A stretch of DNA of 64,000 nucleotides from Modestobacter sp. L9-4 (GTDB taxonomy: Bacteria; Actinomycetota; Actinomycetes; Mycobacteriales; Geodermatophilaceae). The stretch covers positions 2,418,001 through 2,482,000 of the forward strand of contig NZ_CP077800.1 of the NCBI RefSeq assembly GCF_019112525.1, read 5' to 3'. Position numbers and translations under genes: made by a program. The notes beneath the pieces were generated by a model that was not told the origin of the DNA, searched no databases, and saw only the letters and a list, made by a program, of their open reading frames with translations. Shown one piece after another: positions 1 through 64,000 of this stretch (position 1 is the first letter of the stretch; each line of letters starts with the position of its first letter).

Positions 1-165
1 CTTGCCCTCGCGGAACTGCGCCGACCCCGTGACGGTCGGGCGCAGCTGGCGGCGGCTGGCGCCCAGCGCGGTGGGGATGCCCCAGGCGGCGCGGGCGACC
101 CAGCTGGCCCCGCCGAGCAGGGCGGCGGTGGCGGTGACGGTGGCGGTGCGACGGAGGAACGGCAC
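1..165 (-). CDS. Probable MBL-fold metallo-hydrolase, N-terminus only (gene runs off the window)
   Basis: Reading the minus strand from a GTG at 165 gives 55 residues that stay open to the window edge. The peptide begins with a basic run, then an Ala/Leu/Val-rich hydrophobic stretch (residues 8-30) that could be a membrane anchor or signal, and ends with GSAQFREGK. A 'GSPxYRDGxFxN'-like segment after an N-terminal hydrophobic anchor is familiar from UlaG/NAPE-PLD-like MBL-fold hydrolases. No metal-binding histidines are inside the window, so the family call rests on this short similarity. A purine-rich GGGGA lies about 9 bases upstream of the GTG. The 137 bases between this start and the ABC permease hold nothing I recognise. 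Confidence 0.4.
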   Translation of the reverse strand, partial: MPFLRRTATVTATAALLGGASWVARAAWGIPTALGASRRQLRPTVTGSAQFREGK

Positions 166-302
166 GGCACCAGCATCCCCCGGACGGCTGTGGCCCGGCC
201 AGCGCCCCGCGCGTCGGACGTGGCGACGCCCGTGCCCTGCTGCCGGTGGGGCAGGAGGGCACGAGCGTGGCCGACGGCGTCCCCGGGAGGCCGGGGCCCG
301 GG

Positions 303-2762
303 TCAGCCGGCGATGGCGGCCACCGGCGGCGTCATCGCGGCCCGGCGGGCCGGGAGCACCGAGGCCAGCAGCCCGGCCGCCGTCGCGACGACCACGATCG
401 CCGCGATCTGCAGCCACGGGACGCTGATCGCCAGCTCGCCGACGTCCTGCAGTGCCGAGGACACCCCGACCAGGCCGAACACCCCGCCGACCACGACGCC
501 GAGCACCGCGGCGACCCCGGCGACGAGAGCGGCCTCCCAGGCCAGCAGCCCGCGCAGCTGGCCGCGGGTCAGGCCCAGGGCCCGCAGCAGCCCGCTCTCC
601 TGACGCCGCTCGACCACGGAGAGCGCGAGGGTGTTGCCCACCCCGATCAGGGCGATGAGCACAGCGACACCGAGCAGGCCGGTCACGATGAGCAGGAGGA
701 CGTCGACGACCTGGTCGATCGCCGCCCGCTCGGCGGCCATGCCGCTGACCCAGGCGTTCGGGACGGCGGTGCCGGCGATGTCGGTGACCTCGTCGACGAC
801 GTCGTTCTGGTCGACGTCGTCGGCCAGCCGCAGCCACAGCGTCCCGGCGGCGGCGTCGGGGGACAGCGCCGCCACGTCGGCCGCGGCCATGAGCGGTTCG
901 TCGGTCTCCCCGCTCACCGCGGTCAGCGTGCGCGACCCCCCGGGGCCGCTGAACGTGACGGTCTGGCCGACTGGCACGCCCCACGACTCCTCCGCCCAGC
1001 CGGGCAGGACGACGGTGCCCGGCTCGGGCAGCCTCAGCTGCGTGGTGGACCGCAGCACCGGCAGCGCCTGCGCGGCGTCCACGCCCAGCACGGAGTACTC
1101 GTCACCCTGCGGGCCGGTGAGGGTGGCGCTGGTCAGCGCCGTCCCGGCGACCACGCCGTCCACCGCCCGCAGCTGGTCCAGGACGCCGGCCGGCAGCGGG
1201 TCGCCGTTGCCCTGGACCGTGACGTCGGTGGGGTAGGCGGCGGCCAGCCCGGCCTGCGCCGTGGCCCGGGTCGAGCTCGCGCCCACGACCATGGCGGTGG
1301 TGAGGGTGACGCCGATCAGCAGCGCGGTGGCGGTGGCCGCCGTCCGGCGCGGGTTGCGGGTGGCGTTGCCGGCGGCCAGGCGGGCCGGCAGCCCACCGAC
1401 CCGGCCGACGAGCCGGCCGGCGGCGGCGACGACCGGCGGCACCATCCGCTGGGCGAGCAGCAGGCCGCCGAGGGAGGTGAGCACGACGCCGGGGAAGGCG
1501 ATGAGCACCTCGTGCACCACGACGCCGAGGGCCATGAGGCCTCCCCCGGGCAGGACCAGCAGCAGCCCGGTGACGAGCCGGGCCACCCCGCCGCGGGAGC
1601 GGAGGGGGGTCGGGTCGGTCGGCCGCAGGGCGGCCAGCGGGGCGACCCGGGTGGCGGCCCGGGCCGGGGCCAGCGCGGCGAGCAGCGTGGTCAGCGTGCC
1701 GACGGCGAGCCCGGTCAGGACGACGTAGAGGGGCACGGACACCCCCGCCAGCGGGATCGGCGAGTCGGTTCCGACGAACGCCGAGACGCCGGCGGCGAGC
1801 CCGACCCCGGCCAGCACCCCGAGGACGGAGGCGGCCAGGCCGGTGACCAGGGCCTCGCCGAGGACGCTGCGGCGGACCTGCTGGGCGGTGGCGCCGACGC
1901 AGCGCAGCAGCGCCAGGTCACGGGTGCGCTGGGCCAGCAGGACGGCGAAGGTGTTGGCGATGACCAGCCCGGCGACCAGCACCGCGATACCGGCGAAGAG
2001 CAGCAGGCCGGTGGTCAGGAAGTCGGCGTCGCCGGTCAGGTCGTCCACCGCCTTCTGCGCCTGCTGCTCGCCGGTGCGCACCGTCAGCGGCGTCCCGGCC
2101 AGTGCGCTGCTGACCGTCGCGGCGACCGTGGCCGGGTCGCTGCCCTCGGCACCGGCGACCCGCAGCTCCTCGGGCTCCCGCGCGCCCCAGGCCACGGCCT
2201 GGTCGGCGGTGGCGTAGAGCCGGCCGTAGACGTCGGCGGTGGGGTCCCCGCGCAGGTCGACGATGCCGACCACGGTGACCTCGCTGGTCGACTCCTGGCC
2301 GTCCTCGCCGTAGGTGGTGATCGGCAGGACGTCGCCGAGGGCGGCCCCGACGCGCTCGCTGACCGCGGCCTGGCCCGGCCCCGTCGGCAACGCGCCGGCG
2401 CTCAGGTGCTGCCAGCGCAGCTGCGGGTCGGCCGCGACCGACTCGACGGACAGGTACTGGGCGCCGGTACGCCCCGGGACGACGGCCGACACGGACGTCT
2501 CGTAGCCCGGGTCGACGGCGCGGACGCCGGCCAGTGCGCTGAGGGGGGCGACCTGGCCGGCCAGGCCGCTGCCGTCCGCGGAGGTGACGACGGCGTCGGC
2601 GTCGACGTAGCGGGCGCCGGCGGCCTCGCTGACGGTGGCCTTCATCGTCTCGTTGAGCACGAGGGTGGCCACGACGAAGCCGACGGCGATGACGATGGCG
2701 AGGGTGGAGGCGACCAGCCGGGGCAGGTGGGCGCGGATGCTGGCGAGGGTGACGGCGCGCAT
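303..2762 (-). CDS. MacB/FtsX-type ABC transporter permease
   Basis: An 819-residue membrane protein with the layout of lipoprotein-release or MacB-like exporters: an N-terminal membrane segment (about 12-37), a large extracytoplasmic domain (about 40-240), three membrane helices with an FtsX domain (about 250-370), a second helix block and extracytoplasmic domain, and a final FtsX domain (about 690-810) carrying the usual ERRQESGLLRALGLTRGQ coupling motif that contacts the ATPase. It would form an ABC efflux complex with the ATPase immediately upstream (5 bases apart, same strand). The substrate cannot be read from sequence; antibiotic peptide export or cell-envelope maintenance are common roles. 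A two-component system lies just upstream, a frequent arrangement for stress-induced exporters. A paralogous pair lies at 29079-32419. Confidence 0.93.
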   Translation of the reverse strand: MRAVTLASIRAHLPRLVASTLAIVIAVGFVVATLVLNETMKATVSEAAGARYVDADAVVTSADGSGLAGQVAPLSALAGVRAVDPGYETSVSAVVPGRTGAQYLSVESVAADPQLRWQHLSAGALPTGPGQAAVSERVGAALGDVLPITTYGEDGQESTSEVTVVGIVDLRGDPTADVYGRLYATADQAVAWGAREPEELRVAGAEGSDPATVAATVSSALAGTPLTVRTGEQQAQKAVDDLTGDADFLTTGLLLFAGIAVLVAGLVIANTFAVLLAQRTRDLALLRCVGATAQQVRRSVLGEALVTGLAASVLGVLAGVGLAAGVSAFVGTDSPIPLAGVSVPLYVVLTGLAVGTLTTLLAALAPARAATRVAPLAALRPTDPTPLRSRGGVARLVTGLLLVLPGGGLMALGVVVHEVLIAFPGVVLTSLGGLLLAQRMVPPVVAAAGRLVGRVGGLPARLAAGNATRNPRRTAATATALLIGVTLTTAMVVGASSTRATAQAGLAAAYPTDVTVQGNGDPLPAGVLDQLRAVDGVVAGTALTSATLTGPQGDEYSVLGVDAAQALPVLRSTTQLRLPEPGTVVLPGWAEESWGVPVGQTVTFSGPGGSRTLTAVSGETDEPLMAAADVAALSPDAAAGTLWLRLADDVDQNDVVDEVTDIAGTAVPNAWVSGMAAERAAIDQVVDVLLLIVTGLLGVAVLIALIGVGNTLALSVVERRQESGLLRALGLTRGQLRGLLAWEAALVAGVAAVLGVVVGGVFGLVGVSSALQDVGELAISVPWLQIAAIVVVATAAGLLASVLPARRAAMTPPVAAIAG

Positions 2763-2767
2763 GCCGG

Positions 2768-3550
2768 TCAGGCCCCGAGTCCGCGGAGGGCGTTGATGAT
2801 GGAGTCGGTGGTGGGCTGGTGGACCTCACCGGCGAGCCGGCCGTCGGCGAGCAGGACGACGCGGTCGGCGTAGGCGGCCGCGACGGGGTCGTGGGTGACC
2901 ATGACGACGGTCTGGCCGGTCTCGCGGACGCTGGAGCGCAGCAGGTCCAGCACCTCCGCCCCGGCGCGGGAGTCCAGGTTGCCGGTGGGCTCGTCGGCGA
3001 ACACGACGTCGGGGCGGGGGAGGAGTGCGCGGGCGACGGCGACGCGCTGCTGCTGCCCACCGGAGAGCTCGTAGGGGCGGTGGGCGAGGCGCTCGCGCAG
3101 ACCCAGGCGGGCGATGACGGAGTCCATCCAGGCGCGGTCGGGGCGCTGGCCGGCCAGCTGCATCGGCAGCAGCATGTTCTCCTGCGCGTTGAGCACGGGC
3201 AGGAGGTTGAAGGACTGGAAGACGAAGCCGATCCGCTCGCGGCGCAGCTTGGTCAGCTGGTCATCGCGCAGCCGGGTGAGCTCGGTGTCACCCAGCCACA
3301 CCTGCCCGGCGCTGGCGGTGTCCAGGCCGGCCAGGCAGTGCATGAGGGTGGACTTGCCCGAGCCCGAGGGCCCCATGATGGCGGTGAAGGCACCCCGCTC
3401 GAAGGCCACGTCGACACCGGCCAGCGCGTGCACGGCGGTCTCACCGGAGCCGTAGGTCTTGCGCAGGTCGGTGGCGCGGACGGCGGCGGTGGACACCGAC
3501 GCCGGCTCGCCCGGGACGGTCATGACGGGGACGGACACTTCGGCCTCCAA
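2768..3550 (-). CDS. ABC transporter ATP-binding protein (MacB/LolD type)
   Basis: A 260-residue ATPase with Walker [10 protein letters not shown] near residue 60, Q-loop in [12 protein letters not shown], signature [16 protein letters not shown], Walker [14 protein letters not shown] and the H-loop in VMVTHDP. The TGNLDS sequence after Walker B is characteristic of the MacB/LolD/FtsE subfamily that works with FtsX-like permeases. It ends 5 bases before the permease gene, so the two are surely co-transcribed. The protein is cytoplasmic at the membrane and drives export or mechanical release of the substrate. Confidence 0.95.
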
Positions 3551-3708
3551 GAGCGGTGATCAGGTCGTGATCACGCTCTCGCCCGGAGCCCTCCTCCCGC
3601 GTCGCCGCACAGGTGGGTCCTCGTCGGCACCTGCCTGGGGCCGGGGGATGACCCGACGTCATCCCCTGGGCTGACCTGCCGTCGGTGCAGCCGCCCGGCG
3701 GTCAGGTC

Positions 3709-3767
3709 GACGGTGTGCGCCGAGGCCGGGTTGCGGGACCGGTCACCCGGCCCGGGCGCACACCGTC
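3709..3767. terminator. Long hairpin between the two-component operon and the ABC operon
   Basis: Bases 3709-3721 (GACGGTGTGCGCC) are the exact inverse of 3755-3767, a 13-bp perfect stem. Inside the loop a second arm, GGCCGGG at 3724-3730, pairs with CCCGGCC at 3746-3752. It lies just after the stop of the response regulator on the minus strand, so it is a good candidate terminator. No T-run follows, as is usual in very GC-rich actinobacteria. Confidence 0.6.
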
Positions 3768-3782
3768 ACCCCGGCACGGCCC

Positions 3783-4487
3783 CTAGGCGTTGCGCAGCAG
3801 GTCGGCGGGGGCGACGAGGCCGGTGCGGTAGGCCAGGACGACGGCCTGCACCCGGTCCCGCGAGCCGGTCTTGAACAGCACCCGCCCGACGTGGGTCTTC
3901 ACCGTCGCCTCGCTGACGAACAGCTGCGCGGCGATCTCGGTGTTGGAGGCGCCGTAGGCCATCTGCACCAGCACCTCCTTCTCCCGTGGCGTCAGCTCCG
4001 CCAGCGCCGAGGCGTCGGCCGGCGCGCTGTCGGCGGCACCGCCCGCGCCCCGCAGGATCGGTGCGACGTGCTGCAGCAGCCGCCGGGTGGAGCTGGCCGC
4101 GATCACCGAGTCGCCGGAGTGCACGGTGCGCACCGCGGCCAGCATCTCCTCCGGCGGGGCGTCCTTGAGCAGGAAGCCGCTGGCCCCGGCGCCGATCGCG
4201 GCCACCACGTACTCGTCGAGGTCGAAGGTGGTCAGCACCACGACCCGCGGCGGCTCGGGCAGCGCGGTCACCTGCTCGGTGGCGGCGATGCCGTCCATCC
4301 CGGGCATCCGCACGTCCATCAGGACGACGTCGGCCGGCGTGCGGCGCAGCAGCTCCACCGCCGCGGCGCCGTCCCCCGCCTCGCCGACGACGGTGAGGTC
4401 GGGCTGGGAGTCGATCACCATGCGGAAGCCGGCGCGGACCAGCTGCTGGTCGTCGACGAGGACCACGCGGATCTGGTTGTCGGTCAT
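3783..4487 (-). CDS. NarL/LuxR-family response regulator
   Basis: A 234-residue DNA-binding response regulator. The receiver domain (about 6-120) shows the acidic pair in VVLVDDQ, the phospho-acceptor Asp in VVLMDVRMPGMDG and the conserved Lys in FLLKDAPPEE. The C-terminal LuxR-type helix-turn-helix (about 165-225) starts with LTPREKEVLVQMAYG. The ATG at 4487 overlaps the stop of the kinase gene by four bases (ATGA), giving translational coupling. The obvious partner is the kinase at 4484-6184 and a plausible target is the ABC exporter downstream. Confidence 0.95.
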   Translation of the reverse strand: MTDNQIRVVLVDDQQLVRAGFRMVIDSQPDLTVVGEAGDGAAAVELLRRTPADVVLMDVRMPGMDGIAATEQVTALPEPPRVVVLTTFDLDEYVVAAIGAGASGFLLKDAPPEEMLAAVRTVHSGDSVIAASSTRRLLQHVAPILRGAGGAADSAPADASALAELTPREKEVLVQMAYGASNTEIAAQLFVSEATVKTHVGRVLFKTGSRDRVQAVVLAYRTGLVAPADLLRNA

Positions 4488-6184
4488 CGGGACGCACGGT
4501 AGGGCAGGACGGCCTCGACGCCGAAACCCCCGCCGGTCCGCGGGCCGGCGGTCAGCCGCCCGCCGTGCAGCTGGGCCCGCTCGCGCATGCCCAGCAGGCC
4601 GTGTCCCTGCCCGTCGGCCTCCACGACCGCCGCCGCGCCCCGCCCGTCGTCGGTCACGGACAGCTCGAGGGCGTCCCGGCCCCAGTGCAGGCGCACCTCG
4701 GCCCGCCCGGCCGGGCCGGCGTGCTTGAGCACGTTGGTCAGCGACTCCTGCACGATGCGGTAGGCGGCCAGCTGCGGGCCGGCGGGCATCGGCTGGGGCG
4801 CGCCCTCCACCACCAGGTCGACGTCCAGGCCGCTGGAGCGGACGTCGGCGACCAGCTGGTCGATGGCGGCGACGTCGGGCTGCGGGGCGAACTCCTGCCC
4901 GTCGCCCTCGCGCAGCACCCCGAGCAGCTTGCGCATCTCGGCCAGCGCCTGCCGGCCGGTGGAGGAGATCTGCTCCAGCGCCGCAGTGGCCGCCACCGGG
5001 TCGGCCTGCCCGGCGTACCGCCCGCCGTCGGCCTGGGCGATGACCACCGACAGGGAGTGGGCGACCACGTCGTGCATCTCCCGAGCGATCCGGGCCCGCT
5101 CGGTCGAGGCGGCCAGCTGCATCTCCTGCTCCCGTTCCAGCTCCAGCAGCCGGGCGCGCTCCTCCAGTCCGGCCACCTGCTGCAGCCGGGCCCGGCGCAG
5201 GTCGCCCAGCGCCCAGGCGGCGACCACCAGGACGCCGATGCCGATCGAGGCGGCGAGGAAGTCGACCCCGCGGGAGTACGAGGCGACGGTGACGGCGGCC
5301 AGCAGCGCGCCGACGAGGCCCAGCGCCAGCCCGGCCCGGCTGGCCCACCGCGGCGCGTAGGCGGCCAGCGAGTAGACCACCACCGGGGCGGCCACGTTGG
5401 CGGGCAGGAAGTCGGCGGGGAGGACGACCAGCTCCACCAGGCAGGCGGCCACGACCACGGTCGCCGCGCGGACGGGCCGGCGCCGGCGCCAGGCCAGCGG
5501 GACCACCAGCAGCAGACCGATGAGGACCGCCCGTCCGGCGGGCTCGTACCCGGACGCCGGGGCGAGCACCAGGCCGAGCACGCCCAGCCCGGCGAGCGTG
5601 GCGTCGACCCCGAACGGGTGCTCGCGCAACCAGCGGGCGGTCCGTTCCAGCAGCGGTTCGGTCGGTGTCCACGGGACGTCGGGGTCCCGGGTCTCCGCCC
5701 GGCGGCGCCAGCGGCCCGCGCTCCAGGACGCGACGACGATGCCGCCGATGACCATCAGCGCCACCAGCGCCAGCGCGAGGCCGTCGGCCGAGTACGACCC
5801 GAAGAACACCGTGGCGGCGAGGGCGGCGCCCAGCAGACCGACCACGAGCCCGGCGCGGCCGGCCCACGGCGGGCCGTACGCGGCCAGCGCGTGGACCATC
5901 ACCGGCGCGGCGACGTTGGCCGGCAGGAACTCGTGCCGCAGGACCACCAGCTCGATCAGGCAGGCCGCCACCACGGCCGCCGCCGCCGCCACCGGCTCGC
6001 TGCGCCGCCAGGCCAGCGCCCCGCTGAGCACGACGGTCAGCAGCAGGCCGGTCGCCCAGCCGCCGTTGACCGCCCCGAACTGGAGCAGGACGCACGCCAC
6101 CCCGACCGTGGCGGCGATCGCGACGTCGACGCGCTGGTCGTGCTGCCGCCGCGTCGCCGCGGGTTCGAGCAGCCGGCGGTCCAC
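4484..6184 (-). CDS. NarL-type sensor histidine kinase with duplicated membrane module
   Basis: A 566-residue kinase. Residues about 21-160 and 195-330 are two copies of the same multi-helix membrane module; both contain LPANVAAP followed by an LAAY element. A dimerisation domain with the phospho-acceptor His in AREMHDVVAHSLSV (about residue 371) and a HATPase_c domain with the GHGLLGMRERAQLHGG box follow. The extracytoplasmic loops are short, so it probably senses a signal in or at the membrane. I chose the GTG at 6184: TACGCT, a -10-like box, lies 7 bases upstream, which suggests a leaderless mRNA; a longer reading to 6283 has no support. It phosphorylates the regulator at 3783-4487. Confidence 0.92.
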   Translation of the reverse strand: MDRRLLEPAATRRQHDQRVDVAIAATVGVACVLLQFGAVNGGWATGLLLTVVLSGALAWRRSEPVAAAAAVVAACLIELVVLRHEFLPANVAAPVMVHALAAYGPPWAGRAGLVVGLLGAALAATVFFGSYSADGLALALVALMVIGGIVVASWSAGRWRRRAETRDPDVPWTPTEPLLERTARWLREHPFGVDATLAGLGVLGLVLAPASGYEPAGRAVLIGLLLVVPLAWRRRRPVRAATVVVAACLVELVVLPADFLPANVAAPVVVYSLAAYAPRWASRAGLALGLVGALLAAVTVASYSRGVDFLAASIGIGVLVVAAWALGDLRRARLQQVAGLEERARLLELEREQEMQLAASTERARIAREMHDVVAHSLSVVIAQADGGRYAGQADPVAATAALEQISSTGRQALAEMRKLLGVLREGDGQEFAPQPDVAAIDQLVADVRSSGLDVDLVVEGAPQPMPAGPQLAAYRIVQESLTNVLKHAGPAGRAEVRLHWGRDALELSVTDDGRGAAAVVEADGQGHGLLGMRERAQLHGGRLTAGPRTGGGFGVEAVLPYRASR

Positions 6185-6363
6185 GTCAGCGAGCGTAGGG
6201 ACGCACTCGGGCGCGGTCGTCGTCCTGCGGGGTGAACCGCGTGTCCACCCGCGGGATGAGGGCTGCCGGTGGCGGCCGGGCACGGGTCCACGGGCGCGGT
6301 CTTCTGCGCTGGGCTGAACGGCGCACCCGCGTCCCGTCGTCCCGGCCTGGCAGGGTCGCCGGT

Positions 6364-7605
6364 GTGTCCACGCCCCTCGGCCCGGCGTTCTGGCGGCTCT
6401 ACGCCGCCAGCGCTGCCTCCAACCTCGCCGACGGGGTCAACCGGGTGGCGCTGCCGCTGCTGGCGACCACCCTGACCCGCGACCCGGTGCAGGTGGCCGC
6501 GCTCGCCTCGCTGTCCTTCCTGCCGTGGCTGCTGTTCGCGCTGCCGGCCGGCGCCGTCGTCGACCGGGTCGACCGCAAGCGCGCGATGGCCGTCGCCAAC
6601 GCCGTCCGGGCGCTGGCCCTGGGCGCGCTGGCGGCGACCGCGCTCACCGGCACGACCTCGCTGCCGGTGCTCTACGCGGTCGCGTTCGCCATCGGCGTGG
6701 CCGAGACCGTCTACGACAGCGCCGCCCGCGCGATGCTGCCGCAGGTCGTGGCCCGCGAGCAGCTCGACCGGGGCAACGGGCTGCTGACCACCGCCGAGGA
6801 GGCCAGCCAGGGCTTCCTCGGCGCACCGCTGGGCTCGCTGCTGTTCGCCCTCGCGGTCGCCGTCCCGCTGCTCACCACCGCGGGCGGCTTCCTGCTCGCC
6901 GCCGTCCTCGTGCTGGGCATCGCCGGCCGGCACCGCCCCGCCCGCGCCGACGGCCCCCGCACCACGATCCGCCGGGACGTCGCCGAGGGGGTCGGCTGGC
7001 TGTGGCGGCACCGCTTCCTCCGCGGGCTCACGCTCGTCTCGGCGGCCACGGCCCTGGTGCAGTCGATGACCAGCGGCCTGCTCGTGCTCTACGCGCTCGA
7101 CGAGCTGGGGGTCAGCGACGCCGGGTACGGGCTGCTGCTCACCGCGGCCGGCGTCGGCGCCGTCCTCGGCGGGCTCGGGGCCGCGCCGCTGGCCGGGCGG
7201 ATCGGCCGCACCGCCACCCTCGTCGCCGGCTCGGTGCTCAGCGCGCTGGCGATCATCGGGATGTCGGCCACCGGCAACGCGGTCGTGGCCGGCGTCCTGT
7301 TCGCGGCCAGCACCGCGGGCGTCATGTTCTGGAACGTGCTGACCATGTCGCTGCGCCAGGCGCTCATCCCCGAGGTCCTCTTCGGCCGGGTCCAGGGCGG
7401 CTACCGCACGCTGGTCTGGGGCTGCATCCCGCTCGGGACGCTGGCCGGCGGGCTGCTCGCCGGCGCCACCAGCGTGCCCACGGTGTTCGCGGTCTCCGGC
7501 GCCGGGCTGCTGCTGCTCTCGCTGGTGCTCTGGCGGATGCTCACCGTGCACCGCGACCTGGTCGGCACCACCTTCGCCGCCGACCCGCAACCCGCCCCGG
7601 CCTGA
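6364..7605 (+). CDS. MFS transporter (DHA3/enterobactin-exporter-like)
   Basis: A 413-residue protein with about 12 membrane segments. The A-loop motif between TM2 and TM3 reads AGAVVDRVDRKRAM, and the opening WRLYAASAASNLADGVNRVALPLLA is typical of the DHA3 group that includes EntS and macrolide exporters. The reading frame is open further upstream, but the hydrophobic core begins right after the GTG at 6364 and the total then matches the family length, so I place the start there. It is convergent with the universal stress gene, with only three bases between the stops. The paralogue at 62112-63359 has the same opening pattern. Substrate unknown. Confidence 0.9.
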   Translation: MSTPLGPAFWRLYAASAASNLADGVNRVALPLLATTLTRDPVQVAALASLSFLPWLLFALPAGAVVDRVDRKRAMAVANAVRALALGALAATALTGTTSLPVLYAVAFAIGVAETVYDSAARAMLPQVVAREQLDRGNGLLTTAEEASQGFLGAPLGSLLFALAVAVPLLTTAGGFLLAAVLVLGIAGRHRPARADGPRTTIRRDVAEGVGWLWRHRFLRGLTLVSAATALVQSMTSGLLVLYALDELGVSDAGYGLLLTAAGVGAVLGGLGAAPLAGRIGRTATLVAGSVLSALAIIGMSATGNAVVAGVLFAASTAGVMFWNVLTMSLRQALIPEVLFGRVQGGYRTLVWGCIPLGTLAGGLLAGATSVPTVFAVSGAGLLLLSLVLWRMLTVHRDLVGTTFAADPQPAPA

Positions 7606-7608
7606 GGT

Positions 7609-8079
7609 CTAGGGGACGACGGTGACCGGCCAGCGGCCGGCCCGCACCAGCCGCACCGCCACCGACCCGACCACCCGGTGCCCGGCCTGCTCGGAGGCGC
7701 CCACCAGCACGGCGTCGGCGAGGACCTCGTCGGCCGTGCGGGTGATCTCCCCGACCGGGTCGCCACGCTGGATGCGGAAGTCGACCTCGACCCCGAGCTC
7801 GTGCGCCAGCGGCATCAGCTCCTCGCGCAGCCGGGTGCCGACCTCGGTGTTGGCCTCCCGGACGACGGCGCCCGCGCCGGGCACCAGCCCGGCCATCGCC
7901 GGTCCGCCCTCGGCCACGAAGACCACGACCAGCCGGGCCCGCTGCCGGCGGGCGAGTCCGGCGGCGTAGGCCGCGGCCCGCATGGAGGTCGGTGACCCGT
8001 CCAGCCCCACCAGGATCACCCGGGGGCCGTCGGTGCCCCGCTCGAAGGGCCCGTGCTCGGAGGGTCGGGGCGTGCTCAC
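7609..8079 (-). CDS. Universal stress protein (UspA family)
   Basis: A 156-residue single Usp domain: it starts with the beta-1 strand RVILVGLDGSPTS, has the acidic/hydrophobic alternation of the alpha/beta fold and ends with GRWPVTVVP, the usual final strand. The ATP loop is unusual: from GASE to VGS it is about three residues shorter than the common G-x2-G-x9-G-S/T motif and lacks the second glycine, so nucleotide binding is doubtful. Start is a GTG with no strong ribosome site. Such proteins are commonly induced by starvation or oxygen limitation. Confidence 0.88.
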   Translation of the reverse strand: MSTPRPSEHGPFERGTDGPRVILVGLDGSPTSMRAAAYAAGLARRQRARLVVVFVAEGGPAMAGLVPGAGAVVREANTEVGTRLREELMPLAHELGVEVDFRIQRGDPVGEITRTADEVLADAVLVGASEQAGHRVVGSVAVRLVRAGRWPVTVVP

Positions 8080-8125
8080 GCGGTGGATCGTCCCCCGCCC
8101 GTCCCGGCGCCGTGCGACCGGGCCG

Positions 8126-9400
8126 TCAGGCCGACCGGCGCAGTGGTCCGGCGGCGAAGTCGGCGAGCGTGCGGCGCAGTGCGACCCCGGGGGCGTCCGC
8201 CGGCACGTGCAGCTCGTCGCGGGGCAGCAGCGGCAGGCCGGTGCTCTCCAGCCCGGCGGCCAGCTCCAGGTCCCCGGCCAGGACGGCGCTCGCCGCGGCC
8301 ACCTCGGCCGCGACCTCGTCGGCGGTGAGCGTCGTCCCGGGTGGCGGGGTGAGGAACAGGCAGCTGAAGACCCGGGTGGAGTCGTCGTCCTCGGGCTGCA
8401 GGAGGAACAGCGTGGTGCGGGCGGCGCCGGTGTCGAGCTCGTCCGTGCGCAGCCGCAGCCGGAACGGCGCCCGGTGGACGGCGGTGGTGCGGCGCCCCGG
8501 GCCGGTGGACACCACGCTGGTCGACCCGCCCGCCTGTGGCGTCACCTCGGTGACCGGCTCGTGCGCGCCGGCGGTGCCCGGGTGGACGACGGGGACGTGC
8601 GCCGCGTCGAGGAGGAGGTCGGTCAGCGGGCCGGCGGGCGCGCCGCTGCGGGTGGTGGGCAGCCAGGCGCGCACCGCCCGCGGGTCGGTGGCCTCGGGCA
8701 CGGTGAGCGGGGCGTCCCGCGGCTCGGCCGGCGCGATCCAGACCAGGCCGTGCCGCTCGACGACGCCCCAGGCGGGCGGGTCGGCGTCCAGCACGCCGCC
8801 GCGGCGGTGCACCGTCCAGTTCCGGCCGAGCAGCCGCACCTGGACGTACCCGCCCTCGTGCAGCTCCTCGGCCAGCGCGACCGGGTGCCAGGCGTGCTCC
8901 AGGGACGGATCGAGGTTGCCCAGGACCGGCCCGGCCGGGGTCGGCAACGCCGGCACCGGCTCCGGCGTGGGCACCGCGCCCCCGGACCTCGGCGGCCGCA
9001 CGGTGGACGTGCGCTCGGGGGCCAGCCAGACCCAGCCGTCGCGCTCCTCCACCGCCCAGGGCCCGGTGAGGTCGGCGCGCGGCGGCGGGGTGCCGGCCGG
9101 GCCGAGCGAGGGGATCTCGGCGCAGCGGCCCTCCGCGGTGAACTGCCAGCCGTGGTACGGGCACTGGAGCCGGCCGTCGACGACCGTCGCGTGCACCAGC
9201 GGCACGAGGCGGTGCGGGCAGCGGGGTGGCAGGGCGGTCACCTCGGCCCCCGGCCGCAGCCGCAGGACGACCCAGGCCCGCCCGCCGGCGCCCACCGGGA
9301 GCGGCGTCGTCCCGACCTGCGCGGAGCGGGCCACCGGGTACCAGCCGGTGGCCGGCGCGGCGGCCCCGGGCCGGGGACGCACGGTCCAGGAGGAGGCCAT
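8126..9400 (-). CDS. Rieske oxygenase-like protein with a second, cluster-less Rieske module
   Basis: A 424-residue protein. Residues 19-130 form a Rieske domain with complete [2Fe-2S] ligands: Cys61-x-His63 and Cys80-x2-His83 (CPHR and CPYHGW). Residues about 169-228 repeat the shell of the same domain (AWHPVALAEE, then WGVVERHGLVWIAP against WAVEERDGWVWLAP in the first copy) but the cluster-binding loops are missing. The C-terminal half carries DAAHVPVVH (265-273), matching the non-haem iron D-x2-H-x4-H site of ring-hydroxylating oxygenases. It probably oxidises an aromatic or terpenoid substrate, using a ferredoxin and reductase encoded elsewhere. The ATG at 9400 is chosen because the first Rieske strand follows it. 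Confidence 0.85.
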   Translation of the reverse strand: MASSWTVRPRPGAAAPATGWYPVARSAQVGTTPLPVGAGGRAWVVLRLRPGAEVTALPPRCPHRLVPLVHATVVDGRLQCPYHGWQFTAEGRCAEIPSLGPAGTPPPRADLTGPWAVEERDGWVWLAPERTSTVRPPRSGGAVPTPEPVPALPTPAGPVLGNLDPSLEHAWHPVALAEELHEGGYVQVRLLGRNWTVHRRGGVLDADPPAWGVVERHGLVWIAPAEPRDAPLTVPEATDPRAVRAWLPTTRSGAPAGPLTDLLLDAAHVPVVHPGTAGAHEPVTEVTPQAGGSTSVVSTGPGRRTTAVHRAPFRLRLRTDELDTGAARTTLFLLQPEDDDSTRVFSCLFLTPPPGTTLTADEVAAEVAAASAVLAGDLELAAGLESTGLPLLPRDELHVPADAPGVALRRTLADFAAGPLRRSA

Positions 9401-9523
9401 GGACCCATGGCACCAGGCCGCCGTTTCCCCGCGATTGCGGTCGGATGCACTCTCGGGACATTCCGGTCCGGCTCCGTAACCATCAGGACACGAACCCTGC
9501 CGATGTGAGCCTGCACACCCTAG

Positions 9524-9539
9524 GGTGACCGCGATCACC
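9524..9539. promoter_or_regulatory. CRP/GlxR-like palindrome upstream of DUF485-symporter operon
   Basis: GGTGACCGCGATCACC at 9524-9539 has perfect GGTGA/TCACC arms around a 6-base centre, close to the TGTGA-N6-TCACA site used by CRP-family regulators such as GlxR. It lies 30 bases before the GTG of the DUF485 gene. Acetate uptake genes are known CRP-family targets in actinobacteria, so a cAMP-dependent control is plausible but unproven. Confidence 0.45.
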
Positions 9540-9568
9540 ACTCAGGCTACGCACAGTGAGGTGCCACC

Positions 9569-9949
9569 GTGACCCCACCGACCGAACGCAAGCTCTTGAC
9601 CCCGCAGGAGTACCGAGCCGCGCAGGACTCCCCGGAGTTCGCCGAGCTGCGCCGCCGGTTCCGTCGCTTCGCCGTCCCGATGACCGTGGCGTTCCTGGCC
9701 TGGTACCTGCTCTACGTGCTGCTCAGCACCTACGCGCACGACTTCATGTCCACCGAGGTGTTCGGCAACGTCAACCTCGGCCTGCTGCTGGGCCTGGGGC
9801 AGTTCGTGTCCACCTTCGCCATCACCACGCTCTACGTCCGGTACTCCGGCCGCACCACCGACCCGATCGCCGACGAGATGCGCGAGCGCCTCGAGGACCG
9901 CGACTTCTCCGCTCCGCGCAGCGGCAGCAAGGGAGCCACCCGTGCATGA
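9569..9949 (+). CDS. DUF485 membrane protein (YjcH-like)
   Basis: A 126-residue protein with two membrane segments (about 37-57 and 70-92) and the DUF485 signature FAELRRRFRRFAVPMTVAFL near the N-terminus. In E. coli and many actinobacteria this family (YjcH) is encoded directly before the acetate symporter ActP. Here the stop overlaps the GTG of the symporter by eight bases, so translation is coupled and the two almost certainly act together, perhaps as an accessory subunit. The start is a GTG after GTGAGGTGCC. Confidence 0.92.
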   Translation: MTPPTERKLLTPQEYRAAQDSPEFAELRRRFRRFAVPMTVAFLAWYLLYVLLSTYAHDFMSTEVFGNVNLGLLLGLGQFVSTFAITTLYVRYSGRTTDPIADEMRERLEDRDFSAPRSGSKGATRA

Positions 9950-11594
9950 CGTGATCGCCGCCGACGCCGCCACCATCGGCGAGCCGGCCGTCAACATCTC
10001 GATCTTCGGGGTGTTCGTGCTGATCACCCTGGTGATCACGTTCAAGGCCAGCCGGAACAACAAGAGCGCCGCGGACTTCTACGCCGCCGGCCGCAACATC
10101 AGCGGCACCCAGAACGGGCTCGCCATCGCCGGTGACTACCTGTCGGCCGCCTCGTTCCTGGGCATCGCCGGGGCCATCGCCGTCTACGGCTACGACGGCT
10201 TCCTCTACTCGATCGGCTTCCTCGTCGCCTGGCTGGTGGCGCTGCTGCTGGTGGCCGAGCTGCTGCGCAACACCGCCCGCTTCACCATGGCCGACGTCCT
10301 GGCCTTCCGGATGCGGCAGGGCCCGGTGCGCACCGCGGCCGCGCTGTCCACCCTGGTGGTCAGCCTCTTCTACCTGCTGGCCCAGATGGCCGGTGCCGGT
10401 GGCCTGGTGACGCTGCTCCTCGGCGTGACCGGTGAGGCCGCGCAGGCCGCCACCGTCGTCGTCGTCGGTGCGCTGATGATCTTCTACGTCCTCGTCGGCG
10501 GCATGCGCGGCACCACGTACGTGCAGCTCATCAAGGCGACGCTGCTCATCATCGGCGCCTTCGTCATGACCGTCTGGGTGCTGGGCAAGTACGGGTTCAA
10601 CCTGTCCTCGCTGCTCGGTGCCGCACAGGACAGCGCGGACGCCGCCAAGACCCCGCGCCAGGTGCTCAGCCCCGGCGCCCAGTACGGCGCCACCGGGACG
10701 TCGAAGCTCGACTTCATCTCCCTGGGCCTGGCCCTGGTGCTCGGCACCGCCGGCCTGCCGCACGTGCTGATGCGCTTCTACACGGTGCCCACCGCCAAGG
10801 ACGCCCGGAAGTCCGTCGTCTGGGCGATCTGGCTGATCGGCGTCTTCTACCTGTTCAGCCTGGTCATCGGTTACGGCTCCGGCGCCCTCGTGGGGGCCGA
10901 CCGGATCCTGGCCGCCCCCGGCGGCGTGAACGCCGCGGCCCCGCTGCTGGCCTTCGAGCTCGGTGGCACGGCGCTGCTGGGCATCATCGCCGGCGTCGCG
11001 TTCGCCACCATCCTGGCCGTGGTCGCCGGGCTGACGATCACCGCGTCGGCGTCCTTCGCCCACGACGTCTACGCCTCGGTGATCAAGAAGGGGCAGACGT
11101 CGCCGGAGTCGGAGGTCCGGGTCGCCCGGATCGCCGCCATCGTGATCGGCGCGGTCGCGATCGGGCTGGGCATCCTGGCGCTGCAGGCCGGCCTGAACAT
11201 CGCGTTCCTGGTGGCGCTGGCCTTCGCGGTGGCCGCGTCGGCGAACCTGCCGACGATCCTCTACACGCTGTTCTGGAAGGGCTTCACCACCCGGGGCGCG
11301 CTGTGGTCGATCTACGGCGGGCTCATCGCCTGCGTCACGCTGATCGTCTTCTCCCCGGTCGTCTCCGGGGCGAAGGTCAACCCCACGACGGGCAAGAGCA
11401 CCTCGCTCATCCAGGGCGTGGACTTCTCCTGGTTCCCGCTCAACAACCCGGCGATCGTCTCCATCCCGCTGTCGTTCCTCCTCGGCTGGCTGGGCACGAA
11501 GCTGTCCAAGGAGCGCCCGGACGTCGACAAGTACGCCGAGCTCGAGGTCCGGTCGCTGACCGGCATCGGTGCGGAGAAGGCCGTCCCGCACTGA
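9942..11594 (+). CDS. actP: Cation/acetate symporter (sodium:solute symporter family)
   Basis: A 550-residue SSS-family transporter with about 13 membrane helices. The family hallmark region AADFYAAGRNISGTQNGLAIAGDY is followed by LSAASFLG, and TM-rich blocks extend to near residue 520. The pairing with DUF485 marks the ActP/MctC branch, which imports acetate and other short monocarboxylates with sodium or protons. It begins with GTG inside the end of the DUF485 gene. A strong hairpin follows at 11671-11702. Substrate range within monocarboxylates cannot be set from sequence. Confidence 0.9.
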   Translation: MHDVIAADAATIGEPAVNISIFGVFVLITLVITFKASRNNKSAADFYAAGRNISGTQNGLAIAGDYLSAASFLGIAGAIAVYGYDGFLYSIGFLVAWLVALLLVAELLRNTARFTMADVLAFRMRQGPVRTAAALSTLVVSLFYLLAQMAGAGGLVTLLLGVTGEAAQAATVVVVGALMIFYVLVGGMRGTTYVQLIKATLLIIGAFVMTVWVLGKYGFNLSSLLGAAQDSADAAKTPRQVLSPGAQYGATGTSKLDFISLGLALVLGTAGLPHVLMRFYTVPTAKDARKSVVWAIWLIGVFYLFSLVIGYGSGALVGADRILAAPGGVNAAAPLLAFELGGTALLGIIAGVAFATILAVVAGLTITASASFAHDVYASVIKKGQTSPESEVRVARIAAIVIGAVAIGLGILALQAGLNIAFLVALAFAVAASANLPTILYTLFWKGFTTRGALWSIYGGLIACVTLIVFSPVVSGAKVNPTTGKSTSLIQGVDFSWFPLNNPAIVSIPLSFLLGWLGTKLSKERPDVDKYAELEVRSLTGIGAEKAVPH

Positions 11595-11670
11595 AGAAGT
11601 AGAAGGACCCCGTTCTCCTCACCCTCCGCACGCTCAGGGTGAGCCTCTGAAGGGGGCCAGGAACAACGCG

Positions 11671-11702
11671 CGAGGCGCGTCCCCGGCTGGGGACGCGCCT
11701 CG
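11671..11702. terminator. Terminator after symporter operon
   Basis: CGAGGCGCGTCCCC at 11671-11684 is an exact inverse of 11689-11702, separated by GGCT: a 14-bp perfect GC-rich stem with a 4-base loop. It lies 76 bases after the symporter stop and 85 bases before the convergent small membrane protein, so it may serve both strands. The rest of 11595-11786 shows nothing else. Confidence 0.75.
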
Positions 11703-11786
11703 TGTCGTGTCTGCTCCTGGTCCAGGCTGGGACGTGGGCCAGGAGCAGGCGCGGTGGGTGGGACGCAGGGCGTCCGGTGGTGCGGG

Positions 11787-12077
11787 TCAGGCGGTGAGGG
11801 TGGCCGGGGCGTTCTCCCGCTGCGGCAGGACGGCGGCGACGGGGCGGTGTCGGCGGGCGACCGAGCGGGCGGTCAGCCCGAGGAGCACCACGGCGCCGGC
11901 GACGGCGTGCTGCCCGGGGGCGGTCAGGGCGACGACGACCGCGGCGACGTAGAGCAGCGTCAGCAGCGCGGCCGATGCCGTCAGCCCGCGGGGCAGGTGC
12001 AGCGCGGGGACGTGCAGTGCGGGCAGTCGCGGCGTGGACGCGGTGGGCACGGACAGGTGCACGGCGGGGACCTCCAT
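11787..12077 (-). CDS. Small two-helix membrane protein, unknown
   Basis: Reading from the ATG at 12077 gives 96 residues. Residues about 28-48 and 53-72 are hydrophobic (ASAALLTLLYVAAVVVALTA and a second helix after a short QHAVAG turn). The N-terminus holds His/Pro/Leu repeats (PALHVPALHLP). The frame is open to 12143 but has no better start. It is transcribed in the same direction as the manganese catalase gene, 111 bases downstream of it. No family is recognised; coding status rests on codon bias and the clean helices. Confidence 0.6.
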   Translation of the reverse strand: MEVPAVHLSVPTASTPRLPALHVPALHLPRGLTASAALLTLLYVAAVVVALTAPGQHAVAGAVVLLGLTARSVARRHRPVAAVLPQRENAPATLTA

Positions 12078-12188
12078 CAGGTGGGGTGGACGCCCGCCGG
12101 GCCGGCGACCCGGGACCGCAGGAGCGGACCGGGGCGCCGGCACGGCGACGGCGCAACGGGGTGCCTCCCGGTCAGGGGAGGCGGTACC

Positions 12189-13052
12189 TCACTTGAGGGC
12201 GTCCTTGGCCTTCTGGAGCAGGCCGGTCATCGGGGCCGGCGGCGTGCCGTAGAGGCGCGGGTCGCCCGGGGGCAGGATCGGGGCGTCGGCGGTCGCGGCG
12301 ATCGGGGCGGCGCGGAACACGTTGTCCGTCCCGTCGAGGGCCGGGCCGTTCGCCCAGCGGCCGGCAGCGGCGTCCGGGCCGTCGGAGGCGTCGATGAAGG
12401 TGTAGGCGAACTCGGGGAGCTCCTCGCTCAGCGGGAAGGCCTCGGGCACCGGGATGCCGTCGAGACCGTCGGCCTTGAGCTCCTCCATCGCGGCGAGCCA
12501 CTGCTGCTGGTGCATGTGGTCGCGGGTCAGCAGGAAGCGGAGGAGGTCCTTCACGCCCGGGTCGTCGGTCATGTTCCACAGGCGGGCGACCTGGAGGCGG
12601 CCCTGCATCTCGGCGGTGGCGTTGTAGGAGAAGTCCGCCATCAGGTTGCCCGAGGCGGTCACGTAGGCGCCGGTCCACGGGTTGCCCATGGAGTCCATGT
12701 AGGAGGCGCCGCCACCGTTGGCGATCGGGTGCTGCGGGTTGTGCTGGCCGTAGGCCGCCGCGGCCTCCTTGGTGCGGTCGGAGGCGTCGGGCTTGAGCGG
12801 CATGTGGTCCAGCAGCCGGTCGATCATCGTCACGATCATCTCGACGTGGGCCAGCTCCTCGGTGCCGATGGCCAGGAGCATGTCCTTGTACTTGCCGGGG
12901 AGGCGGCAGTTCCAGCCCTGGAGCAGGTACTGGGTGGCGACGGTCATCTCGCCCCACTGGCCGCCCAGCACCTCCTGCATCTTGCGGGCGAAGTCGGCGT
13001 CGGGCCCGTCGGGCTTGGCCTCGAACTGGAGTGCGTGAGTGTGCGTGAACAC
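12189..13052 (-). CDS. Manganese catalase
   Basis: A 287-residue non-haem di-manganese catalase that converts hydrogen peroxide to water and oxygen in the cytoplasm. The four-helix metal core is visible: GEMTVATQYLLQGW (about 34-47) with a metal-ligand Glu, GTEELAHVEMI (about 67-77) with the Glu and His ligands, and FLLTRDHMHQQQWLAAMEEL (about 172-191) with the His and Glu of the second half. Length is normal for the family. It stands alone as a gene; the 111 bases upstream are probably its promoter, with no ribosome site beyond AGAGGGAGAACGACGT before the start. Confidence 0.95.
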   Translation of the reverse strand: MFTHTHALQFEAKPDGPDADFARKMQEVLGGQWGEMTVATQYLLQGWNCRLPGKYKDMLLAIGTEELAHVEMIVTMIDRLLDHMPLKPDASDRTKEAAAAYGQHNPQHPIANGGGASYMDSMGNPWTGAYVTASGNLMADFSYNATAEMQGRLQVARLWNMTDDPGVKDLLRFLLTRDHMHQQQWLAAMEELKADGLDGIPVPEAFPLSEELPEFAYTFIDASDGPDAAAGRWANGPALDGTDNVFRAAPIAATADAPILPPGDPRLYGTPPAPMTGLLQKAKDALK

Positions 13053-13163
13053 GTCGTTCTCCCTCTGCGTCGTCGGTGCCGCCGCTCTCGCGTCGACAAC
13101 GGACAGATGCCCACGCCCGCTGTCACCCCGGTGCCGTCCGGTGGCCCGCAGGGGCCGACCTGC

Positions 13164-13709
13164 TCAGCGGGCAGTAGCGGCCTCTGCCGGACGCCGCGGC
13201 CAGACCGTGTAACTGGCCGCCCACAGGAGCTCCAGACCCAGGATGAGCCCGAGCAGCGGGAACTCCGCCCGCAGCGCCTCGGTGCGCTCGGGGACGTCGA
13301 CCCAGCCGATGAGGCCGAGCAGGACGACGGCGGCGACCGACACCGCCAGCGTCGTCCGGGCGACGTCGGCCCAGCACGCGCGGGTGTACGCCGTCCCGGT
13401 GAGCCGCACCGGCGCCGGGCCGCCGGCGAACCGGTGGGCGAAGCGCACGTCGGCCCAGTGCACCAGTCGGTGCCCGTAGGCGACGGAGAAGCCGAGGTAG
13501 AGCGCGGCCAGGCCGTGCTCGAGCGAGGCCGTCGCCCCCGACCGCAGGTCCGTCGCGGTGGCGACGAGCAGGACGACGTCCAGCAGGGGTGCCGCCAGCA
13601 GCAGGACGACGCTGAGCCGGCGGCGGTGCAGCAGGTAGCGGGCGGCCAGCCCGCCCAGCACCGCGACCCAGAAGCCGATCTCGCAGGCCACGATCACGGT
13701 CAGGACCAC
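13164..13709 (-). CDS. Unknown multi-pass membrane protein, divergent from a TetR regulator
   Basis: From a GTG at 13709, with AGGAGG 5 bases upstream, the frame gives 181 residues with about five hydrophobic helices. Conserved-looking features are a polar helix AYGHRLVHWADVRFAHRFAGG in the middle and an ERTEALRAEFPLLG turn near the end. I do not recognise the family. The gene is divergent from the TetR gene at 13777 and the two share a 68-base control region with a 10-bp inverted repeat, so this protein is the likely regulated target: perhaps a small transporter or a membrane-stress protein. Confidence 0.78.
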   Translation of the reverse strand: MVLTVIVACEIGFWVAVLGGLAARYLLHRRRLSVVLLLAAPLLDVVLLVATATDLRSGATASLEHGLAALYLGFSVAYGHRLVHWADVRFAHRFAGGPAPVRLTGTAYTRACWADVARTTLAVSVAAVVLLGLIGWVDVPERTEALRAEFPLLGLILGLELLWAASYTVWPRRPAEAATAR

Positions 13710-13726
13710 AGCTGCCTCCTTGTTGG

Positions 13727-13764
13727 CACAGTCGTGTTCACAAGCGCAAGTTAGCACGACTGTG
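13727..13764. promoter_or_regulatory. Inverted-repeat operator for the TetR-family regulator at 13777
   Basis: CACAGTCGTG at 13727-13736 and CACGACTGTG at 13755-13764 are perfect inverse copies, 18 bases apart, inside the short divergent control region. The right arm abuts TACATT (13765-13770), a likely -10 box of the regulator gene. Binding there would block both genes. Confidence 0.65.
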
Positions 13765-13776
13765 TACATTCCGGGC

Positions 13777-14367
13777 GTGCCCCGCCTCATCGACCACGCC
13801 GCCCGCGAGGTGGAGGTGGCAGAGGCCGCCTGGCGGGTGCTGTCGACCCGGGGGGTCGGGGCGCTGTCGGTGCGCACGGTGGCCGCCGAGGCAGGGCTGG
13901 CCACCGGATCGCTGCGCCGGGCGTTCCCCACCCAGGACGCGCTGCTGGTCTTCTCGCTGGAGCTGGTGGCCCGGCGCGTGCGGGATCGGGTACGGGCGCT
14001 CGACGCCTCACCCGCCCCGCCGGCACCCCAGCTGGCCGCGCTCTGCGAGCTCCTGCCGCTCGACGCCGCGCGACGGCTGGAGATGGAGGTCTGGCTCCAC
14101 CTGGGGTCCCTGGTCGCCGCGGGCGGCGCGCTCCGGGACGTCCACGAGTCCGCCCACCAGGAGCTGGCGGCCTTCACGGCAGGCGTGCTGGGGTCACTGG
14201 TGCAGGCCGGCTGGGCGCGTGCCGACCTCGACCTCCCGCTGGAGGCCCGGCGCCTGCACGCGCTCATCGACGGCCTGGCCCTGCACCTGGTCCGCCAGGA
14301 CGCCGGTGCACCCACGGGCTGGGCCCCCGACGTCCTCACCGCCCACCTGGACGAGCTCCGCGCCTGA
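13777..14367 (+). CDS. TetR-family transcriptional regulator
   Basis: A 196-residue repressor. The N-terminal helix-turn-helix spans about residues 8-55: AAWRVLSTRGVGALSVRTVAAEAGLATGSLRRAFPTQDALL, with a turn at AEAGLATGSL. The all-helical C-terminal half is a TetR ligand-binding core resembling the BetI-like C-terminal group. I place the start at GTG 13777: TACATT lies six bases upstream, fitting a leaderless transcript. The operator-like inverted repeat lies just upstream, so autoregulation and control of the membrane protein at 13164-13709 are expected. Confidence 0.88.
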   Translation: MPRLIDHAAREVEVAEAAWRVLSTRGVGALSVRTVAAEAGLATGSLRRAFPTQDALLVFSLELVARRVRDRVRALDASPAPPAPQLAALCELLPLDAARRLEMEVWLHLGSLVAAGGALRDVHESAHQELAAFTAGVLGSLVQAGWARADLDLPLEARRLHALIDGLALHLVRQDAGAPTGWAPDVLTAHLDELRA

Positions 14368-14467
14368 CCGGCCCGGTCGTGCGCCGCCGCGTCAGGCGGA
14401 GGGACCAGAGCACGCGTCCTGGGCCGAGGAGCGCAGGTACGCGTTCCTCCGCCTGCTCAGGGACCCG

Positions 14468-15184
14468 TCAGCGGTCGGGCAGGCGGACGACGAGGGTGAA
14501 GTCGCCGTCGTCCCCCTGGCTCCAGGCCAGCCGGCCACCGAGCTCGCGGGTCTGCCGCTGCACCGACCACAGCCCGAGCCCGGTCAGGTCGACCGGCGGT
14601 GCGGTGCGGCTCAGGTGGCCGAGCACCCGCTCGGCCGGCACCCCGGGCTGGGTGAGCGAGAGGTCGACCCAGTCGCCGCGGCAGTCGGCCCGCAGGCGCA
14701 CCCGGCGCCCCTGCCCGTGCCGGTGGGCGTTCTCCAGCAGGTTGGTGAGGATGCGCTGCACCCGGGCGTCACCGACGGTCACGTCGGCGGCAGCCTCGTC
14801 CAGCCGCAGGTCCAGCTGCTGCGTCGGCAGTCCGGATGCGGCCACCGAGGCCCGCACCACGTCGGCCAGCGTGCGGACGCCCCGGCGCTCGGTGGCACCC
14901 CCGGTGGCGTCGGCGGTGCGCAGCATGGAGGAGAGGTGGTGGGCCTGGGCGCGGGCCAGCTCCAGCATCTCCGGGCCCTGGGGGTCGTCCCGGTCGAAGT
15001 GGTCCAGCACCTGCTCCAGCGCGGCCAGCGGGCTGCGCATGTCGTGGCACATGGCGCGCACCAGGGCGTCCCCGGTGCTCACCGCCTGGGGCGTCGCGTG
15101 GGGGAGCCGGCTGCGCACCAGGCGCACCAGGTCGGTGAACAGTCCGGGCAGGGCGGCAGGTCGTGTGTCGGCAGCGAGGGTCAC
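14468..15184 (-). CDS. Soluble histidine kinase-like protein
   Basis: A 238-residue protein with no membrane segment. The HisKA box is ALVRAMCHDMRSPLAALEQV (His about residue 47) and the N-box is ILTNLLENAHRHGQ (about 147-160). The following G-box is weak (LTGLGLWSVQRQTRELGG), but enough for a minimal kinase. There is no sensor domain apart from about 35 N-terminal residues, so the signal may come from a partner. GGAG at 15191-15194 (minus strand) sits six bases from the GTG at 15184; a second GTG at 15190 is possible. It is divergent from the response regulator at 15246, with 61 bases between them. Confidence 0.85.
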   Translation of the reverse strand: MTLAADTRPAALPGLFTDLVRLVRSRLPHATPQAVSTGDALVRAMCHDMRSPLAALEQVLDHFDRDDPQGPEMLELARAQAHHLSSMLRTADATGGATERRGVRTLADVVRASVAASGLPTQQLDLRLDEAAADVTVGDARVQRILTNLLENAHRHGQGRRVRLRADCRGDWVDLSLTQPGVPAERVLGHLSRTAPPVDLTGLGLWSVQRQTRELGGRLAWSQGDDGDFTLVVRLPDR

Positions 15185-15245
15185 GGGCACCTCCGGGAGA
15201 GCGGTCGGTCAGCCACGCCGGGCGCAGCCGATCTTGGGGAGTGAC

Positions 15246-15941
15246 GTGGAGGGCGCTGACGCCGAGGCTGGGCACCGGCCCCCTGTGGACGTGGTGGTCG
15301 TGGACGACCACCCCTTGTTCAGCCGGGGTCTGGAACTGCTCCTGCCCCCGGAGAGCAACGGCCGGGTGCGCGTCGTCGGGACGACGGACGACGCCTCGGC
15401 CGCCGCGGCGCTGGTGCGCCGGTACAACGCCGACGTCGCGATCGTCGACCTGCACATGCCGCCGCCCGGGGGCACCCGGGCGATCGCGGCCATCCGGCGC
15501 ACCCAGCCGCTGGTGCGGATCGTCGCGCTGTCCGGACTGGCCGAGGCGGACGCGGCGCTGGAGGCGCTGCGGGCCGGGGCGAGCGCGTTCCTGCCGAAGA
15601 GCACCAGCCCCGAGGCGCTGGTGCGCCCCCTGCTCGCCGTCCTCGACGGGTGGTCGGTGATCCCGGAGTCGCTGCTGCGCCAGCTGCTCGACGACGCGGC
15701 CCCGACCGACGACCAGGGCATCGCCGCGCAGCTGTCCGCCGACGACCGGCGGCTGTGGCGGCTCGTGGCCGCCGGCACCAGCACCGTCGACATCGCCACG
15801 ACGCTGCACGTCTCCGACCGCACGGTGAAGCGGCTGGTGGCCAACCTGCTCCGCCAGCTTCGGGTGTCCACGCGCGTGGAGGCCGCGGCGCTGGCCGGCC
15901 GGGTGGGCCTGGTCGCGGACACCGCGGAGACAGGACGCTGA
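15246..15941 (+). CDS. LuxR-type response regulator
   Basis: A 231-residue regulator. The receiver domain (about 13-130) has VVVVDDHPLF, the phospho-acceptor Asp in VAIVDLHMPPPGG and the Lys in AFLPKSTSPEA. The C-terminal helix-turn-helix (about 165-225) reads LVAAGTSTVDIATTLHVSDR, then TVKRLVANLLRQL. The GTG at 15246 follows GGGGAGTGAC; the open frame further upstream runs through the divergent promoter region and is not coding. The natural partner is the kinase on the opposite strand. Confidence 0.9.
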   Translation: MEGADAEAGHRPPVDVVVVDDHPLFSRGLELLLPPESNGRVRVVGTTDDASAAAALVRRYNADVAIVDLHMPPPGGTRAIAAIRRTQPLVRIVALSGLAEADAALEALRAGASAFLPKSTSPEALVRPLLAVLDGWSVIPESLLRQLLDDAAPTDDQGIAAQLSADDRRLWRLVAAGTSTVDIATTLHVSDRTVKRLVANLLRQLRVSTRVEAAALAGRVGLVADTAETGR

Positions 15942-16089
15942 GCAGGGGGCATCGGGCCCGGGTTACCCCCCGGTACGCCGCCCACTCGCGGACCGGACGG
16001 TTCCGGTCAGCCGGCGCGGTCCGACCCGCCGCCGCGGGGGGCGCTGACCACCGGTGCGGCGGGCCTCCGGCCGGTGGGACCCGCCGTGC

Positions 16090-17577
16090 TCAGGCCGCCG
16101 TCGTGAGGGTGCCGGCCCAGGGGCCGGAGGCGGCGCGGGCGAAGGCGGCGGCCTCGTCGGCGGCCATGTCCCGCGCCGCGTAACCGCCACTGCCCGCACC
16201 CACGCAGGCCAGCACGGTGGCCAGGCCCGCGCGGCGCTGGAACACCGACTGGCGCACCTGCCAGCCCACCACGGCCCGGCGCTGCAGGACCGCGTGCTCG
16301 CGCACCAGCCAGCCCGAGCGGACCGCGAACGACCGCGGCCCGGTGGCGTGCCCGGTCGCGGCGTAGCGGGCCCGCCCCAGCGGGACGCCGAGGGCGGTGA
16401 GCACCGCCCCGGCCACCAGCAGCGGCCACCACCCGGACGTCGCGGTCAGCACGACGCCCGCCACGAGCACCAGCGCCCCCGGGACGACGGAGCGCACCAC
16501 CGACCGGCGGCGCGCCGCGAGCGGGTGGGCCTGCAGCGGCCCGGTGGGCTCGACCAGCCGGCCGGCCAGCGACCACGCCTCGTCCTCGGGCCCCAGCGGC
16601 AGCAGCTGGCCGCGGCGGGCGGCGTCCCCGAGCCCGGTGACCAGGGCGCTGGCCCGGGCCGCGCCGACCAGCCGCATGCCCACGCCCTGGCCCACCGTGC
16701 ACCCGCGGATCCGGTCGACCTCCAGCTCGGTGTGCCGCCGGGTGACCAGCCCGCGGGTGGCGACGAGCGACCCGCCCCGGCGCACCAGCAGGAAGTGCCA
16801 GTTGACGACCGCGCTGCCCACGATCGAGCCGAGGACGAGGAGGACCAGCCCGCCGAGCAGCACCAGCGCGGCCAGCAGACCGTCGGGGACGCCGGGCCGG
16901 CCGAGGTCGGGCAGGAACCGGTCGGGCACCTCGTCCAGCAGCCGGAACAGCGCGCCGGCCGCGGCCATCGGCACGGCCAGGTAGCTGCCCACCAGCGGCG
17001 AGTAGCGCAGCCAGCGGGGGTCGAAGCGGCTGATGACCTCCTCGGCCTCCTCGACCGGCGCGGCGACGTCCCCGGGGTGCGCGTCGGGGGCCACGCCGGT
17101 GACCGCGGCCCGGCGGGCCAGCAGCCGGGCGCGCAGCCGGTCGCCCTCGGCACGGGACACCCCGTCGACCACGAGCTCCTCGCCCTTCGCGCCCACCGAG
17201 CCGGCGGCCGCGTCGATCTCCACCCGCACCAGCCCGAACAGCCGGTGCAGGGCGGGCGCCTCCACCTCCACGCCGCGCACGCGGTCCAGCGGCACGGTGC
17301 GCACCGACCGGGACAGCAGCCCGCGGGTCACCACCACCGAGGTCTCCCCGACGGCGTAGCTGAACCGCCACCACGACAGCGCCGCCCACAGCAGCGACAG
17401 CAGGGTCACGCCCACCACCAGTGCGACGACGGTGACCGTCCCGCCCTGGAAGCCGCGGGCCGCACCGATCCCCAGGACGGCGGGCACCAGGGCGCGGGCC
17501 TGCCGGAACGTGACCGTGTGCAGCAGCAGCACCCAGCGCGACGTCCGCTGCGCGCCGAGGCCGGCCGGGTCGCTCAC
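16090..17577 (-). CDS. bPH2-domain membrane protein (YdbT-like)
   Basis: A 495-residue membrane protein with three bacterial PH (bPH2/DUF304) domains separated by membrane helices: the first follows two helices and contains TSVVVTRGLLSRSVRTVPLD (about 85-104), the second contains SLVATRGLVTRRHTELEVDR and the third SFAVRSGWLVREHAVLQRRA. This is the architecture of Bacillus YdbT. The GTG start at 17577 overlaps the stop of the smaller bPH2 gene by four bases (GTGA). YdbS/YdbT pairs are linked to protection against lantibiotics and amylocyclicin-type peptides in Bacillus; whether that holds here is not known. Confidence 0.88.
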   Translation of the reverse strand: MSDPAGLGAQRTSRWVLLLHTVTFRQARALVPAVLGIGAARGFQGGTVTVVALVVGVTLLSLLWAALSWWRFSYAVGETSVVVTRGLLSRSVRTVPLDRVRGVEVEAPALHRLFGLVRVEIDAAAGSVGAKGEELVVDGVSRAEGDRLRARLLARRAAVTGVAPDAHPGDVAAPVEEAEEVISRFDPRWLRYSPLVGSYLAVPMAAAGALFRLLDEVPDRFLPDLGRPGVPDGLLAALVLLGGLVLLVLGSIVGSAVVNWHFLLVRRGGSLVATRGLVTRRHTELEVDRIRGCTVGQGVGMRLVGAARASALVTGLGDAARRGQLLPLGPEDEAWSLAGRLVEPTGPLQAHPLAARRRSVVRSVVPGALVLVAGVVLTATSGWWPLLVAGAVLTALGVPLGRARYAATGHATGPRSFAVRSGWLVREHAVLQRRAVVGWQVRQSVFQRRAGLATVLACVGAGSGGYAARDMAADEAAAFARAASGPWAGTLTTAA

Positions 17578-18098
17578 GTGGCCTCGTCCCGCACCTGCTC
17601 GGCCCGCCGGGCGAGGTCCTCGGCGACGCGGCGGGCCACGTCGGCCTCCAGGTGCGGGATGCGCACGGTGCCCTGCGAGGAGGCGGTCAGCACCGCCACC
17701 GTGGCCAGGCCGAAGAGCTGCTGCACCAGGCCGCGGTTGACGTCGACGGTCTGGATCCGGCTGATCGGCACCAGCGTCCAGGTGCGGTCCAGCCAGCCGG
17801 TGAGGGTGTAGACGGCGTCCTCGGTGACCTCCCAGCGGTGCACCCGGTAGCGCAGCCGCGGTCGCACCCCGATGTCGACCACCCCGGTGACCAGCACGCC
17901 CACCGGGGCGACCCAGCGCACCAGGACCGTCCACAGGCCGGCGTCGGACGGGACGAACACGATGAGCGCGGCGACCGCCAGCGCCTCGACGACCGTGACC
18001 ACCACGCCCTGGGCGATCCACAGCCCGATCGCCGAGCGGGACAGCGACCACGCGGGTTCGCGGGCGGGGGCCTGCCGGGCGGTGGACATCGCCGTCAT
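17574..18098 (-). CDS. bPH2-domain membrane protein (YdbS-like)
   Basis: A 174-residue protein with two membrane helices (about 30-50 and 55-75) followed by one bPH2 domain: YRVHRWEVTEDAVYTLTGWL, then RTWTLVPISRIQTVDVNRGL. The segment PISRIQTVDVNRG is the diagnostic core of the YdbS family. It is the first gene of the two-gene bPH2 operon and is divergent from the rhodanese gene, 62 bases apart. An alternative ATG lies at 18089. Confidence 0.9.
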   Translation of the reverse strand: MTAMSTARQAPAREPAWSLSRSAIGLWIAQGVVVTVVEALAVAALIVFVPSDAGLWTVLVRWVAPVGVLVTGVVDIGVRPRLRYRVHRWEVTEDAVYTLTGWLDRTWTLVPISRIQTVDVNRGLVQQLFGLATVAVLTASSQGTVRIPHLEADVARRVAEDLARRAEQVRDEAT

Positions 18099-18160
18099 CC
18101 TGGCAGGGCGGGGTGTGAGCCGGGCCGCACCGCGGCGGCGGCGGTGCGCTGCGTGCCACG

Positions 18161-18505
18161 ATGGTTCGCGTGATGATGCCCCAGCAGGTGCCGACCGTCC
18201 CCGCCGCCGAGGTCCCCGAGGACGCCGTCGTCCTGGACGTGCGCGAGGACGACGAGTGGGCCGCCGGCCACGTCGAGGGCGCGACGCACATCCCGATGGG
18301 CGAGGTCCCGGCCCGGCTCGACGAGCTGCCCGAGGGCGACCCGCTCTACGTCACGTGCCGCGGGGGCGGGCGCTCGGCCCGCGTCGCCGCCTGGCTGAAC
18401 CAGAACGGCTACGACGCGGTCAACGTGGGCGGTGGCATGGGGGAGTGGGACGCCGCCGGCCGCCCGATGGTCAGCGAGACCGGCCGCCCGCCCTACGTCG
18501 TCTGA
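18161..18505 (+). CDS. Rhodanese-like sulfurtransferase
   Basis: A 114-residue single rhodanese domain. It shows VVLDVREDDEWAAGHVEGATHIPMGE (first half) and the active-site loop TCRGGGRSARVAAWLNQNGY with the catalytic Cys at about residue 66. It ends with VNVGGGMGEWDAAGRP. Single-domain enzymes of this kind move sulfane sulfur to thiols or cyanide in the cytoplasm. The start is one of several close ATGs (18161, 18173 or 18176). It stands alone. Confidence 0.92.
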   Translation: MVRVMMPQQVPTVPAAEVPEDAVVLDVREDDEWAAGHVEGATHIPMGEVPARLDELPEGDPLYVTCRGGGRSARVAAWLNQNGYDAVNVGGGMGEWDAAGRPMVSETGRPPYVV

Positions 18506-18535
18506 GGGAGGTCGGAGGACCCCGTCCTCCCACCC

Positions 18536-18592
18536 CTCGCGAGCTCGGGCCGGTGCCCTGGACGGGGCCCGACCCCACCACTCGCGAGCTCG
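18536..18592. repeat. Direct repeat of a palindromic 12-mer
   Basis: CTCGCGAGCTCG occurs at 18536-18547 and again at 18581-18592, 45 bases apart, within the 265-base gap after the rhodanese gene. Both copies are preceded by CCACC and one more base. The rest of the gap shows only GC-rich sequence leading to the GGGGGAGCGGTC ribosome site of the next gene. Confidence 0.5.
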
Positions 18593-18770
18593 CCGCGGGC
18601 CCCTGCAGCGGGGTCGGACCGGCACGGACGGTGCTGGTGGGGCGCCGGATCACCGTTCGCTGTGAGTTCACCCGCGGGTCGGCGCGTTCGGGTCCGGGCG
18701 GGTCGCCCCGCGCCCTACGTTCCGCTCGCGCGACGCCGTCCGGGGCCGCGCAGGACACGGGGGAGCGGTC

Positions 18771-19619
18771 ATGGGGCAGACGCAGCAGTCACGTCGGACG
18801 TCGGACTGGACGTGCGACGAGGAGCTGGAGACGGCGGCCCGCTACATCAGCGCCGTCCGGGCCTCGGCGCGTTCGACGTCCGTGCTGCGCGCCGGCCTCT
18901 ACCGGCCCGGCATCGCCGCCCTGGTCACGGTGCTGCGGTCGCTCCCGGTGGTCGATGCGCCGTTCACTGACGGCCCGGGCGGCCGTGAGCTGCGCAACTG
19001 GTTCGCCTACGGCCGCGGCCTGTTCCTCGGCCGGGCGCCGGTGGCCCTGCTGCGGCTGCCCGACACCCGGGAGGAGTACCTGCGCGGCCGGCCCCGGCAG
19101 GCCCTGCGCACCAACGTCAGCCGGGCCACCGCCATGGGCATCCGCTGCGCCCCCGTCACGGACCCGGCCGAGCTGGCCGAGGTGGTGGCGCACGTGGCCG
19201 GCCGCCGCGGGCAGGACCCGGCGACGATGATCCGCCAGGACCTCGACCCGGCCGTGCCCCGGCGGTTCACCGTCGCCCGGGACGCCGCGGGGGAGCCCGT
19301 GGCGCTCAGCGAGACCTGGCTGGACGGCGAGTGGGCCGGGCTGGCCGTGCTGGTCACCGTGCCCGGCGAGGGCGACAGCCAGGTGCTGCGCTACCTGCTG
19401 CACGTCGAGACCGTGGCGGACCTGATCGGCTGCGGCGTCCGGATGGTCACCGTCTCCGGCTCGATGTTCCTGACCAGCGCCGGCACCCGGTACTTCCAGC
19501 GCCGCACCGGCTTCGTGCCGGTCTGGCTGCGCCCGGTGCCGGGACCGGCCGGGGGTGCCCGCCCGACCGTCGAGGTGGGTCGTGAGCGGTTCCGTGAGGT
19601 CACGTCCGTCGCGTCCTGA
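18771..19619 (+). CDS. GNAT/FemAB-like acyltransferase, unknown substrate
   Basis: A 282-residue soluble protein. The segment RGRPRQALRTNVSRATAMGI (about 104-123) resembles the basic helix of BioF2/FemAB-type GNAT proteins, followed by a beta strand/helix pattern that ends in a second half with RYLLHVETVADLIGCGVRMV and YFQRRTGFVPVWLR. The latter looks like the C-terminal strand of a GNAT fold, which often reads 'lY.r.GF'. I cannot identify the acceptor. The ATG follows GGGGGAGCGGTC. The gene has no obvious operon partner; DUF4331 starts 271 bases later. Confidence 0.7.
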   Translation: MGQTQQSRRTSDWTCDEELETAARYISAVRASARSTSVLRAGLYRPGIAALVTVLRSLPVVDAPFTDGPGGRELRNWFAYGRGLFLGRAPVALLRLPDTREEYLRGRPRQALRTNVSRATAMGIRCAPVTDPAELAEVVAHVAGRRGQDPATMIRQDLDPAVPRRFTVARDAAGEPVALSETWLDGEWAGLAVLVTVPGEGDSQVLRYLLHVETVADLIGCGVRMVTVSGSMFLTSAGTRYFQRRTGFVPVWLRPVPGPAGGARPTVEVGRERFREVTSVAS

Positions 19620-19890
19620 CCGGCGCCCGGGGACGTCACACGCGCACCTCGTGTGCACCTCCGTCCCACAGGAACCGCTCAGCGTGAACAACGCGCCTGA
19701 ACAGCGATTCCATCGGCCTGTCGCGCGCCATCCAGTCGTGCGCCGCCCCTACGTTCTGCCCGATCGCAGTGCACGGGAATGTGCCTGCAGCGACGAGACG
19801 ACGATCCCTGTGTCGGCCGTGCGGCTGCCTCCATCGACGTGTGCAACCAGGTTGACCGACTCCCGTACCGGGACCGAACAGGGACGTGAC
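19620..19890. other. Non-coding leader of the DUF4331 gene
   Basis: This 271-base gap has lower GC than its surroundings and no convincing frame. TTGACC at about 19852-19857 could be a -35 box and GGGAAT at about 19775-19780 resembles an ECF -35 element, but neither has a clear partner box. GGGACGTGAC before the ATG at 19891 would serve as a weak ribosome site. I see no cobalamin or nickel/cobalt riboswitch core. Confidence 0.4.
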
Positions 19891-21720
19891 ATGACCGAAC
19901 GACAGGGAACGAGCCGAGGCCCGCGTTCCGCGGCGATGCTCATCGCCGGCGGCCTGCTGGCCGGCACCACCGTGATCGGGCTGCTGCCCACCACGGCCGG
20001 GGCCTCCAGCCACCGGGAGGCGCCGCTCATCGCCGCCGACCCGGCCGTCGACAACACCGACGTCTACGCCTTCTCCAGCCCCGAGAACGACGCCAACGTC
20101 GCCATCGTGGCCAACTGGGTGCCCTTCGAGGAGCCCAACGGCGGACCCAACTTCTACCCGTGGTCCGACGACGCCGAGTACCTGGTGAACATCGACAACG
20201 ACGGCGACGCGCTCGCCGACCTGGTCTACCGGTGGAGGTTCACCACCGACGACCGGCGCAGCACCGACACGTTCCTGTACAACAACGGCCCGGTCGACTC
20301 GCTCACCGACGACAACCTGCTGTTCCGGCAGAGCTTCACCCTCGACGTGAGCACCGACGGCGGCACCACCTACGGCGCCCCGATCGCCACCGGCCCCGTC
20401 GCGCCGTCCTACACCGGCCCGGGCAGCATGGGCACCTCGCAGGACTACGTCGACAACCTGCGGACCCCCGCGATCACGACCCTGCCCGGCGGCGGCCGCA
20501 CCCTCACGACCCAGGCCGAGGACTCCTTCTTCCTCGACCTGCGCGTCTTCGACCTGCTCTACGGCGGCGACCTCTCCGAGACGGGCCAGGACACCCTCGC
20601 CGGTTACAACGTGAACTCGATCGTGCTGGAGCTGCCGAAGTCCGAGGTGGCCATCGACAACGACGCCGCCGGCAACCCGGTGATCGGCGTGTGGAGCACC
20701 ACGACCCGCCCGACGCTGCGCAACGCCGACGGCACCGCCGCTGCGGGCGCCGGCTACACCCAGGTCTCCCGCCTCGGCCAGCCGCTGGTCAACGAGGTCG
20801 TCGTCCCGACCGGCCTGAAGGACGCCTTCAACTCGATCAGCCCCGACCAGGACGCCGCCGCCGCCGGCGGTGCCGTCGTGCAGCGGGTGCTCGACCCCGA
20901 GGTGCCCAAGCTGGTCGAGGGCATCTACGGCGTCCCGGCGCCGGAGGCCCCGCGCTACGACATCTTCGAGACGTTCCTCACCGGCATCGTCTCGACCGCG
21001 AAGCACGACGTCGACGGCGACGCCGCCACGGCCAACCCGATCGACGTGGACCTGAACTCCCAGGTCCTCAACGCCGGTGCCGACCCGGCTGCCTTCCAGC
21101 CGTCGGAGATGCTGCGGCTGAACATGTCCATCACGGAGCCGACCGGTCTCGACGGTCAGCCGCTGGCGCAGGCCAGCCGGCTCGGCGTCGTCGGTGGTGA
21201 CATCCAGGGCTTCCCGAACGGTCGCCGCCTGGCCGACGACGTCGTCGACATCGAGCTGCTGGCCCTCGAGGGCGTCTTCGACGTCTCCAAGGTGACCCCG
21301 GCGGACCCCGCCTCGGCCCTCGCCGCCGGTGACGGTGTCGACTCCAACGACAACGCGTTCAGCGGCACGTTCCCCTACATCGCCGGCCCGAACACCCAGG
21401 CCGTCAACAAGGGCGGTGGCACCGGCGCCGGTGGTACCGACCTGCCCACCGGCAACGGCAACCCGGTGACCCCGCCGGCCGCCATGGCCCCTCCGGCCGC
21501 TGCTCCCTCCGCCGGTGCCCCCGCGGCCGCCGCGCCGCAGGGCTCGGCCAACGGCTACCCCGTGGGTGGCGTCGAGACCGGTGAGGGTGGTCTGACCCAC
21601 ACCCTCATCCCGGCGCTGACCGGTGGCGCTGCGATGCTGCTGATCGGGGCCGGCGCCGGCTCGCTCCTGCGTTCCCGCAGCCTGCGGCGTCGCGCCGCGG
21701 GCCCGGGCACGCTCGCCTGA
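19891..21720 (+). CDS. Secreted DUF4331 protein with C-terminal membrane anchor
   Basis: A 609-residue protein. A signal peptide (residues 1-36: RGPRSAAMLIAGGLLAGTTV, cleavage after AGA) is followed by SSHREAPLIAADPAVDNTDVY, the conserved opening of DUF4331. The Asp-rich segment YLVNIDNDGDALADLVYRWR suggests a metal-bound beta structure. After about residue 500 there is a Pro/Ala/Gly linker, then GGVETGEGG, a 20-residue hydrophobic stretch and the basic tail RSRSLRRR. That is the three-part layout of a sortase substrate, and a sortase is the next gene. DUF4331 has no established function. A strong hairpin (21742-21775) separates it from the sortase gene. Confidence 0.88.
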   Translation: MTERQGTSRGPRSAAMLIAGGLLAGTTVIGLLPTTAGASSHREAPLIAADPAVDNTDVYAFSSPENDANVAIVANWVPFEEPNGGPNFYPWSDDAEYLVNIDNDGDALADLVYRWRFTTDDRRSTDTFLYNNGPVDSLTDDNLLFRQSFTLDVSTDGGTTYGAPIATGPVAPSYTGPGSMGTSQDYVDNLRTPAITTLPGGGRTLTTQAEDSFFLDLRVFDLLYGGDLSETGQDTLAGYNVNSIVLELPKSEVAIDNDAAGNPVIGVWSTTTRPTLRNADGTAAAGAGYTQVSRLGQPLVNEVVVPTGLKDAFNSISPDQDAAAAGGAVVQRVLDPEVPKLVEGIYGVPAPEAPRYDIFETFLTGIVSTAKHDVDGDAATANPIDVDLNSQVLNAGADPAAFQPSEMLRLNMSITEPTGLDGQPLAQASRLGVVGGDIQGFPNGRRLADDVVDIELLALEGVFDVSKVTPADPASALAAGDGVDSNDNAFSGTFPYIAGPNTQAVNKGGGTGAGGTDLPTGNGNPVTPPAAMAPPAAAPSAGAPAAAAPQGSANGYPVGGVETGEGGLTHTLIPALTGGAAMLLIGAGAGSLLRSRSLRRRAAGPGTLA

Positions 21721-21741
21721 GTCGGTCCCAGCCAGTCCAGG

Positions 21742-21775
21742 AGGGCCGCCCACGTCGACCGACGTGGGCGGCCCT
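21742..21775. terminator. Perfect 16-bp hairpin between DUF4331 and sortase genes
   Basis: AGGGCCGCCCACGTCG at 21742-21757 is the exact inverse of 21760-21775; TTCC follows. It lies 22 bases after the DUF4331 stop and 27 bases before the sortase start. It can end or attenuate transcription, so the abundant surface protein could be made in excess over the enzyme. Confidence 0.75.
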
Positions 21776-21801
21776 TCCGCCAGCCAGACAAGGAGGACAC
21801 C

Positions 21802-22599
21802 GTGACCGGTGCCCAGGACCACCCGCACGGTGCCGACGACCAGCCCCCGTTCCTCGAGGAGGAGCTGCAGGACGACGGCGGTGCCGGCGCCCCGGCCCAC
21901 CGGCGGGTGCCGCCGTGGCTGGTGCCCACGGTCGCGGCCGGCGTGGGCGGCGTGCTCGTCGGGGCACTCCTCTTCGGCGGTGGCGGTGACGCGCCCGTCG
22001 CGGCAGCGTCCGCCCCCGCCAGCTCCGCCCCGGCGACGGGCCCGGCGCCGGCCGCCCCCTCGAGCCCGCTGACCCAGGCCGAGCCGGTGGCCGTCGAGAT
22101 CCCGGCCATCGACGTCCAGTCCTCGCTCGTCGACCTGGGTCTGAACCCCGACCGCACCCTCGAGGTGCCCACCGACTTCGCCAAGGCCGGCTGGTTCACC
22201 GGCGGCAACCTCCCCGGTGCCCCCTCCGGCCCGCCGGCGCTCATCGCCGGCCACGTCGACGACTACACCGGCCCCGCGGTCTTCTACCGGCTCGGCGACC
22301 TCACCGCCGGCGACGAGGTCGAGGTCACCCGGGCTGACAACACCGTCGCGGTCTTCACCGTGACCGGGTCGCAGCAGTACCCGAAGAACGCCTTCCCGGC
22401 CGACCAGGTCTACGCGCCGGTCGACGACTCCGAGCTCGTGCTCATCACCTGCACCGGCAGCTTCGACGAGAGCGTCCGGTCCTACCGGGACAACCTGGTG
22501 GTGCGCGCGGTCCTGGACGTCGAACGGTCCCAGGAGGAGACCGCGGCGCGGGTCTCCGGTGGAGCGGCGGCGCCCGCCGGCGACCTGCCGAACGTCTGA
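21802..22599 (+). CDS. Class F-like sortase
   Basis: A 265-residue membrane transpeptidase. One N-terminal membrane helix (about 39-58) is followed by an Ala/Pro linker and the sortase domain from VAVEIPAIDVQSSLVDLGL onward. The catalytic residues are visible: His in IAGHVDDY (about 151), Cys in LVLITCTGSF (about 217) and Arg in RSYRDNLVV (about 229). It would join a surface protein to the cell wall or another acceptor; the neighbouring DUF4331 protein is the obvious client. GTG start after AAGGAGGACACC. The next gene starts one base after the stop. Confidence 0.92.
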   Translation: MTGAQDHPHGADDQPPFLEEELQDDGGAGAPAHRRVPPWLVPTVAAGVGGVLVGALLFGGGGDAPVAAASAPASSAPATGPAPAAPSSPLTQAEPVAVEIPAIDVQSSLVDLGLNPDRTLEVPTDFAKAGWFTGGNLPGAPSGPPALIAGHVDDYTGPAVFYRLGDLTAGDEVEVTRADNTVAVFTVTGSQQYPKNAFPADQVYAPVDDSELVLITCTGSFDESVRSYRDNLVVRAVLDVERSQEETAARVSGGAAAPAGDLPNV

Positions 22600-22600
22600 C

Positions 22601-23911
22601 GTGCGCCGTCGCACCGCGGTCAGCGCGGTCGTCGCCGGGGCGGTGCTGCTCCTGCTGTCCATCGCCGGCTTCTACGCGGTCTCCGTCGACCGCCAGACGG
22701 TCGTCGCGCAGACCCAGGACGTCCCCGCCCCGGCCGACCCGCTGGTCACCGCGATCGCAGCGGCACAGCAGCGGCTGACCGAGGTGCCCGGTGACTGGGT
22801 CACCTGGGCCCAGCTCGGCTCGGCCTACGTCGAGCAGGCCCGGATCACCGCCGACCCCTCGTTCTACGACAAGGCCGACGGCGCGCTCGCGAAGTCCCTC
22901 GAGCTCCGCCCCGAGGGCAACGACGCGGCGCTGACCGGCAAGGGCGCGCTGGCCAACGCGCGGCACGACTTCGCCGCCGCCCGCGACGCCGCCGAGGCCG
23001 CCCTCGCGATCGACGACTACGACGCCACCGCATGGGGCGTGCTGACCGACGCCCGCACCCAGCTCGGTGACCACGTCGGCGCCACCGAGGCGCTGCAGCG
23101 CATGCTCGCGCTCCGGCCCGGCATCGCGTCGTTCACCCGCGCCTCCTACGACGCCGAGCTGCACGGCGACCTCGACGCCGCCCGGTCCGCGCTGCAGCAG
23201 GCGCTGGACTCCACGCAGGACCGCTCCTCGGCCGCCTACTGCCGCACCTACCTGGGTGCCCTCGCCTTCTCCCACGGCGACCTGGACGGTGCCGCTGCCA
23301 GCTACGACGCCGGTCTGGCCGACGACCCCGACGAGCCCGCACTCCTGCTGGGTCGGGCCCGGGTCGACGCCGCCCGCGGGGACGTCGACCGAGCGGTCGC
23401 CGGGTTCGCCGCGGTCGTGGCGGCCCGGCCGCTGCCGGAGAACCTCGTCGAGTACGGCGAGTACCTGGAGTCGCTGGGCCGCCAGGACGAGGCCGACGAG
23501 CAGTACCGGCTGGTCGGGACGGTCCGCACGCTCTTCGCCGCCAGCGGTGTGCAGGACGACCTGTCGACGGCGTTGTTCGCCGCCGACCACGACGACCCGG
23601 CGACCGCGCTCGCGGCCGCGCAGGCCGAGTACGACCGGCGGCAGAACACCGACGCGCAGGACGCCCTGGCCTGGGCGCTGCACAGCGCCGGTCGGGACGA
23701 CGAGGCCCTGCCGCTGGCGCAGCAGGCCACGTCGCTGGGCGGGGCGAGCGCGGTTGCCCAGTACCACCGGGGCGCGATCGAGGCGGCCCTGGGCCGTACC
23801 GACGACGCCCGCGCGACCCTGGCCGGTGCCCTGGACACCAACCCGCACTTCTCACCGCTGCTGGCCCCGCGGGCCGCGCAGCTGCTGGAGTCGCTCGGCG
23901 GGCGCCCGTGA
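22601..23911 (+). CDS. Membrane-anchored TPR protein
   Basis: A 436-residue protein with an N-terminal membrane helix (residues about 6-26, AVSAVVAGAVLLLLSIAGFY) and the rest outside the membrane. Repeated 34-residue TPR-like units cover about 45-430, with the usual A/G-Y-A pattern (for example AWGVLTDARTQLGDHVGATE and AAYCRTYLGALAFSHGDLDG). TPR domains hold protein partners together. One base separates it from the sortase gene upstream and its stop overlaps the transporter start by four bases, so the three are one translational unit. Confidence 0.9.
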   Translation: MRRRTAVSAVVAGAVLLLLSIAGFYAVSVDRQTVVAQTQDVPAPADPLVTAIAAAQQRLTEVPGDWVTWAQLGSAYVEQARITADPSFYDKADGALAKSLELRPEGNDAALTGKGALANARHDFAAARDAAEAALAIDDYDATAWGVLTDARTQLGDHVGATEALQRMLALRPGIASFTRASYDAELHGDLDAARSALQQALDSTQDRSSAAYCRTYLGALAFSHGDLDGAAASYDAGLADDPDEPALLLGRARVDAARGDVDRAVAGFAAVVAARPLPENLVEYGEYLESLGRQDEADEQYRLVGTVRTLFAASGVQDDLSTALFAADHDDPATALAAAQAEYDRRQNTDAQDALAWALHSAGRDDEALPLAQQATSLGGASAVAQYHRGAIEAALGRTDDARATLAGALDTNPHFSPLLAPRAAQLLESLGGRP

Positions 23912-25776
23912 CCCGCCGCCGGCTCCCGGCGGTCCTGCTGGCAGCAGCGGCCCTGTGGGCCGTCGTCCCGGCGGGGGTCGCGTCGGCACACCCGCTGGGC
24001 AACTTCACCGTCAACCACTACGACCACCTGGAGCTCGCGCCCGGCGAGGTGCGGCTGACCGCGATCGTCGACCGGGCCGAGATCCCGACCGCCCAGCTGC
24101 TGCCCTCGATCGCCGCCGGGGACGTGCTCACCGAGGCGGAGGCCGCCACGGCGGCCGAGCCCGAGTGTGCCGAGGTCGGTGCCGCCGTCCAGGTCTCCGT
24201 CGACGGTCGGGCCCTGGAGTGGAGGGCCACCGGCAGCACGCTGGAGACCGTCCCAGGCGCTGCCGGGCTGCCGACCCTCCGGCTGAGCTGCGGGTTCCGG
24301 GCCGAGGCCGACCTCGACGGCGAGTCACAGGTCAGCGCCGCCGACACCTACCTGACCGACCGGGTCGGCTGGCGGGAGATGACCGCCGTCGGTGACGGGG
24401 TGGCCCTCCTGGACTCCCCGGTGCCCGTGGCCAGCGTCAGCGACGAGCTGCGCACCTACCCGGTGGACCTGCTGGCCTCCCCGGTCGACGTGCGGTCGTT
24501 CACCGTCGCGACCCGGCCGGGGGTGACCACCGGCACCGGCGCCACCATCGTCCCCGGCTCCGGGGACCCGTTCACCGACGTCGTCGCCGGGCTGGACCGA
24601 CGGTTCGAGGGGCTGATCGGCTCCGACGACCTGACCGTGGCGGTCGGCGCGCTGGCCGTGCTGCTCGCCGTCCTCCTCGGCTGCGGCCACGCCCTGCTCC
24701 CGGGACACGGCAAGACCGTGATGGCCGCCTACCTGGCCGCCCGCCGGGGGCGCAGCCGCGACGCCGTCGTCGTCGGTGCGACCGTCACCGCGACCCACAC
24801 GGTGGGCGTGCTCGTGCTCGGGCTCGCCATCTCGGTGTCCAGCTCGCTCGCCGGTGACCAGGTCATCCGCTGGCTCGGGGTCGCCAGCGGGCTGCTCGTC
24901 GCCGGCATCGGACTGTCCATGCTCCGCGGCGCCCTGCGCCGGCGGCCCGCGGTCGGGGCGTCGGCCATCGACACGGTCCCCGAGGCAGTGCTCGTGGCCG
25001 CCGCGAGCGGCTCGAGCCGGGACGTCGCCCGCGCAGCTGTGCCGCACACGCACCCGCACGGCGACCACGACCACCCGCACGACGGCGGCCACGAGCACCT
25101 GCACCCCCACCCGCACCCGGACGCTGGTGGCCACGACCACCAGCATCCGCACGAGCACCCGCACGACGGCGGCCACGACCACCCGCATCCGCACGAGCAC
25201 CCGCACGACGGCGGCCACGACCACCCGCATCCGCACGAGCACCCGCACGACGGCGGCCACGACCACCCGCATCCGCACGAGCACCCGCACGACGGCGGCC
25301 ACGACCACCAGCACGACCACCCGCACCCGCACGAGGGCGCGCACGATCACCCGCACAGCCGCGGCAGCTGGTGGTCCGGCGGGCACGACCACGGGCCCGG
25401 CGGGCACACGCACGGACCCGGTGGACACACCCACGGGCCGGGCTCGGGACGCAGTGGCCTGGTCGGCATGGGCATCGCCGGCGGCCTGGTGCCCAGTCCA
25501 TCGGCGCTGCTGGTGCTGCTCGCCTCGATCGGCCTCGGCCGCACCGTGTTCGGCGTCGTGCTCGTGCTGGCCTACGGGCTGGGCATGGCCGGCACCCTGA
25601 CCGTCGTCGGCCTGCTGCTGGTGAAGCTGCGCGGCCGGCTGGAGCGGCGGGTCTCGGTCCTGGGCAGGTCCCGCGCGCTGGTCGCCGTCGTCCGGCTCGC
25701 GCCGGTGCTCACCGCGAGCCTGGTGCTCCTCGTCGGGCTGTCCCTCGCCGTCCGCGGCGCCCTGTACGGCGCCTGA
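23908..25776 (+). CDS. NicO/RcnA-type nickel-cobalt transporter with long His-rich loop
   Basis: A 622-residue protein. A signal peptide (1-27, ends GVASAHPLGNFTVNHY) precedes an extracytoplasmic domain (about 28-220). The membrane part opens with LLGCGHALLPGHGKTVMAAY (about 253-272), the metal motif of the NicO family, and the second half has GGLVPSPSALLVLLASIGLG. Between them, residues about 380-510 are a His/Asp/Gly-rich loop built from 14-residue repeats of HEHPHDGGHDHPHP. The family moves Ni2+ or Co2+; direction is not certain from sequence. GTG start overlaps the TPR stop (GTGA). Confidence 0.9.
   Translation: MTRRRLPAVLLAAAALWAVVPAGVASAHPLGNFTVNHYDHLELAPGEVRLTAIVDRAEIPTAQLLPSIAAGDVLTEAEAATAAEPECAEVGAAVQVSVDGRALEWRATGSTLETVPGAAGLPTLRLSCGFRAEADLDGESQVSAADTYLTDRVGWREMTAVGDGVALLDSPVPVASVSDELRTYPVDLLASPVDVRSFTVATRPGVTTGTGATIVPGSGDPFTDVVAGLDRRFEGLIGSDDLTVAVGALAVLLAVLLGCGHALLPGHGKTVMAAYLAARRGRSRDAVVVGATVTATHTVGVLVLGLAISVSSSLAGDQVIRWLGVASGLLVAGIGLSMLRGALRRRPAVGASAIDTVPEAVLVAAASGSSRDVARAAVPHTHPHGDHDHPHDGGHEHLHPHPHPDAGGHDHQHPHEHPHDGGHDHPHPHEHPHDGGHDHPHPHEHPHDGGHDHPHPHEHPHDGGHDHQHDHPHPHEGAHDHPHSRGSWWSGGHDHGPGGHTHGPGGHTHGPGSGRSGLVGMGIAGGLVPSPSALLVLLASIGLGRTVFGVVLVLAYGLGMAGTLTVVGLLLVKLRGRLERRVSVLGRSRALVAVVRLAPVLTASLVLLVGLSLAVRGALYGA
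25150..25311 (+). repeat. 42-bp coding tandem repeat (His-rich loop)
   Basis: Copies beginning with CACGAGCACCCGCACGACGG start at 25150, 25192, 25234 and 25276, exactly 42 bases apart and nearly identical in DNA; the fourth diverges near its end. Each encodes 14 residues. The near-identity at DNA level, including third codon positions, indicates recent expansion by slippage or unequal recombination. Confidence 0.92.
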
Positions 25777-25782
25777 GGAGCC

Positions 25783-25813
25783 GCCCTGCCGCCCACCGGG
25801 TGGGCAGCGGGGC
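25783..25813. terminator. Bidirectional hairpin between convergent genes
   Basis: GCCCTGCCGCCCACC at 25783-25797 pairs with 25799-25813 apart from one wobble and one mismatch. It fills the 48-base gap between the stops of the transporter and the acyl-CoA synthetase. Confidence 0.5.
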
Positions 25814-25824
25814 GCGGACGGGCC

Positions 25825-27453
<1,629 letters not shown>

Positions 27454-27488
27454 GTTGCCAGTGACGCGGCTCACGATCTACTGGTGGC

Positions 27489-28892
27489 GTGAGCAACGCA
27501 CCGAGAGTGGACGACGGGATCATCCAGGTCGACGGCGATCGGCTCGTGCTGCCCGACGGCAGCCCGATCGTGCTGCGCGGGGTCGGGCTGGGCGGCTGGA
27601 TGAACATGGAGAACTTCATCTCCGGCTACCCGGGGACGGAGTCCCAGCAGCGCGCGGCCCTGCGGAAGGCCCTCGGCGAGGAGGGGTACCAGCGCTTCTT
27701 CGACCGCTTCCTCACCGACTTCTTCGCCGACGCGGACGCCGAGCACCTGGCCTCGCTCGGCCTCAACTGCGTGCGCATCCCGTTCAACTACCACCACTTC
27801 GAGGACGACGACCGCCCCGGTGAGCTGAAGGAGGAGGGCTTCCGCCGCCTCGACCAGGCGGTGGAGGCCTGCGCGCGGGCAGGCATCTACTCGATCCTGG
27901 ACCTGCACGCCGTCCCCGGTGCGCAGAACCAGCACTGGCACAGCGACAACCCCACGCACTGGGCGCACTTCTGGACCCACCGGCACTTCCAAGACCGCGT
28001 CGTGCACCTGTGGGAGGCCCTCGCCGACCACTACCAGGACAACCCGTGGGTGGCCGGCTACAACCCGGTCAACGAGCCCGGCGACGCCGTCGGCGAGGCG
28101 ATCGGCCCGTTCTACCGGCGGCTGGAGAAGGCCATCCGGGCGGTCGACCCCCGGCACGTGCTGTTCCTGGACGGCAACCGGTACTCCACCCAGTTCGACC
28201 AGCTCGGCGACCCGCTGCCCAACACCGTCTACACCGCGCACGACTACGCGCTGCCCGGCTTCGCCGACGGCGGGCCCTACCCGGGCGTCAGCCGTGGGGA
28301 GTTCGTCGACCGCGACGTCGTCGAGGCGACGTTCCTCGAGCGGACGGCGTACATGCGCCAGACCGGGACGCCGATCTGGGTCGGTGAGTTCGGCCCGGTC
28401 TACACCGGCGACCCCGAGCGCGACGCCATGCGGTACCAGCTGCTGGCCGACCAGCTGGAGGTCTACCGCGAGCACGGCGCCAGCTGGGCGCTGTGGACCT
28501 ACAAGGACATCGGCCTGCAGGGCCTGGTCACGGTGCCGCCGTCCGCGCCCTACCAGCAGCGCATCGCCCCGGTGCTGGAGAAGAAGGCCCGCCTCGGCGT
28601 GGACTCCTGGGGGTCGACCGACGCCGGTGTCCGCGACGTCCTGGGGCCGCTGGAGGAGCTGTTCACCCGCGAGTTCCCCGACTTCCAGCCCTACCCGTGG
28701 GGCCAGCACCGCTGGCTGCACGGCATCGTGCGGCACGTGGCGCTCGCCGAGGCGATGGTCGGTGACTTCGGGCGGGTCTTCGAGGGCGTCACCCCCGACG
28801 AGGCGGCGGAGCTCGCCGGCGACTTCGCCTTCGACCGCTGCACCCAGCGGGAGCAGCTCGCCCAGCTGCTGCGGGCGTCCTCGGCCTCCTGA
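27489..28892 (+). CDS. Glycoside hydrolase family 5 protein (cellulase/exoglucanase-like), cytoplasmic
   Basis: A 467-residue (beta/alpha)8 hydrolase. Residues 30-60 (LRGVGLGGWMNMENFISGYP) resemble exo-beta-1,3-glucanase-type GH5 proteins. The acid/base Glu is in GYNPVNEPGD (about residue 197) and the nucleophile Glu in IWVGEFGPVY (about 302). There is no signal peptide, so it would act on an imported oligosaccharide or glycoside. The C-terminal 90 residues form a helical extension not needed for the barrel. It starts with GTG only 14 or 35 bases from the divergent acyl-CoA synthetase, depending on that gene's start. Confidence 0.88.
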   Translation: MSNAPRVDDGIIQVDGDRLVLPDGSPIVLRGVGLGGWMNMENFISGYPGTESQQRAALRKALGEEGYQRFFDRFLTDFFADADAEHLASLGLNCVRIPFNYHHFEDDDRPGELKEEGFRRLDQAVEACARAGIYSILDLHAVPGAQNQHWHSDNPTHWAHFWTHRHFQDRVVHLWEALADHYQDNPWVAGYNPVNEPGDAVGEAIGPFYRRLEKAIRAVDPRHVLFLDGNRYSTQFDQLGDPLPNTVYTAHDYALPGFADGGPYPGVSRGEFVDRDVVEATFLERTAYMRQTGTPIWVGEFGPVYTGDPERDAMRYQLLADQLEVYREHGASWALWTYKDIGLQGLVTVPPSAPYQQRIAPVLEKKARLGVDSWGSTDAGVRDVLGPLEELFTREFPDFQPYPWGQHRWLHGIVRHVALAEAMVGDFGRVFEGVTPDEAAELAGDFAFDRCTQREQLAQLLRASSAS

Positions 28893-28920
28893 GCTGCCGG
28901 TTCGTTCCAGCTCGCGGCAC

Positions 28921-28952
28921 GTCCCGGGGTCGGGCCAGCCCGACCCCGGGAC
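28921..28952. terminator. Terminator after GH5 gene
   Basis: GTCCCGGGGTCGGG at 28921-28934 is the inverse of 28939-28952 with loop CCAG, a 14-bp perfect stem 29 bases after the GH5 stop. The rest of the gap to 29078 holds only the GGGGAGCGACC ribosome site of the next gene. Confidence 0.75.
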
Positions 28953-29078
28953 ACCTGCTGGCGGCATCGTGGTCGCGTCCCGGTCCGCCCAGGCTGGGTG
29001 CGGGCGCCGTGCTGCGGCGTCCTGGCCCCGGCCGGTCCAGCAGAGGACCGGGTCCGGGGCCCGGTGCGGGGAGCGACC

Positions 29079-29897
29079 ATGAGGACCTGGCGACGGACGC
29101 GCGGCGACGCGGTGACCACGGGGGGCGTCGACCCGACGTCGGACGTGGTCTCCCTGACCGGGGTCGGCCGCACCTACGGCAGCGGTGATGCGACGGTGCA
29201 CGCCCTGCGGGACGTGACGGTCGGGATGCCGCGCGGGTCGTTCACGGCGGTGATGGGCCCCTCCGGCTCGGGCAAGAGCACGTTCCTGCAGGCCGCCGCC
29301 GGCCTGGACCGCCCGACCTCGGGCTCGGTGCGGATCGGTGGTACCGAGCTGACCGGGCTGTCGGAGGACGAGCTGACCCGGCTGCGGCGCGAGCGGATCG
29401 GGTTCGTCTTCCAGTCCTTCAACCTGCTGCCCTCGCTGACCGCGGCGGAGAACGTGCTGCTCCCGCTGCGGCTGGCCGGCCGGCCGGCGGGCCGGCGGGA
29501 CGCCGAGGCGGCCCTCGACCGGGTCGGCCTGGGCGCCCACGGGCACCGCCGCCCCGCGGAGCTGTCCGGTGGCCAGCAGCAGCGGGTGGCCATCGCCCGG
29601 GCGCTGGTCACCGCACCCGACGTCGTCTTCGGCGACGAGCCGACCGGTGCGCTGGACAGCGGGACGGCCGCCGACGTGCTCGGGCTGCTGCGCGGCATCG
29701 TCGACGCCGAGGGGGCGACCGTGGTGATGGTGACCCACGACCCGCTCGCGGCGTCCGTCGCCGACCGGGTGGTCTTCCTCGCCGACGGCGGGCTGGTCGC
29801 CGACCTGGACCACCCCTCGGTGCACGAGATCGCCGACCGGATGATCGCGCTGAGCCGCGGGGCCGGTGCGCTGGTCGCGACGGGGGCACGGGCATGA
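29079..29897 (+). CDS. ABC transporter ATP-binding protein (MacB/LolD type)
   Basis: A 272-residue ATPase with Walker [10 protein letters not shown] (about 66-74), [13 protein letters not shown]-loop, signature [16 protein letters not shown], Walker B VVFGDEPTGALDS and H-loop VMVTHDP. It is closely similar to the ATPase at 2768-3550 in order and sequence, so the two are paralogues. The ATG at 29079 follows GGGGAGCGACC. Its stop overlaps the permease start by four bases (ATGA). No sensor genes adjoin this copy. Confidence 0.94.
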   Translation: MRTWRRTRGDAVTTGGVDPTSDVVSLTGVGRTYGSGDATVHALRDVTVGMPRGSFTAVMGPSGSGKSTFLQAAAGLDRPTSGSVRIGGTELTGLSEDELTRLRRERIGFVFQSFNLLPSLTAAENVLLPLRLAGRPAGRRDAEAALDRVGLGAHGHRRPAELSGGQQQRVAIARALVTAPDVVFGDEPTGALDSGTAADVLGLLRGIVDAEGATVVMVTHDPLAASVADRVVFLADGGLVADLDHPSVHEIADRMIALSRGAGALVATGARA

Positions 29898-32419
29898 GCA
29901 ACGGCCTGGCCCGCGCCTCGGTCCGAGCCCGCCCGACCTCCTTCGCCGGGGCGTTCGTGGCGCTGCTGTTCGCCAGCATCGTCGTCTCGGCCAGCGCGCT
30001 GTTCCTGCAGAGCGGCATCACCCTCTCCGCCCAGCCGGTGCGCTACGCCGACGCCGCGGTGGTGGTCGCGGCCGACGACGAGGTGCGCCGGGGCGAGGGC
30101 GACTGGGAGACGACCATGCCGCTGGAGCAGCGCCCGCTCGTCGACGCCGCCCTGGCCGACCGGCTGGCCGCCGTCCCCGGCGTCGCCGCCGTCGTGCCCG
30201 ACGTGTCGGCCACCGTCACCGCGGGGACGGCGACCTGGTCGGCCGCGGGCTGGTCGCGCACCGCGCTGGAGCCGGGCGCGACCACCGTGGCCGGCGGCGG
30301 CCCGCGCCCCGGTGAGGTGGTGGTCAGCCCGGCGGCCGCCGCGGCCGCCGGGGTCGGGGTGGGCGACGCGCTGGAGCTGCGGACGCCGGGTGGCACCCGC
30401 GAGGTCACCGTGTCGGCCCTGCGCACGGTCGCCGGCGGCCCCGACGTCTGGGTCGCCGACGCCGACGCCGCGGCGGTCGCCGGCCACCCGGGCCGGGTCG
30501 ACGCACTCGCCGTCCGCGCGGTCGAGGGCACGTCGACGGCGCAGCTGCGCGGCGCGGTCCGGCAGGCGCTGGTCGGCGCCCCCGCACCGCCGACCGGGCT
30601 GGTGGTCGCGACCGGTGACGAGCGCGGCGAGGTCGAGACCGCCGGCTTCGGCGCCACGAAGGAGACGCTGACCGCGATCGGCGGCTCGCTGGGCGGCGTG
30701 CTGCTGATGGTCGCGCTGTTCGTGGTCGTGTCCACCACCTCGCTGGCGGTCGAGCAGCGCTCCCGCGAGCTGGCCCTGCTCCGCGCGATCGGCGCGACGC
30801 CCCGCCAGCTGCGGCGCACGGTGGCCACCGAGACCGCCCTGGTCGCCCTGCTGGCCGCCCCGCTGGGCCTGGCGCCGGGGCTGTTCCTGGCCCGCTGGCT
30901 GCTGGGCGCCATGACCGACCGCGGCTACCTGCCGCCCGGGCTCGCGCTGGACACCGGGCCGCTCGCGCTCCTGGGCACGGTGCTGATGGTGGCCGGCGCC
31001 GCGATGGCGGCCGGGCTGCTGGCCGCCCGCCGTCCGGCGCGGATCCGCCCGGCGGAGGCGCTGCGCGAGGCGAGCCTGGCCGGCAGCCGGCTCGGCCGGA
31101 CGCGCTGGGTGCTGGGCCTGACCGCACTGGCCGGCAGCGTGCCGCTGGCGATCGTGTCGGCGACCGTCCCCGGCGAGCTCGGCATGGGGCTGGCCGCGAC
31201 CGTGGTGCTCACCCTGCTCCTGGCCGTCGGCCTGCTCGGCCCCGTCGTCGCCGGGCTGGTGTCCCGGGTCGCCCGGCCGGTGCTCGACCGGCTCGGCGCA
31301 CCCGGCCGGCTGGCTGCCGCGAACGGCCGCAGCAACGCCCGCCGGCTCGGCTCGGCGATCACGCCGCTGGTCATGGCCGTCGCCTTCGCCGGCACGATGT
31401 CCATGCTCCAGGGCAGCGTCGACCGGGCCACCACGACCCAGCGCGAGGCCGCCGTCGTGGCAGACACGGTGGTCTCCGCCGGCCCGGCCGGGCTTCCGGT
31501 CGACCTCCCGGCGCAGGTGGCCGCGCTGCCCGGGGTCGGCGCCGCGGTCGGCGTGCTGCCCGGCTCGGTGGCGACCCCGTCGATGGGGGAGCTCCTGCCG
31601 CACACTGCGGCCGGGGTCACCGGCGACCCGGCCGTGCTCTCCCGCGCCCTCGACGTCGGCGTCCGGGACGGCGACCTCGCCGCCCTGCGCCCCGGCGGCG
31701 ACGGCACGGTCGCCCTCGACGTCCTGCTGGCCGACTCCCTCGACGCCCGCGTCGGCGCACCCGTCGAGCTGATCGCCCCCGACGGCGCGACGATCCGCCC
31801 CACGGTGGTGGCGCTCTACGGCCGGGGACTGGGCGTGGCCGCGGCGCTGCTGCCGGCCGAGACGCTGCGTCCGCACCTGACGACGCCGGTGCTCACCGAG
31901 CTGCTGGTGCGCCACGACGGCCCGGTGCAGACCGCCGACCTCACCGCACTGCGCACCGCGGTCGGTCCCTCCGCGCTCGTGGCCGGCCCCGGCCCGGACG
32001 GCGCGCCCCGGGCGGCCGACGGGGCCTCGGAGAGCTGGCTGGACACCGTGTTCGCCGTCGGCCTGGCCGGCTTCGCCGCGATCGCGGCGGCCAACACGCT
32101 GGTCATGATCACCCTGGCCCGGCGCCGCGAGGTGGGGCTGCTCGGCATGGTCGGCGCCACCCGCCGCCAGGTGCTGCGCACGGCCCGGCTGGAGGCCCTC
32201 GTGGTGGCCGGCGCCGCCGTCGTCCTGGGGGCGGTCATCGCCTGGGGCACCCTGCTGCCGTCGGTGCGCGGCGCGACCGGCGCCGGTCCGTACGTGCCGC
32301 CGCTGCTGACCGCGGCCGTGCTCGCCGGGGTGGTCGTACTGGCGCTGGTGTGCACCGGGCTGCCCACCCGGGTGGTGCTGCGCGGCGCCCGCGCGGGGTC
32401 GCCCGGTACACGTGAGTGA
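29894..32419 (+). CDS. MacB/FtsX-type ABC transporter permease
   Basis: An 841-residue membrane protein with an N-terminal helix, an extracytoplasmic domain (about 45-245), a three-helix FtsX domain containing EQRSRELALLRAIGATPRQL (about 289-308), a second helix block and domain, and a final FtsX domain with ARRREVGLLGMVGATRRQVL (about 736-755). It is translationally coupled to the ATPase before it. The architecture is that of an exporter or lipoprotein-handling system; no substrate can be named. A hairpin follows the stop. Confidence 0.93.
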   Translation: MSNGLARASVRARPTSFAGAFVALLFASIVVSASALFLQSGITLSAQPVRYADAAVVVAADDEVRRGEGDWETTMPLEQRPLVDAALADRLAAVPGVAAVVPDVSATVTAGTATWSAAGWSRTALEPGATTVAGGGPRPGEVVVSPAAAAAAGVGVGDALELRTPGGTREVTVSALRTVAGGPDVWVADADAAAVAGHPGRVDALAVRAVEGTSTAQLRGAVRQALVGAPAPPTGLVVATGDERGEVETAGFGATKETLTAIGGSLGGVLLMVALFVVVSTTSLAVEQRSRELALLRAIGATPRQLRRTVATETALVALLAAPLGLAPGLFLARWLLGAMTDRGYLPPGLALDTGPLALLGTVLMVAGAAMAAGLLAARRPARIRPAEALREASLAGSRLGRTRWVLGLTALAGSVPLAIVSATVPGELGMGLAATVVLTLLLAVGLLGPVVAGLVSRVARPVLDRLGAPGRLAAANGRSNARRLGSAITPLVMAVAFAGTMSMLQGSVDRATTTQREAAVVADTVVSAGPAGLPVDLPAQVAALPGVGAAVGVLPGSVATPSMGELLPHTAAGVTGDPAVLSRALDVGVRDGDLAALRPGGDGTVALDVLLADSLDARVGAPVELIAPDGATIRPTVVALYGRGLGVAAALLPAETLRPHLTTPVLTELLVRHDGPVQTADLTALRTAVGPSALVAGPGPDGAPRAADGASESWLDTVFAVGLAGFAAIAAANTLVMITLARRREVGLLGMVGATRRQVLRTARLEALVVAGAAVVLGAVIAWGTLLPSVRGATGAGPYVPPLLTAAVLAGVVVLALVCTGLPTRVVLRGARAGSPGTRE

Positions 32420-32435
32420 CCGGCCCGTTCTCGTC

Positions 32436-32464
32436 GGTGACGGCCCCTCGCGGGGGCCGTCACC
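32436..32464. terminator. Terminator after ABC exporter operon
   Basis: GGTGACGGCCCC at 32436-32447 pairs perfectly with 32453-32464 around TCGCG. It sits 17 bases after the permease stop and about 94 bases before the -35 box of the arabinose transport promoter. Confidence 0.65.
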
Positions 32465-32557
32465 CGTCCGGAGGACCCCCGTCCGGCATCGCCGCAGGCC
32501 GGGGCCCGGATGAACGGGCCGTTACGCGAACGTGACGGTGGACTTGGTCCTGCAGAC

Positions 32558-32586
32558 TTGACGGACCGGGGTTGTTAGCGCTCACA
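32558..32586 (+). promoter_or_regulatory. Promoter and LacI-type operator O1 of the arabinose transport genes
   Basis: TTGACG (32558-32563) is a good -35 box. Nine bases later, TGTTAGCGCTCACA (32573-32586) is a near-perfect palindrome with a central GCGC, the form bound by LacI/GalR repressors. It covers the region where the -10 box must lie. A matching arrangement precedes araB. Confidence 0.7.
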
Positions 32587-32651
32587 CTGTGTCGGCCCGC
32601 ACAGCGGCGGGCCTGCCGTCCTCCGGGTGGCAGATGTCTCGAAGGAGAGAT

Positions 32652-33791
32652 GTGGCAGTGAACAAGAAGCTCGGGCTGACCGCCCTGGGCGCGACTCTCG
32701 CGATCGGCCTCACGGCCTGTGGCGGCGGCGGCGCCGGCAGCAACGAGAGCACCGCGACCGCGGCCGCCGACGACCTGACCATCGGCGTCTCGATGCCGAC
32801 GCAGACCTCCGAGCGCTGGATCGCCGACGGCAACGCCGTCAAGTCCCAGCTCGAGAAGGCCGGCTACAAGGTCGAGCTGCAGTACGCGAACGACGACATC
32901 CCGACCCAGGGCCAGCAGATCGACCAGATGCTGACCCAGGGCGCCGACCTGCTGATCGTCGCGGCGATCGACGGCACCGCGCTCAGCAGCCAGCTCCAGG
33001 CCGCGGCCGACGCCAACGTCAAGGTCATCAGCTACGACCGCCTGATCCGTGAGACGCCGAACGTCGACTTCTACGTCAGCTTCGACAACTTCAAGGTCGG
33101 CGTCGCGCAGGGCACCGCCCTCCTGACCGGCCTCGGCGTCCTCAACGCCGACGGCTCCGCCGGCACCAAGACCGGGCCGTTCAACATCGAGCTGTTCGCC
33201 GGCTCGCTGGACGACAACAACGCCGGGTTCTTCTTCGACGGCGCGATGTCGGTGCTGCAGCCCAAGATCGACGACGGCACCCTCGTGGTGAAGTCGGGCC
33301 AGACCACGATCGAGCAGGCCGCCACCCTGCGCTGGGCCCAGGAGACGGCCCAGAAGCGCATGGAGGACCTCCTCACCGGCAGCTACAGCGACGGCACCAA
33401 GGTCGACGGCGTCCTCTCGCCCTACGACGGCATCTCGCGCGGCATCATCACCGCCCTGCAGGGCAACGGCTACACCACCCCGCTGCCGATCGTGACCGGC
33501 CAGGACGCCGAGATCGCCTCCGTCAAGCTCATCAACGACGGTGTGCAGTCCTCGACGATCTTCAAGGACACCCGCGCGCTGGCCTCGCAGGCCGTCACGG
33601 CCGCCGAGGCGTTCCTCAAGGACCAGACCCCCGAGGCGAACGACACCACCACCTACAACAACGGTGTGAAGGTCGTCCCGTCCTACCTGCTCCCCGTGGA
33701 GACGGTCTACAAGGCCGACATCCAGTCGAAGCTGATCGACTCCGGTTACTGGACGGCCGACGAGGTCGCCAAGGGCCAGGCCGACAAGTAG
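32652..33791 (+). CDS. chvE: Sugar ABC transporter substrate-binding lipoprotein (ChvE-like)
   Basis: A 379-residue lipoprotein: a basic N-terminus, a hydrophobic stretch and the lipobox LTACGG with the lipidated Cys at about residue 20. The mature part is a periplasmic-binding-protein fold of the ChvE/XylF group (DDLTIGVSMPTQTSERWIAD at the start and a hinge near KVISYDRLI). This multiple-monosaccharide group binds arabinose, galactose, glucose or xylose; the neighbouring araBDA genes favour L-arabinose. GTG at 32652 lies after AAGGAG; GTG 32658 is an alternative. Confidence 0.9.
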   Translation: MAVNKKLGLTALGATLAIGLTACGGGGAGSNESTATAAADDLTIGVSMPTQTSERWIADGNAVKSQLEKAGYKVELQYANDDIPTQGQQIDQMLTQGADLLIVAAIDGTALSSQLQAAADANVKVISYDRLIRETPNVDFYVSFDNFKVGVAQGTALLTGLGVLNADGSAGTKTGPFNIELFAGSLDDNNAGFFFDGAMSVLQPKIDDGTLVVKSGQTTIEQAATLRWAQETAQKRMEDLLTGSYSDGTKVDGVLSPYDGISRGIITALQGNGYTTPLPIVTGQDAEIASVKLINDGVQSSTIFKDTRALASQAVTAAEAFLKDQTPEANDTTTYNNGVKVVPSYLLPVETVYKADIQSKLIDSGYWTADEVAKGQADK

Positions 33792-33807
33792 GACCCGCGC
33801 ACGACCT

Positions 33808-33842
33808 GGCCGGGCCCGGCAGCACGTCTGCCGGGCCCGGCC
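33808..33842 (+). terminator. Hairpin between binding-protein and ATPase genes
   Basis: GGCCGGGCCCGGCAG at 33808-33822 is the exact inverse of 33828-33842 with loop CACGT. Hairpins here typically stabilise the binding-protein mRNA and reduce read-through, so the binding protein is made in excess over the ATPase and permease. Confidence 0.7.
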
Positions 33843-33958
33843 GCACCACCTCCCCCGGTCCTCCCGGGGCAGCCCGGGCGGCCGGGCACTCGTGATCTCA
33901 GGGCCGGGTGAAGAGACCCCGGCCCACCCATCCGGAAAGGGCGAGGACGACGGAGTCC

Positions 33959-35497
33959 ATGAGCGACAACATCCTGGAGATGCGCTCCATCACCAAGACC
34001 TTCCCCGGCGTCAAGGCGCTGAGCGAGGTCACGCTGCAGGTGCGGCGCGGTGAGGTCCACGCGATCTGTGGCGAGAACGGCGCCGGCAAGTCGACGCTGA
34101 TGAAGGTCCTCTCCGGCGTCTACGGCGCCGGCCAGTACGAGGGCGAGATCGTCTTCGACGGCGAGGTGCAGCGCTTCAGCGGCATCCGCGACAGCGAGGA
34201 CAAGGGGATCGTGATCATCCACCAGGAGCTCGCGCTGGTCCCCTACCTCTCCATCGCCGAGAACATGTTCCTGGGCAACGAGCGCAAGGGCCGCGGCGGC
34301 CTGATCGACTGGAACAAGGCCAACGCCGACGCCGCCGCGCTGCTCGACGAGGTCGGGCTGGCGGAGAACGCCGTGACCCCGGTCGGCTCCCTGGGCGTGG
34401 GCAAGCAGCAGCTGGTCGAGATCGCCAAGGCGCTCTCCAAGGACGTGAAGCTGCTCATCCTCGACGAGCCCACCGCTGCGCTCAACGACGACGACTCCGC
34501 GCACCTGCTGGACCTGCTCCGGCGGCTGCGCGACCGCGGCATCACCTCGATCATCATCTCGCACAAGCTGAACGAGATCGTGGCGATCGCCCAGCACACG
34601 ACGATCATCCGCGACGGCCACACGGTGGAGACGCTCGACATGAGCGCCCCGGACGTGGACACCGACCGGATCATCCGCGGCATGGTCGGCCGCGACCTGG
34701 AGTCCTACTACCCCGAGCGCGAGTCGCACCCGGGCGAGGAGGTGCTCCGTCTGGTGGACTGGACGGTCCGCCACCCCAGCCAGGACCGCCTCGTCGTCGA
34801 CCACGCGAACCTCAACGTCCGCGCCGGTGAGGTCATCGGCATCGCCGGCCTCATGGGCGCCGGCCGCACCGAGCTGGCGATGAGCGTCTTCGGTCGCTCC
34901 TACGGCCGCTACGAGTCCGGCACCGTCTACGTGCACGGCCGTGAGGTCAAGGCGCGCAACGTGTCCGAGGCCATCGACGCCGGCATCGCCTACGCCACCG
35001 AGGACCGCAAGAAGTACGGCCTCAACCTCATCGAGGACATCCGGCGCAACGTCTCGGCGGCCGCGCTGGCCAAGCTCGCCAAGGGCGGCTGGGTCAACGG
35101 CAACGAGGAGACCAAGGTCGCCGAGGACAGCCGTCGCGACATGAACATCAAGGCACCCAGCGTGTCCTCGGTCGTCGGGAAGCTGTCCGGTGGCAACCAG
35201 CAGAAGGTCGTGCTGTCCAAGTGGCTGTTCACCGACCCTGACGTGCTGATCCTCGACGAGCCCACCCGCGGCATCGACGTCGGCGCGAAGTACGAGATCT
35301 ACACGATCATCAACAAGCTGGTGGCGGCCGGGAAGGCCGTCATCATCATCTCCTCCGAGCTCCCTGAGCTGCTCGGGACCTGTGACCGCATCTACACGCT
35401 CTCGGCCGGGCGCATCACCGGCGAGCAGTCGGTGCGCGAGGCCACCCAGGAGAGCCTCATGAAGCTGATGACCAAGGAGAGGGAGCTCGCAGCATGA
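33959..35497 (+). CDS. mmsA: Sugar ABC transporter ATP-binding protein (MmsA/XylG type)
   Basis: A 512-residue double ATPase. The first half has Walker [20 protein letters not shown] (about 39-57) and signature-like [15 protein letters not shown] with Walker [12 protein letters not shown]. The second half has a degenerate Walker A ([16 protein letters not shown]), a normal signature [15 protein letters not shown] and Walker [15 protein letters not shown]. This asymmetry is normal for carbohydrate importers of the RbsA/XylG/MmsA group. It overlaps the permease start by four bases. Confidence 0.93.
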
Positions 35498-36750
35498 GCA
35501 CGTCCGTGGGTTCCACCCAGACCAACAACACCCCGCCCGAGGTGCCCGACGCCTCGGCGAAGGCCCTGAAGACCGGGACGAGCGACCTGCGCGACCTGCT
35601 CACCCGGAACCTGCGGCAGAGCGGCATCTACATCGCGTTCTTCGCGGTGGTCGTGCTCTTCGCCATCCTCACCGGCGGCACGTCGCTGAGCCCGGGCAAC
35701 ATCACCAACATCGTCCTGCAGTACTCCTACGTGCTGGTGCTGGCGATCGGCATGGTCATCGTGATCATCGCCGGCCACATCGACCTCTCGGTGGGCTCGG
35801 TCGTCGCGCTCTCCGGTGCGGTCTCCGCCGTCCTGGTGATCAAGAACGGCGCGCCCTGGTGGGTCGGCATCCTCGCCGCGCTCGCCGTCGGCATCGCAGT
35901 GGGCATGTGGCAGGGCTTCTGGGTCGCCTACGTCGGCATCCCCGCCTTCATCGTGACCCTCGCGGGCATGCTGATCTTCCGCGGTGCGACCCAGCAGGTG
36001 CTGAACAACACCTCGCTGTCGCCCTTCCCGGCCGAGTACCAGAAGGTCGCCAGCGGCTTCCTCAACGGCCTCATCGGCGGAAACGGCTACGACGCCTTCA
36101 CCCTGCTGATCGGCGCGCTCGCGGTCGTCGGCTACGCGGTCAGCGGCTTCCGCACCCGCACCGCCCGGGTCCGCTACAAGCAGCCGGTCGAGAGCTTCCC
36201 GCTCTTCATCGCCCGGGTCGTGCTCGTGGCCGTCGTGGTCATGGCGTTCGCCTGGCAGCTGGCCCACGCCCGGGGCCTGCCGATCGTGCTGATCATCCTC
36301 GGCGTGCTGATCCTGGCCTACTCCACGATCACCAAGCGCTCGGTGTTCGGCCGTCAGGTCTACGCCATCGGCGGCAACCTGGCCGCGGCGACGCTGTCCG
36401 GCGTCAAGGTGAAGGTCGTCAACTTCTGGATCTTCGTCAACATGGGCTTCCTGGCCGCGGTCGCGGGGATCATCTTCTCCTCGCGTTCCAACGGTGCCCA
36501 GCCCGGCGCGGGCAACAGCTTCGAGCTCGACGCCATCGCGGCGGCCTTCATCGGTGGCGCTGCCGTCACCGGTGGTGTCGGCACGGTCGTCGGCGCGATG
36601 GTCGGTGGTCTGCTCGTCGGCGTCATGAGCAACGGCATGCAGCTCATGGGCGTCGAGCAGCAGATCCAGTCGGTCGTCAAGGGCCTCGTGCTGCTCCTGG
36701 CCGTCGCCTTCGACGTCTACAACAAGCGGCGCGCCGGCTCCTCCCGCTGA
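35494..36750 (+). CDS. mmsB: Sugar ABC transporter permease (MmsB/XylH type)
   Basis: A 418-residue membrane protein with about ten helices. The conserved cytoplasmic coupling region of the BPD_transp_2 family is visible ([20 protein letters not shown] at about 90-109, and [20 protein letters not shown] near residue 288). It forms the pore for the sugar carried by the ChvE-like protein. It is translationally coupled to the ATPase. A very strong hairpin follows the stop and precedes the LacI gene. Confidence 0.93.
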
Positions 36751-36775
36751 GTCAGGGCCGGTCCACCGGCCGGGG

Positions 36776-36823
36776 GGCGGCACCATTGCCGCCCCCCACA
36801 CCGGGGGCGGCAATGGTGCCGCC
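36776..36823. terminator. 21-bp perfect hairpin between permease and LacI genes
   Basis: Bases 36776-36796 (starting GGCGGCACCATTGCCGCC) are the exact inverse of 36803-36823; the loop is CACACC. This is the longest perfect inverted repeat I found in the window. It ends the transport transcript and insulates the regulator gene, whose ribosome site (GGAGGGAGATCC) follows 6 bases later. The sequence has an internal CCATTG/CAATGG element, like a repetitive extragenic palindrome. Confidence 0.75.
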
Positions 36824-36840
36824 TCCTCGGAGGGAGATCC

Positions 36841-37878
36841 GTGCTGCCCGAGGGAGTTACGCGCGCGCTCGGCCTGTCCGACGTCGCCGCGCGCGCAGGT
36901 GTCTCGCACCAGACGGTGTCCCGGGTGGTCAACGGGCACCCGAACGTCGCCCCGGCGACCAGGGAACGGGTGCAGCAGGCCATCGCCGAGCTGGGTTACC
37001 GGCCCAACGCGGCCGCACGTGCCCTGGTGACCGGGTCGACCCGGACGCTGGGCCTGGTCACCTCGCACATCAACCAGTACGGCCCGGCCCAGACCCTGCT
37101 GGGGTTGGAGAAGGCCGCCCGGGCCGCGGGCTACTCGCTCAGCGTCGCCGTCCTCGACGAGGACAGCGAGCTGGCGATGCGCGAGGCCGTCGACCGCTTC
37201 GTCGCCCAGTCCGTCGACGCGGTGATCGCGCTGTCCACCTACGGCCAGGCGGTCGAGGCGCTGCGGCGCTTCGAGTCGCCGGTGCCGCTGATCGCCGTCC
37301 AGGTGGGCCGTGACCAGGCCCGGCCCACGGTGTGGGTCGACCAGGAGGTCGGAGCGGCGCTGGCCACCCGGCACCTGCTCGAGCTCGGTCACCGCACGGT
37401 CCACCACGTCACCGGTCCCACCGACTCCATGGAGGCCCGGGGACGGCTGATGGGGTGGCGCTCGGAGCTGCTGGCCGCCGGCGCCCCGGTGCCCGAGGTG
37501 GTCTGCGGCGACTGGTGGCCCGAGTCCGGGCACCAGGCCGGTCTCGAGCTGGCCGCCCGGCTGCGCAGCGGCGACGGGCCCGCGGTCACCGCCGTCTTCG
37601 TGGCCAACGACCAGATGGCGCTGGGCCTGCTCAACGCGCTGCACGCCGAGGGGCTGTCGGTGCCCGGTGACGTGAGCGTCGTCGGCTTCGACGACGTGCC
37701 GGAGGCCGGCTACTTCACCCCGCCGCTGACCACGGTGCGGCAGGACTTCGCCGAGCTGGGCCGTCGCGGCGTCCAGCTGGTGCTGGCCCGGCTGCGCGGG
37801 CAGGTCGCCGAGGCCGAGCCGGTGCTGCCCCAGCTCGTCGTGCGCAGCACCACCGGACCGGTGCCCCCACGCGGGTGA
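36841..37878 (+). CDS. LacI-family repressor of the arabinose locus
   Basis: A 345-residue regulator. The N-terminal helix-turn-helix reads LSDVAARAGVSHQTVSRVVN (about 12-31), followed by the hinge helix ELGYRPNAAARALVTG. The periplasmic-binding-protein-like sensor domain follows, ending with VGFDDVPEAGYFTPPLTTVRQDF, a typical LacI dimer segment. Position between the transport genes and araBDA, and the matching palindromes before both groups, make it the likely arabinose-responsive repressor (the role of AraR in Bacillus, although that protein has a different DNA-binding domain). GTG start. Confidence 0.92.
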   Translation: MLPEGVTRALGLSDVAARAGVSHQTVSRVVNGHPNVAPATRERVQQAIAELGYRPNAAARALVTGSTRTLGLVTSHINQYGPAQTLLGLEKAARAAGYSLSVAVLDEDSELAMREAVDRFVAQSVDAVIALSTYGQAVEALRRFESPVPLIAVQVGRDQARPTVWVDQEVGAALATRHLLELGHRTVHHVTGPTDSMEARGRLMGWRSELLAAGAPVPEVVCGDWWPESGHQAGLELAARLRSGDGPAVTAVFVANDQMALGLLNALHAEGLSVPGDVSVVGFDDVPEAGYFTPPLTTVRQDFAELGRRGVQLVLARLRGQVAEAEPVLPQLVVRSTTGPVPPRG

Positions 37879-37886
37879 CGCAGGGT

Positions 37887-37913
37887 TTGACGGACATGTT
37901 GTTAACGCTAACA
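37887..37913 (+). promoter_or_regulatory. Promoter and LacI-type operator O2 upstream of araB
   Basis: TTGACG (37887-37892) is followed 7 bases later by TGTTAACGCTAACA (37900-37913), a nearly perfect palindrome that shares 11 of 14 bases with O1. The operator covers the probable -10 region, so a bound repressor would block polymerase. It lies between the LacI stop (37878) and the araB start (37996). Confidence 0.75.
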
Positions 37914-37995
37914 ATCGACAACCGTGCCGCGGTCGGCGGCTCTCCCGACTGTTGAGACCAGCCCGCCTCCGGTGGGCGGACAAGGAGCGCCACAC

Positions 37996-39636
37996 GTGGC
38001 GATCGACGCTGCCGCAGCGATCACCTCGGGCCGCACGGCCCTGGGCATCGAGCTCGGCTCGACCCGCATCAAGGCGGTGCTGATCGGCCCGGACCACGCG
38101 CCGCTCGCCGTCGGCAGCTCCGACTGGGAGAACCAGCTCGTCGACCGGGTCTGGACCTACTCCCTCGACGCCGTGTGGGCCGGGCTGCAGGACAGCGTCG
38201 CGGCGCTGACCGCGGACGTGCAGCGCCGCCACGGCGTCGAGCTGACCGGCGTGGGTGCGCTCGGGGTGTCGGCGATGATGCACGGCTACCTCCCCTTCGA
38301 CGCCGACGGTGAGCTGCTCACCCCGTTCCGCACCTGGCGGAACACCAGCACCGGCCCGGCGACCGAGCGGCTGAGCGCGGAGTTCGGGGTCAACATCCCG
38401 CACCGGTGGAGCGTCGCCCACCTGTTCCAGGCGGTCCTGGACCGCGAGGAGCACGTCGGCCGGATCGACCACCTGACCACCCTCGCCGGGTACGTGCACT
38501 GGCAGCTCACGGGTGAGAAGGTCCTCGGCGTCGGCGACGCCAGCGGCATGTTCCCCATCGACGCCGCCACCGGCGGCTACGACGCCACCATGCTGGCCCG
38601 GTTCGGCGAGCTCGCGGCCGAGGCCGGTGCCCCGCTGGACCTGGCCGCCCTGCTGCCGGCCGTCGCCGTCGCCGGCGAGCCGGCCGGCACGCTCACCGAG
38701 GCCGGTGCCCGGCTGCTCGACCCCAGTGGCCGGCTGCGGCCCGGCGCCCTCCTGTGCCCGCCCGAGGGCGACGCCGGCACGGGCATGGTGGCCACCAACT
38801 CGGTCGCGCCCCGCACCGGCAACGTCTCCGCCGGGACGTCGATCTTCGCCATGGTGGTGCTCGAGGGCGCGCTGGGTGCGGTGCACCGCGAGCTGGACAT
38901 GGTGACCACGCCGGCCGGCGACCCGGTCGCGATGGTGCACTGCAACAACGGCGCCAGCGAGCTCGACGCCTGGGCCGGGCTCTTCGGCCAGTTCGCCCGC
39001 GCGCTGGGCGTCGAGGCCGACTCCGCCACGGTGTTCCGGACCCTGTTCACCGCCGCGCTGGACGGCGCGGCCGACGGCGGCGGCGTGCTGGCCTACAACT
39101 ACCTCTCCGGTGAGCCGATCACCGACTTCGAGGAGGGCCGCCCGCTGGTCCTGCGGTCCCCGGACAGCCCGCTGGACCTCGGCTCCTTCATGCGCGCCCA
39201 CCTGTACTCGTCGCTGGCGACGCTGCGGATCGGCATGGACGTGCTGCAGAAGGCCGAGCACGCGCGGCTGGACCGGATGTTCGCCCACGGCGGCCTGTTC
39301 AAGACGGCGGGCGTGGCGCAGCGGTTCCTCGCCGCCGCCATCGACACCCCGGTCTCCGTCGGGGACGTGGCCGCCGAGGGCGGTGCCTGGGGCATCGCCG
39401 TCCTGGCCGCCTTCGCCGCCGGCCGCGGCCCCGAGCAGGGCCTGGCCGACTACCTGGACACCGCGGTCTTCGTGGGGACGAGCCTGCAGACCGTGGAGCC
39501 CGACCCCGCCGACGTCGCGGGCTTCGACGCCTTCATGCAGCGGTACCTCGCCGGCCTCCCGGTCGAGCGGGCCGCCGTCGAGCACGTGGCCGTCGGCGTA
39601 CCCACCACCACCGAGGAGCAGGAGCAGCCGGCATGA
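37996..39636 (+). CDS. araB: L-ribulokinase-type FGGY kinase
   Basis: A 546-residue sugar kinase. The N-terminal FGGY phosphate loop reads [17 protein letters not shown] (about 15-31), the substrate region has [20 protein letters not shown] and the C-terminal half has the adenosine motif [20 protein letters not shown] (about 434-453). It phosphorylates L-ribulose to L-ribulose 5-phosphate; the neighbouring araD and araA fix the role better than the sequence, which also resembles xylulokinases. The GTG at 37996 follows AAGGAGCGCCACAC. It overlaps araD by four bases. Confidence 0.9.
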
Positions 39637-40307
39637 CCGCCCCCACCGAGCACGGCACCCACCAGGTGCAGCGCGAGCACGTCGCGAACCTGCACTCGTA
39701 CCTGACCCGCTACGAGCTGGTCACCTGGACCTCGGGCAACGTGTCCGAGCGGGTGCCCGGCGAGGACCTGTTCGTCATCAAGGGCAGCGGCGTCGAGTAC
39801 GACGACCTGACCTGGGAGGGCATCACCGTCTGCGACCTGGACGGCAACCCCGTCGACGGCGTCCGGGCCCCCTCCAGCGACACCGCGGCGCACGCCTACG
39901 TCTACCGGGCCATGCCGCAGGTCAACGGCCAGGTGCACACGCACAGCACCTACGCCGCAGCCTGGGCCGCCCGGCACGAGGAGATCCCCTGCGTGCTCAC
40001 GGCCATGGCCGACGAGTTCGGCGGGCCGATCCCGGTGGGGCCGTTCGCCCTCATCGGCGACGACTCCATCGGCCAGGGCATCGTGGAGACGCTCCAGGGG
40101 CACCGCTCACCTGCGGTGCTCATGAAGAACCACGGCGTCTTCACCATCGGGCCCTCGGCGAAGGCAGCGGTCAAGGCCGCCGTCATGACCGAGGACGTCG
40201 CCCGCACCGTGCACCTCTCCCGCCAGCTGGGGGAGCCCATCCCGATCGCGCAGGCGGACATCGACTCGCTGTACGCGCGTTACCAGAACGTCTACGGACA
40301 GCGTTGA
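39633..40307 (+). CDS. araD: L-ribulose-5-phosphate 4-epimerase
   Basis: A 224-residue class II aldolase-fold enzyme that converts L-ribulose 5-phosphate to D-xylulose 5-phosphate. The zinc ligands are visible: [16 protein letters not shown] (about 94-109) with two His, and a C-terminal His in [18 protein letters not shown] (about 166-174) is the family's conserved segment. Length is normal. It is coupled to araB and followed 17 bases later by araA. Confidence 0.95.
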
Positions 40308-40324
40308 CCCCGAAGGAGCACCAC

Positions 40325-41827
40325 GTGGCATTCGAAGGCCAGGAGATCTGGTTCCTCACCGGCAGCCAGGGGCTGTACGGCGAGGAGACCCTCCAGCAGG
40401 TGGCGGAGCAGTCCCAGCGGGTCGCCGAGACCCTCGACGGCGCTCCCGACGTCCCGGTGCGGGTGGTCTGGAAGCCGGTGCTCACCGACTCCGGCGCCAT
40501 CCGCTCGATGATGGGCGCGGCGAACGAGGACCCGAACTGCCTCGGCGTCATCACCTGGATGCACACCTTCTCCCCGGCGAAGATGTGGATCAGCGGGCTG
40601 GACGCGCTGCGCAAGCCGCTGCTGCACCTGCACACCCAGGCCGACGCGGCGCTGCCGTGGTCGACCATCGACATGGACTTCATGAACCTCAACCAGGCCG
40701 CCCACGGCGACCGGGAGTACGGGTTCATGCTCACCCGGCTGCGCACCCCGCGCACCACCGTCGCCGGCCACGCGGGCAGCCCGCGGGTGCAGGCCCGCGT
40801 CGGCTCCTGGGCCCGTGCGGCCGCCGGTGCCGCCGCCGCCCGCGGCCTCAAGCTGGCCCGGTTCGGCGACAACATGCGCAACGTCGCGGTGACCGAGGGC
40901 GACAAGGTCGAGGCGGAGATCCGCTTCGGCATGTCGGTCAACACCTGGGGTGTCAACGACCTGGTGGCCGTCGTCGAGCGCGTGGGCGACTCGGCCGTCG
41001 ACGCCGTGATCGCCGAGTACGGCGACCTGTACGACATGGACGACGACCTGCGTCCCGGCGGCGACCGGCACCACAGCGTCCGGTACCAGGCCCGCATCGA
41101 GGTGGCCCTGCGGTCGTTCCTGACCGACGGTGGCTTCGGCGCGTTCACCACCAACTTCGAGGACCTCGGCGGGCTGCGCCAGCTGCCGGGCCTCGCCGTC
41201 CAGCGGCTGATGGCCGACGGGTACGGCTTCGGTGGCGAGGGCGACTGGAAGACCTCGGCGCTGCTGCGGGTGCTCAAGACCGCCGCGCAGGGCCTGCCCG
41301 GTGGCACCTCCTTCATGGAGGACTACACCTACGACCTGGCCAGCGACACCCCGAAGATCCTGGGCGCGCACATGCTCGAGGTGTGCCCGACGATCGCGGG
41401 GGAGAAGCCGCGCCTGGAGGTGCACCCGCTGGGCATCGGCGGCCGCGAGGACCCGGCCCGTCTGGTCTTCACCGCCGCCCCCGGCGAGGGCATCACGCTG
41501 GGCTGGTCAGACCTGGGCGACCGGTTCCGGTGGGTGGCCAACGAGATCGACGTCGTCGAGCCCTCCGAGCCGCTGCCGAACCTCCCCGTCGCCCGCGCCG
41601 TCTGGGAGCCCCGTCCGGACTTCGAGACCGCCACCGAGGGCTGGCTGACCGCCGGCGGGCCGCACCACACGGTGCTGTCCACCCAGCTGGGGGCCGAGGA
41701 GCTCACCGACCTGGCCGAGGTCTTCGACACCGAGCTGGTGCTGATCGACGCCGACACCACCCGGCGCACGCTGGCCAAGGAGCTGCGCTGGAGCGCGGCG
41801 TACCACCGGCTGGCCGCGCGCCTCTGA
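40325..41827 (+). CDS. araA: L-arabinose isomerase
   Basis: A 500-residue manganese-dependent isomerase (L-arabinose to L-ribulose). Family motifs include [20 protein letters not shown] at the N-terminus, [15 protein letters not shown] (about 304-318) and [12 protein letters not shown] (about 329-340), which carry the metal-binding Glu residues, then [10 protein letters not shown] (about 347) and EVHPLGIGG (about 367) with metal His residues. The GTG at 40325 follows AAGGAGCACCAC. Two strong terminators follow. Confidence 0.96.
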
Positions 41828-41830
41828 TCC

Positions 41831-41875
41831 CCGGTCACCCGCGGCGGCACCCCCCGAGTCGCCGCGGGTGACCGG
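41831..41875. terminator. First terminator after araA
   Basis: CCGGTCACCCGCGGCG at 41831-41846 is the exact inverse of 41860-41875, a 16-bp stem with a 13-base loop, four bases after the araA stop. Confidence 0.75.
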
Positions 41876-41884
41876 ACCCCACCT

Positions 41885-41920
41885 CGACGCCCCGGCCAGC
41901 ACCTGCTGGCCGGGGCGTCG
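41885..41920. terminator. Second terminator after araA, shared with convergent ANTAR-STAS gene
   Basis: CGACGCCCCGGCCAGC at 41885-41900 is the exact inverse of 41905-41920 with loop ACCT, followed by TCGTGT. It lies 24 bases before the stop of the convergent gene, so it serves both strands. Confidence 0.8.
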
Positions 41921-41943
41921 TCGTGTCCCCGGCGGGGGAGCGG

Positions 41944-42612
41944 TCAGTCGGTCGAGATCCTGGCGAGCGTGTTGAGGCCGGTGGCCAGCAGCTGGTGGCG
42001 CACGACCGAGTCGGTGACGGTGACGTGCAGCCGGTGGCCCAGGCGCCGCTGCCGCTCCGCCATGTGTCGCAGCAGGTTCAGCGCCGCCGCGCTGAGCAAC
42101 GTCGCGGCACGCAGGTCCACGTGCTGGGGCCAGGAGGCCGGCCGCTCCAGGAGCCGGTAGCGGCTCACGGTGTCCTTGGTGACCTCCCCGGTGAACACCA
42201 GCACCGGCCCACGAGCGTCACGGTCGGCGCTGATGTAGCCCGGCGTGGCCTCGCGCAGCGGGGGTGACGCCGGCCCGGCCTCCGCCCGCGACTCGCCTCG
42301 GGACCCGGTGAGCATGTCGATCACCTGCTCGGCGGGGAGGCCGTGACGGTGGATGAGCGTGTCCAGCTCGACGGCGGCACGCGCGGGTGCGATGCGGTAC
42401 CGCTCGACGAGGATGCCGATGGCGATGCCGGTCACCAGGTCCGGCCGACCGGAGTCCACCGGATCGGCCGTCGGCGCGGGACCCCCGTCGACGGTCCGGT
42501 CGGGGTCCTCGGCGGTCGGGGGTGCCACCGGGACGGCGGCACCAGTCGTCTCGGGCGGCGTCATGGCGAGCAGGTGCCCGGCGGGGACGCGGGCACACCC
42601 GTGGATCGTCAC
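41944..42612 (-). CDS. ANTAR-STAS fusion protein
   Basis: A 222-residue protein. Residues about 57-103 match the ANTAR RNA-binding fold (GIAIGILVERYRIAPARAAV, then IHRHGLPAEQVIDMLTG). Residues about 130-215 are STAS-like, with PVLVFTGEVTKDTVSRYRLL and DLRAATLLSAAALNLLRHMA. This joins an RNA anti-terminator module to an anti-sigma-antagonist-type module. The usual phosphorylatable Ser/Thr site of STAS is not clear. The GTG start at 42612 overlaps the upstream gene by four bases, which favours it over the ATG at 42564. The STAS part is related to the protein at 58607-58951. Confidence 0.78.
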   Translation of the reverse strand: MTIHGCARVPAGHLLAMTPPETTGAAVPVAPPTAEDPDRTVDGGPAPTADPVDSGRPDLVTGIAIGILVERYRIAPARAAVELDTLIHRHGLPAEQVIDMLTGSRGESRAEAGPASPPLREATPGYISADRDARGPVLVFTGEVTKDTVSRYRLLERPASWPQHVDLRAATLLSAAALNLLRHMAERQRRLGHRLHVTVTDSVVRHQLLATGLNTLARISTD

Positions 42613-42995
42613 CGTCTGGTCTCGTGAGGGTGGGCCTGCTGGCCGGAGGTGTGTCGCTCGGCGTTGACCAGCTCGTCGAGCCGCCGTCGCGGGTGCCCCA
42701 GCAGCGAGGCGTCGGGTGGGGGTCCCTCGACGAGCAGCTGCCAGCGCAGGTCGGTGCCGTGGCCGCTGCGGTCACCGGGCAGCTCGAAGCGGATCCGTGC
42801 GTCGAGCCTGCGCTGCCACAGCGACGACCACACCACCAGGCCCGGCGGCTCGGCCGTGACGATCCCGGGCCGCACCTCGTCGTCGAGCAGCAGCAGGCAC
42901 GGGCGGGCCGGGTCGCGGTCCGGCTCGGTCAGCGCCTCGTGGAGCACGTGCGGCGGGGCCGGCTGGTCGCGCCGCCGTGAGCCCACCTCGATCAC
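42609..42995 (-). CDS. SRPBCC-like small protein, unknown
   Basis: A 128-residue soluble protein. The alternating segment DDEVRPGIVTAEPPGLVVWS (about 40-59) and LDARIRFELPGDRSGHGTDL, then RWQLL resemble beta strands of the SRPBCC (START-like) fold, which often contains 'D..G.T.l.w...'. The family call is weak. It is the first gene of a coupled pair with the ANTAR-STAS gene, which suggests a shared signalling job. GTG start. The 61 bases upstream hold nothing clear. Confidence 0.65.
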   Translation of the reverse strand: MIEVGSRRRDQPAPPHVLHEALTEPDRDPARPCLLLLDDEVRPGIVTAEPPGLVVWSSLWQRRLDARIRFELPGDRSGHGTDLRWQLLVEGPPPDASLLGHPRRRLDELVNAERHTSGQQAHPHETRR

Positions 42996-43056
42996 GAGCG
43001 CACCCCCTGCGGCACGGGTGCGCCCCGGGTGGGCTGCACGCGGCCCGGGCGACGGG

Positions 43057-43935
43057 TCACCGCTGGCCCCCGGGACCGGTGTCGACGGCGCCCGGGGAGA
43101 GGGACTGGGCGCCGATCACCGCGAGCATCTCCAGCTTGTCGTGGTCCTCGGTGCCTGGAGCCGCGGTGTAGACCATCAGGCGGTGGGCCTGGTGGGGGTC
43201 GATGAGGGTCTGGCAGTTCACCTCCAGCCGACCGACCTCGGGGTGCTGGTAGCGCTTGACCTCGTCGAGGTGGACGCCGACCTCATGGACCTCCCACAGC
43301 GTGCGGAACTCCTCGCTCTCCGCCAGCAGCAGATCGGCCAGGTGGGCCGCGCGTGACCCCGGCCCTCGGACGGCGAGCAGGGCCCGGAGCCCGGCGGCGT
43401 ACGTCCGCGACATGTGGGCGTGGTCCTCGGCGACGTGGCGGTCCCGGGCCGCCGGGTCGGTGAACCAGCGGTACCCCCGGCTGCGCGCCGGCCCGGTGTA
43501 ACGCATCGCGTCGCCGACGAGGGCGATCCCCAGCGGGGTCTGCCGCAGGGTCTCCCCGACCTCGGTGACTATCTCGGCGGGGGTGTCACCGAGGCGGTCG
43601 AAGATCCGCAGCAGGCCGGGGCTGACGTGCTCGCTGCCGGACCCGCGGGTGGGGGGCTGGTGCCCGGCGAGGCGGAACAGGTGGTCCCGTTCGTCGAGGG
43701 ACAGGTGCAGCCCCTGCGCGATCGAGGCGATCATCTGCGCCGACGGGTGCGGGCCGCGCTCGCGCTCCAGTCGCGTGTAGTAGTCGGCCGACATGTGGCA
43801 CAGGGCGGCGACCTCCTCGCGGCGCAGGCCGGCGGTGCGGCGGCGCTGCCCACGGGGGAGGCCGACGTCCTCGGGCTGCAGTGCGCCTCGGCGTCCCCGG
43901 AGGAACTCCGCGAGACCTGCTCGATCGATGGCCAC
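43057..43935 (-). CDS. XRE-type regulator with MmyB-like ligand domain
   Basis: A 292-residue transcription factor. The helix-turn-helix (about 34-75) reads [20 protein letters not shown], then [10 protein letters not shown], the standard form of the MmyB group. The rest is the MmyB-like PAS-related domain that binds fatty acids in studied members ([20 protein letters not shown], then [20 protein letters not shown] near the end). AGGAGG precedes the ATG. These regulators are usually divergent from a single SDR gene that they control, exactly as here. Confidence 0.92.
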
Positions 43936-44023
43936 GTTCGTCCTCCTGGGGGTGGGGTGCGCCGACCGGCACGGGGGGCACGGCTGTGTCTACCGGCGCG
44001 GTGCGAGCGCATCCACGTCCTGC

Positions 44024-44058
44024 CGATCCCCCTCTCCGCGTCCCGGACGGGGGGATCG
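44024..44058. promoter_or_regulatory. Inverted repeat in the XRE/SDR divergent region
   Basis: CGATCCCCC at 44024-44032 and GGGGGATCG at 44050-44058 are inverse copies 17 bases apart in the 204-base control region between the MmyB-type regulator and the SDR gene. It is a candidate operator or leader hairpin. Confidence 0.45.
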
Positions 44059-44139
44059 ACGGGCCCTGCCACCCGCTGCCGGCACCGGGGACGGTGTGGT
44101 CACGACGCGAACGGCGCGTCACCGACGACAGGAGCCGAC

Positions 44140-45135
44140 ATGGCCCGCACCCCGATCGACATCACCGTCCCCGACCTGACCGGGAAGCGCGCCGTGCTCA
44201 CCGGCGGCAGCGACGGCATCGGCCTGGTGATCGCCCGCCGACTGGCCGCAGCGGGCGCCGACCTCGTCCTCCCGGTCCGCAACCGCGGCAAGGGCGAGGC
44301 GGCCGTCTCCGAGATCCGGTCCCGCGTCCCCGGCGGGCGGATCACCCTGCACACGACGGACCTGTCCTCGCTCGCCTCCGTCGCCGCCTTCGCCGGCGCA
44401 CTGCTCGCCGAGGGGCGGCCGATCGACGTCCTGATCGCCAACGCCGGGGTGATGACCCCGCCGGAGCGCCAGGTGACCGTCGACGGCCACGAGCTACAGC
44501 TCGCGACCAACCACCTCGGCCACTTCGCCCTCGTGGGGCACCTGATGCCGCTGCTGGTCGCCGGCCGGGCGCGGGTCACCTCGCAGTCCAGCGTCGCGGC
44601 GAGGAGCGGCGCCGTCCACTGGGACGACCTGGACTGGGCGCGCTCCTACCGGGCGGCGCGCGCCTACAGCTCCTCCAAGATCGCCGGGAGCCTCGTCGCC
44701 CTCGAGCTCGACCGCCGCAGCGTCGCGCACGGCTGGGGCATCACCAGCAACCTGTCCCACCCCGGCATCGCCCCCACCAGCCTGCTCGCCGCCCGGCCGG
44801 AGATCGGCCGGTCCGGTGAGTCCCGGGAGATCCGGCTGATCCGGCGGCTGTCGGCGATGGGCGTGGTGGGGACGCCGGAGACCGCCGCGCTCCCGGCGCT
44901 GCTCGCTGCGACCTCTCCGGACGCCGGTGGGCGCTTCTACGGTCCGAGCCGCTTCCAGCACATGAGCGGGGTGCCGGCCGAGCAGGAGCTGTACCGGCCG
45001 CTGCGCAGCGTCGAGGACGCCCAGCGCATCTGGGAGCTGTCCGAGCAGCTGACGGGCGTGTCGTTCCCCTCCGCTGCGGGCGCGGGGGAGCGGCCTGCGC
45101 TCGACCTCGTCCGTGACCGCGGCCTGACGGCCTGA
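44140..45135 (+). CDS. SDR-family oxidoreductase
   Basis: A 331-residue short-chain dehydrogenase. It shows the cofactor motif [17 protein letters not shown] (about 19-35), NAG in VLIANAGVM and the catalytic Tyr-x3-Lys in [15 protein letters not shown]. The Asn/Ser region reads [10 protein letters not shown]. It resembles the retinol dehydrogenase/protochlorophyllide-reductase-like branch often paired with MmyB regulators. The ATG at 44140 follows ACAGGAGCCGAC. Substrate unknown. Confidence 0.92.
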
Positions 45136-45176
45136 CCGGCGGAGCCGCCTCAGCGACCCCGTGACCGGTCATGAGT

Positions 45177-45199
45177 GGTCCCCGCCGGCGGCGGGGACC
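45177..45199. terminator. Hairpin between convergent SDR and SnoaL genes
   Basis: GGTCCCCGC at 45177-45185 pairs with 45191-45199 (GCGGGGACC). It lies 42 bases after the SDR stop; the convergent gene ends at 45311. Confidence 0.5.
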
Positions 45200-45310
45200 C
45201 GGACCTCCGGCAGGCGGGTCCCCCACCGTGGCCCTGCACGCGTCCGTGCCCGGGGTGCGGTCCTGGTCGTGCCGGACCGGGTCGCCCGCGGTCCGGGCGA
45301 CCCGGTCGGG

Positions 45311-45754
45311 TCAGGACCAGGCGGGCCGGACGGGGGCGTCGGCCGGGGCGGTGAGCTGCGCCATGAGGCCGGCGAAGTCCTCCAGGTGCCAGGTGGTGAC
45401 GATCCTCCCGTCGCGGACCTGGTGGAGGTCCATCGTGCGCATCTCGATGCGCCGGCCGGTGGGCGCGATGCCCATGAATGCGCCCTGGTGCGTGCCGCTG
45501 ACGGTGTTGCGGACGGCGACCTTCTCGCCGTCGACGAGGACGTCCTGGTGCTCGACCTGGTAGTCGGGCATGGCCGCACGGAACAGGGCGATCTGGGCGG
45601 CCATGCCGGTGGGTCCCTGCTGCTGGCCGGGGGCCAGGGGGAGGTCGACCCAGTCGGGGCTGAGGACCTGGTCGTAGGTGGAGGTGTCGCCGGTGCGGAA
45701 GGGCTCGTAGAAGGCGCGGACGACGTCGGCGACGGACTGGGCGGTGCTGGTCAT
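45311..45754 (-). CDS. SnoaL-like ester cyclase family protein
   Basis: A 147-residue protein of the NTF2-like SnoaL fold. Helix 1 reads VADVVRAFYEPFRTGDTSTY; the barrel shows DWVDLPLAPGQQQGPTGMAA and MGIAPTGRRIEMRTMDLHQV, then RDGRIVTTWHLEDFAGLMAQ, a very typical C-terminal strand pair for this family. Function is unknown in detail. It is the second gene of an operon with DUF4267, under the divergent TetR gene. Confidence 0.9.
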   Translation of the reverse strand: MTSTAQSVADVVRAFYEPFRTGDTSTYDQVLSPDWVDLPLAPGQQQGPTGMAAQIALFRAAMPDYQVEHQDVLVDGEKVAVRNTVSGTHQGAFMGIAPTGRRIEMRTMDLHQVRDGRIVTTWHLEDFAGLMAQLTAPADAPVRPAWS

Positions 45755-45868
45755 GGCAGGTGCTCCTCGGTGCGGGGTGGGTGGTGGGCGGGTCGTGCGG
45801 GAGGTGGACGGTCGCCTGAGCGGCGTCGTCCCCGCGGGGCTCGGCGGGTCGCTGAGCCCCGCGGTCGG

Positions 45869-46231
45869 TCAGACGAGGGCGAGGGTCAGGCCGGCGGCGA
45901 GCAGCAGCGCTGCGGTGACCCCGTGGACCCCGAGTGCGGTGGGGAGCCTGCCGCCGTTGCGCAGCACGATCAGCGCGTCGGCGACGGGGGTGAGAGCGGC
46001 GGCGACCATCGCCCAGCCGAGTGCGCTGTGGCCGGCGGTGGCCCAGACGACCAGGAGCACCACCCCGGAGGCGATGTCCCGGACGCCCTTGATCTCGGTG
46101 AGGGCGCGGAGGCTGTCCGGGGCGACGCCGTAGCCGGCCATCGCGACCCGGGGGGCCAGGAGGAAGCGGATGCCGACGGCGACGATGCCGAGGCAGGCGA
46201 GGAAGAGGACGACGAGCGCGGCAGTGGTCAT
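45869..46231 (-). CDS. DUF4267 membrane protein
   Basis: A 120-residue protein with four hydrophobic helices. The conserved region EIKGVRDIASGVVLLVVWAT is the DUF4267 signature. It starts with ATG after CGGAGGCC. Divergent from the TetR gene and followed by the SnoaL gene (114 bases later). The trio TetR-DUF4267-SnoaL is common in actinobacteria; its biochemical role is not established. Confidence 0.88.
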   Translation of the reverse strand: MTTAALVVLFLACLGIVAVGIRFLLAPRVAMAGYGVAPDSLRALTEIKGVRDIASGVVLLVVWATAGHSALGWAMVAAALTPVADALIVLRNGGRLPTALGVHGVTAALLLAAGLTLALV

Positions 46232-46268
46232 GGGGGGGCCTCCGGGTCAGGATGCGCACCCTGAGTGA

Positions 46269-46322
46269 GGTGCGCGCTCACCGCATTCAGTGCGGCTGGT
46301 GATACTGTGGTGCGCGCTCACC
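46269..46322. promoter_or_regulatory. Two identical operator-like dyads for the TetR gene
   Basis: GGTGCGCGCTCACC occurs at 46269-46282 and again at 46309-46322, 40 bases apart. The left copy is preceded by GTGA and the right copy is followed by TCAC, so the full site is probably GTGAGGTGCGCGCTCACCTCAC in a consensus sense. GATACT (46301-46306), a likely -10 box, abuts the right copy. Two sites could serve the two divergent promoters. Confidence 0.65.
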
Positions 46323-46371
46323 TCACTTGTCAAGCGATGCCCGACACGGATTCGAAGAAGCGGAGAACGAC

Positions 46372-46959
46372 ATGGCTGCACCTGCCCGGCAGCGGATCCT
46401 CGACGCCACCGCCCGGCTCCTGAAGGAGAAGGGCATCGCCCGGCTGACCACCCGCGAGATCGCCCAGGCCGCGGACGCCGCCGAGGGCTCGATCACCAAG
46501 AACTTCGGCGGCAAGCTCGGGCTGCTCACCGCGCTGTTGTCCAGCGACCTGCCCGAGACGGTGGCCTGGCGCGACGCGCTCACCCCGCCCACGTCTCGGC
46601 CCGAGGACCTCCGGGCAGCACTGACCCGGGCTGCGGACGCGGCCATCGACTTCTACGCCGCCTCGCTGCCGCTGATCGCCGGCGCCGTCGCCGACGCCGC
46701 CCTCTTCGAGGCCTACCGCGCGGCGAACACCGCCAACGGGACCGGCCCGCAGATCGCCGTCCAGCAGATGACCGGCTACCTCGCCGCCTGGCAGCAGCAG
46801 GGGGCGCTCGACCCGGCCGCCGACGCTGCCGCGCTCGCCGTGATGTTCTGCGGCGCCGCCCAGCTCCACGCGTGGACCGACCACCTCGCCGGCCCCGACG
46901 CCCTGCCCGGCTCGCGTGCCGACCGCATCGACCAGGTCCTCACCAGCCTGCTCCGCTGA
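46372..46959 (+). CDS. TetR-family transcriptional regulator
   Basis: A 195-residue regulator. The helix-turn-helix reads RQRILDATARLLKEKGIARL, then TTREIAQAADAAEGSITKNF (about 5-46). The C-terminal part is all-helical and includes ALAVMFCGAAQLHAWTDHLA near the end. GGAGAACGAC precedes the ATG at 46372, so this one has a normal leader. It is divergent from DUF4267 with two matching palindromes between them. Confidence 0.92.
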   Translation: MAAPARQRILDATARLLKEKGIARLTTREIAQAADAAEGSITKNFGGKLGLLTALLSSDLPETVAWRDALTPPTSRPEDLRAALTRAADAAIDFYAASLPLIAGAVADAALFEAYRAANTANGTGPQIAVQQMTGYLAAWQQQGALDPAADAAALAVMFCGAAQLHAWTDHLAGPDALPGSRADRIDQVLTSLLR

Positions 46960-46994
46960 CCACGGCACCGGACGACGTGACCGGACCCCACCCG

Positions 46995-47028
46995 CACGCC
47001 CCGGCCGGGACCCACTGGCCGGTGCGTG
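46995..47028. terminator. Hairpin between convergent TetR and 47035 genes
   Basis: CACGCCCCGGCC at 46995-47006 pairs with GGCCGGTGCGTG at 47017-47028 with one mismatch, filling the 75-base gap between the two stops. Confidence 0.6.
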
Positions 47029-47034
47029 GAGGTC

Positions 47035-48012
47035 TCACCCGTAGGCGCGGACGACGCCGTCGAGCACCGCGGTGAACGCGTCGGCCGCGGCCACGGGTGA
47101 GTCGTCGTCCGCCGTGCCGTTGACGACCCACACCCCGGCCCCGCGGACGTCGGGCACGGCGAGCCACAGGTCGGTGACGCCGTGGGTGGACCAGCACCCG
47201 TACAGGACGCCGCCGCCGGGCAGGTCGGCGCGCGGGCAGCTGGTCGGCTGGTCCCCGGCGACGCTGACCGCGCTGCCGGCCAGCTGCTCGGGCGTGGTGC
47301 CGTCGCCGAGGAAGCCCACGCTGACGGTGAACGGGTAGTCGATGGTGTCGTACTGCAGGGGCACCGGCGCCCAGGTGCAGCCCACCGGGCCGCTCGGCAG
47401 GGTCCCCGTCCAGTAGCTCACCCGCTTCCCCAGGGCGGTGCCGAGCCGGTCGGAGAGCACCGGGCACGTGGAGAGGTCGTCCGCGGTGTCCGCTCCCGGG
47501 TAGGGCTTGCTCCCCGGGAGCCACCGGTCCCACTCGGTGGGTGACGTCAACTGCACGGGCTCGGTGAGCTCCGCCTGCAGTCGGCCCACGGTCGCCTGCA
47601 CGGCGGCCAGGCGCTCCAGCGCATCGGCGTCCAGCGCGGCGGACCGGGCGGCCTTGCCGTAGGCGTCGGTCGCGCCGCCGGTGAGGACGGCGTCCCCGGA
47701 GTCCGCGGTGACCGGGTGGTCGGTCGGCAGGGCGGGCGCCGTCGGCGTCGGCGTCGGCGCAGGGGCGGTCGTGCTGGGTCCCGGCCGGGCGACGTCGACC
47801 GCGGCGGGGGAGGAGGACAGCGACCCGGCGGCCACCGGCACCCCGATGGCGACCGCCGCCACCACGGCAGCGACCGCGGTGAGCGTGTGCCGGGTCCGCC
47901 GCCGTCGGCGCCAGCGGGTCACCGCGCCGTCGGCGTCCGCACCGTGACCGCCGGCCAGCTCGTCGGCCAGGCCGTGCAGCCGGTGGGCGAGATCGCGCTC
48001 GAGCTCGGTCAT
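47035..48012 (-). CDS. Membrane-anchored protein coupled to SigE-type sigma factor
   Basis: A 325-residue protein. A short N-terminal cytoplasmic part (about 1-42) ending in RWRRRRRTRHT is followed by one membrane helix (about 43-63), a Thr/Pro linker and an extracytoplasmic domain of about 220 residues with four Cys residues (CPVL, CTWAP, CPRA, CWST). The stop-start overlap (ATGA) with the sigma gene and the topology suggest an anti-sigma factor or sensor, but the cytoplasmic part lacks a zinc-finger motif. Function is inferred only from this context. Confidence 0.82.
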   Translation of the reverse strand: MTELERDLAHRLHGLADELAGGHGADADGAVTRWRRRRRTRHTLTAVAAVVAAVAIGVPVAAGSLSSSPAAVDVARPGPSTTAPAPTPTPTAPALPTDHPVTADSGDAVLTGGATDAYGKAARSAALDADALERLAAVQATVGRLQAELTEPVQLTSPTEWDRWLPGSKPYPGADTADDLSTCPVLSDRLGTALGKRVSYWTGTLPSGPVGCTWAPVPLQYDTIDYPFTVSVGFLGDGTTPEQLAGSAVSVAGDQPTSCPRADLPGGGVLYGCWSTHGVTDLWLAVPDVRGAGVWVVNGTADDDSPVAAADAFTAVLDGVVRAYG

Positions 48013-48542
48013 GCGGGCCTCCTGGCGGAGCGTGACGGGTCGGTCGAGTCGTCGGGGGAGCGGTCGAGGACGGTGCGCAGCACGGCGAGCCCGCGGGCGG
48101 TGTGCTTGCCGACCGTGCTCACCGAGCAGCCCATCAGGCGTGCGGTGTCGGCCTCGGTCAGGTCGTCGAGGTAGCGCAGCACCACCGCGGTGCGCACCCG
48201 GGGGCTGAGCCGGCGCAGCGCGGTGCGCAGCTCGTCGGCCTCGGCGTGCGCGGCCTGCAGGTCGTCCCAGCTGCCGATGTCGGGCAGCTGCTCGACCACC
48301 TGCTCGCTGTTGCTCAGCCGCCGCAGCCAGCTCAGGTGGCCGTTGACCAGCATCTTCCGCACGTAGGCGACCGGGTCCTCGGCCCGGGAGACGGTGCCCC
48401 AGCGGCCGTAGGCGCGGGCGAGGGCGGTCTGGAGCAGGTCCTCACCCCGGCCGAGGTCGCCGGTCAGGAGCACGGCGGTGCGCAGCAGCCGCGGCCCGTG
48501 CGCACCGACGAAGTCGGTGAACTCCTCGTCCTGCTCCGTCAC
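48009..48542 (-). CDS. SigE-family RNA polymerase sigma factor (ECF)
   Basis: A 177-residue ECF sigma factor. Region 2 covers about 8-75 with LLTGDLGRGEDLLQTALARAYGRW; region 4 covers about 110-165 with LSPRVRTAVVLRYLDDLTEA and the helix-turn-helix DTARLMGCSVSTVGKHTARG. This matches the actinobacterial 'SigE family' group. The GTG at 48542 follows GAGAGGACACGG, a better ribosome site than the upstream ATG at 48578. It is coupled to the membrane protein downstream. Confidence 0.92.
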   Translation of the reverse strand: MTEQDEEFTDFVGAHGPRLLRTAVLLTGDLGRGEDLLQTALARAYGRWGTVSRAEDPVAYVRKMLVNGHLSWLRRLSNSEQVVEQLPDIGSWDDLQAAHAEADELRTALRRLSPRVRTAVVLRYLDDLTEADTARLMGCSVSTVGKHTARGLAVLRTVLDRSPDDSTDPSRSARRPA

Positions 48543-48626
48543 CCGTGTCCTCTCCCCGGTCCTACTGGGGAGACGCATCGGCAGCGCGGCCGGACCCCAT
48601 GCCGTCCGGTCACGATCCGGTCACGG

Positions 48627-49838
48627 TCAGCGGGCGGTGAGCACCACCGGCAGGTCGGCGAGGCCACGGATGACGAACTCGGGACGGCGCACCGCCGGGG
48701 CACCCAGCTCCAGCGACGACGTGCGGCTCAGCAGTGCGCCGAAGGAGGCCTGCAGCTCGACCCGGGCCAGCGGTGCCCCGATGCAGAAGTGCACCCCGGC
48801 GCCGAAGGTGATGTGCGGGTTGTCGGTGCGGCCGACGTCGAGCGTGTCGGGGTCGGTGAACACCTGCGGGTCGCGGTTGCCGGCGCCCAGCAGGGCGGCG
48901 ATCTTCTGCCCCCGCTCGACGGTGATGCCGCCGATGGCGACGTCCTCGGTGGCGGTGCGCTCGAAGAGCTGCAGCGGGGAGTCGTACCGCATCAGCTCCT
49001 CGATCGCCGTGGGCAGCAGCGCGGGGTCGTCGCGCAGGCGCTGCAGCTGGTCGGGGTTCTCCAGCAGCGCCAGCAGGCCGTTGCCGCTGACGTTGACGGT
49101 CGCCTCGTGGCCGGCGTTGAGCAGCAGGATGCAGGTGGTGACCAGCTCGTCCTCGGTGAGCTTGTCGCCGTCGGAGTCGCGCACGGTGACCAGGTGGCTG
49201 AGCAGGTCCTCGCCCGGGGCCAGGCGGCGCTCGGCGGCCAGCCCGCGGAGGTAGGCCACGAACTCCGCGGCGGCGCGCTCGGCGCCGTCCTCGGTGGCCG
49301 TCGTCCGGCCGTACTCGTACATCTTCACGATCGCGTTGGACCACGGGCGGAGCAGCGGCCGGTCGGCGGCCGGGACGCCCAGCAGCTCGGCGATCACCGC
49401 GACCGGCAGCTCCTCGGCCATCCCGGACAGGACGTCGACCGGGGTGTGACCGGCGGAGCGCTCCACGAGCCCGTCGACGAGGGAGTCGGCCAGCTCCTGC
49501 ACCCAGGGGCGCAGCCGCTCGACGTGGCCGCGGGCGAAGGCCGCGCTGATCAGCCGCCGCAGCCGGGTGTGGGTGGGCGGTTCCATCTCCAGGATGGCGT
49601 TGCGGTGGATCAGGTTGAAGCTCTCGAACCGCTGCGCCGGCTCCTTGTCCGACCAGATGCGGCCCAGCCGCCGGTCGCGCAGGACGGCGTTGGACTCCGC
49701 GTGGGTGAACGCCAGCCAGATGCCCATCTCCGCCGACCACTGCACCGGCGCCTGCGCGCGGGCCGCGGCGAACGCGGGATAGGGGTCGGCGACGACGGCG
49801 GGGTCGGTGAGGTCCAGCGGCGGGGGCGCGAGCGTCAC
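48627..49838 (-). CDS. Cytochrome P450
   Basis: A 403-residue class I bacterial P450. It shows the I-helix LLNAGHEATVN (about 239-249), the K-helix ExxR in AIEELMRYDSPLQLFERTAT and the haem loop TFGAGVHFCIGAPLARVEL with the axial Cys at about residue 350. It needs a ferredoxin and reductase, not found nearby. Substrate unknown. TAGGCT lies six bases before the GTG start, which suggests a leaderless mRNA. Divergent from DUF5926, 76 bases apart. Confidence 0.96.
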   Translation of the reverse strand: MTLAPPPLDLTDPAVVADPYPAFAAARAQAPVQWSAEMGIWLAFTHAESNAVLRDRRLGRIWSDKEPAQRFESFNLIHRNAILEMEPPTHTRLRRLISAAFARGHVERLRPWVQELADSLVDGLVERSAGHTPVDVLSGMAEELPVAVIAELLGVPAADRPLLRPWSNAIVKMYEYGRTTATEDGAERAAAEFVAYLRGLAAERRLAPGEDLLSHLVTVRDSDGDKLTEDELVTTCILLLNAGHEATVNVSGNGLLALLENPDQLQRLRDDPALLPTAIEELMRYDSPLQLFERTATEDVAIGGITVERGQKIAALLGAGNRDPQVFTDPDTLDVGRTDNPHITFGAGVHFCIGAPLARVELQASFGALLSRTSSLELGAPAVRRPEFVIRGLADLPVVLTAR

Positions 49839-49914
49839 GGCCGGAGCCTACGGACCGGCCCCGGCGGCCCGGCTCGGCACGAGGACCCGGACCGGGCCGC
49901 ATAGCCTGGAGCGC

Positions 49915-50850
49915 ATGGCCCGCACCGCTACCCGCCGTCCCGCTGCCGCCCCCGTGGCCGAGGGCGAGATCAACCCGAAGGCCCCCTGCCCCTGTGGCTC
50001 CGGCCGCCGCTACAAGCACTGCCACGGCTCGGGCTACGCCCAGCCCGTGCTGCGCCCGTTCGAGGGCCTGCCCGGCGAGGCCGACTGGGTCGCGATGCGC
50101 GAGCTGGTCCCGGCCGCCACGGCGACCCTCACCACCACCGAGGGCCGCTCGGTCACCCTGGCCAGCGTGCTGCCCGGCGCCGTCCCGGCGCTCGTGCGCG
50201 CCGGTGGCGAGATCCTGCTCGGCGTCCAGCTGCCCACCTCCTCCGACGACGTCAGCCGCGACCTCGGGACCGCGCTGGCCGCCGCCCTGCAGGCCCCCGC
50301 CGGCGCACCGGTCGACCCGGGCCCGGTCGGCGGCGCGGGTTCGGCCGGCCCGCGGCTGCAGGAGCTGCTCGACCTCTCCGCGCCGTTCGAGGTCACCGTG
50401 CACGACGACTTCGGCTTCTGGCTGGAGGGCGCCGAGCTCGACGCCGCCACCCGGGCCGGGCTCGAGCAGGCCAACGAGATGGTCATGCCGACCGTGCGGC
50501 TCGCCGGGCTGGAGGCTGCCTACTGGTGCCGCCCGAGCACCGACCGTGCGCACGTGCGGTGGGCCCGCCCGGAGCCGGAGGAGGCGCTGCTGGACGCGCT
50601 GGCCCGGCTGTCGGCCGCCGAGCAGCTCACCCTCGGCGAGGGCACCCGTTACGCCGGCGCCTTCCGCGCGCTGGGTCTCGTCGTCCCGGTGTGGGACGTC
50701 CCGGCGGAGACCCCCGGCGCCGACTGGGCCGGCCCGTCGGCCGAGCTGCACGCCCGGCTGACCGACGCGCTGGCCGTGACCGAGCCGCTGACCACCGACG
50801 AGCGCCGCGCCCGCGCCGGTCTGCTCTCCCGGCAGGTCACCCTCCGCTGA
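49915..50850 (+). CDS. DUF5926 family protein with SEC-C zinc motif
   Basis: A 311-residue actinobacterial protein. Residues about 24-38 contain the SEC-C zinc motif PCPCGSGRRYKHCHG, a small binding domain also found at the end of SecA. The rest (from WVAMRELVPAATATLTTTEG) is the DUF5926 domain, of unknown function. The ATG at 49915 follows TAGCCT by seven bases and GGAG by three. A hairpin follows the stop. Confidence 0.92.
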   Translation: MARTATRRPAAAPVAEGEINPKAPCPCGSGRRYKHCHGSGYAQPVLRPFEGLPGEADWVAMRELVPAATATLTTTEGRSVTLASVLPGAVPALVRAGGEILLGVQLPTSSDDVSRDLGTALAAALQAPAGAPVDPGPVGGAGSAGPRLQELLDLSAPFEVTVHDDFGFWLEGAELDAATRAGLEQANEMVMPTVRLAGLEAAYWCRPSTDRAHVRWARPEPEEALLDALARLSAAEQLTLGEGTRYAGAFRALGLVVPVWDVPAETPGADWAGPSAELHARLTDALAVTEPLTTDERRARAGLLSRQVTLR

Positions 50851-50854
50851 CGTC

Positions 50855-50909
50855 CCCCTCACCCCCGGCCGGGCCCCTGCGCGGGACCACCGCGGTCGGG
50901 GGTGAGGGG
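50855..50909. terminator. Terminator after DUF5926
   Basis: CCCCTCACCCCCGGCC at 50855-50870 pairs with 50894-50909 (GGTCGGGGGTGAGGGG) with one wobble, an almost complete 16-bp stem five bases after the stop. Confidence 0.7.
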
Positions 50910-51040
50910 TCCGTCACGCGGCTGCCGGTGCGCCGCCCGGGGAACCGGGGGCCCGCCGCAGACGACTGCACGGGTGCCGGACGCCGCCCAGGCGACCGGC
51001 CTACCGTGGGGGCGGTACGCCTGGACTGAGGAGGACGACG

Positions 51041-52039
51041 GTGCCGGAGCACGACATGGGCGGCATGGGCGGCATGGGACACATGTACGTCCCCGAGCTC
51101 GGCCCGACCCTGGGCCGGGTGATCTCGCTGGACCTGGCCCACGCCTCACCGATCGCCTGGCTCGCCGTCCTGCTGGCCGCGGCCTACGTCGCGGGCCTGG
51201 TCCGGCTGCACCAGCGCGGTGTCCGGTGGGCGCCCACGCGCACCGTCTCGTTCCTGGCAGGTGCCGCGAGCCTGTTCTGGGTCACCGCCAGCGGCCTGCA
51301 GACCTATGGCATGGCCCTGTTCAGCGTGCACATGGTCCAGCACATGATCCTGACGATGATCACGCCGATCCTGCTGCTGCTCGGCGCTCCGGTCACCCTG
51401 GCGCTGCGCGCGCTGCCGACCAGCCAGGGCACCGCCGGCATGCCGCGCCGGCTGCTGCTCACCGCCCTGCACAGCCGGCTGGGGCAGCTCGTCTCCTCCC
51501 CGTTCTTCACCGTGCCGCTGTTCATCGCCAGCCTCTACGGCGTCTACTTCACCCCGATCTTCGACGACCTGATGTCGACGACACCGGGCCACACCTTCAT
51601 GCTGCTGCACTTCCTGACCACCGGGATGCTGTTCTTCGGTCCGATCATGGCCATCGACCCGTGGCCGCGCCGCTCGGGCCACGGCGCCCGGATGCTCGAG
51701 CTGCTGCTGCCGGCCCCGTTCCACGCCTTCTTCGGCGTCACCGTGATGATGACCAACACCGAGCTGCTGAAGAGCTTCGCCGAGGTGCCGGCGTCCTGGG
51801 ACGTGAACCCGATGTTCGACCAGGGCTCGGCCGGCGGCATCGCCTGGTCCTTCGGTGAGTTCCCGACCGTGCTGGTGCTGGCGGTCGTGTTCTTCCAGTG
51901 GGCCAAGTCGGAGGAGCGGTCGAACAAGGCCGTGGACCGCGAGCGCGACCGCGCCATCGCCCGCGGCGAGAGCGGCGACGACCCGGCGCTGGTCGCCTAC
52001 AACGAGCGCCTGCGCCGGCTGGCCGCCCAGAACCCCTGA
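51041..52039 (+). CDS. CtaG-type cytochrome c oxidase assembly protein
   Basis: A 332-residue membrane protein with about seven helices, matching the Caa3_CtaG family of copper delivery to cytochrome oxidase. It starts with a Met/His-rich N-terminus (HDMGGMGGMGHM) that could bind copper, then has the family core SVHMVQHMILTMITPILLLL (about 96-115) with conserved His and Met residues. GTG start after GAGGAGGACGACG. It is convergent with the ECF sigma gene. Confidence 0.92.
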   Translation: MPEHDMGGMGGMGHMYVPELGPTLGRVISLDLAHASPIAWLAVLLAAAYVAGLVRLHQRGVRWAPTRTVSFLAGAASLFWVTASGLQTYGMALFSVHMVQHMILTMITPILLLLGAPVTLALRALPTSQGTAGMPRRLLLTALHSRLGQLVSSPFFTVPLFIASLYGVYFTPIFDDLMSTTPGHTFMLLHFLTTGMLFFGPIMAIDPWPRRSGHGARMLELLLPAPFHAFFGVTVMMTNTELLKSFAEVPASWDVNPMFDQGSAGGIAWSFGEFPTVLVLAVVFFQWAKSEERSNKAVDRERDRAIARGESGDDPALVAYNERLRRLAAQNP

Positions 52040-52042
52040 GGT

Positions 52043-52081
52043 GGAGTGGGTCCGCCGCGGTCACCGCGGCGGGTCCACTCC
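52043..52081. terminator. First hairpin between CtaG and sigma genes
   Basis: GGAGTGGGTCCGCCGCGG at 52043-52060 pairs with 52064-52081 as an 18-bp stem with two G-U wobbles around TCA, immediately after the CtaG stop. Confidence 0.7.
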
Positions 52082-52094
52082 GGTCGGCGCGTGA

Positions 52095-52133
52095 TGGAGT
52101 CCCAGCGCATCAGTTCCCGAGCCTGGGACTCCA
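52095..52133. terminator. Second hairpin between CtaG and sigma genes
   Basis: TGGAGTCCCAG at 52095-52105 is the exact inverse of 52123-52133, 17 bases apart. It precedes the stop of the sigma gene by 20 bases and probably ends that transcript. Confidence 0.6.
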
Positions 52134-52152
52134 CTCAGCGGCCGGCTCCGCC

Positions 52153-52707
52153 TCAGGACGGACGGCGGCTGCGGGGGTGCTCGGCGGCCTGCAGGGCCTC
52201 GACCAGGTCGGCGCGGGCGCGCGCGACGCGGGAGCGGATGGTGCCGATCGGGCAGCCCACCACCTCGGCCGCCTCGGCGTAGGGGAGCCCGATCAGCTGG
52301 GTGAGCACGAACGCCTCGCGGCGCTCGGGGTCCAGCCGGTCCAGCACGTCCTGGGCCGCGACCGTGCCGCCCACCTCGTCGGCAGGCGTGTCCCGCTCCA
52401 GTGCGGCCAGGTCGGTGTCGTCGGCCACGAGCACCAGCCCGCGCCGCTTGCGGCTGCGCAGGTGGTCGGCGCACACGCGGCGGGCGATCGACAGCAGCCA
52501 GGTGCGCAGCGACGAGCGGCCCTCGAACCGGACCAGCGCCGGCAGCGCCCGCAGGTAGGTCTCCTGGACGAGGTCCTCGGCGACCTGCCGGTCGGCCAGG
52601 TGGGCGCACAGCCGCCACACGTCGACCTGGGTCTCCCGGATCAGCGCCGCCTGCGCGGCAGGGTCGCCCTGGGCAGCACGGGCCGCCAGGTCCTCCAGCT
52701 GCCCCAC
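52153..52707 (-). CDS. ECF RNA polymerase sigma factor
   Basis: A 184-residue ECF sigma factor. Region 2 (about 28-95) has DVWRLCAHLADRQVAEDLVQ, then ETYLRALPAL and the -10 recognition helix SSLRTWLLSIARRVCADHLR. Region 4 (about 118-172) has LDPERREAFVLTQLIGLPYA and EAAEVVGCPIGTIRSRVARA. It resembles the SigC/SigL-type group with membrane zinc-finger partners. GTG start after GGGAGG. The anti-sigma gene is divergent rather than downstream. Confidence 0.94.
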   Translation of the reverse strand: MGQLEDLAARAAQGDPAAQAALIRETQVDVWRLCAHLADRQVAEDLVQETYLRALPALVRFEGRSSLRTWLLSIARRVCADHLRSRKRRGLVLVADDTDLAALERDTPADEVGGTVAAQDVLDRLDPERREAFVLTQLIGLPYAEAAEVVGCPIGTIRSRVARARADLVEALQAAEHPRSRRPS

Positions 52708-52720
52708 GTGGTGCCTCCCG

Positions 52721-52748
52721 GGAACTCATCACCTGTCATGGGCGACTA
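52721..52748 (+). promoter_or_regulatory. ECF-type promoter of the anti-sigma gene
   Basis: GGAAC (52721-52725) and CGACTA (52743-52748) are 17 bases apart and resemble the -35 and -10 boxes of actinobacterial ECF promoters. The expected start of transcription, seven bases after CGACTA, falls on the GTG at 52756, so the mRNA would be leaderless. Confidence 0.45.
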
Positions 52749-52755
52749 TGCCAGC

Positions 52756-53544
52756 GTGCACTGTGCTTCGTTTCGAGAGGCCGTCTCGGCCGGTCTGGAC
52801 GGCGAGCCGCTCGGGATGCCCCAGGAGCGGCTCGACGCCCACCTCGCCGGCTGCCCGGCCTGCCGGAACTGGGCCGACGCCGCCGCCGAGGTGACCCGGC
52901 GGGCCCGGCTGGCCCCGGCGACCGCAGTGCCCGACGTCACGGCCGCGGTCCTGGCCCGGCTGCCCGAGGGCGGCCGGGCGGTGGGCCGCCGCGGCCGCGT
53001 GACCGGCATGGCGCTGCGGGCGGCCCTGCTCCTCGTCGGCGTGGGGCAGCTCGCCGTCGGGTGGCCGGCGCTCACCGGGGCGATGGACATGTCCGGCTCG
53101 GTGCACGTCTCGCACGAGACCGGTGCGTGGAACCTCGGCCTGGCCGTCTGCTTCCTCGGCGTCGCCGCGCTGCCCCGGCTCGCCCCGGGCTCGCTGCCGT
53201 TCCTGCTGTCGTTCACCGTGCTGCTCAGCTGGGTCACCGTGCGCGACCTGGGCTCGGGCCACGTGCACGAGGGCCGGGCCACCGGGCACCTGCTGCTGGT
53301 CGCCGGCGCCGTCCTGGTCAGCGCCCTGGCGTTCCGCGGCCGGTCGGCGCGCACCGGGCCGCGGCCCACGGGCACGGCGTGGCCGGCGCGGTGGCGCCCG
53401 GCCTCGGACGGCGCGGCACCCGCAGCGGTGACCCGCACCGGCCCGTGGCCGGGCGACGCGGTCGCCTCCGCGGGGGGCCAGGCTGTCGCCTCGGACGGTC
53501 GGCGCCCGGCGGCGGCTGCGGACGGGCAGCAGCAGGCGGCCTGA
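52756..53544 (+). CDS. Zinc-finger (zf-HC2) membrane anti-sigma factor
   Basis: A 262-residue protein. The N-terminus VHCASFREAVSAGLDGE followed by HLAGCPACRNWA gives the zinc-binding H-x3-C-x2-C of ZAS/zf-HC2 anti-sigma factors. Three or four membrane helices follow (about 80-185), with a His-containing loop (SGSVHVSHETG) outside, then a disordered Ala/Gly-rich tail. It would hold the divergent ECF sigma inactive until a membrane signal. I favour GTG 52756, since the family usually starts one or two residues before the first Cys; an ATG at 52738 is possible. Confidence 0.82.
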   Translation: MHCASFREAVSAGLDGEPLGMPQERLDAHLAGCPACRNWADAAAEVTRRARLAPATAVPDVTAAVLARLPEGGRAVGRRGRVTGMALRAALLLVGVGQLAVGWPALTGAMDMSGSVHVSHETGAWNLGLAVCFLGVAALPRLAPGSLPFLLSFTVLLSWVTVRDLGSGHVHEGRATGHLLLVAGAVLVSALAFRGRSARTGPRPTGTAWPARWRPASDGAAPAAVTRTGPWPGDAVASAGGQAVASDGRRPAAAADGQQQAA

Positions 53545-53556
53545 CCGGCCCGCCGG

Positions 53557-54798
53557 TCAGGCCGGCAGCGGCTCCCGCAGCACCGGGCAGGACATGCACC
53601 GCGGGCCGCCCCGGCCGCTGCCCAGCTCCGACCCGGCGATCGCCAGCACCTCGATGCCCGCAGCTTCCAGCGCGGCGTTGGTGACGGTGTTGCGCTCGTA
53701 GGCCACCGCCAGCCGCGGCGCCAGGGCGAGGGTGTTGTTGCCGTCGTCCCACTGCTCGCGCTCGGCGGTCACCGGGTCCAGCCCGGTGTCGATCAGCCGG
53801 AGCCGGTCGATCCGCATGGCCGCGGCGGCCGCGATCAGGAACGGCTGCGGGCCCGTGACGGAGAGCTCCGTGGTGTCGGCGTCGTCGGGCAGCTGCTCGC
53901 CGGCGGTCACCGTCCACGCCTGCAGGTGGTCGGCCACCGCGGGGTACATGACCAGCGCGTCGACGTCGACCATCGTGGCGATGGTGTCCAGGTGCATGGT
54001 GGCCCGCTCCTGGGCGATCGGGACGACGAGCACGGTGTGCGCCAGCCCGCGGGCGAACACCCGCCGGGCCAGCCGCTCCGCACCGCCGGCCGTCGTCCGC
54101 TCGCCGACGCCGACGGCCAGCACACCGTGGGCCAGCAGCAGGACGTCGCCGCCCTCCAGGTGCTCCAGGTGCGCGCCGTAGAGCTGCTCGACCCCGGCGA
54201 AGCGCGGGTGGTGGGTGTACAGCGCCGCGGTGAGCGCGCTCTCCCGGTCCCGGGCCGGCATCGCCAGCGAGGTGACCGCGACCTGGTCGCCCACCCACAC
54301 CGAGGAGTCGCGGGTGAACATCAGGTTGGGCAGCGGCGGGACGACGAACTCCCCGCGAGCCATCAGCTGGTAGGCGAGCCCGCGGCCACCGCGCAGCTCG
54401 TCGTGGGCCACCCCCACGATCAGGGCCCGGGCCAGGTCCTCGGGTGCCAGGCCGTCGAGGTGCGCGGTCGTGGCGTGCCGCAGCGTCGCGCCCAGCCGCG
54501 GGTCGTCGACGGCGGCGGCGATCACCTCGGCGCGGGCGGTCGGCAACGACATCACCTCGGCGAGCAGCCGGTCCAGGTGCAGCACCTCGACGCCGCGGTC
54601 GGTGAGCGCCGCGGCGAAGGCGTCGTGCTCCTCCTGGGCGCGGTCGACCCACGGCACGCCGTCGAAGAGCAGCTGGTCGTTGTTGCGCGGGGTCAGCCGC
54701 CGCAGCTCGTCCCCGGGGCGGTGCAGCAGCACGGTGCGCAGCCGGCCCACCTCACTGCGCACGCCCACGGGAGCGGAGGTCTGGCTCGCGGCGGTCAT
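53557..54798 (-). CDS. arcA: Arginine deiminase
   Basis: A 413-residue enzyme that converts L-arginine to citrulline and ammonia. Typical segments are [20 protein letters not shown] near the N-terminus, [20 protein letters not shown] (about 155-174), the catalytic HLEGGDV and His region [11 protein letters not shown] (about 266-276), and the nucleophile Cys in [13 protein letters not shown] at the C-terminus. No carbamate kinase, ornithine carbamoyltransferase or ArcD antiporter gene is nearby, so this is an orphan arcA, perhaps for acid tolerance or nitrogen supply. Confidence 0.96.
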
Positions 54799-54891
54799 GC
54801 GGTCGAGCCTCGCCGATCACGATCACCGGGGCCAGCCCGGGTCACCCGGCCGGGCGGCCGGGCGGGCACGGGGCCCGTCCGGCCGCAGGCG

Positions 54892-56391
54892 TCAGCGGGT
54901 GGTGACCCGCAGGACGAACCGGCCGCCGTCGTCGGCGGTGGAGGCGCTGAACCCGACGGCGCCCAGGGCCGCGTAGTCCTGCGCCTGGGTGGCGTCGTCC
55001 CCGCCCTGCGCGATCACCTGGTCGATGACCCTGCCCAGGTCGACGAAGCCCACGGCCCGGGCGTCGTCGAGGTCGGGGACGGCGGCGCGGAACGACGCGG
55101 TGTCCCCGAGCCCGCCGTCGGCGGACAGCGCGTCGGCGAGCTCCTGGTCGCTGGCCAGCACGTAGCCGTCGTCCAGCGGGAGCACCCCGACCGGGAGGTC
55201 GGCGTCGGCGAGCAGGCTGTCCAGGACGTCGGTGGCCCGCTGCGGGTCGTCGGTGCGGACCCGGGCGCCGAAGGAGGGAGCAGACAGGTCACCGGAGACG
55301 GCCACGGCCAGGTCGCTGCCCAGGACCGCCCCCAGGTCGTCGGGCAGGTCGAGGCCCAGCGCGTCGATCTGGTCCTGGAACTCCGCCAGGGCGCCGGAGT
55401 CCTCCAACTGGCCCCAGGAGCTGGTGAGCGACTCCCCGAGACCGCTGACCGACAGGGCGGCGACCGAGTCCGCGGGCAGGGCGGTGACGAGCGCGGTGGG
55501 CCCGCCGGCCGCCGACGCCGCCGTCGGCGCCGTGCCGCGGGCCAGGCCGGTCACCTCGAGCGCGTCGTCCTCGGCGTGGACGCCGAGCACCACCCGCCCG
55601 CTCAGCTTCTCGTCGCCGAGGGTCTGCTGGGCCATCGGGACGACGCCCTGCAGGCCGGCGAGGTCGGCCCACGCGACGGCGACCTGGTCACCGTCGAGCG
55701 CGTCGCGGTCGGCGTCGTAGTCGGCGTCGGAGTCCAGCGTGCTGCTCGAGGCGGCGAGGCGGTCGACGAGCTCCTGGGTCTGGCCGAGCAGCACGAAGTC
55801 GTCGCGCACCGCGAAGGCGAAGTCGGCGTCGGTCACGGCGCCGAGCCGCTTCGTCATCTCGTCCTCGTCGGTCACGGCCAGGACGACGACGGGTGCCACG
55901 CCGGCCTCCGAGCCCGGGTCCGGGACTGCGGCCACGGCCATCCGGTTGCCCAGCCACGGCTCGACGTCCCGGTCGTAGGTCAGGCCCCAGTCGTTGTCGG
56001 CCAGCAGCGGGGTGATCAGCGTGCTCTTGAGGTCGCCGTCGTCCCCGCCCTGGGTCAGGGACGGGAACTTCTTCATCAGCGACGACACGGCCATCTTCTG
56101 GCCGGCCGCGGGGTCGAGGTCGACCTTGACGAAGGCGAGGGTGTCGGCCGGCAGCGCCTCCTCGGGCTGCGCGCCACCCCCGGAGACGTAGGACGCGACG
56201 GCGTAGCCGGTCCCACCGATCACGAGGACACCCGCGGTGGCCCCGGCCACGAGCAGGCCGCGGCGGAGACGGCGCCCGCCGGTGGCGCCCGGCTCGGCCG
56301 GTGCCGACGGCAGCCCGTCGTGGATCTCGTCGGCGCCCGACCAGCCGGGGCCGGGGGGCGGGGTGGGGCCGGCCGGTGGCGGCTGGGTCAC
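54892..56391 (-). CDS. DUF3352 membrane-anchored protein
   Basis: A 499-residue protein. A Pro-rich cytoplasmic N-terminus (1-40) and one membrane helix (about 44-67) are followed by DUF3352: EEALPADTLAFVKVDLDPAA, GQKMAVSSLMKKFPSL and a repeat of the same fold in the second half (TALVTALPADSVAALSVSGL). It ends FVLRVTTR. The domain is widespread in actinobacteria without a known function. The GTG at 56391 follows GGGAGACCCGAC; the frame upstream is open but not coding-like. Confidence 0.88.
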   Translation of the reverse strand: MTQPPPAGPTPPPGPGWSGADEIHDGLPSAPAEPGATGGRRLRRGLLVAGATAGVLVIGGTGYAVASYVSGGGAQPEEALPADTLAFVKVDLDPAAGQKMAVSSLMKKFPSLTQGGDDGDLKSTLITPLLADNDWGLTYDRDVEPWLGNRMAVAAVPDPGSEAGVAPVVVLAVTDEDEMTKRLGAVTDADFAFAVRDDFVLLGQTQELVDRLAASSSTLDSDADYDADRDALDGDQVAVAWADLAGLQGVVPMAQQTLGDEKLSGRVVLGVHAEDDALEVTGLARGTAPTAASAAGGPTALVTALPADSVAALSVSGLGESLTSSWGQLEDSGALAEFQDQIDALGLDLPDDLGAVLGSDLAVAVSGDLSAPSFGARVRTDDPQRATDVLDSLLADADLPVGVLPLDDGYVLASDQELADALSADGGLGDTASFRAAVPDLDDARAVGFVDLGRVIDQVIAQGGDDATQAQDYAALGAVGFSASTADDGGRFVLRVTTR

Positions 56392-56632
56392 GTCGGGTCT
56401 CCCGGTGTCGAGGCATCGGGCCGCCGCCGCGGTCAGCTGGTGGTCCACCCGAGGTCGTGCCCTGGGTTTCGATGCCGGTGGCGCCGTTCTAGCACGACCG
56501 GGGCCGGAACCGGCCCGGTTCCGGCGCGACGCGGCCGCCGGTGCCCGGGGAGTCATCCGGCCGGGTGACGTCGGCGCCGGTCCCGCCCGCCGGCGGCACG
56601 GGCGGGGTGCCCGGGCGTGGTCCACTACCGCG

Positions 56633-56884
56633 GTGAGCCCGACGACCCCCCGCCGTCCCGACGCCCCGGCCGGCCCGCCGCGCTGGCTGCTGGTCCTGCT
56701 GGCCGCGGGCATCTCGCTCGTCCTGGCCGCGGTGGTGCTGGTCGTGCTGTCCGCCGTCGGGGTGGAGACGATCAGCTCGCTGGGCTTCGTCGCGGTGATC
56801 GTGGTCGCCGCGCTCGCAGGCGGCTGGGTGACCCGTCAGCTGGCGCCGCGACTGCCCGCCGTCCGCCGCCCGCCGCGGGGCTGA
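56633..56884 (+). CDS. Small two-helix membrane protein, unknown
   Basis: An 83-residue protein from GTG 56633. After VSPTTPRRPDAPAGPPR there are two helices (about 18-40 and 48-66) and a basic tail LAPRLPAVRRPPRG. No family is recognised. The frame has actinobacterial codon bias. It is convergent with the TetR gene (64 bases). Confidence 0.6.
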   Translation: MSPTTPRRPDAPAGPPRWLLVLLAAGISLVLAAVVLVVLSAVGVETISSLGFVAVIVVAALAGGWVTRQLAPRLPAVRRPPRG

Positions 56885-56948
56885 GCCGCTCCGGCGACGG
56901 TCCGGCCGCGCCACCCGACCGGTCGTCCGCCGAGGCGGCCGCCACGGG

Positions 56949-57611
56949 TCAGCCAGCGGTGGCCAGGCCGGTCGCCAGCGCCGTCACCAGGCGGGTGAGC
57001 CAGGGGACGAAGTCGAGCACGGCGCCGTCGAGCCGGGGGTCCTCGGCGTAGACCCGCTCGGCCGCGGGGCTGGGGTGGGCCATCTGCCACAGCGGGGCGG
57101 CGATCATGACCGTCCCGCCCACGAGCTCGAGGGCCGCCGCCGGTGACAGCGACGGGAGCACCGCGCTGATCCGCGCCGCCATCCGGCCGGTCACCGTCAG
57201 CGCGGTGAGCTTGAAGGCGCGGACCGACTCCGGGGAGGACTCCCGTTCCAGCGACAGCGGCACGTGGGCCTGCAGGTCACACAGCAGCGGGCGGTCGGCG
57301 AGCGACGCGGCGAGCACGCCCGCGACCGACCCGGGGGTGCCGTCGGTGTCGAGCTCGAGCGCGCCGGTGACCGCCTCGGCCCACTCCTCGTACTGCTCGG
57401 CGGCGAGCGCCAGCAGGATGTCCTCGCGGGAGTCGAAGTACCGGCGGACGCCGGAGACGTGCATCCCGGCACCGGTCGCGATGGCCGTCAGGGTCACGGT
57501 GCGGGCGCCGTGCGTGCTGGCCAGCGTGCGGGCGGCGGCCAGGAGGTCGACGGCGCGCCGCTCCTTGTGCTGCGGCGAGCGTGCCCGCTGGAACTCGTGC
57601 CCGCCCGTCAC
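56949..57611 (-). CDS. TetR-family transcriptional regulator
   Basis: A 220-residue regulator. The helix-turn-helix spans about 20-65: RRAVDLLAAARTLASTHGAR, then LTAIATGAGMHVSGVRRYFD. The C-terminal domain is all-helical, with ALELVGGTVMIAAPLWQMAH. I place the start at GTG 57611: TATGCT lies six bases upstream, so the mRNA is probably leaderless; the open frame continues to a TTG at 57656 that lies in the operator. It is divergent from the SDR gene across a perfect palindrome. Confidence 0.9.
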   Translation of the reverse strand: MTGGHEFQRARSPQHKERRAVDLLAAARTLASTHGARTVTLTAIATGAGMHVSGVRRYFDSREDILLALAAEQYEEWAEAVTGALELDTDGTPGSVAGVLAASLADRPLLCDLQAHVPLSLERESSPESVRAFKLTALTVTGRMAARISAVLPSLSPAAALELVGGTVMIAAPLWQMAHPSPAAERVYAEDPRLDGAVLDFVPWLTRLVTALATGLATAG

Positions 57612-57644
57612 GCGACCAGCATAGGAACTCACAGCGCACGTCCG

Positions 57645-57661
57645 TTGCGTTGTCAACGCAA
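57645..57661. promoter_or_regulatory. Perfect 17-bp palindromic operator
   Basis: TTGCGTTGTCAACGCAA is a perfect palindrome with 8-bp arms around one T, located between the divergent TetR (57611) and SDR (57716) genes. An extra half-site GTTGCG follows at 57666-57671. It is the best TetR operator candidate in the window. Confidence 0.8.
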
Positions 57662-57715
57662 GCGTGTTGCGCTAGGTGTCGGCGGCACCGTGTCGCCGAC
57701 GACAGGAGGCGTGAG

Positions 57716-58573
57716 ATGACCGATGCACCGCAGGTCTGGTTCGTGACCGGCAGTTCCCGGGGGCTGGGGCGGGCCCTCGTCGAGGAGGCGCTCGCTGCGG
57801 GACACCGGGTGGTGGCCACGGCCCGGGACGTGGCGTCGCTGGCCGACCTCGTCGGACGGCACGGGGGGCAGGTGCTCGCCGTCGAGCTCGACGTCACCGA
57901 CCCCGCAGCCGTCCAGGCGGCGGTCGACGCGGCGGTCGCGGCGTTCGACCGGATCGACGTGGTGGTCAACAACGCCGGGTACGCCACGCTGGCGCCGGTC
58001 GAAGAGACCGACCTGGCCGAGGTCCGCCGCCAGGTGGAGACCGTCTTCTTCGGCACCGTGCACGTCACCAAGGCGGTGCTGCCCGTCCTCCGCGCCCAGG
58101 GGTCCGGCCACGTCGTCCAGGTCGGCTCGGTCGGCGGCTGGGTGGCCAGTCCCGGACTGGCGTCCTACCAGGCGGCCAAGATGGCCGTCGAGGGCTTCTC
58201 GGCCGCCCTGGCCCAGGAGGTCGGGCCGCTGGGCGTCCGGGTGACCGTCCTCGAGGCCGGTCTCATGCGCACGAACTGGGCCGGGTCGTCGATGCAGGTG
58301 CCGGCGGTCGCGCCGGAGTACGAGGCCACCGTCGGCGCGCTCGGCGGGTGGCTGCGGGGTGCCCAGGAGCAGGCCCCGATCGACCCGCACCGGGTCGCCC
58401 GGGTCGTCCTCGACGTCGCCGCCATGGCCGAGCCCCCGCTGCACCTGCCCGTGGGCAGTGACGCGGTGGAGCTGTTCCCCGGCGTCCTCGACGGGCTGCG
58501 GGAGTCGATCGCGCCGTGGGCCGCGCTGGGCCGGTCGGTCGACTTCGAGCAGCCGGCGACCGCCTCCCGCTGA
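57716..58573 (+). CDS. SDR-family oxidoreductase
   Basis: A 285-residue classical SDR. It shows the cofactor motif VTGSSRGLGRALVEEAL (about 10-26), DVTDP and NNAG in VVVNNAGYAT (about 82-91), the Ser in VGSVGGWVASPG and the catalytic Tyr-x3-Lys in SYQAAKMAVEG (about 154-164). It probably uses NADP, given Ser-Arg after the first Gly. Its divergent TetR regulator and the palindrome suggest induction by the substrate, which is unknown. ATG after ACAGGAGGCGTGAG. Confidence 0.94.
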   Translation: MTDAPQVWFVTGSSRGLGRALVEEALAAGHRVVATARDVASLADLVGRHGGQVLAVELDVTDPAAVQAAVDAAVAAFDRIDVVVNNAGYATLAPVEETDLAEVRRQVETVFFGTVHVTKAVLPVLRAQGSGHVVQVGSVGGWVASPGLASYQAAKMAVEGFSAALAQEVGPLGVRVTVLEAGLMRTNWAGSSMQVPAVAPEYEATVGALGGWLRGAQEQAPIDPHRVARVVLDVAAMAEPPLHLPVGSDAVELFPGVLDGLRESIAPWAALGRSVDFEQPATASR

Positions 58574-58606
58574 CCGCGCCGGTGGGCGCCGCCCGGGGAC
58601 GAGCCG

Positions 58607-58951
58607 TCAGTGCGGCGTGGCGTCCGGCCGGGCGAGCAGCTGGGACAGGCCGGCCCGCTGGAGCGCCGGGCGCAGGTGCTCAGGCACGTGGAGCAGCTGC
58701 AGCCGGGACCCGGTGCGGGCCGGCTTGCGGGCCAGGTGCACCAGCAGCTCCAGCCCCGCGACGTCCAGGGCGGTCACCGCGGACAGGTCGGCGCGCGCCG
58801 GCCAGGACGCCGGCGGGACGAGCAGCCGGAAGCGGCGCACCGTCTCGCGGTCGATCCGCCCGGTGAAGGTCAGCAGCGGGCCGGTGGCGTCCTCGGTCCA
58901 GCGGACCTCACCGGCGGCCGCCCCGTCGGCAGGGTGTGCGCCGGCGGTCAT
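58607..58951 (-). CDS. STAS-domain protein
   Basis: A 114-residue protein that is essentially one STAS domain: GPLLTFTGRIDRETVRRFRL, then VPPASWPARADLSAVTALDV and AGLELLVHLARK. It is the same variant as the C-terminal half of the ANTAR-STAS protein at 41944-42612: both share the pattern RxxRLLxxPASWPxxxDLxAxTxL. The usual phospho-site (Asp-Ser/Thr) is changed, so it may not be a standard anti-sigma antagonist. It is alone on its transcript. Confidence 0.82.
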   Translation of the reverse strand: MTAGAHPADGAAAGEVRWTEDATGPLLTFTGRIDRETVRRFRLLVPPASWPARADLSAVTALDVAGLELLVHLARKPARTGSRLQLLHVPEHLRPALQRAGLSQLLARPDATPH

Positions 58952-58988
58952 GGGACTGCGGTACCCCTGCTGAGCTGCTCAAACGCGT

Positions 58989-60665
58989 TCAGTCGGGCAG
59001 CAGCACCCCGGGGTGGCAGATCCCGGCCGGGTCCAGCTGCCGCTTGACCGCCCGGAGCACCTCCACCCCGGGGGCGCCGACCGCCGCGGTGAGCCACGGC
59101 CGGTGGTCCGCGCCGACCCCGGAGTGGTGGGTGAGCGTGCCGCCGGCGGCCAGCACCGCGTCGGTCGCCGCGCGCTTGGCCAGCAGCCACTGCTGCAGCG
59201 GCAGGTCGTCGTCCCGGTCGGCCAGCACCGTCAGCTCGAGCGCGGCCCCGGTGGCGGTGGGGGAGGACAGCGTGGTCAGCACCATCGGCCGCCGGCCCGA
59301 CGCCGAGAGCTGGTCGACCAGGGCCCGGCGGGCGGCCTCGGCGACCGCCGGCAGCCGGGTCCAGGTGGCGGCGGTGTCGAGCTCGGCGACCAGCAGCCCG
59401 GCGTCCATCAGCCGGTCGCGCAGCTCGGGGGCGGCGCCCCGCGCCCGCAGCCAGGCCGCTGCGGAGCGGGTGCCCTGTCGGGTCGCCCCGCTCTCGCGCA
59501 GCACCGTGGCGGCCGCGGCCCGCCGGGCGGCGACGATCGTCGGCTGCCCCGACCAGCCCACGACGAGCAGGCAGGACTCCCCGCGCATCCGGGTCCGCAG
59601 CGCCCGGGCGCCGGGACCGCGCCCCTGCAGCAGGGTGGCGCGGGTGCCGGCCGGGTCGGCCAGCCGGACGACGTCGGGCAGCAGGTCGTGGCGGGCCAGG
59701 CGCGCGACGGCGGCCACCCCGGCGGCCCAGCTGCGGAACGACCAGCCCTCGTGCTCGGTGCGCCGCGGTGCCGGGCGGACCCGCAGCTGCAGCTCGGTGA
59801 CCACCCCGAGCGTCCCCTCCGAGCCCAGTGCGAGCCCGAGCAGATCCGGCCCTGCCGCGCCCCCGGCCACCGTGCCGAGGGTCAGCACGCCGGTCGGGGT
59901 GGCCAGGGTCAGCCCGGTGACGAGGTCGGCGAAGTGGCCGTGCCCGGCAGCCGACCGGCTCGCCGCGCAGCCGCCCACCGTGGCCAGGCCCCAGCCCTCC
60001 GGTGCGGCGCCGAGGGTCAGCCCGTCGGTGGCCAGGCGGGTCTCCAGCGCCGAGCAGTGCAGCCCGGGGCCGACGGTGACCAGGGAGGAGGGGGCGTCGA
60101 TCGCGGACACGTCGGCCATCCGGTGCAGGTCGACCGCGACCACGGGCCGGTCGTCGGCGTCGGTGCCGGCCAGTCCGCCGACCCCGCTGCCGCCGCCGCC
60201 GTACGGGACGACGACCACGCCGAGCTGGCTGCAGGTGTGCAGCAGCGCCGCGACCTGCGCGGTGTCGGCGGGGGAGACGACGACGTCCGGGGCGTCGGAG
60301 GCGTCGCCGACGCGGCGCCGCAGCAGGTCCAGGTAGCTGCGCCCGCCGGTGTGGGCCAGCCGGGTCGCCCGGTCGTCGGCCACGTGCTCGGCCCCCAGCA
60401 GCGCGACCAGGTGCACGCGGGCGGCCGGGGCGAGGCGGGAGGCCGACAGCTGCACCTGCTCCAGCGGGACCGGCGGGGTGGACCGCGGCGTCCAGTCGAG
60501 CTCGCGGGCCAGGTGCCGGCGCGCGGCCTTGGGCAGCGCGCCCGCGAGGTCGGCGTCGGAGGTGGGCCCCCGGCCCTCGGCCGTGCCCTCCTGCCCGGCC
60601 CCGGTGGCGGCCCGGCCGTCGGTCGGTCCCGTGCCCTGGTCGGTCGGTTCGGGTCGGTCGGCCAC
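58989..60665 (-). CDS. FAD-linked oxidase of the alkyldihydroxyacetonephosphate synthase type
   Basis: A 558-residue flavoprotein. The FAD-binding domain has DVVVSPADTAQVAALLHTCS, then VPYGGGGSGVGG (about 164-175) and the second FAD segment PEGWGLATVGGCAASRSAAG. The C-terminal domain carries HHSGVGADHRPWL (about 517-529) and LRAVKRQLDPAGICHPGVLL, the signature of the AGPS/glycolate oxidase group. AGPS makes ether lipid precursors, but in actinobacteria these proteins are often general hydroxy-acid dehydrogenases. The GTG at 60665 avoids a long poorly biased extension. Confidence 0.88.
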   Translation of the reverse strand: MADRPEPTDQGTGPTDGRAATGAGQEGTAEGRGPTSDADLAGALPKAARRHLARELDWTPRSTPPVPLEQVQLSASRLAPAARVHLVALLGAEHVADDRATRLAHTGGRSYLDLLRRRVGDASDAPDVVVSPADTAQVAALLHTCSQLGVVVVPYGGGGSGVGGLAGTDADDRPVVAVDLHRMADVSAIDAPSSLVTVGPGLHCSALETRLATDGLTLGAAPEGWGLATVGGCAASRSAAGHGHFADLVTGLTLATPTGVLTLGTVAGGAAGPDLLGLALGSEGTLGVVTELQLRVRPAPRRTEHEGWSFRSWAAGVAAVARLARHDLLPDVVRLADPAGTRATLLQGRGPGARALRTRMRGESCLLVVGWSGQPTIVAARRAAAATVLRESGATRQGTRSAAAWLRARGAAPELRDRLMDAGLLVAELDTAATWTRLPAVAEAARRALVDQLSASGRRPMVLTTLSSPTATGAALELTVLADRDDDLPLQQWLLAKRAATDAVLAAGGTLTHHSGVGADHRPWLTAAVGAPGVEVLRAVKRQLDPAGICHPGVLLPD

Positions 60666-60754
60666 GCCCTCAGTCTGCCGGTGCACGGGCCCCCGGTCCG
60701 GGAGGTCGCTCGGACGGCGTCCCGCTGGATGGGAAGGCTGTTCCAATCTGCGAG

Positions 60755-61570
60755 ATGACGCGCCAGGGTGGCGTCGTGGACACCTACACGCACGGGCACG
60801 CCGACGCGGTGCTGCAGTCGCACCGCTGGCGCACGGTGGAGAACTCGGCGGCGTACCTCGCGCCGCACCTGCGGCCGGGCCTCGACGTCCTGGACGTCGG
60901 CTGCGGCCCCGGCACGATCACCGTCGACCTGGCCGCCCGGGTCGCCCCGGGCCGGGTCGTGGGCCTGGACGCCTCGGCCGCACCACTGGACGAGGCACGG
61001 GCACTCGCCGCGCAGCAGGACGTCGCCGTCGAGTTCACCGTCGGCGACGCCTACCGGCTCGAGCACGCCGACGCCTCCTTCGACGTCGTGCACGCCCACC
61101 AGGTGCTGCAGCACCTCACCGACCCGGTCGCGGCCCTGCGGGAGATGGCGCGGGTCTGCCGGCCCGGGGGGCTGGTCGCGGTGCGGGACGTCGACTACGC
61201 CGCCACCACCTGGCACCCCGCCAACCCGGGGCTGGACCGCTGGCTGCAGCTCTACTCCTCCGTCGCCCGGCACAACGGCGCCGAACCCGACGCGGGCCGG
61301 CGGCTGCTGTCCTGGGCGCACGCCGCGGGGCTGCGCGACGTCACGGCCACCACGGGCGCCTGGTGCTACGCCTCGCCGGCCGAGCGGGAGTGGTGGGGGA
61401 GCTCCTGGGCCGGCCGGGCCACCGCGTCGGCCTTCGCCGAGCAGGCGGTGGCCGCCGGGCTGGCCACGCCGGCCGAGCTGCAGGAGCTCGCCGTGGCCTG
61501 GCTGGAGTGGGCGGCGTCCGACGACGGCTGGCTGGGCATGCTGCACGGCGAGCTGCTCATCCGCGTCTGA
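60755..61570 (+). CDS. Class I SAM-dependent methyltransferase (UbiE-like)
   Basis: A 271-residue methyltransferase. Motif I is VLDVGCGPGTITVDLA (about 45-60), motif II GLDASAAPLDEARALA, post-motif DAYRLEHADASFDVVHAHQV and motif IV VLQHLTDPVAALREMARVCR. The opening YTHGHADAVLQSHRWRTVEN is typical of the UbiE/COQ5-like group with small-molecule targets. ATG 60755 has no clear ribosome site; CAATCT five bases upstream may be a -10 box. Confidence 0.92.
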   Translation: MTRQGGVVDTYTHGHADAVLQSHRWRTVENSAAYLAPHLRPGLDVLDVGCGPGTITVDLAARVAPGRVVGLDASAAPLDEARALAAQQDVAVEFTVGDAYRLEHADASFDVVHAHQVLQHLTDPVAALREMARVCRPGGLVAVRDVDYAATTWHPANPGLDRWLQLYSSVARHNGAEPDAGRRLLSWAHAAGLRDVTATTGAWCYASPAEREWWGSSWAGRATASAFAEQAVAAGLATPAELQELAVAWLEWAASDDGWLGMLHGELLIRV

Positions 61571-61608
61571 CGCCGAGGGCGCGCCGTCGTCCCGACGCGG
61601 CGCGTGGC

Positions 61609-61684
61609 GACTGTGCGCTCAGCGGGTCGGCGGGGCCTCGGCAGCCCGCTGAGCGCCCACTCGGCAGCCGAGGCGCACACAGTC
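61609..61684. repeat. Nested inverted repeats in convergent intergenic region
   Basis: GCGCTCAGCGGG at 61615-61626 pairs exactly with 61645-61656; CTCGGC at 61660-61665 pairs with GCCGAG a few bases on; GACTGTG at 61609-61615 pairs with CACAGTC at 61678-61684, enclosing all of it. The structure lies between the stops of the methyltransferase and the TfoX-like gene and can end transcription on both strands. Confidence 0.6.
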
Positions 61685-61732
61685 GGCGGCCGAGCGCCCA
61701 GGCGGCGGTCGTGGCGCGGCCGGGCGGCGGGG

Positions 61733-62065
61733 TCAGCGGTCCTGGAGGGCCGCGGTGGCGGACTGGCCGACGGCGACCCAGTGCCGCAACGCCGCGTCGT
61801 CGTCCACCACCTCGGCGGCCACCCGCAGCCAGCCGTCGAGCTCGCGGCCGCGCATGACCATCCGTTCCACCCCGTCGGCCGCGACCATCTCCTCGGTGCG
61901 TGCGGGGTCGCAGCGCACCATCAGCCCGCCCCGGCCACTGGCGGCGACCACCAGGGCGCCCTCGACCAGGAACGCCAGCCCGCCGAACATCGCCTGCTCG
62001 CTGACCCGCGGGTCGGCGGCCAGCTCGGCCCGCAGCCGGTCGGCGAGCTCCCGGTCGTACGTCAT
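61733..62065 (-). CDS. TfoX/Sxy N-terminal domain protein
   Basis: A 110-residue protein matching the TfoX_N domain: SEQAMFGGLAFLVEGALVVA, then GRGGLMVRCDPARTEEMVAA and a final helix DAALRHWVAVGQSA. Sxy/TfoX controls competence in gammaproteobacteria, but stand-alone TfoX_N proteins in actinobacteria have no proven role. ATG start. Downstream gap to the methyltransferase holds the nested inverted repeats. Confidence 0.9.
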   Translation of the reverse strand: MTYDRELADRLRAELAADPRVSEQAMFGGLAFLVEGALVVAASGRGGLMVRCDPARTEEMVAADGVERMVMRGRELDGWLRVAAEVVDDDAALRHWVAVGQSATAALQDR

Positions 62066-62111
62066 GCCCCAGCGTCCCGCCCGCCCGCCGTCCCGGCAAG
62101 ACGCCCGCGGA

Positions 62112-63359
62112 TCAGGCGGTGGCCGGCACCGGGGCCTCGTCGGTGTGCGCGATGTGCCGCAGCGAGCGCCAGATGAGCACCACGAACACCGCCGACCCGG
62201 CGAAGGCGAACCAGAACGGCGCGGTCACCCCGGCGTGCTGGGCGAGCACGCCGCCGATGGCCGAGCCGACCACCAGCCCGCCGTAGACACCGACCTGGTT
62301 GACGCTGCCCACCCGCCCCTGCAGCGCCAGCGGGACGGCGCGTTGCCGCACGGCCACCGACGTCGTCCCCCAGACGAAGGCGTGCGCGCCGAAGACGAAG
62401 AAGACCGGCAGCGCGACCCACGGGCTGGTCGTCAGCGCCAGCGCCAGGTGGGTGAGCGTCTCGATGACCAGGCCGATCCGCATGAGGCCGCTGAGGCTGA
62501 CCCGGCGGGTGATCGCGCCGTAGACGAGCCCGCCGGCCAGGCCCCCGAGCGCGCCGACGGTGGTGACCAGCCCGAACCCGATCTCGCCCAGCCCCAGCCG
62601 CTCGGTGGCGTAGAGCACGAGCACCGACCAGGCCGCGCCGAAGGTGACGTTGAAGATGGCGATGGTCAGCACCAGCGTGCGCACGGCGGGGTGCGCCACC
62701 GCCCAGCGCAGCCCCTCGACGATGTCGTGCCGCAGCGCCCGCGGTGGTCCGGCGGCGGGCTCCCGGGCGGGCAGGACGACGCGGGCGACCAGCACCGCCC
62801 CCAGCCCGATGAGCACCGCCTGCGCGCCCAGCGCCCAGGCCGCGCCGGCGGTGAACAGCGCCGCGCCCAGCGGCGGCCCGGCGAGCTGGTTGACGGTGAT
62901 GAAGCCGGTCTGCAGCCGGGAGTTGGCGACGGCCAGGTCCTCGCGCGCCACCAGCACGGCCACCAGCGTCTGCGAGCTGTTGTCGGCGAACACCTCGGCG
63001 GTGGCCAGCACGAACAGCGCGGCCAGCACCGCGACGATCGACACCCGGTCGGTGGCCACGGCCAGGGTGAGCACGGCCAGCACCGCGGTGCGTGCGACGT
63101 CGACGGTGACGACGATCAGCCGGCGGTCCAGCCGGTCGGTGAGCGCACCGGCGACCAGGGAGAACAGCAACGGCGGCAGCCACTGCACGGTCGCGGCCAG
63201 CGCGACCAGGAACGCGTCGCGGGTGAGCGAGGCGACCAGCAGCGGCCCGGCCGCCAGCGCGACCCCGTCGCCGAGGTTCGAGGTCCAGGACGAGGCGAGC
63301 AGCCACCGGAAGCTCCGCCCCAGCCGGGGCGGGACGACGACGTCGGCGAGGCGGCTCAC
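62112..63359 (-). CDS. MFS transporter (DHA3-like)
   Basis: A 415-residue protein with about 12 helices. Opening FRWLLASSWTSNLGDGVALA and the A-loop VAGALTDRLDRRLIVV place it in the same DHA3-like group as the transporter at 6364-7605. GTG 63359 is chosen; a GTG at 63383 would add eight residues. It probably exports a drug or small hydrophobic compound; substrate unknown. Confidence 0.9.
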   Translation of the reverse strand: MSRLADVVVPPRLGRSFRWLLASSWTSNLGDGVALAAGPLLVASLTRDAFLVALAATVQWLPPLLFSLVAGALTDRLDRRLIVVTVDVARTAVLAVLTLAVATDRVSIVAVLAALFVLATAEVFADNSSQTLVAVLVAREDLAVANSRLQTGFITVNQLAGPPLGAALFTAGAAWALGAQAVLIGLGAVLVARVVLPAREPAAGPPRALRHDIVEGLRWAVAHPAVRTLVLTIAIFNVTFGAAWSVLVLYATERLGLGEIGFGLVTTVGALGGLAGGLVYGAITRRVSLSGLMRIGLVIETLTHLALALTTSPWVALPVFFVFGAHAFVWGTTSVAVRQRAVPLALQGRVGSVNQVGVYGGLVVGSAIGGVLAQHAGVTAPFWFAFAGSAVFVVLIWRSLRHIAHTDEAPVPATA

Positions 63360-63456
63360 GAGGAGGGAACCTAGCCGCGTCACGGTCCACGGTCGTCCGC
63401 ATTCCGCTCTGGGCGCAGGCCGCCTGCCCTCCCGGGGCGTCGCCGTCCCGTGAGGT

Positions 63457-63501
63457 CTGCGATCTCGTGGCCTCCGGTGCCGGGAGACCACGAGATCGCA
63501 G
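63457..63501. terminator. Inverted repeat downstream of TipA-like gene
   Basis: CTGCGATCTCGTGG at 63457-63470 is the exact inverse of 63488-63501, 17 bases apart, ending 11 bases before the stop of the TipA-like gene (minus strand). It is a terminator for that gene or an operator for the MFS gene whose start lies about 100 bases further on. Confidence 0.55.
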
Positions 63502-63511
63502 CACTCGCGCG

Positions 63512-64000
63512 TCAGCCGCCCTGGCGGGCGGCGTTGGCCTGGACGGCGGTGCTCACGTACTGCGCCAGGCCGGGGGCGCGCTGGTCGTAGTGGGCGGTGA
63601 AGCGCTCGTCCTCGACGTACATCCGCCCCAGTCCGGCGTGCACCTCGGGCGAGCAGTCGTAGAACCACCGGCTGATGTGCTGCCGGTGCTCCTCGGCGAG
63701 GTCCATCGGGCCGGGGGCGTCCGCGGGCGTCCCGGCGGCCAGTGCCGCGGCGAACCGGCCCTCGACGTCGTCGGTCTCGGCCTGGACCTGCAGCCAGTCC
63801 GCCTTCGTCATCGCCGCCGTCCGGCGCCGGGACTGCGCCCACGCCTCGGTCTCGCCCCACCGCTCCTCGGCCTCGGCGGCGTGCTCCTCCGGGAGCCGGT
63901 CGCCGAACACCGCGAACCGTTCCTCCGGGGTCAGGGAGATCCCCATCTGCCGTGCCTCCATCTCCTTCTCGACGGCCGCGACCATCGCCGAGGTGGCCTC
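63512..64000 (-). CDS. MerR/TipA-type regulator, C-terminal TipAS domain (cut by the window end)
   Basis: The visible C-terminal 162 residues (open to the window edge; the frame continues above the ATG at 63985 with EATSA) match the TipAS antibiotic-recognition domain: MGISLTPEERFAVFGDRLPE near the start and ISRWFYDCSPEVHAGLGRMY near the end, the segment around the drug-binding cleft. The MerR helix-turn-helix should lie beyond 64000. TipA proteins bind thiopeptide-type compounds and switch on export genes, so the adjacent MFS transporter downstream is a natural target. Confidence 0.85.
   Translation of the reverse strand, partial: EATSAMVAAVEKEMEARQMGISLTPEERFAVFGDRLPEEHAAEAEERWGETEAWAQSRRRTAAMTKADWLQVQAETDDVEGRFAAALAAGTPADAPGPMDLAEEHRQHISRWFYDCSPEVHAGLGRMYVEDERFTAHYDQRAPGLAQYVSTAVQANAARQGG

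Follow-up and report, generated by a model that had tools for sequence, protein, structure and literature searches.

DUF4331, a tetratricopeptide repeat (TPR) protein and an anglerase-like permease travel together in bacterial genomes, the permease being of the NicO type in Actinomycetota and of the HupE/UreJ-2 type in Pseudomonadota. A His at the third position of the predicted free N-terminus is conserved in DUF4331 (domain of unknown function), and the secreted protein probably belongs to a cell-surface system for metal handling that has been little studied. Our preferred reading, to which we give slightly less than an even chance (about 0.48), is that the locus described here is a lineage-specific version of a widespread extracytoplasmic relay for Ni(II)/Cu(II): the metal would be bound by DUF4331, which the TPR protein docks, and moved by the permease. 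In such a relay, Ni(II) or Cu(II) would be bound by the NH2-Ser-Ser-His tip of mature DUF4331 through ATCUN chemistry, the membrane-anchored TPR protein would dock DUF4331 beside the permease, and the outer His1 domain of the permease would receive the metal and hand it on to the transmembrane part. DUF4331 may be attached to the envelope by a sortase and a GVxTG tail in this lineage, and elsewhere it may sit on a plain C-terminal membrane anchor (in many cases), be free, or possibly be type II-secreted. We infer the metal binding, metal identity and transport direction of the module. The literature searched contained no paper that names DUF4331, and the conserved neighbourhood together with the N-terminal rule makes this domain cheaply and sharply testable. 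If the relay is true, the newly described anglerase permeases gain a soluble partner and a natural bacterial family is built on ATCUN chemistry. It would also follow that an N-terminal tag or a retained Met spoils the DUF4331 site, and ordinary recombinant studies could come up empty.

In the window, i.e., the whole stretch of 64,000 nucleotides from Modestobacter sp. L9-4 that was analysed, four genes lie in a row on the forward strand. The DUF4331 gene (19891..21720, +; 609 aa; PF14224, 454.9 bits vs a cut-off of 27) is followed, after an interval of 81 bases, by a class F sortase gene (21802..22599, +; 265 aa; NF033748, 171.1 bits vs a cut-off of 166). The membrane-anchored TPR protein (22601..23911, +; 436 aa) consists of a single N-terminal hydrophobic segment and then TPR repeats, matching TPR_14, TPR_19, TPR_2 and others. 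The last gene encodes a NicO permease with an outer anglerase-like domain in its AF2 model (23908..25776, +; 622 aa; PF03824, 42.6 bits vs 27.7). All four genes are where the initial annotation put them and of the kinds it named, and the spacing it reported holds as well: sortase and TPR are 1 base apart, and TPR overlaps NicO by 4 bases. The mature N-termini, the anglerase-like fold, the hairpin behind DUF4331 and the SigK/RskA-type regulators of other lineages were absent from it.

The core unit comprises three genes, namely DUF4331, TPR and permease. DUF4331, TPR and NicO occur together in 28 of the 39 loci of the class survey, for which 39 of 43 full-length hits from other genomes were examined as loci; G015, G070 and G150 were left out, and G074 (= L178), opened later, is a start-codon form with no TPR or NicO match. 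Within 4 kb, the same three genes are found in 70 of 81 named actinobacterial loci. The related-loci sample leans to close relatives, since it holds the best 80 of 588 loci and its search patterns lay near SSHREAP, with SSHREAP itself excluded; at least one of its loci is shared with the class survey (L060 is identical to L139). Among Pseudomonadota, TPR and HupE adjoin DUF4331 in 8 of the 14 opened plasmid loci, 18 of 32 plasmid records having been opened in all. The TPR gene is the most constant partner of DUF4331, found in 79 of the 81 named loci and in 13 of the 18 plasmid loci opened. In the class-wide sample of 197 genomes, DUF4331 is present in 51 and NicO (PF03824) in at least 105, a lower bound because PF03824 scores this NicO type weakly; the own genome has two NicO genes, and NicO stands beside DUF4331 in 28 of the 39 surveyed loci. 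Co-occurrence of DUF4331, TPR and a Ni/Co-type permease is far above chance and reaches beyond close relatives, Pseudomonadota included. Since the adjacency spans Actinomycetota and Pseudomonadota, the refuting condition named in the initial annotation, adjacency in this lineage only, does not count against its proposal.

The exceptions fall into several kinds. Nine uncut class-survey loci are without the triad, of which seven carry a form lacking a signal peptide and two are second copies with the triad elsewhere in the genome. DUF4331 and TPR occur without a nearby NicO in five Nocardia loci, L132 and L141, and without HupE in both Bacteroidota loci (one species), L154 and one Pseudoalteromonas locus; five Rhodobacterales loci have neither TPR nor HupE. 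As a candidate for a further constant neighbour, the largest other cluster (36 loci) was discarded, as it consists of generic ABC ATPases.

The signal peptide of DUF4331 spans 38 codons (19891..20004, +) and ends TTAGA before SSHREAP, with the cleavage predicted from relatives. The putative mature N-terminus SSHREAP (20005..20025, +) begins with NH2-Ser-Ser-His and thus has the free NH2-x-x-His of an ATCUN site. It does not vary in alignment A1 (17 rows) or A2 (47 rows), the lone TSHWDAP variant (L072) lying outside the rows of both. According to the available text of PMC7701195, ATCUN is an NH2-x-x-His copper/nickel site, as at the N-terminus of albumin. The predicted DUF4331 start resembles such peptides in its free amine and His at position 3, but unlike those described there it is a conserved feature of an entire bacterial protein family and has a domain attached. 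Of 121 readable ORFs (120 different), 113 have the motif directly after a signal-peptide Ala and the other 8, the forms without a signal peptide, directly after the start codon; the search pattern includes the His, position being what it tests. Moreover, all 18 opened plasmid loci have x-x-His at the predicted start, preceded by Ala in 15, Gly in 1 and Ser in 2. Distant short DUF4331s start M-S-[HND]-H in 12 of 13 opened cases with the remaining motif mostly lost, and in L170, L172 and L175 the S-x-H start codon sits within a longer open frame. Across these surveys, L079, whose N-terminus is off the contig, was unread and L177 was scored as a miss. A home-made signal-peptide finder mostly chose another cleavage position (of 92 ORFs, DUF4331 and NicO pooled, it gave His3 in 4 and His1 in 1), so the cleavage site of both DUF4331 and the permease rests on conservation. 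As this crude finder recovers His3 in only 4 of 92 module ORFs, its base rate (His3 after a signal peptide in 4 of 209 other ORFs) was left unused. We infer both the cleavage and the metal binding at NH2-Ser-Ser-His from this conserved sequence. As a separate observation, R4-E5-A6-P7 is also kept in the full-length DUF4331 family, for which ATCUN gives no explanation.

An exact N-terminus might also be required for catalysis. DUF4331 would then be a metalloenzyme or another enzyme, with the permease supplying the cofactor metal and the TPR protein aiding maturation or assembly; in one version, Ser1 would act as an N-terminal nucleophile as in Ntn hydrolases. Many further invariant polar residues in the alignment, e.g., PNGRR and SRL..PL.NE, would suit an enzyme, and NicO/HupE genes often adjoin genes of enzymes using the metal. 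Two processing routes leading to one N-terminus are likewise expected of an N-terminal nucleophile. However, Ser/Thr/Cys is not invariant at residue 1, which is aligned as Ala in 2 of the 18 plasmid loci (L160 and L185, although the cut in L160 may lie elsewhere) and is Thr in L072, whereas His3 is kept. A fold search with DUF4331 returned no PDB match at E <= 0.001 and all 50 rows listed had a probability <= 0.14, which also speaks against an enzyme, as does the low modelling confidence of the N-terminus (pLDDT <50 for residues 1-10 in an AF2 model of confidence 82). Additionally, a profile search of solved-structure sequences with the DUF4331 and NicO profiles gave nothing convincing. We consider an enzymatic role unlikely.

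A poorer prospect still is that SSHREAP serves as a docking peptide read by the TPR groove and not as a metal ligand, leaving the permease as the sole metal-related part. The constancy of the TPR partner would fit such a role, and TPRs in other systems read C-terminal peptides. Nevertheless, the seven signal-peptide-less homologues of the class survey keep SSHREAP with no TPR match in their 12-20 kb loci, distant homologues retain only S-x-H, and a position three residues from a free amine is unnecessary for docking.

Under the preferred relay, the metal would pass from DUF4331 to the permease, whose outer beta-sandwich domain (23989..24591, +) has a predicted mature His1. The sequence reads ASA followed by HPLGNFTVN, and the HPL start recurs in 69 of 70 loci with NicO (the start in L096 was unread), with Ala at -1 in 64 of the 69. 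A free His1 after a signal peptide, as in anglerases, is therefore present provided that the cleavage occurs as predicted; the HupE partners have Ala directly before His in 8 of 8. The AF2 model of the permease has the Cu-bound 'anglerase' Ang-1 (9GCE) as its best PDB match and its sole one at E <= 0.001 (Foldseek E 7.5e-4, probability 1.00), matching the outer beta-sandwich. This likeness extends to the fold only, with 14% identity, an rmsd of 9.3 A over 149 columns and a TM-score (by target length) of 0.41, and residues 1-4 of the model have pLDDT <50. In the available text of Franco Cairo et al. 2025 (PMC12537917), the anglerase-HupE/UreJ-2 permeases Ang-1 and Ang-2 share with the window permease a signal peptide, a free N-terminal His, a beta-sandwich and fusion to a nickel-family permease. 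The main text of that paper contains none of the terms DUF4331, tetratricopeptide, TPR, NicO and ATCUN. The eight Pseudomonadota partners, with their Ala-His junction, are of the HupE type (the 3 scanned match HupE_UreJ_2 in Pfam). The window permease differs from these systems in having a NicO membrane part and a His-rich loop, and matches PF03824 only, not HupE/UreJ-2 (PF13795). Its sequence similarity to the HupE partners is undetectable, and profile comparison found no homology between the two (hhalign E 0.083). The very long His-rich loop reported initially is confirmed (25042..25449, +): of its 136 residues 50 are His, and its sequence contains a 42-bp tandem repeat. If the N-terminal domain faces outward, the loop would lie on the cytoplasmic side. 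RcnA also has a His-rich loop.

Nickel or cobalt as substrate is suggested by the permease family, and copper seems at least as compatible with the predicted N-terminal sites. In the available part of a published review, the ATCUN affinity for Cu(II) lies about six orders of magnitude above that for Ni(II), and for anglerase domains the published binding values are 74 and 62 nM for Cu(II) and, for RbAng-1a, 220 nM for Ni(II) (PMC12537917, available text). Because ATCUN holds Cu(II) far tighter, passing Cu(II) to an anglerase site of ~70 nM would be uphill, whereas Ni(II) transfer need not be; Ni(II) uptake is thus slightly preferred over Cu(II). The same tightness suits a metal sink, in which DUF4331 would sequester Cu(II)/Ni(II) at the surface and the permease would export metal or load DUF4331, lowering envelope toxicity. 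In the examples available from PMC7701195, log K for Cu(II) at an ATCUN site is ~12 to 14.7, which is far tighter binding than at the anglerase sites described in print, and Cu(II) would therefore move towards DUF4331. Export would also agree with the cytoplasmic side predicted for the His-rich loop, and with the NicO core, which scores above the PF03824 cut-off and has the RcnA-type efflux model PRK10019 as its closest NCBIfam model. Its 82.3 bits, however, are far below the PRK10019 cut-off of 195, the window permease has an extra outer domain of ~200 residues and a signal peptide, and anglerase domains have been proposed for capture (PMC12537917, available text). On balance, a sink is improbable. 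To our knowledge, Cu(II) is not expected in the cytosol, where the signal-peptide-less homologues keep the tip, which argues against a purely Cu(II) role and against the sink.

A more far-reaching form of the relay is tentative, with the odds somewhat against it. DUF4331 would found a pan-bacterial class with a fixed free NH2-Ser-x-His tip on which function depends. Together with a TPR scaffold protein and a permease of the anglerase type, it would make up a two-handed extracellular relay, one hand being His3 of the soluble protein and the other His1 of the permease. Display systems would have been recruited per lineage (sortase, membrane anchor, possibly type II secretion), and in a signal-peptide-loss clade the start codon would expose the same tip in the cytosol.

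The sortase belongs to the display of DUF4331 in part of the family. From the four-gene combination proposed initially, the DUF4331-TPR-permease core recurs, but the sortase is optional: in 13 of the 81 named loci it lies next to the main copy of DUF4331, its label changes 8 times on the tree (at least 4 forced), and it was rejected as a core component. Outside this count, a sortase lies beside a second DUF4331 copy in L133, class F sortases lie ~2.3 kb past NicO in L098 and L100, and those found 12-17 kb from DUF4331 in five genomes of one genus (probably Streptomyces) were not scored as adjacent. In the window, the sortase has GHVD, TCTG and YRDN, which we take to hold the catalytic His, Cys and Arg. 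The DUF4331 protein carries a sorting-type motif, GGVETGEGG (21565..21591, +), after which come a transmembrane segment and an RR tail. Like class F sortase/GVDTG systems, the locus combines such a tail with a sortase above the NF033748 cut-off; unlike them, the tail scores below the cut-off of the NF058571 GVDTG_CTERM model (E 8.8e-5, 22.7 bits vs 29). In our own reading of neighbourhoods, NF058571 tails appear to pair with class F sortases. A GVxTGxGG-type tail, by a pattern written after the tails had been inspected, occurs in 12 of 13 sortase-adjacent DUF4331s vs 1 of 68 others. The suggestion that the sortase fixes DUF4331 is thus probably right for part of the family.

The interval between DUF4331 and the sortase holds a hairpin with 17 predicted pairs, including one G-U (21740..21777, +; 84-nt region -45.7 kcal/mol, z -4.75). 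Like hairpins follow DUF4331 in all 4 other Geodermatophilaceae loci examined (L074, L075, L076 and L081), and a scan found no T-tailed terminator. DUF4331 may be a separate or attenuated transcript relative to sortase-TPR-NicO. Control by a nickel/cobalt or cobalamin riboswitch was rejected, as Rfam searches of the window and 7 relatives returned nothing at the gathering threshold. Simple counting of dyads in 118 upstream stretches yielded G+C-rich words only, and an ECF-like promoter pattern in 8 of these 118 (mean 2.35 in plain shuffles) is too weak for use. RskA-like anti-sigma genes lie <=2.5 kb from DUF4331 or the module in 25 of 120 loci, 3 of the 25 being seeds of the RskA HMM, and RskA_C matches number just 53 across 60 genomes. 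SigK/RskA-type ECF sigma/anti-sigma systems (PF10099) thus resemble the arrangement near DUF4331 modules of other lineages, whereas the module in the window is without an adjacent RskA, its nearest own RskA_C lying ~30 kb off. In both opened Pseudoalteromonas loci, an RskA-like gene precedes DUF4331.

The DUF4331 gene of the window (19891-21720, plus strand; PF14224, 454.9 bits) opens a four-gene row that an initial annotation had described as a single surface system for metals. Its four genes, their order and the intergenic gaps are borne out by the window sequence and by profile scores. The sortase belongs to class F, scoring 171.1 with an NCBIfam model whose cut-off is 166, and the TPR protein has a single hydrophobic segment at its N-terminus. 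The last gene encodes a NicO permease in which a signal peptide is followed by an outer domain of about 200 residues; its loop, with His at 50 of 136 positions, should lie on the cytoplasmic side, judging from the helices of the AF2 model. According to the related-locus search and the tree, the nearest named relatives are those of Blastococcus and Geodermatophilus. DUF4331 and the sortase are separated by a predicted hairpin of 17 pairs (21740-21777, plus strand; region z = -4.75). Since hairpins of differing sequence also follow DUF4331 in the four other Geodermatophilaceae loci examined (L074, L075, L076, L081), DUF4331 may form a separate or attenuated transcript. Within the DUF4331 gene, a conserved Asp-rich loop, NIDNDGDALAD (20188-20220; mature residues 62-72), resembles a calcium-binding loop.

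The unit that recurs beyond close relatives is DUF4331, TPR protein and permease, and the sortase is an add-on. The observation holds more generally than the initial annotation could show, and the interpretation given there is correct in part. A class-wide sample gave DUF4331 matches in 51 of 197 genomes, and 39 of the 43 full-length hits were opened (own genome excluded). DUF4331, TPR and NicO genes stood together in 28 of these loci, contig ends cut two, and the partners were absent from nine, comprising seven signal-peptide-less forms and two second copies with the triad elsewhere in the genome. Similarly, TPR and NicO genes lie within 4 kb of DUF4331 in 70 of 81 named actinobacterial loci (the window and the best 80 of 588); the other 11 are four contig ends (L080, L104, L145, L150) and seven loci with TPR but no NicO (five of Nocardia, L132 and L141). 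As PF03824 detects NicO in 105 of the 197 genomes, and two copies of it in the own genome, adjacency at this frequency is not due to chance. The gene arrangement itself is variable: DUF4331 is divergent from TPR-NicO in L034, L035, L037, L038 and L045, where the association outlasts an altered operon layout, and NicO is on the strand opposite to DUF4331 and TPR in three Streptomycetaceae (L117, L143, L147).

Outside Actinomycetota, plasmid records were surveyed, of which 32 matched and 18 were opened. Among 14 Pseudomonadota loci, eight have TPR and a HupE/UreJ-type permease adjoining, one has TPR alone and five have neither; the two Bacteroidota loci, from a single species, have TPR only. In several Pseudomonadota (L155, L157, L158, L165), DUF4331 and TPR have a small gene between them, lipoprotein-like by eye and annotated as Ig-like in Pseudoalteromonas. 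The five loci in which neither TPR nor HupE was found near DUF4331 (L159, L160, L161, L181, L182) are all Rhodobacterales and adjoin type II secretion genes, which are possibly a dedicated DUF4331 secretion route. There, DUF4331 and a small gene are located opposite the type II secretion cluster, and three of the loci (L159, L160, L161) have an annotated prepilin peptidase upstream.

The sortase, which the initial annotation had placed at the core, is an optional member: 13 of the 81 loci have one on the same strand at a distance of at most 1.5 kb. It also adjoins DUF4331 in L048 and in L164, a Streptomycetaceae plasmid with a gene order identical to that of the window. On a tree of 121 DUF4331s, built by a quick method and with certain weak branches, the sortase label changes eight times, at least four of them forced by well-supported branches, and sortase-adjacent members span Geodermatophilaceae, Thermomonosporaceae, Streptomycetaceae, Micromonosporaceae and others. 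Ahead of the C-terminal membrane segment, 12 of the 13 sortase-adjacent DUF4331s have a GVxTGxGG-type motif, versus one of the 68 others (Fisher p = 2e-12, with a regular expression drawn up post hoc from the tails and with related rows). The exception, L113, has its sortase upstream, and the sole motif-bearing DUF4331 without an adjacent sortase, that of L145, stops 47 bases short of a contig end. Outside this count, the second DUF4331 of L133 adjoins a sortase and has a tail of the same kind, DGGIGAGFGG; the motif is absent from Geodermatophilaceae without a sortase (L076-L078). As the sortase thus tracks the tail, also within Geodermatophilaceae, the proposed anchoring of DUF4331 by the sortase is the natural reading of the sequences where a sortase is present. 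The second L133 copy (3411-5965, minus strand) has its own sortase and TPR, and the main triad in the same stretch lacks a sortase. In three Actinomadura loci (L114, L115, L116) the order is TPR-NicO-DUF4331-sortase, with the sortase last.

Two alignments, of 17 and 47 sequences, show no variation in SSHREAP, the inferred mature N-terminus of DUF4331; neither includes L072 (TSHWDAP). The position of the motif is more telling than its conservation. Among 122 DUF4331 ORFs, 121 were readable and 120 different. The motif directly follows the Ala closing a hydrophobic leader in 113 of the 121 (SSHREAP 112, TSHWDAP 1), and the start codon in the remaining eight; in the cytosol, removal of a Met before Ser is expected. 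Because the seven start-codon forms in the tree make one clade (100% SH-aLRT), they probably reflect a single event in which the signal peptide was lost precisely up to the first mature residue. In the 18 opened plasmid loci the inferred start is always x-x-His (Ala-Ser-His in two), preceded by Ala in 15, Gly in one and Ser in two. Furthermore, 12 of 13 opened short distant DUF4331s, the own second copy included, begin M-S-[HND]-H with the motif remainder mostly lost. A home-made, crude signal-peptide finder performed poorly, and the cleavage site rests on conservation. The conserved feature appears to be a small residue, any residue and His at a putative free N-terminus; in ATCUN sites, NH2-x-x-His binds copper or nickel (PMC7701195). 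The AF2 model of DUF4331 (pLDDT 82, pTM 0.88) has no PDB match at E <= 0.001 in Foldseek, and its residues 1-10, though conserved, score below 50. Such a conserved, unstructured tip would be better explained by binding of a ligand or partner than by a structural role. The own second copy is a short DUF4331-like gene without signal peptide (C1:60311-61024; L073 9505-10527, minus strand), starting GTG-S-H-H-L-D-T-P and flanked, by eye, by ABC transporter ATPase-like and alpha/beta hydrolase-like genes.

The permease also has a His at its inferred mature N-terminus, HPLGNFTVN following Ala. An HPL start is found in 69 of 70 NicO-bearing loci, with the preceding Ala in 64, and Ala-His in 8/8 HupE partners. 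For the mature window permease, the AF2 model has a mean pLDDT of 71. In blocks of ten residues, the outer domain is mostly at 85-98, but the first block is at 61, with residues 1-4 below 50, and the region of residues 160-170 is at about 65. At E <= 0.001 the model matches a single PDB entry, 9gce, which is the Ang-1 domain of a HupE/UreJ-2 protein with copper bound (E 7.5e-4, probability 1.00; 149 columns, with rmsd 9.3 A and identity 14%). Given this match and His1, the window permease is anglerase-like in predicted fold and first residue, but is not a HupE/UreJ-2 protein; a profile comparison of NicO with the HupE/UreJ-type partners detected no relation. For domains named anglerases, Cu(II) affinities of 74 and 62 nM have been measured, one of the domains also binds Ni(II) (220 nM), and they have been proposed to fish metal for the permease (PMC12537917). 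The main text of that paper, the only open-licence PMC paper found with the word anglerase, contains none of DUF4331, TPR, tetratricopeptide, NicO or ATCUN, and a search of open-licence PMC papers gave none that mentions DUF4331 or PF14224.

Alongside the observed co-occurrence, motif placement, fold match and tail association, a mechanism may be proposed in which the DUF4331 tip would bind Ni(II) or Cu(II), the TPR protein would dock DUF4331 and the permease would take or give the metal. Because ATCUN sites prefer Cu(II) over Ni(II) about a million-fold in affinity (PMC7701195), set against the published anglerase values, transfer from DUF4331 to the permease would be uphill for Cu(II) but plausible for Ni(II), and with copper as the metal a sink role for DUF4331 would be more likely. 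The putative metal role of the module is now tied to specific, testable residues.

Of 120 loci, 25 have an RskA-like anti-sigma gene no more than 2.5 kb from DUF4331 or the module, and an ECF sigma gene was found in 18 of the 25 as well. The background is only 53 RskA_C matches in 60 genomes. The 25 include six closely related Lentzea with weak scores, three seeds of the HMM used, and two start-codon forms from one genome without the triad (L064, L065). None stands beside the window module, the nearest in the own genome being about 30 kb away. In both opened Pseudoalteromonas loci, the RskA-like gene just precedes DUF4331. In distant lineages the module is flanked by SigK/RskA-type sigma and anti-sigma genes (L036, L039-L043, L045, L047, L056, L061, L109, L120, L123, L126, L149, L158 and L165), and DUF4331 may be part of this widespread pair's regulon.
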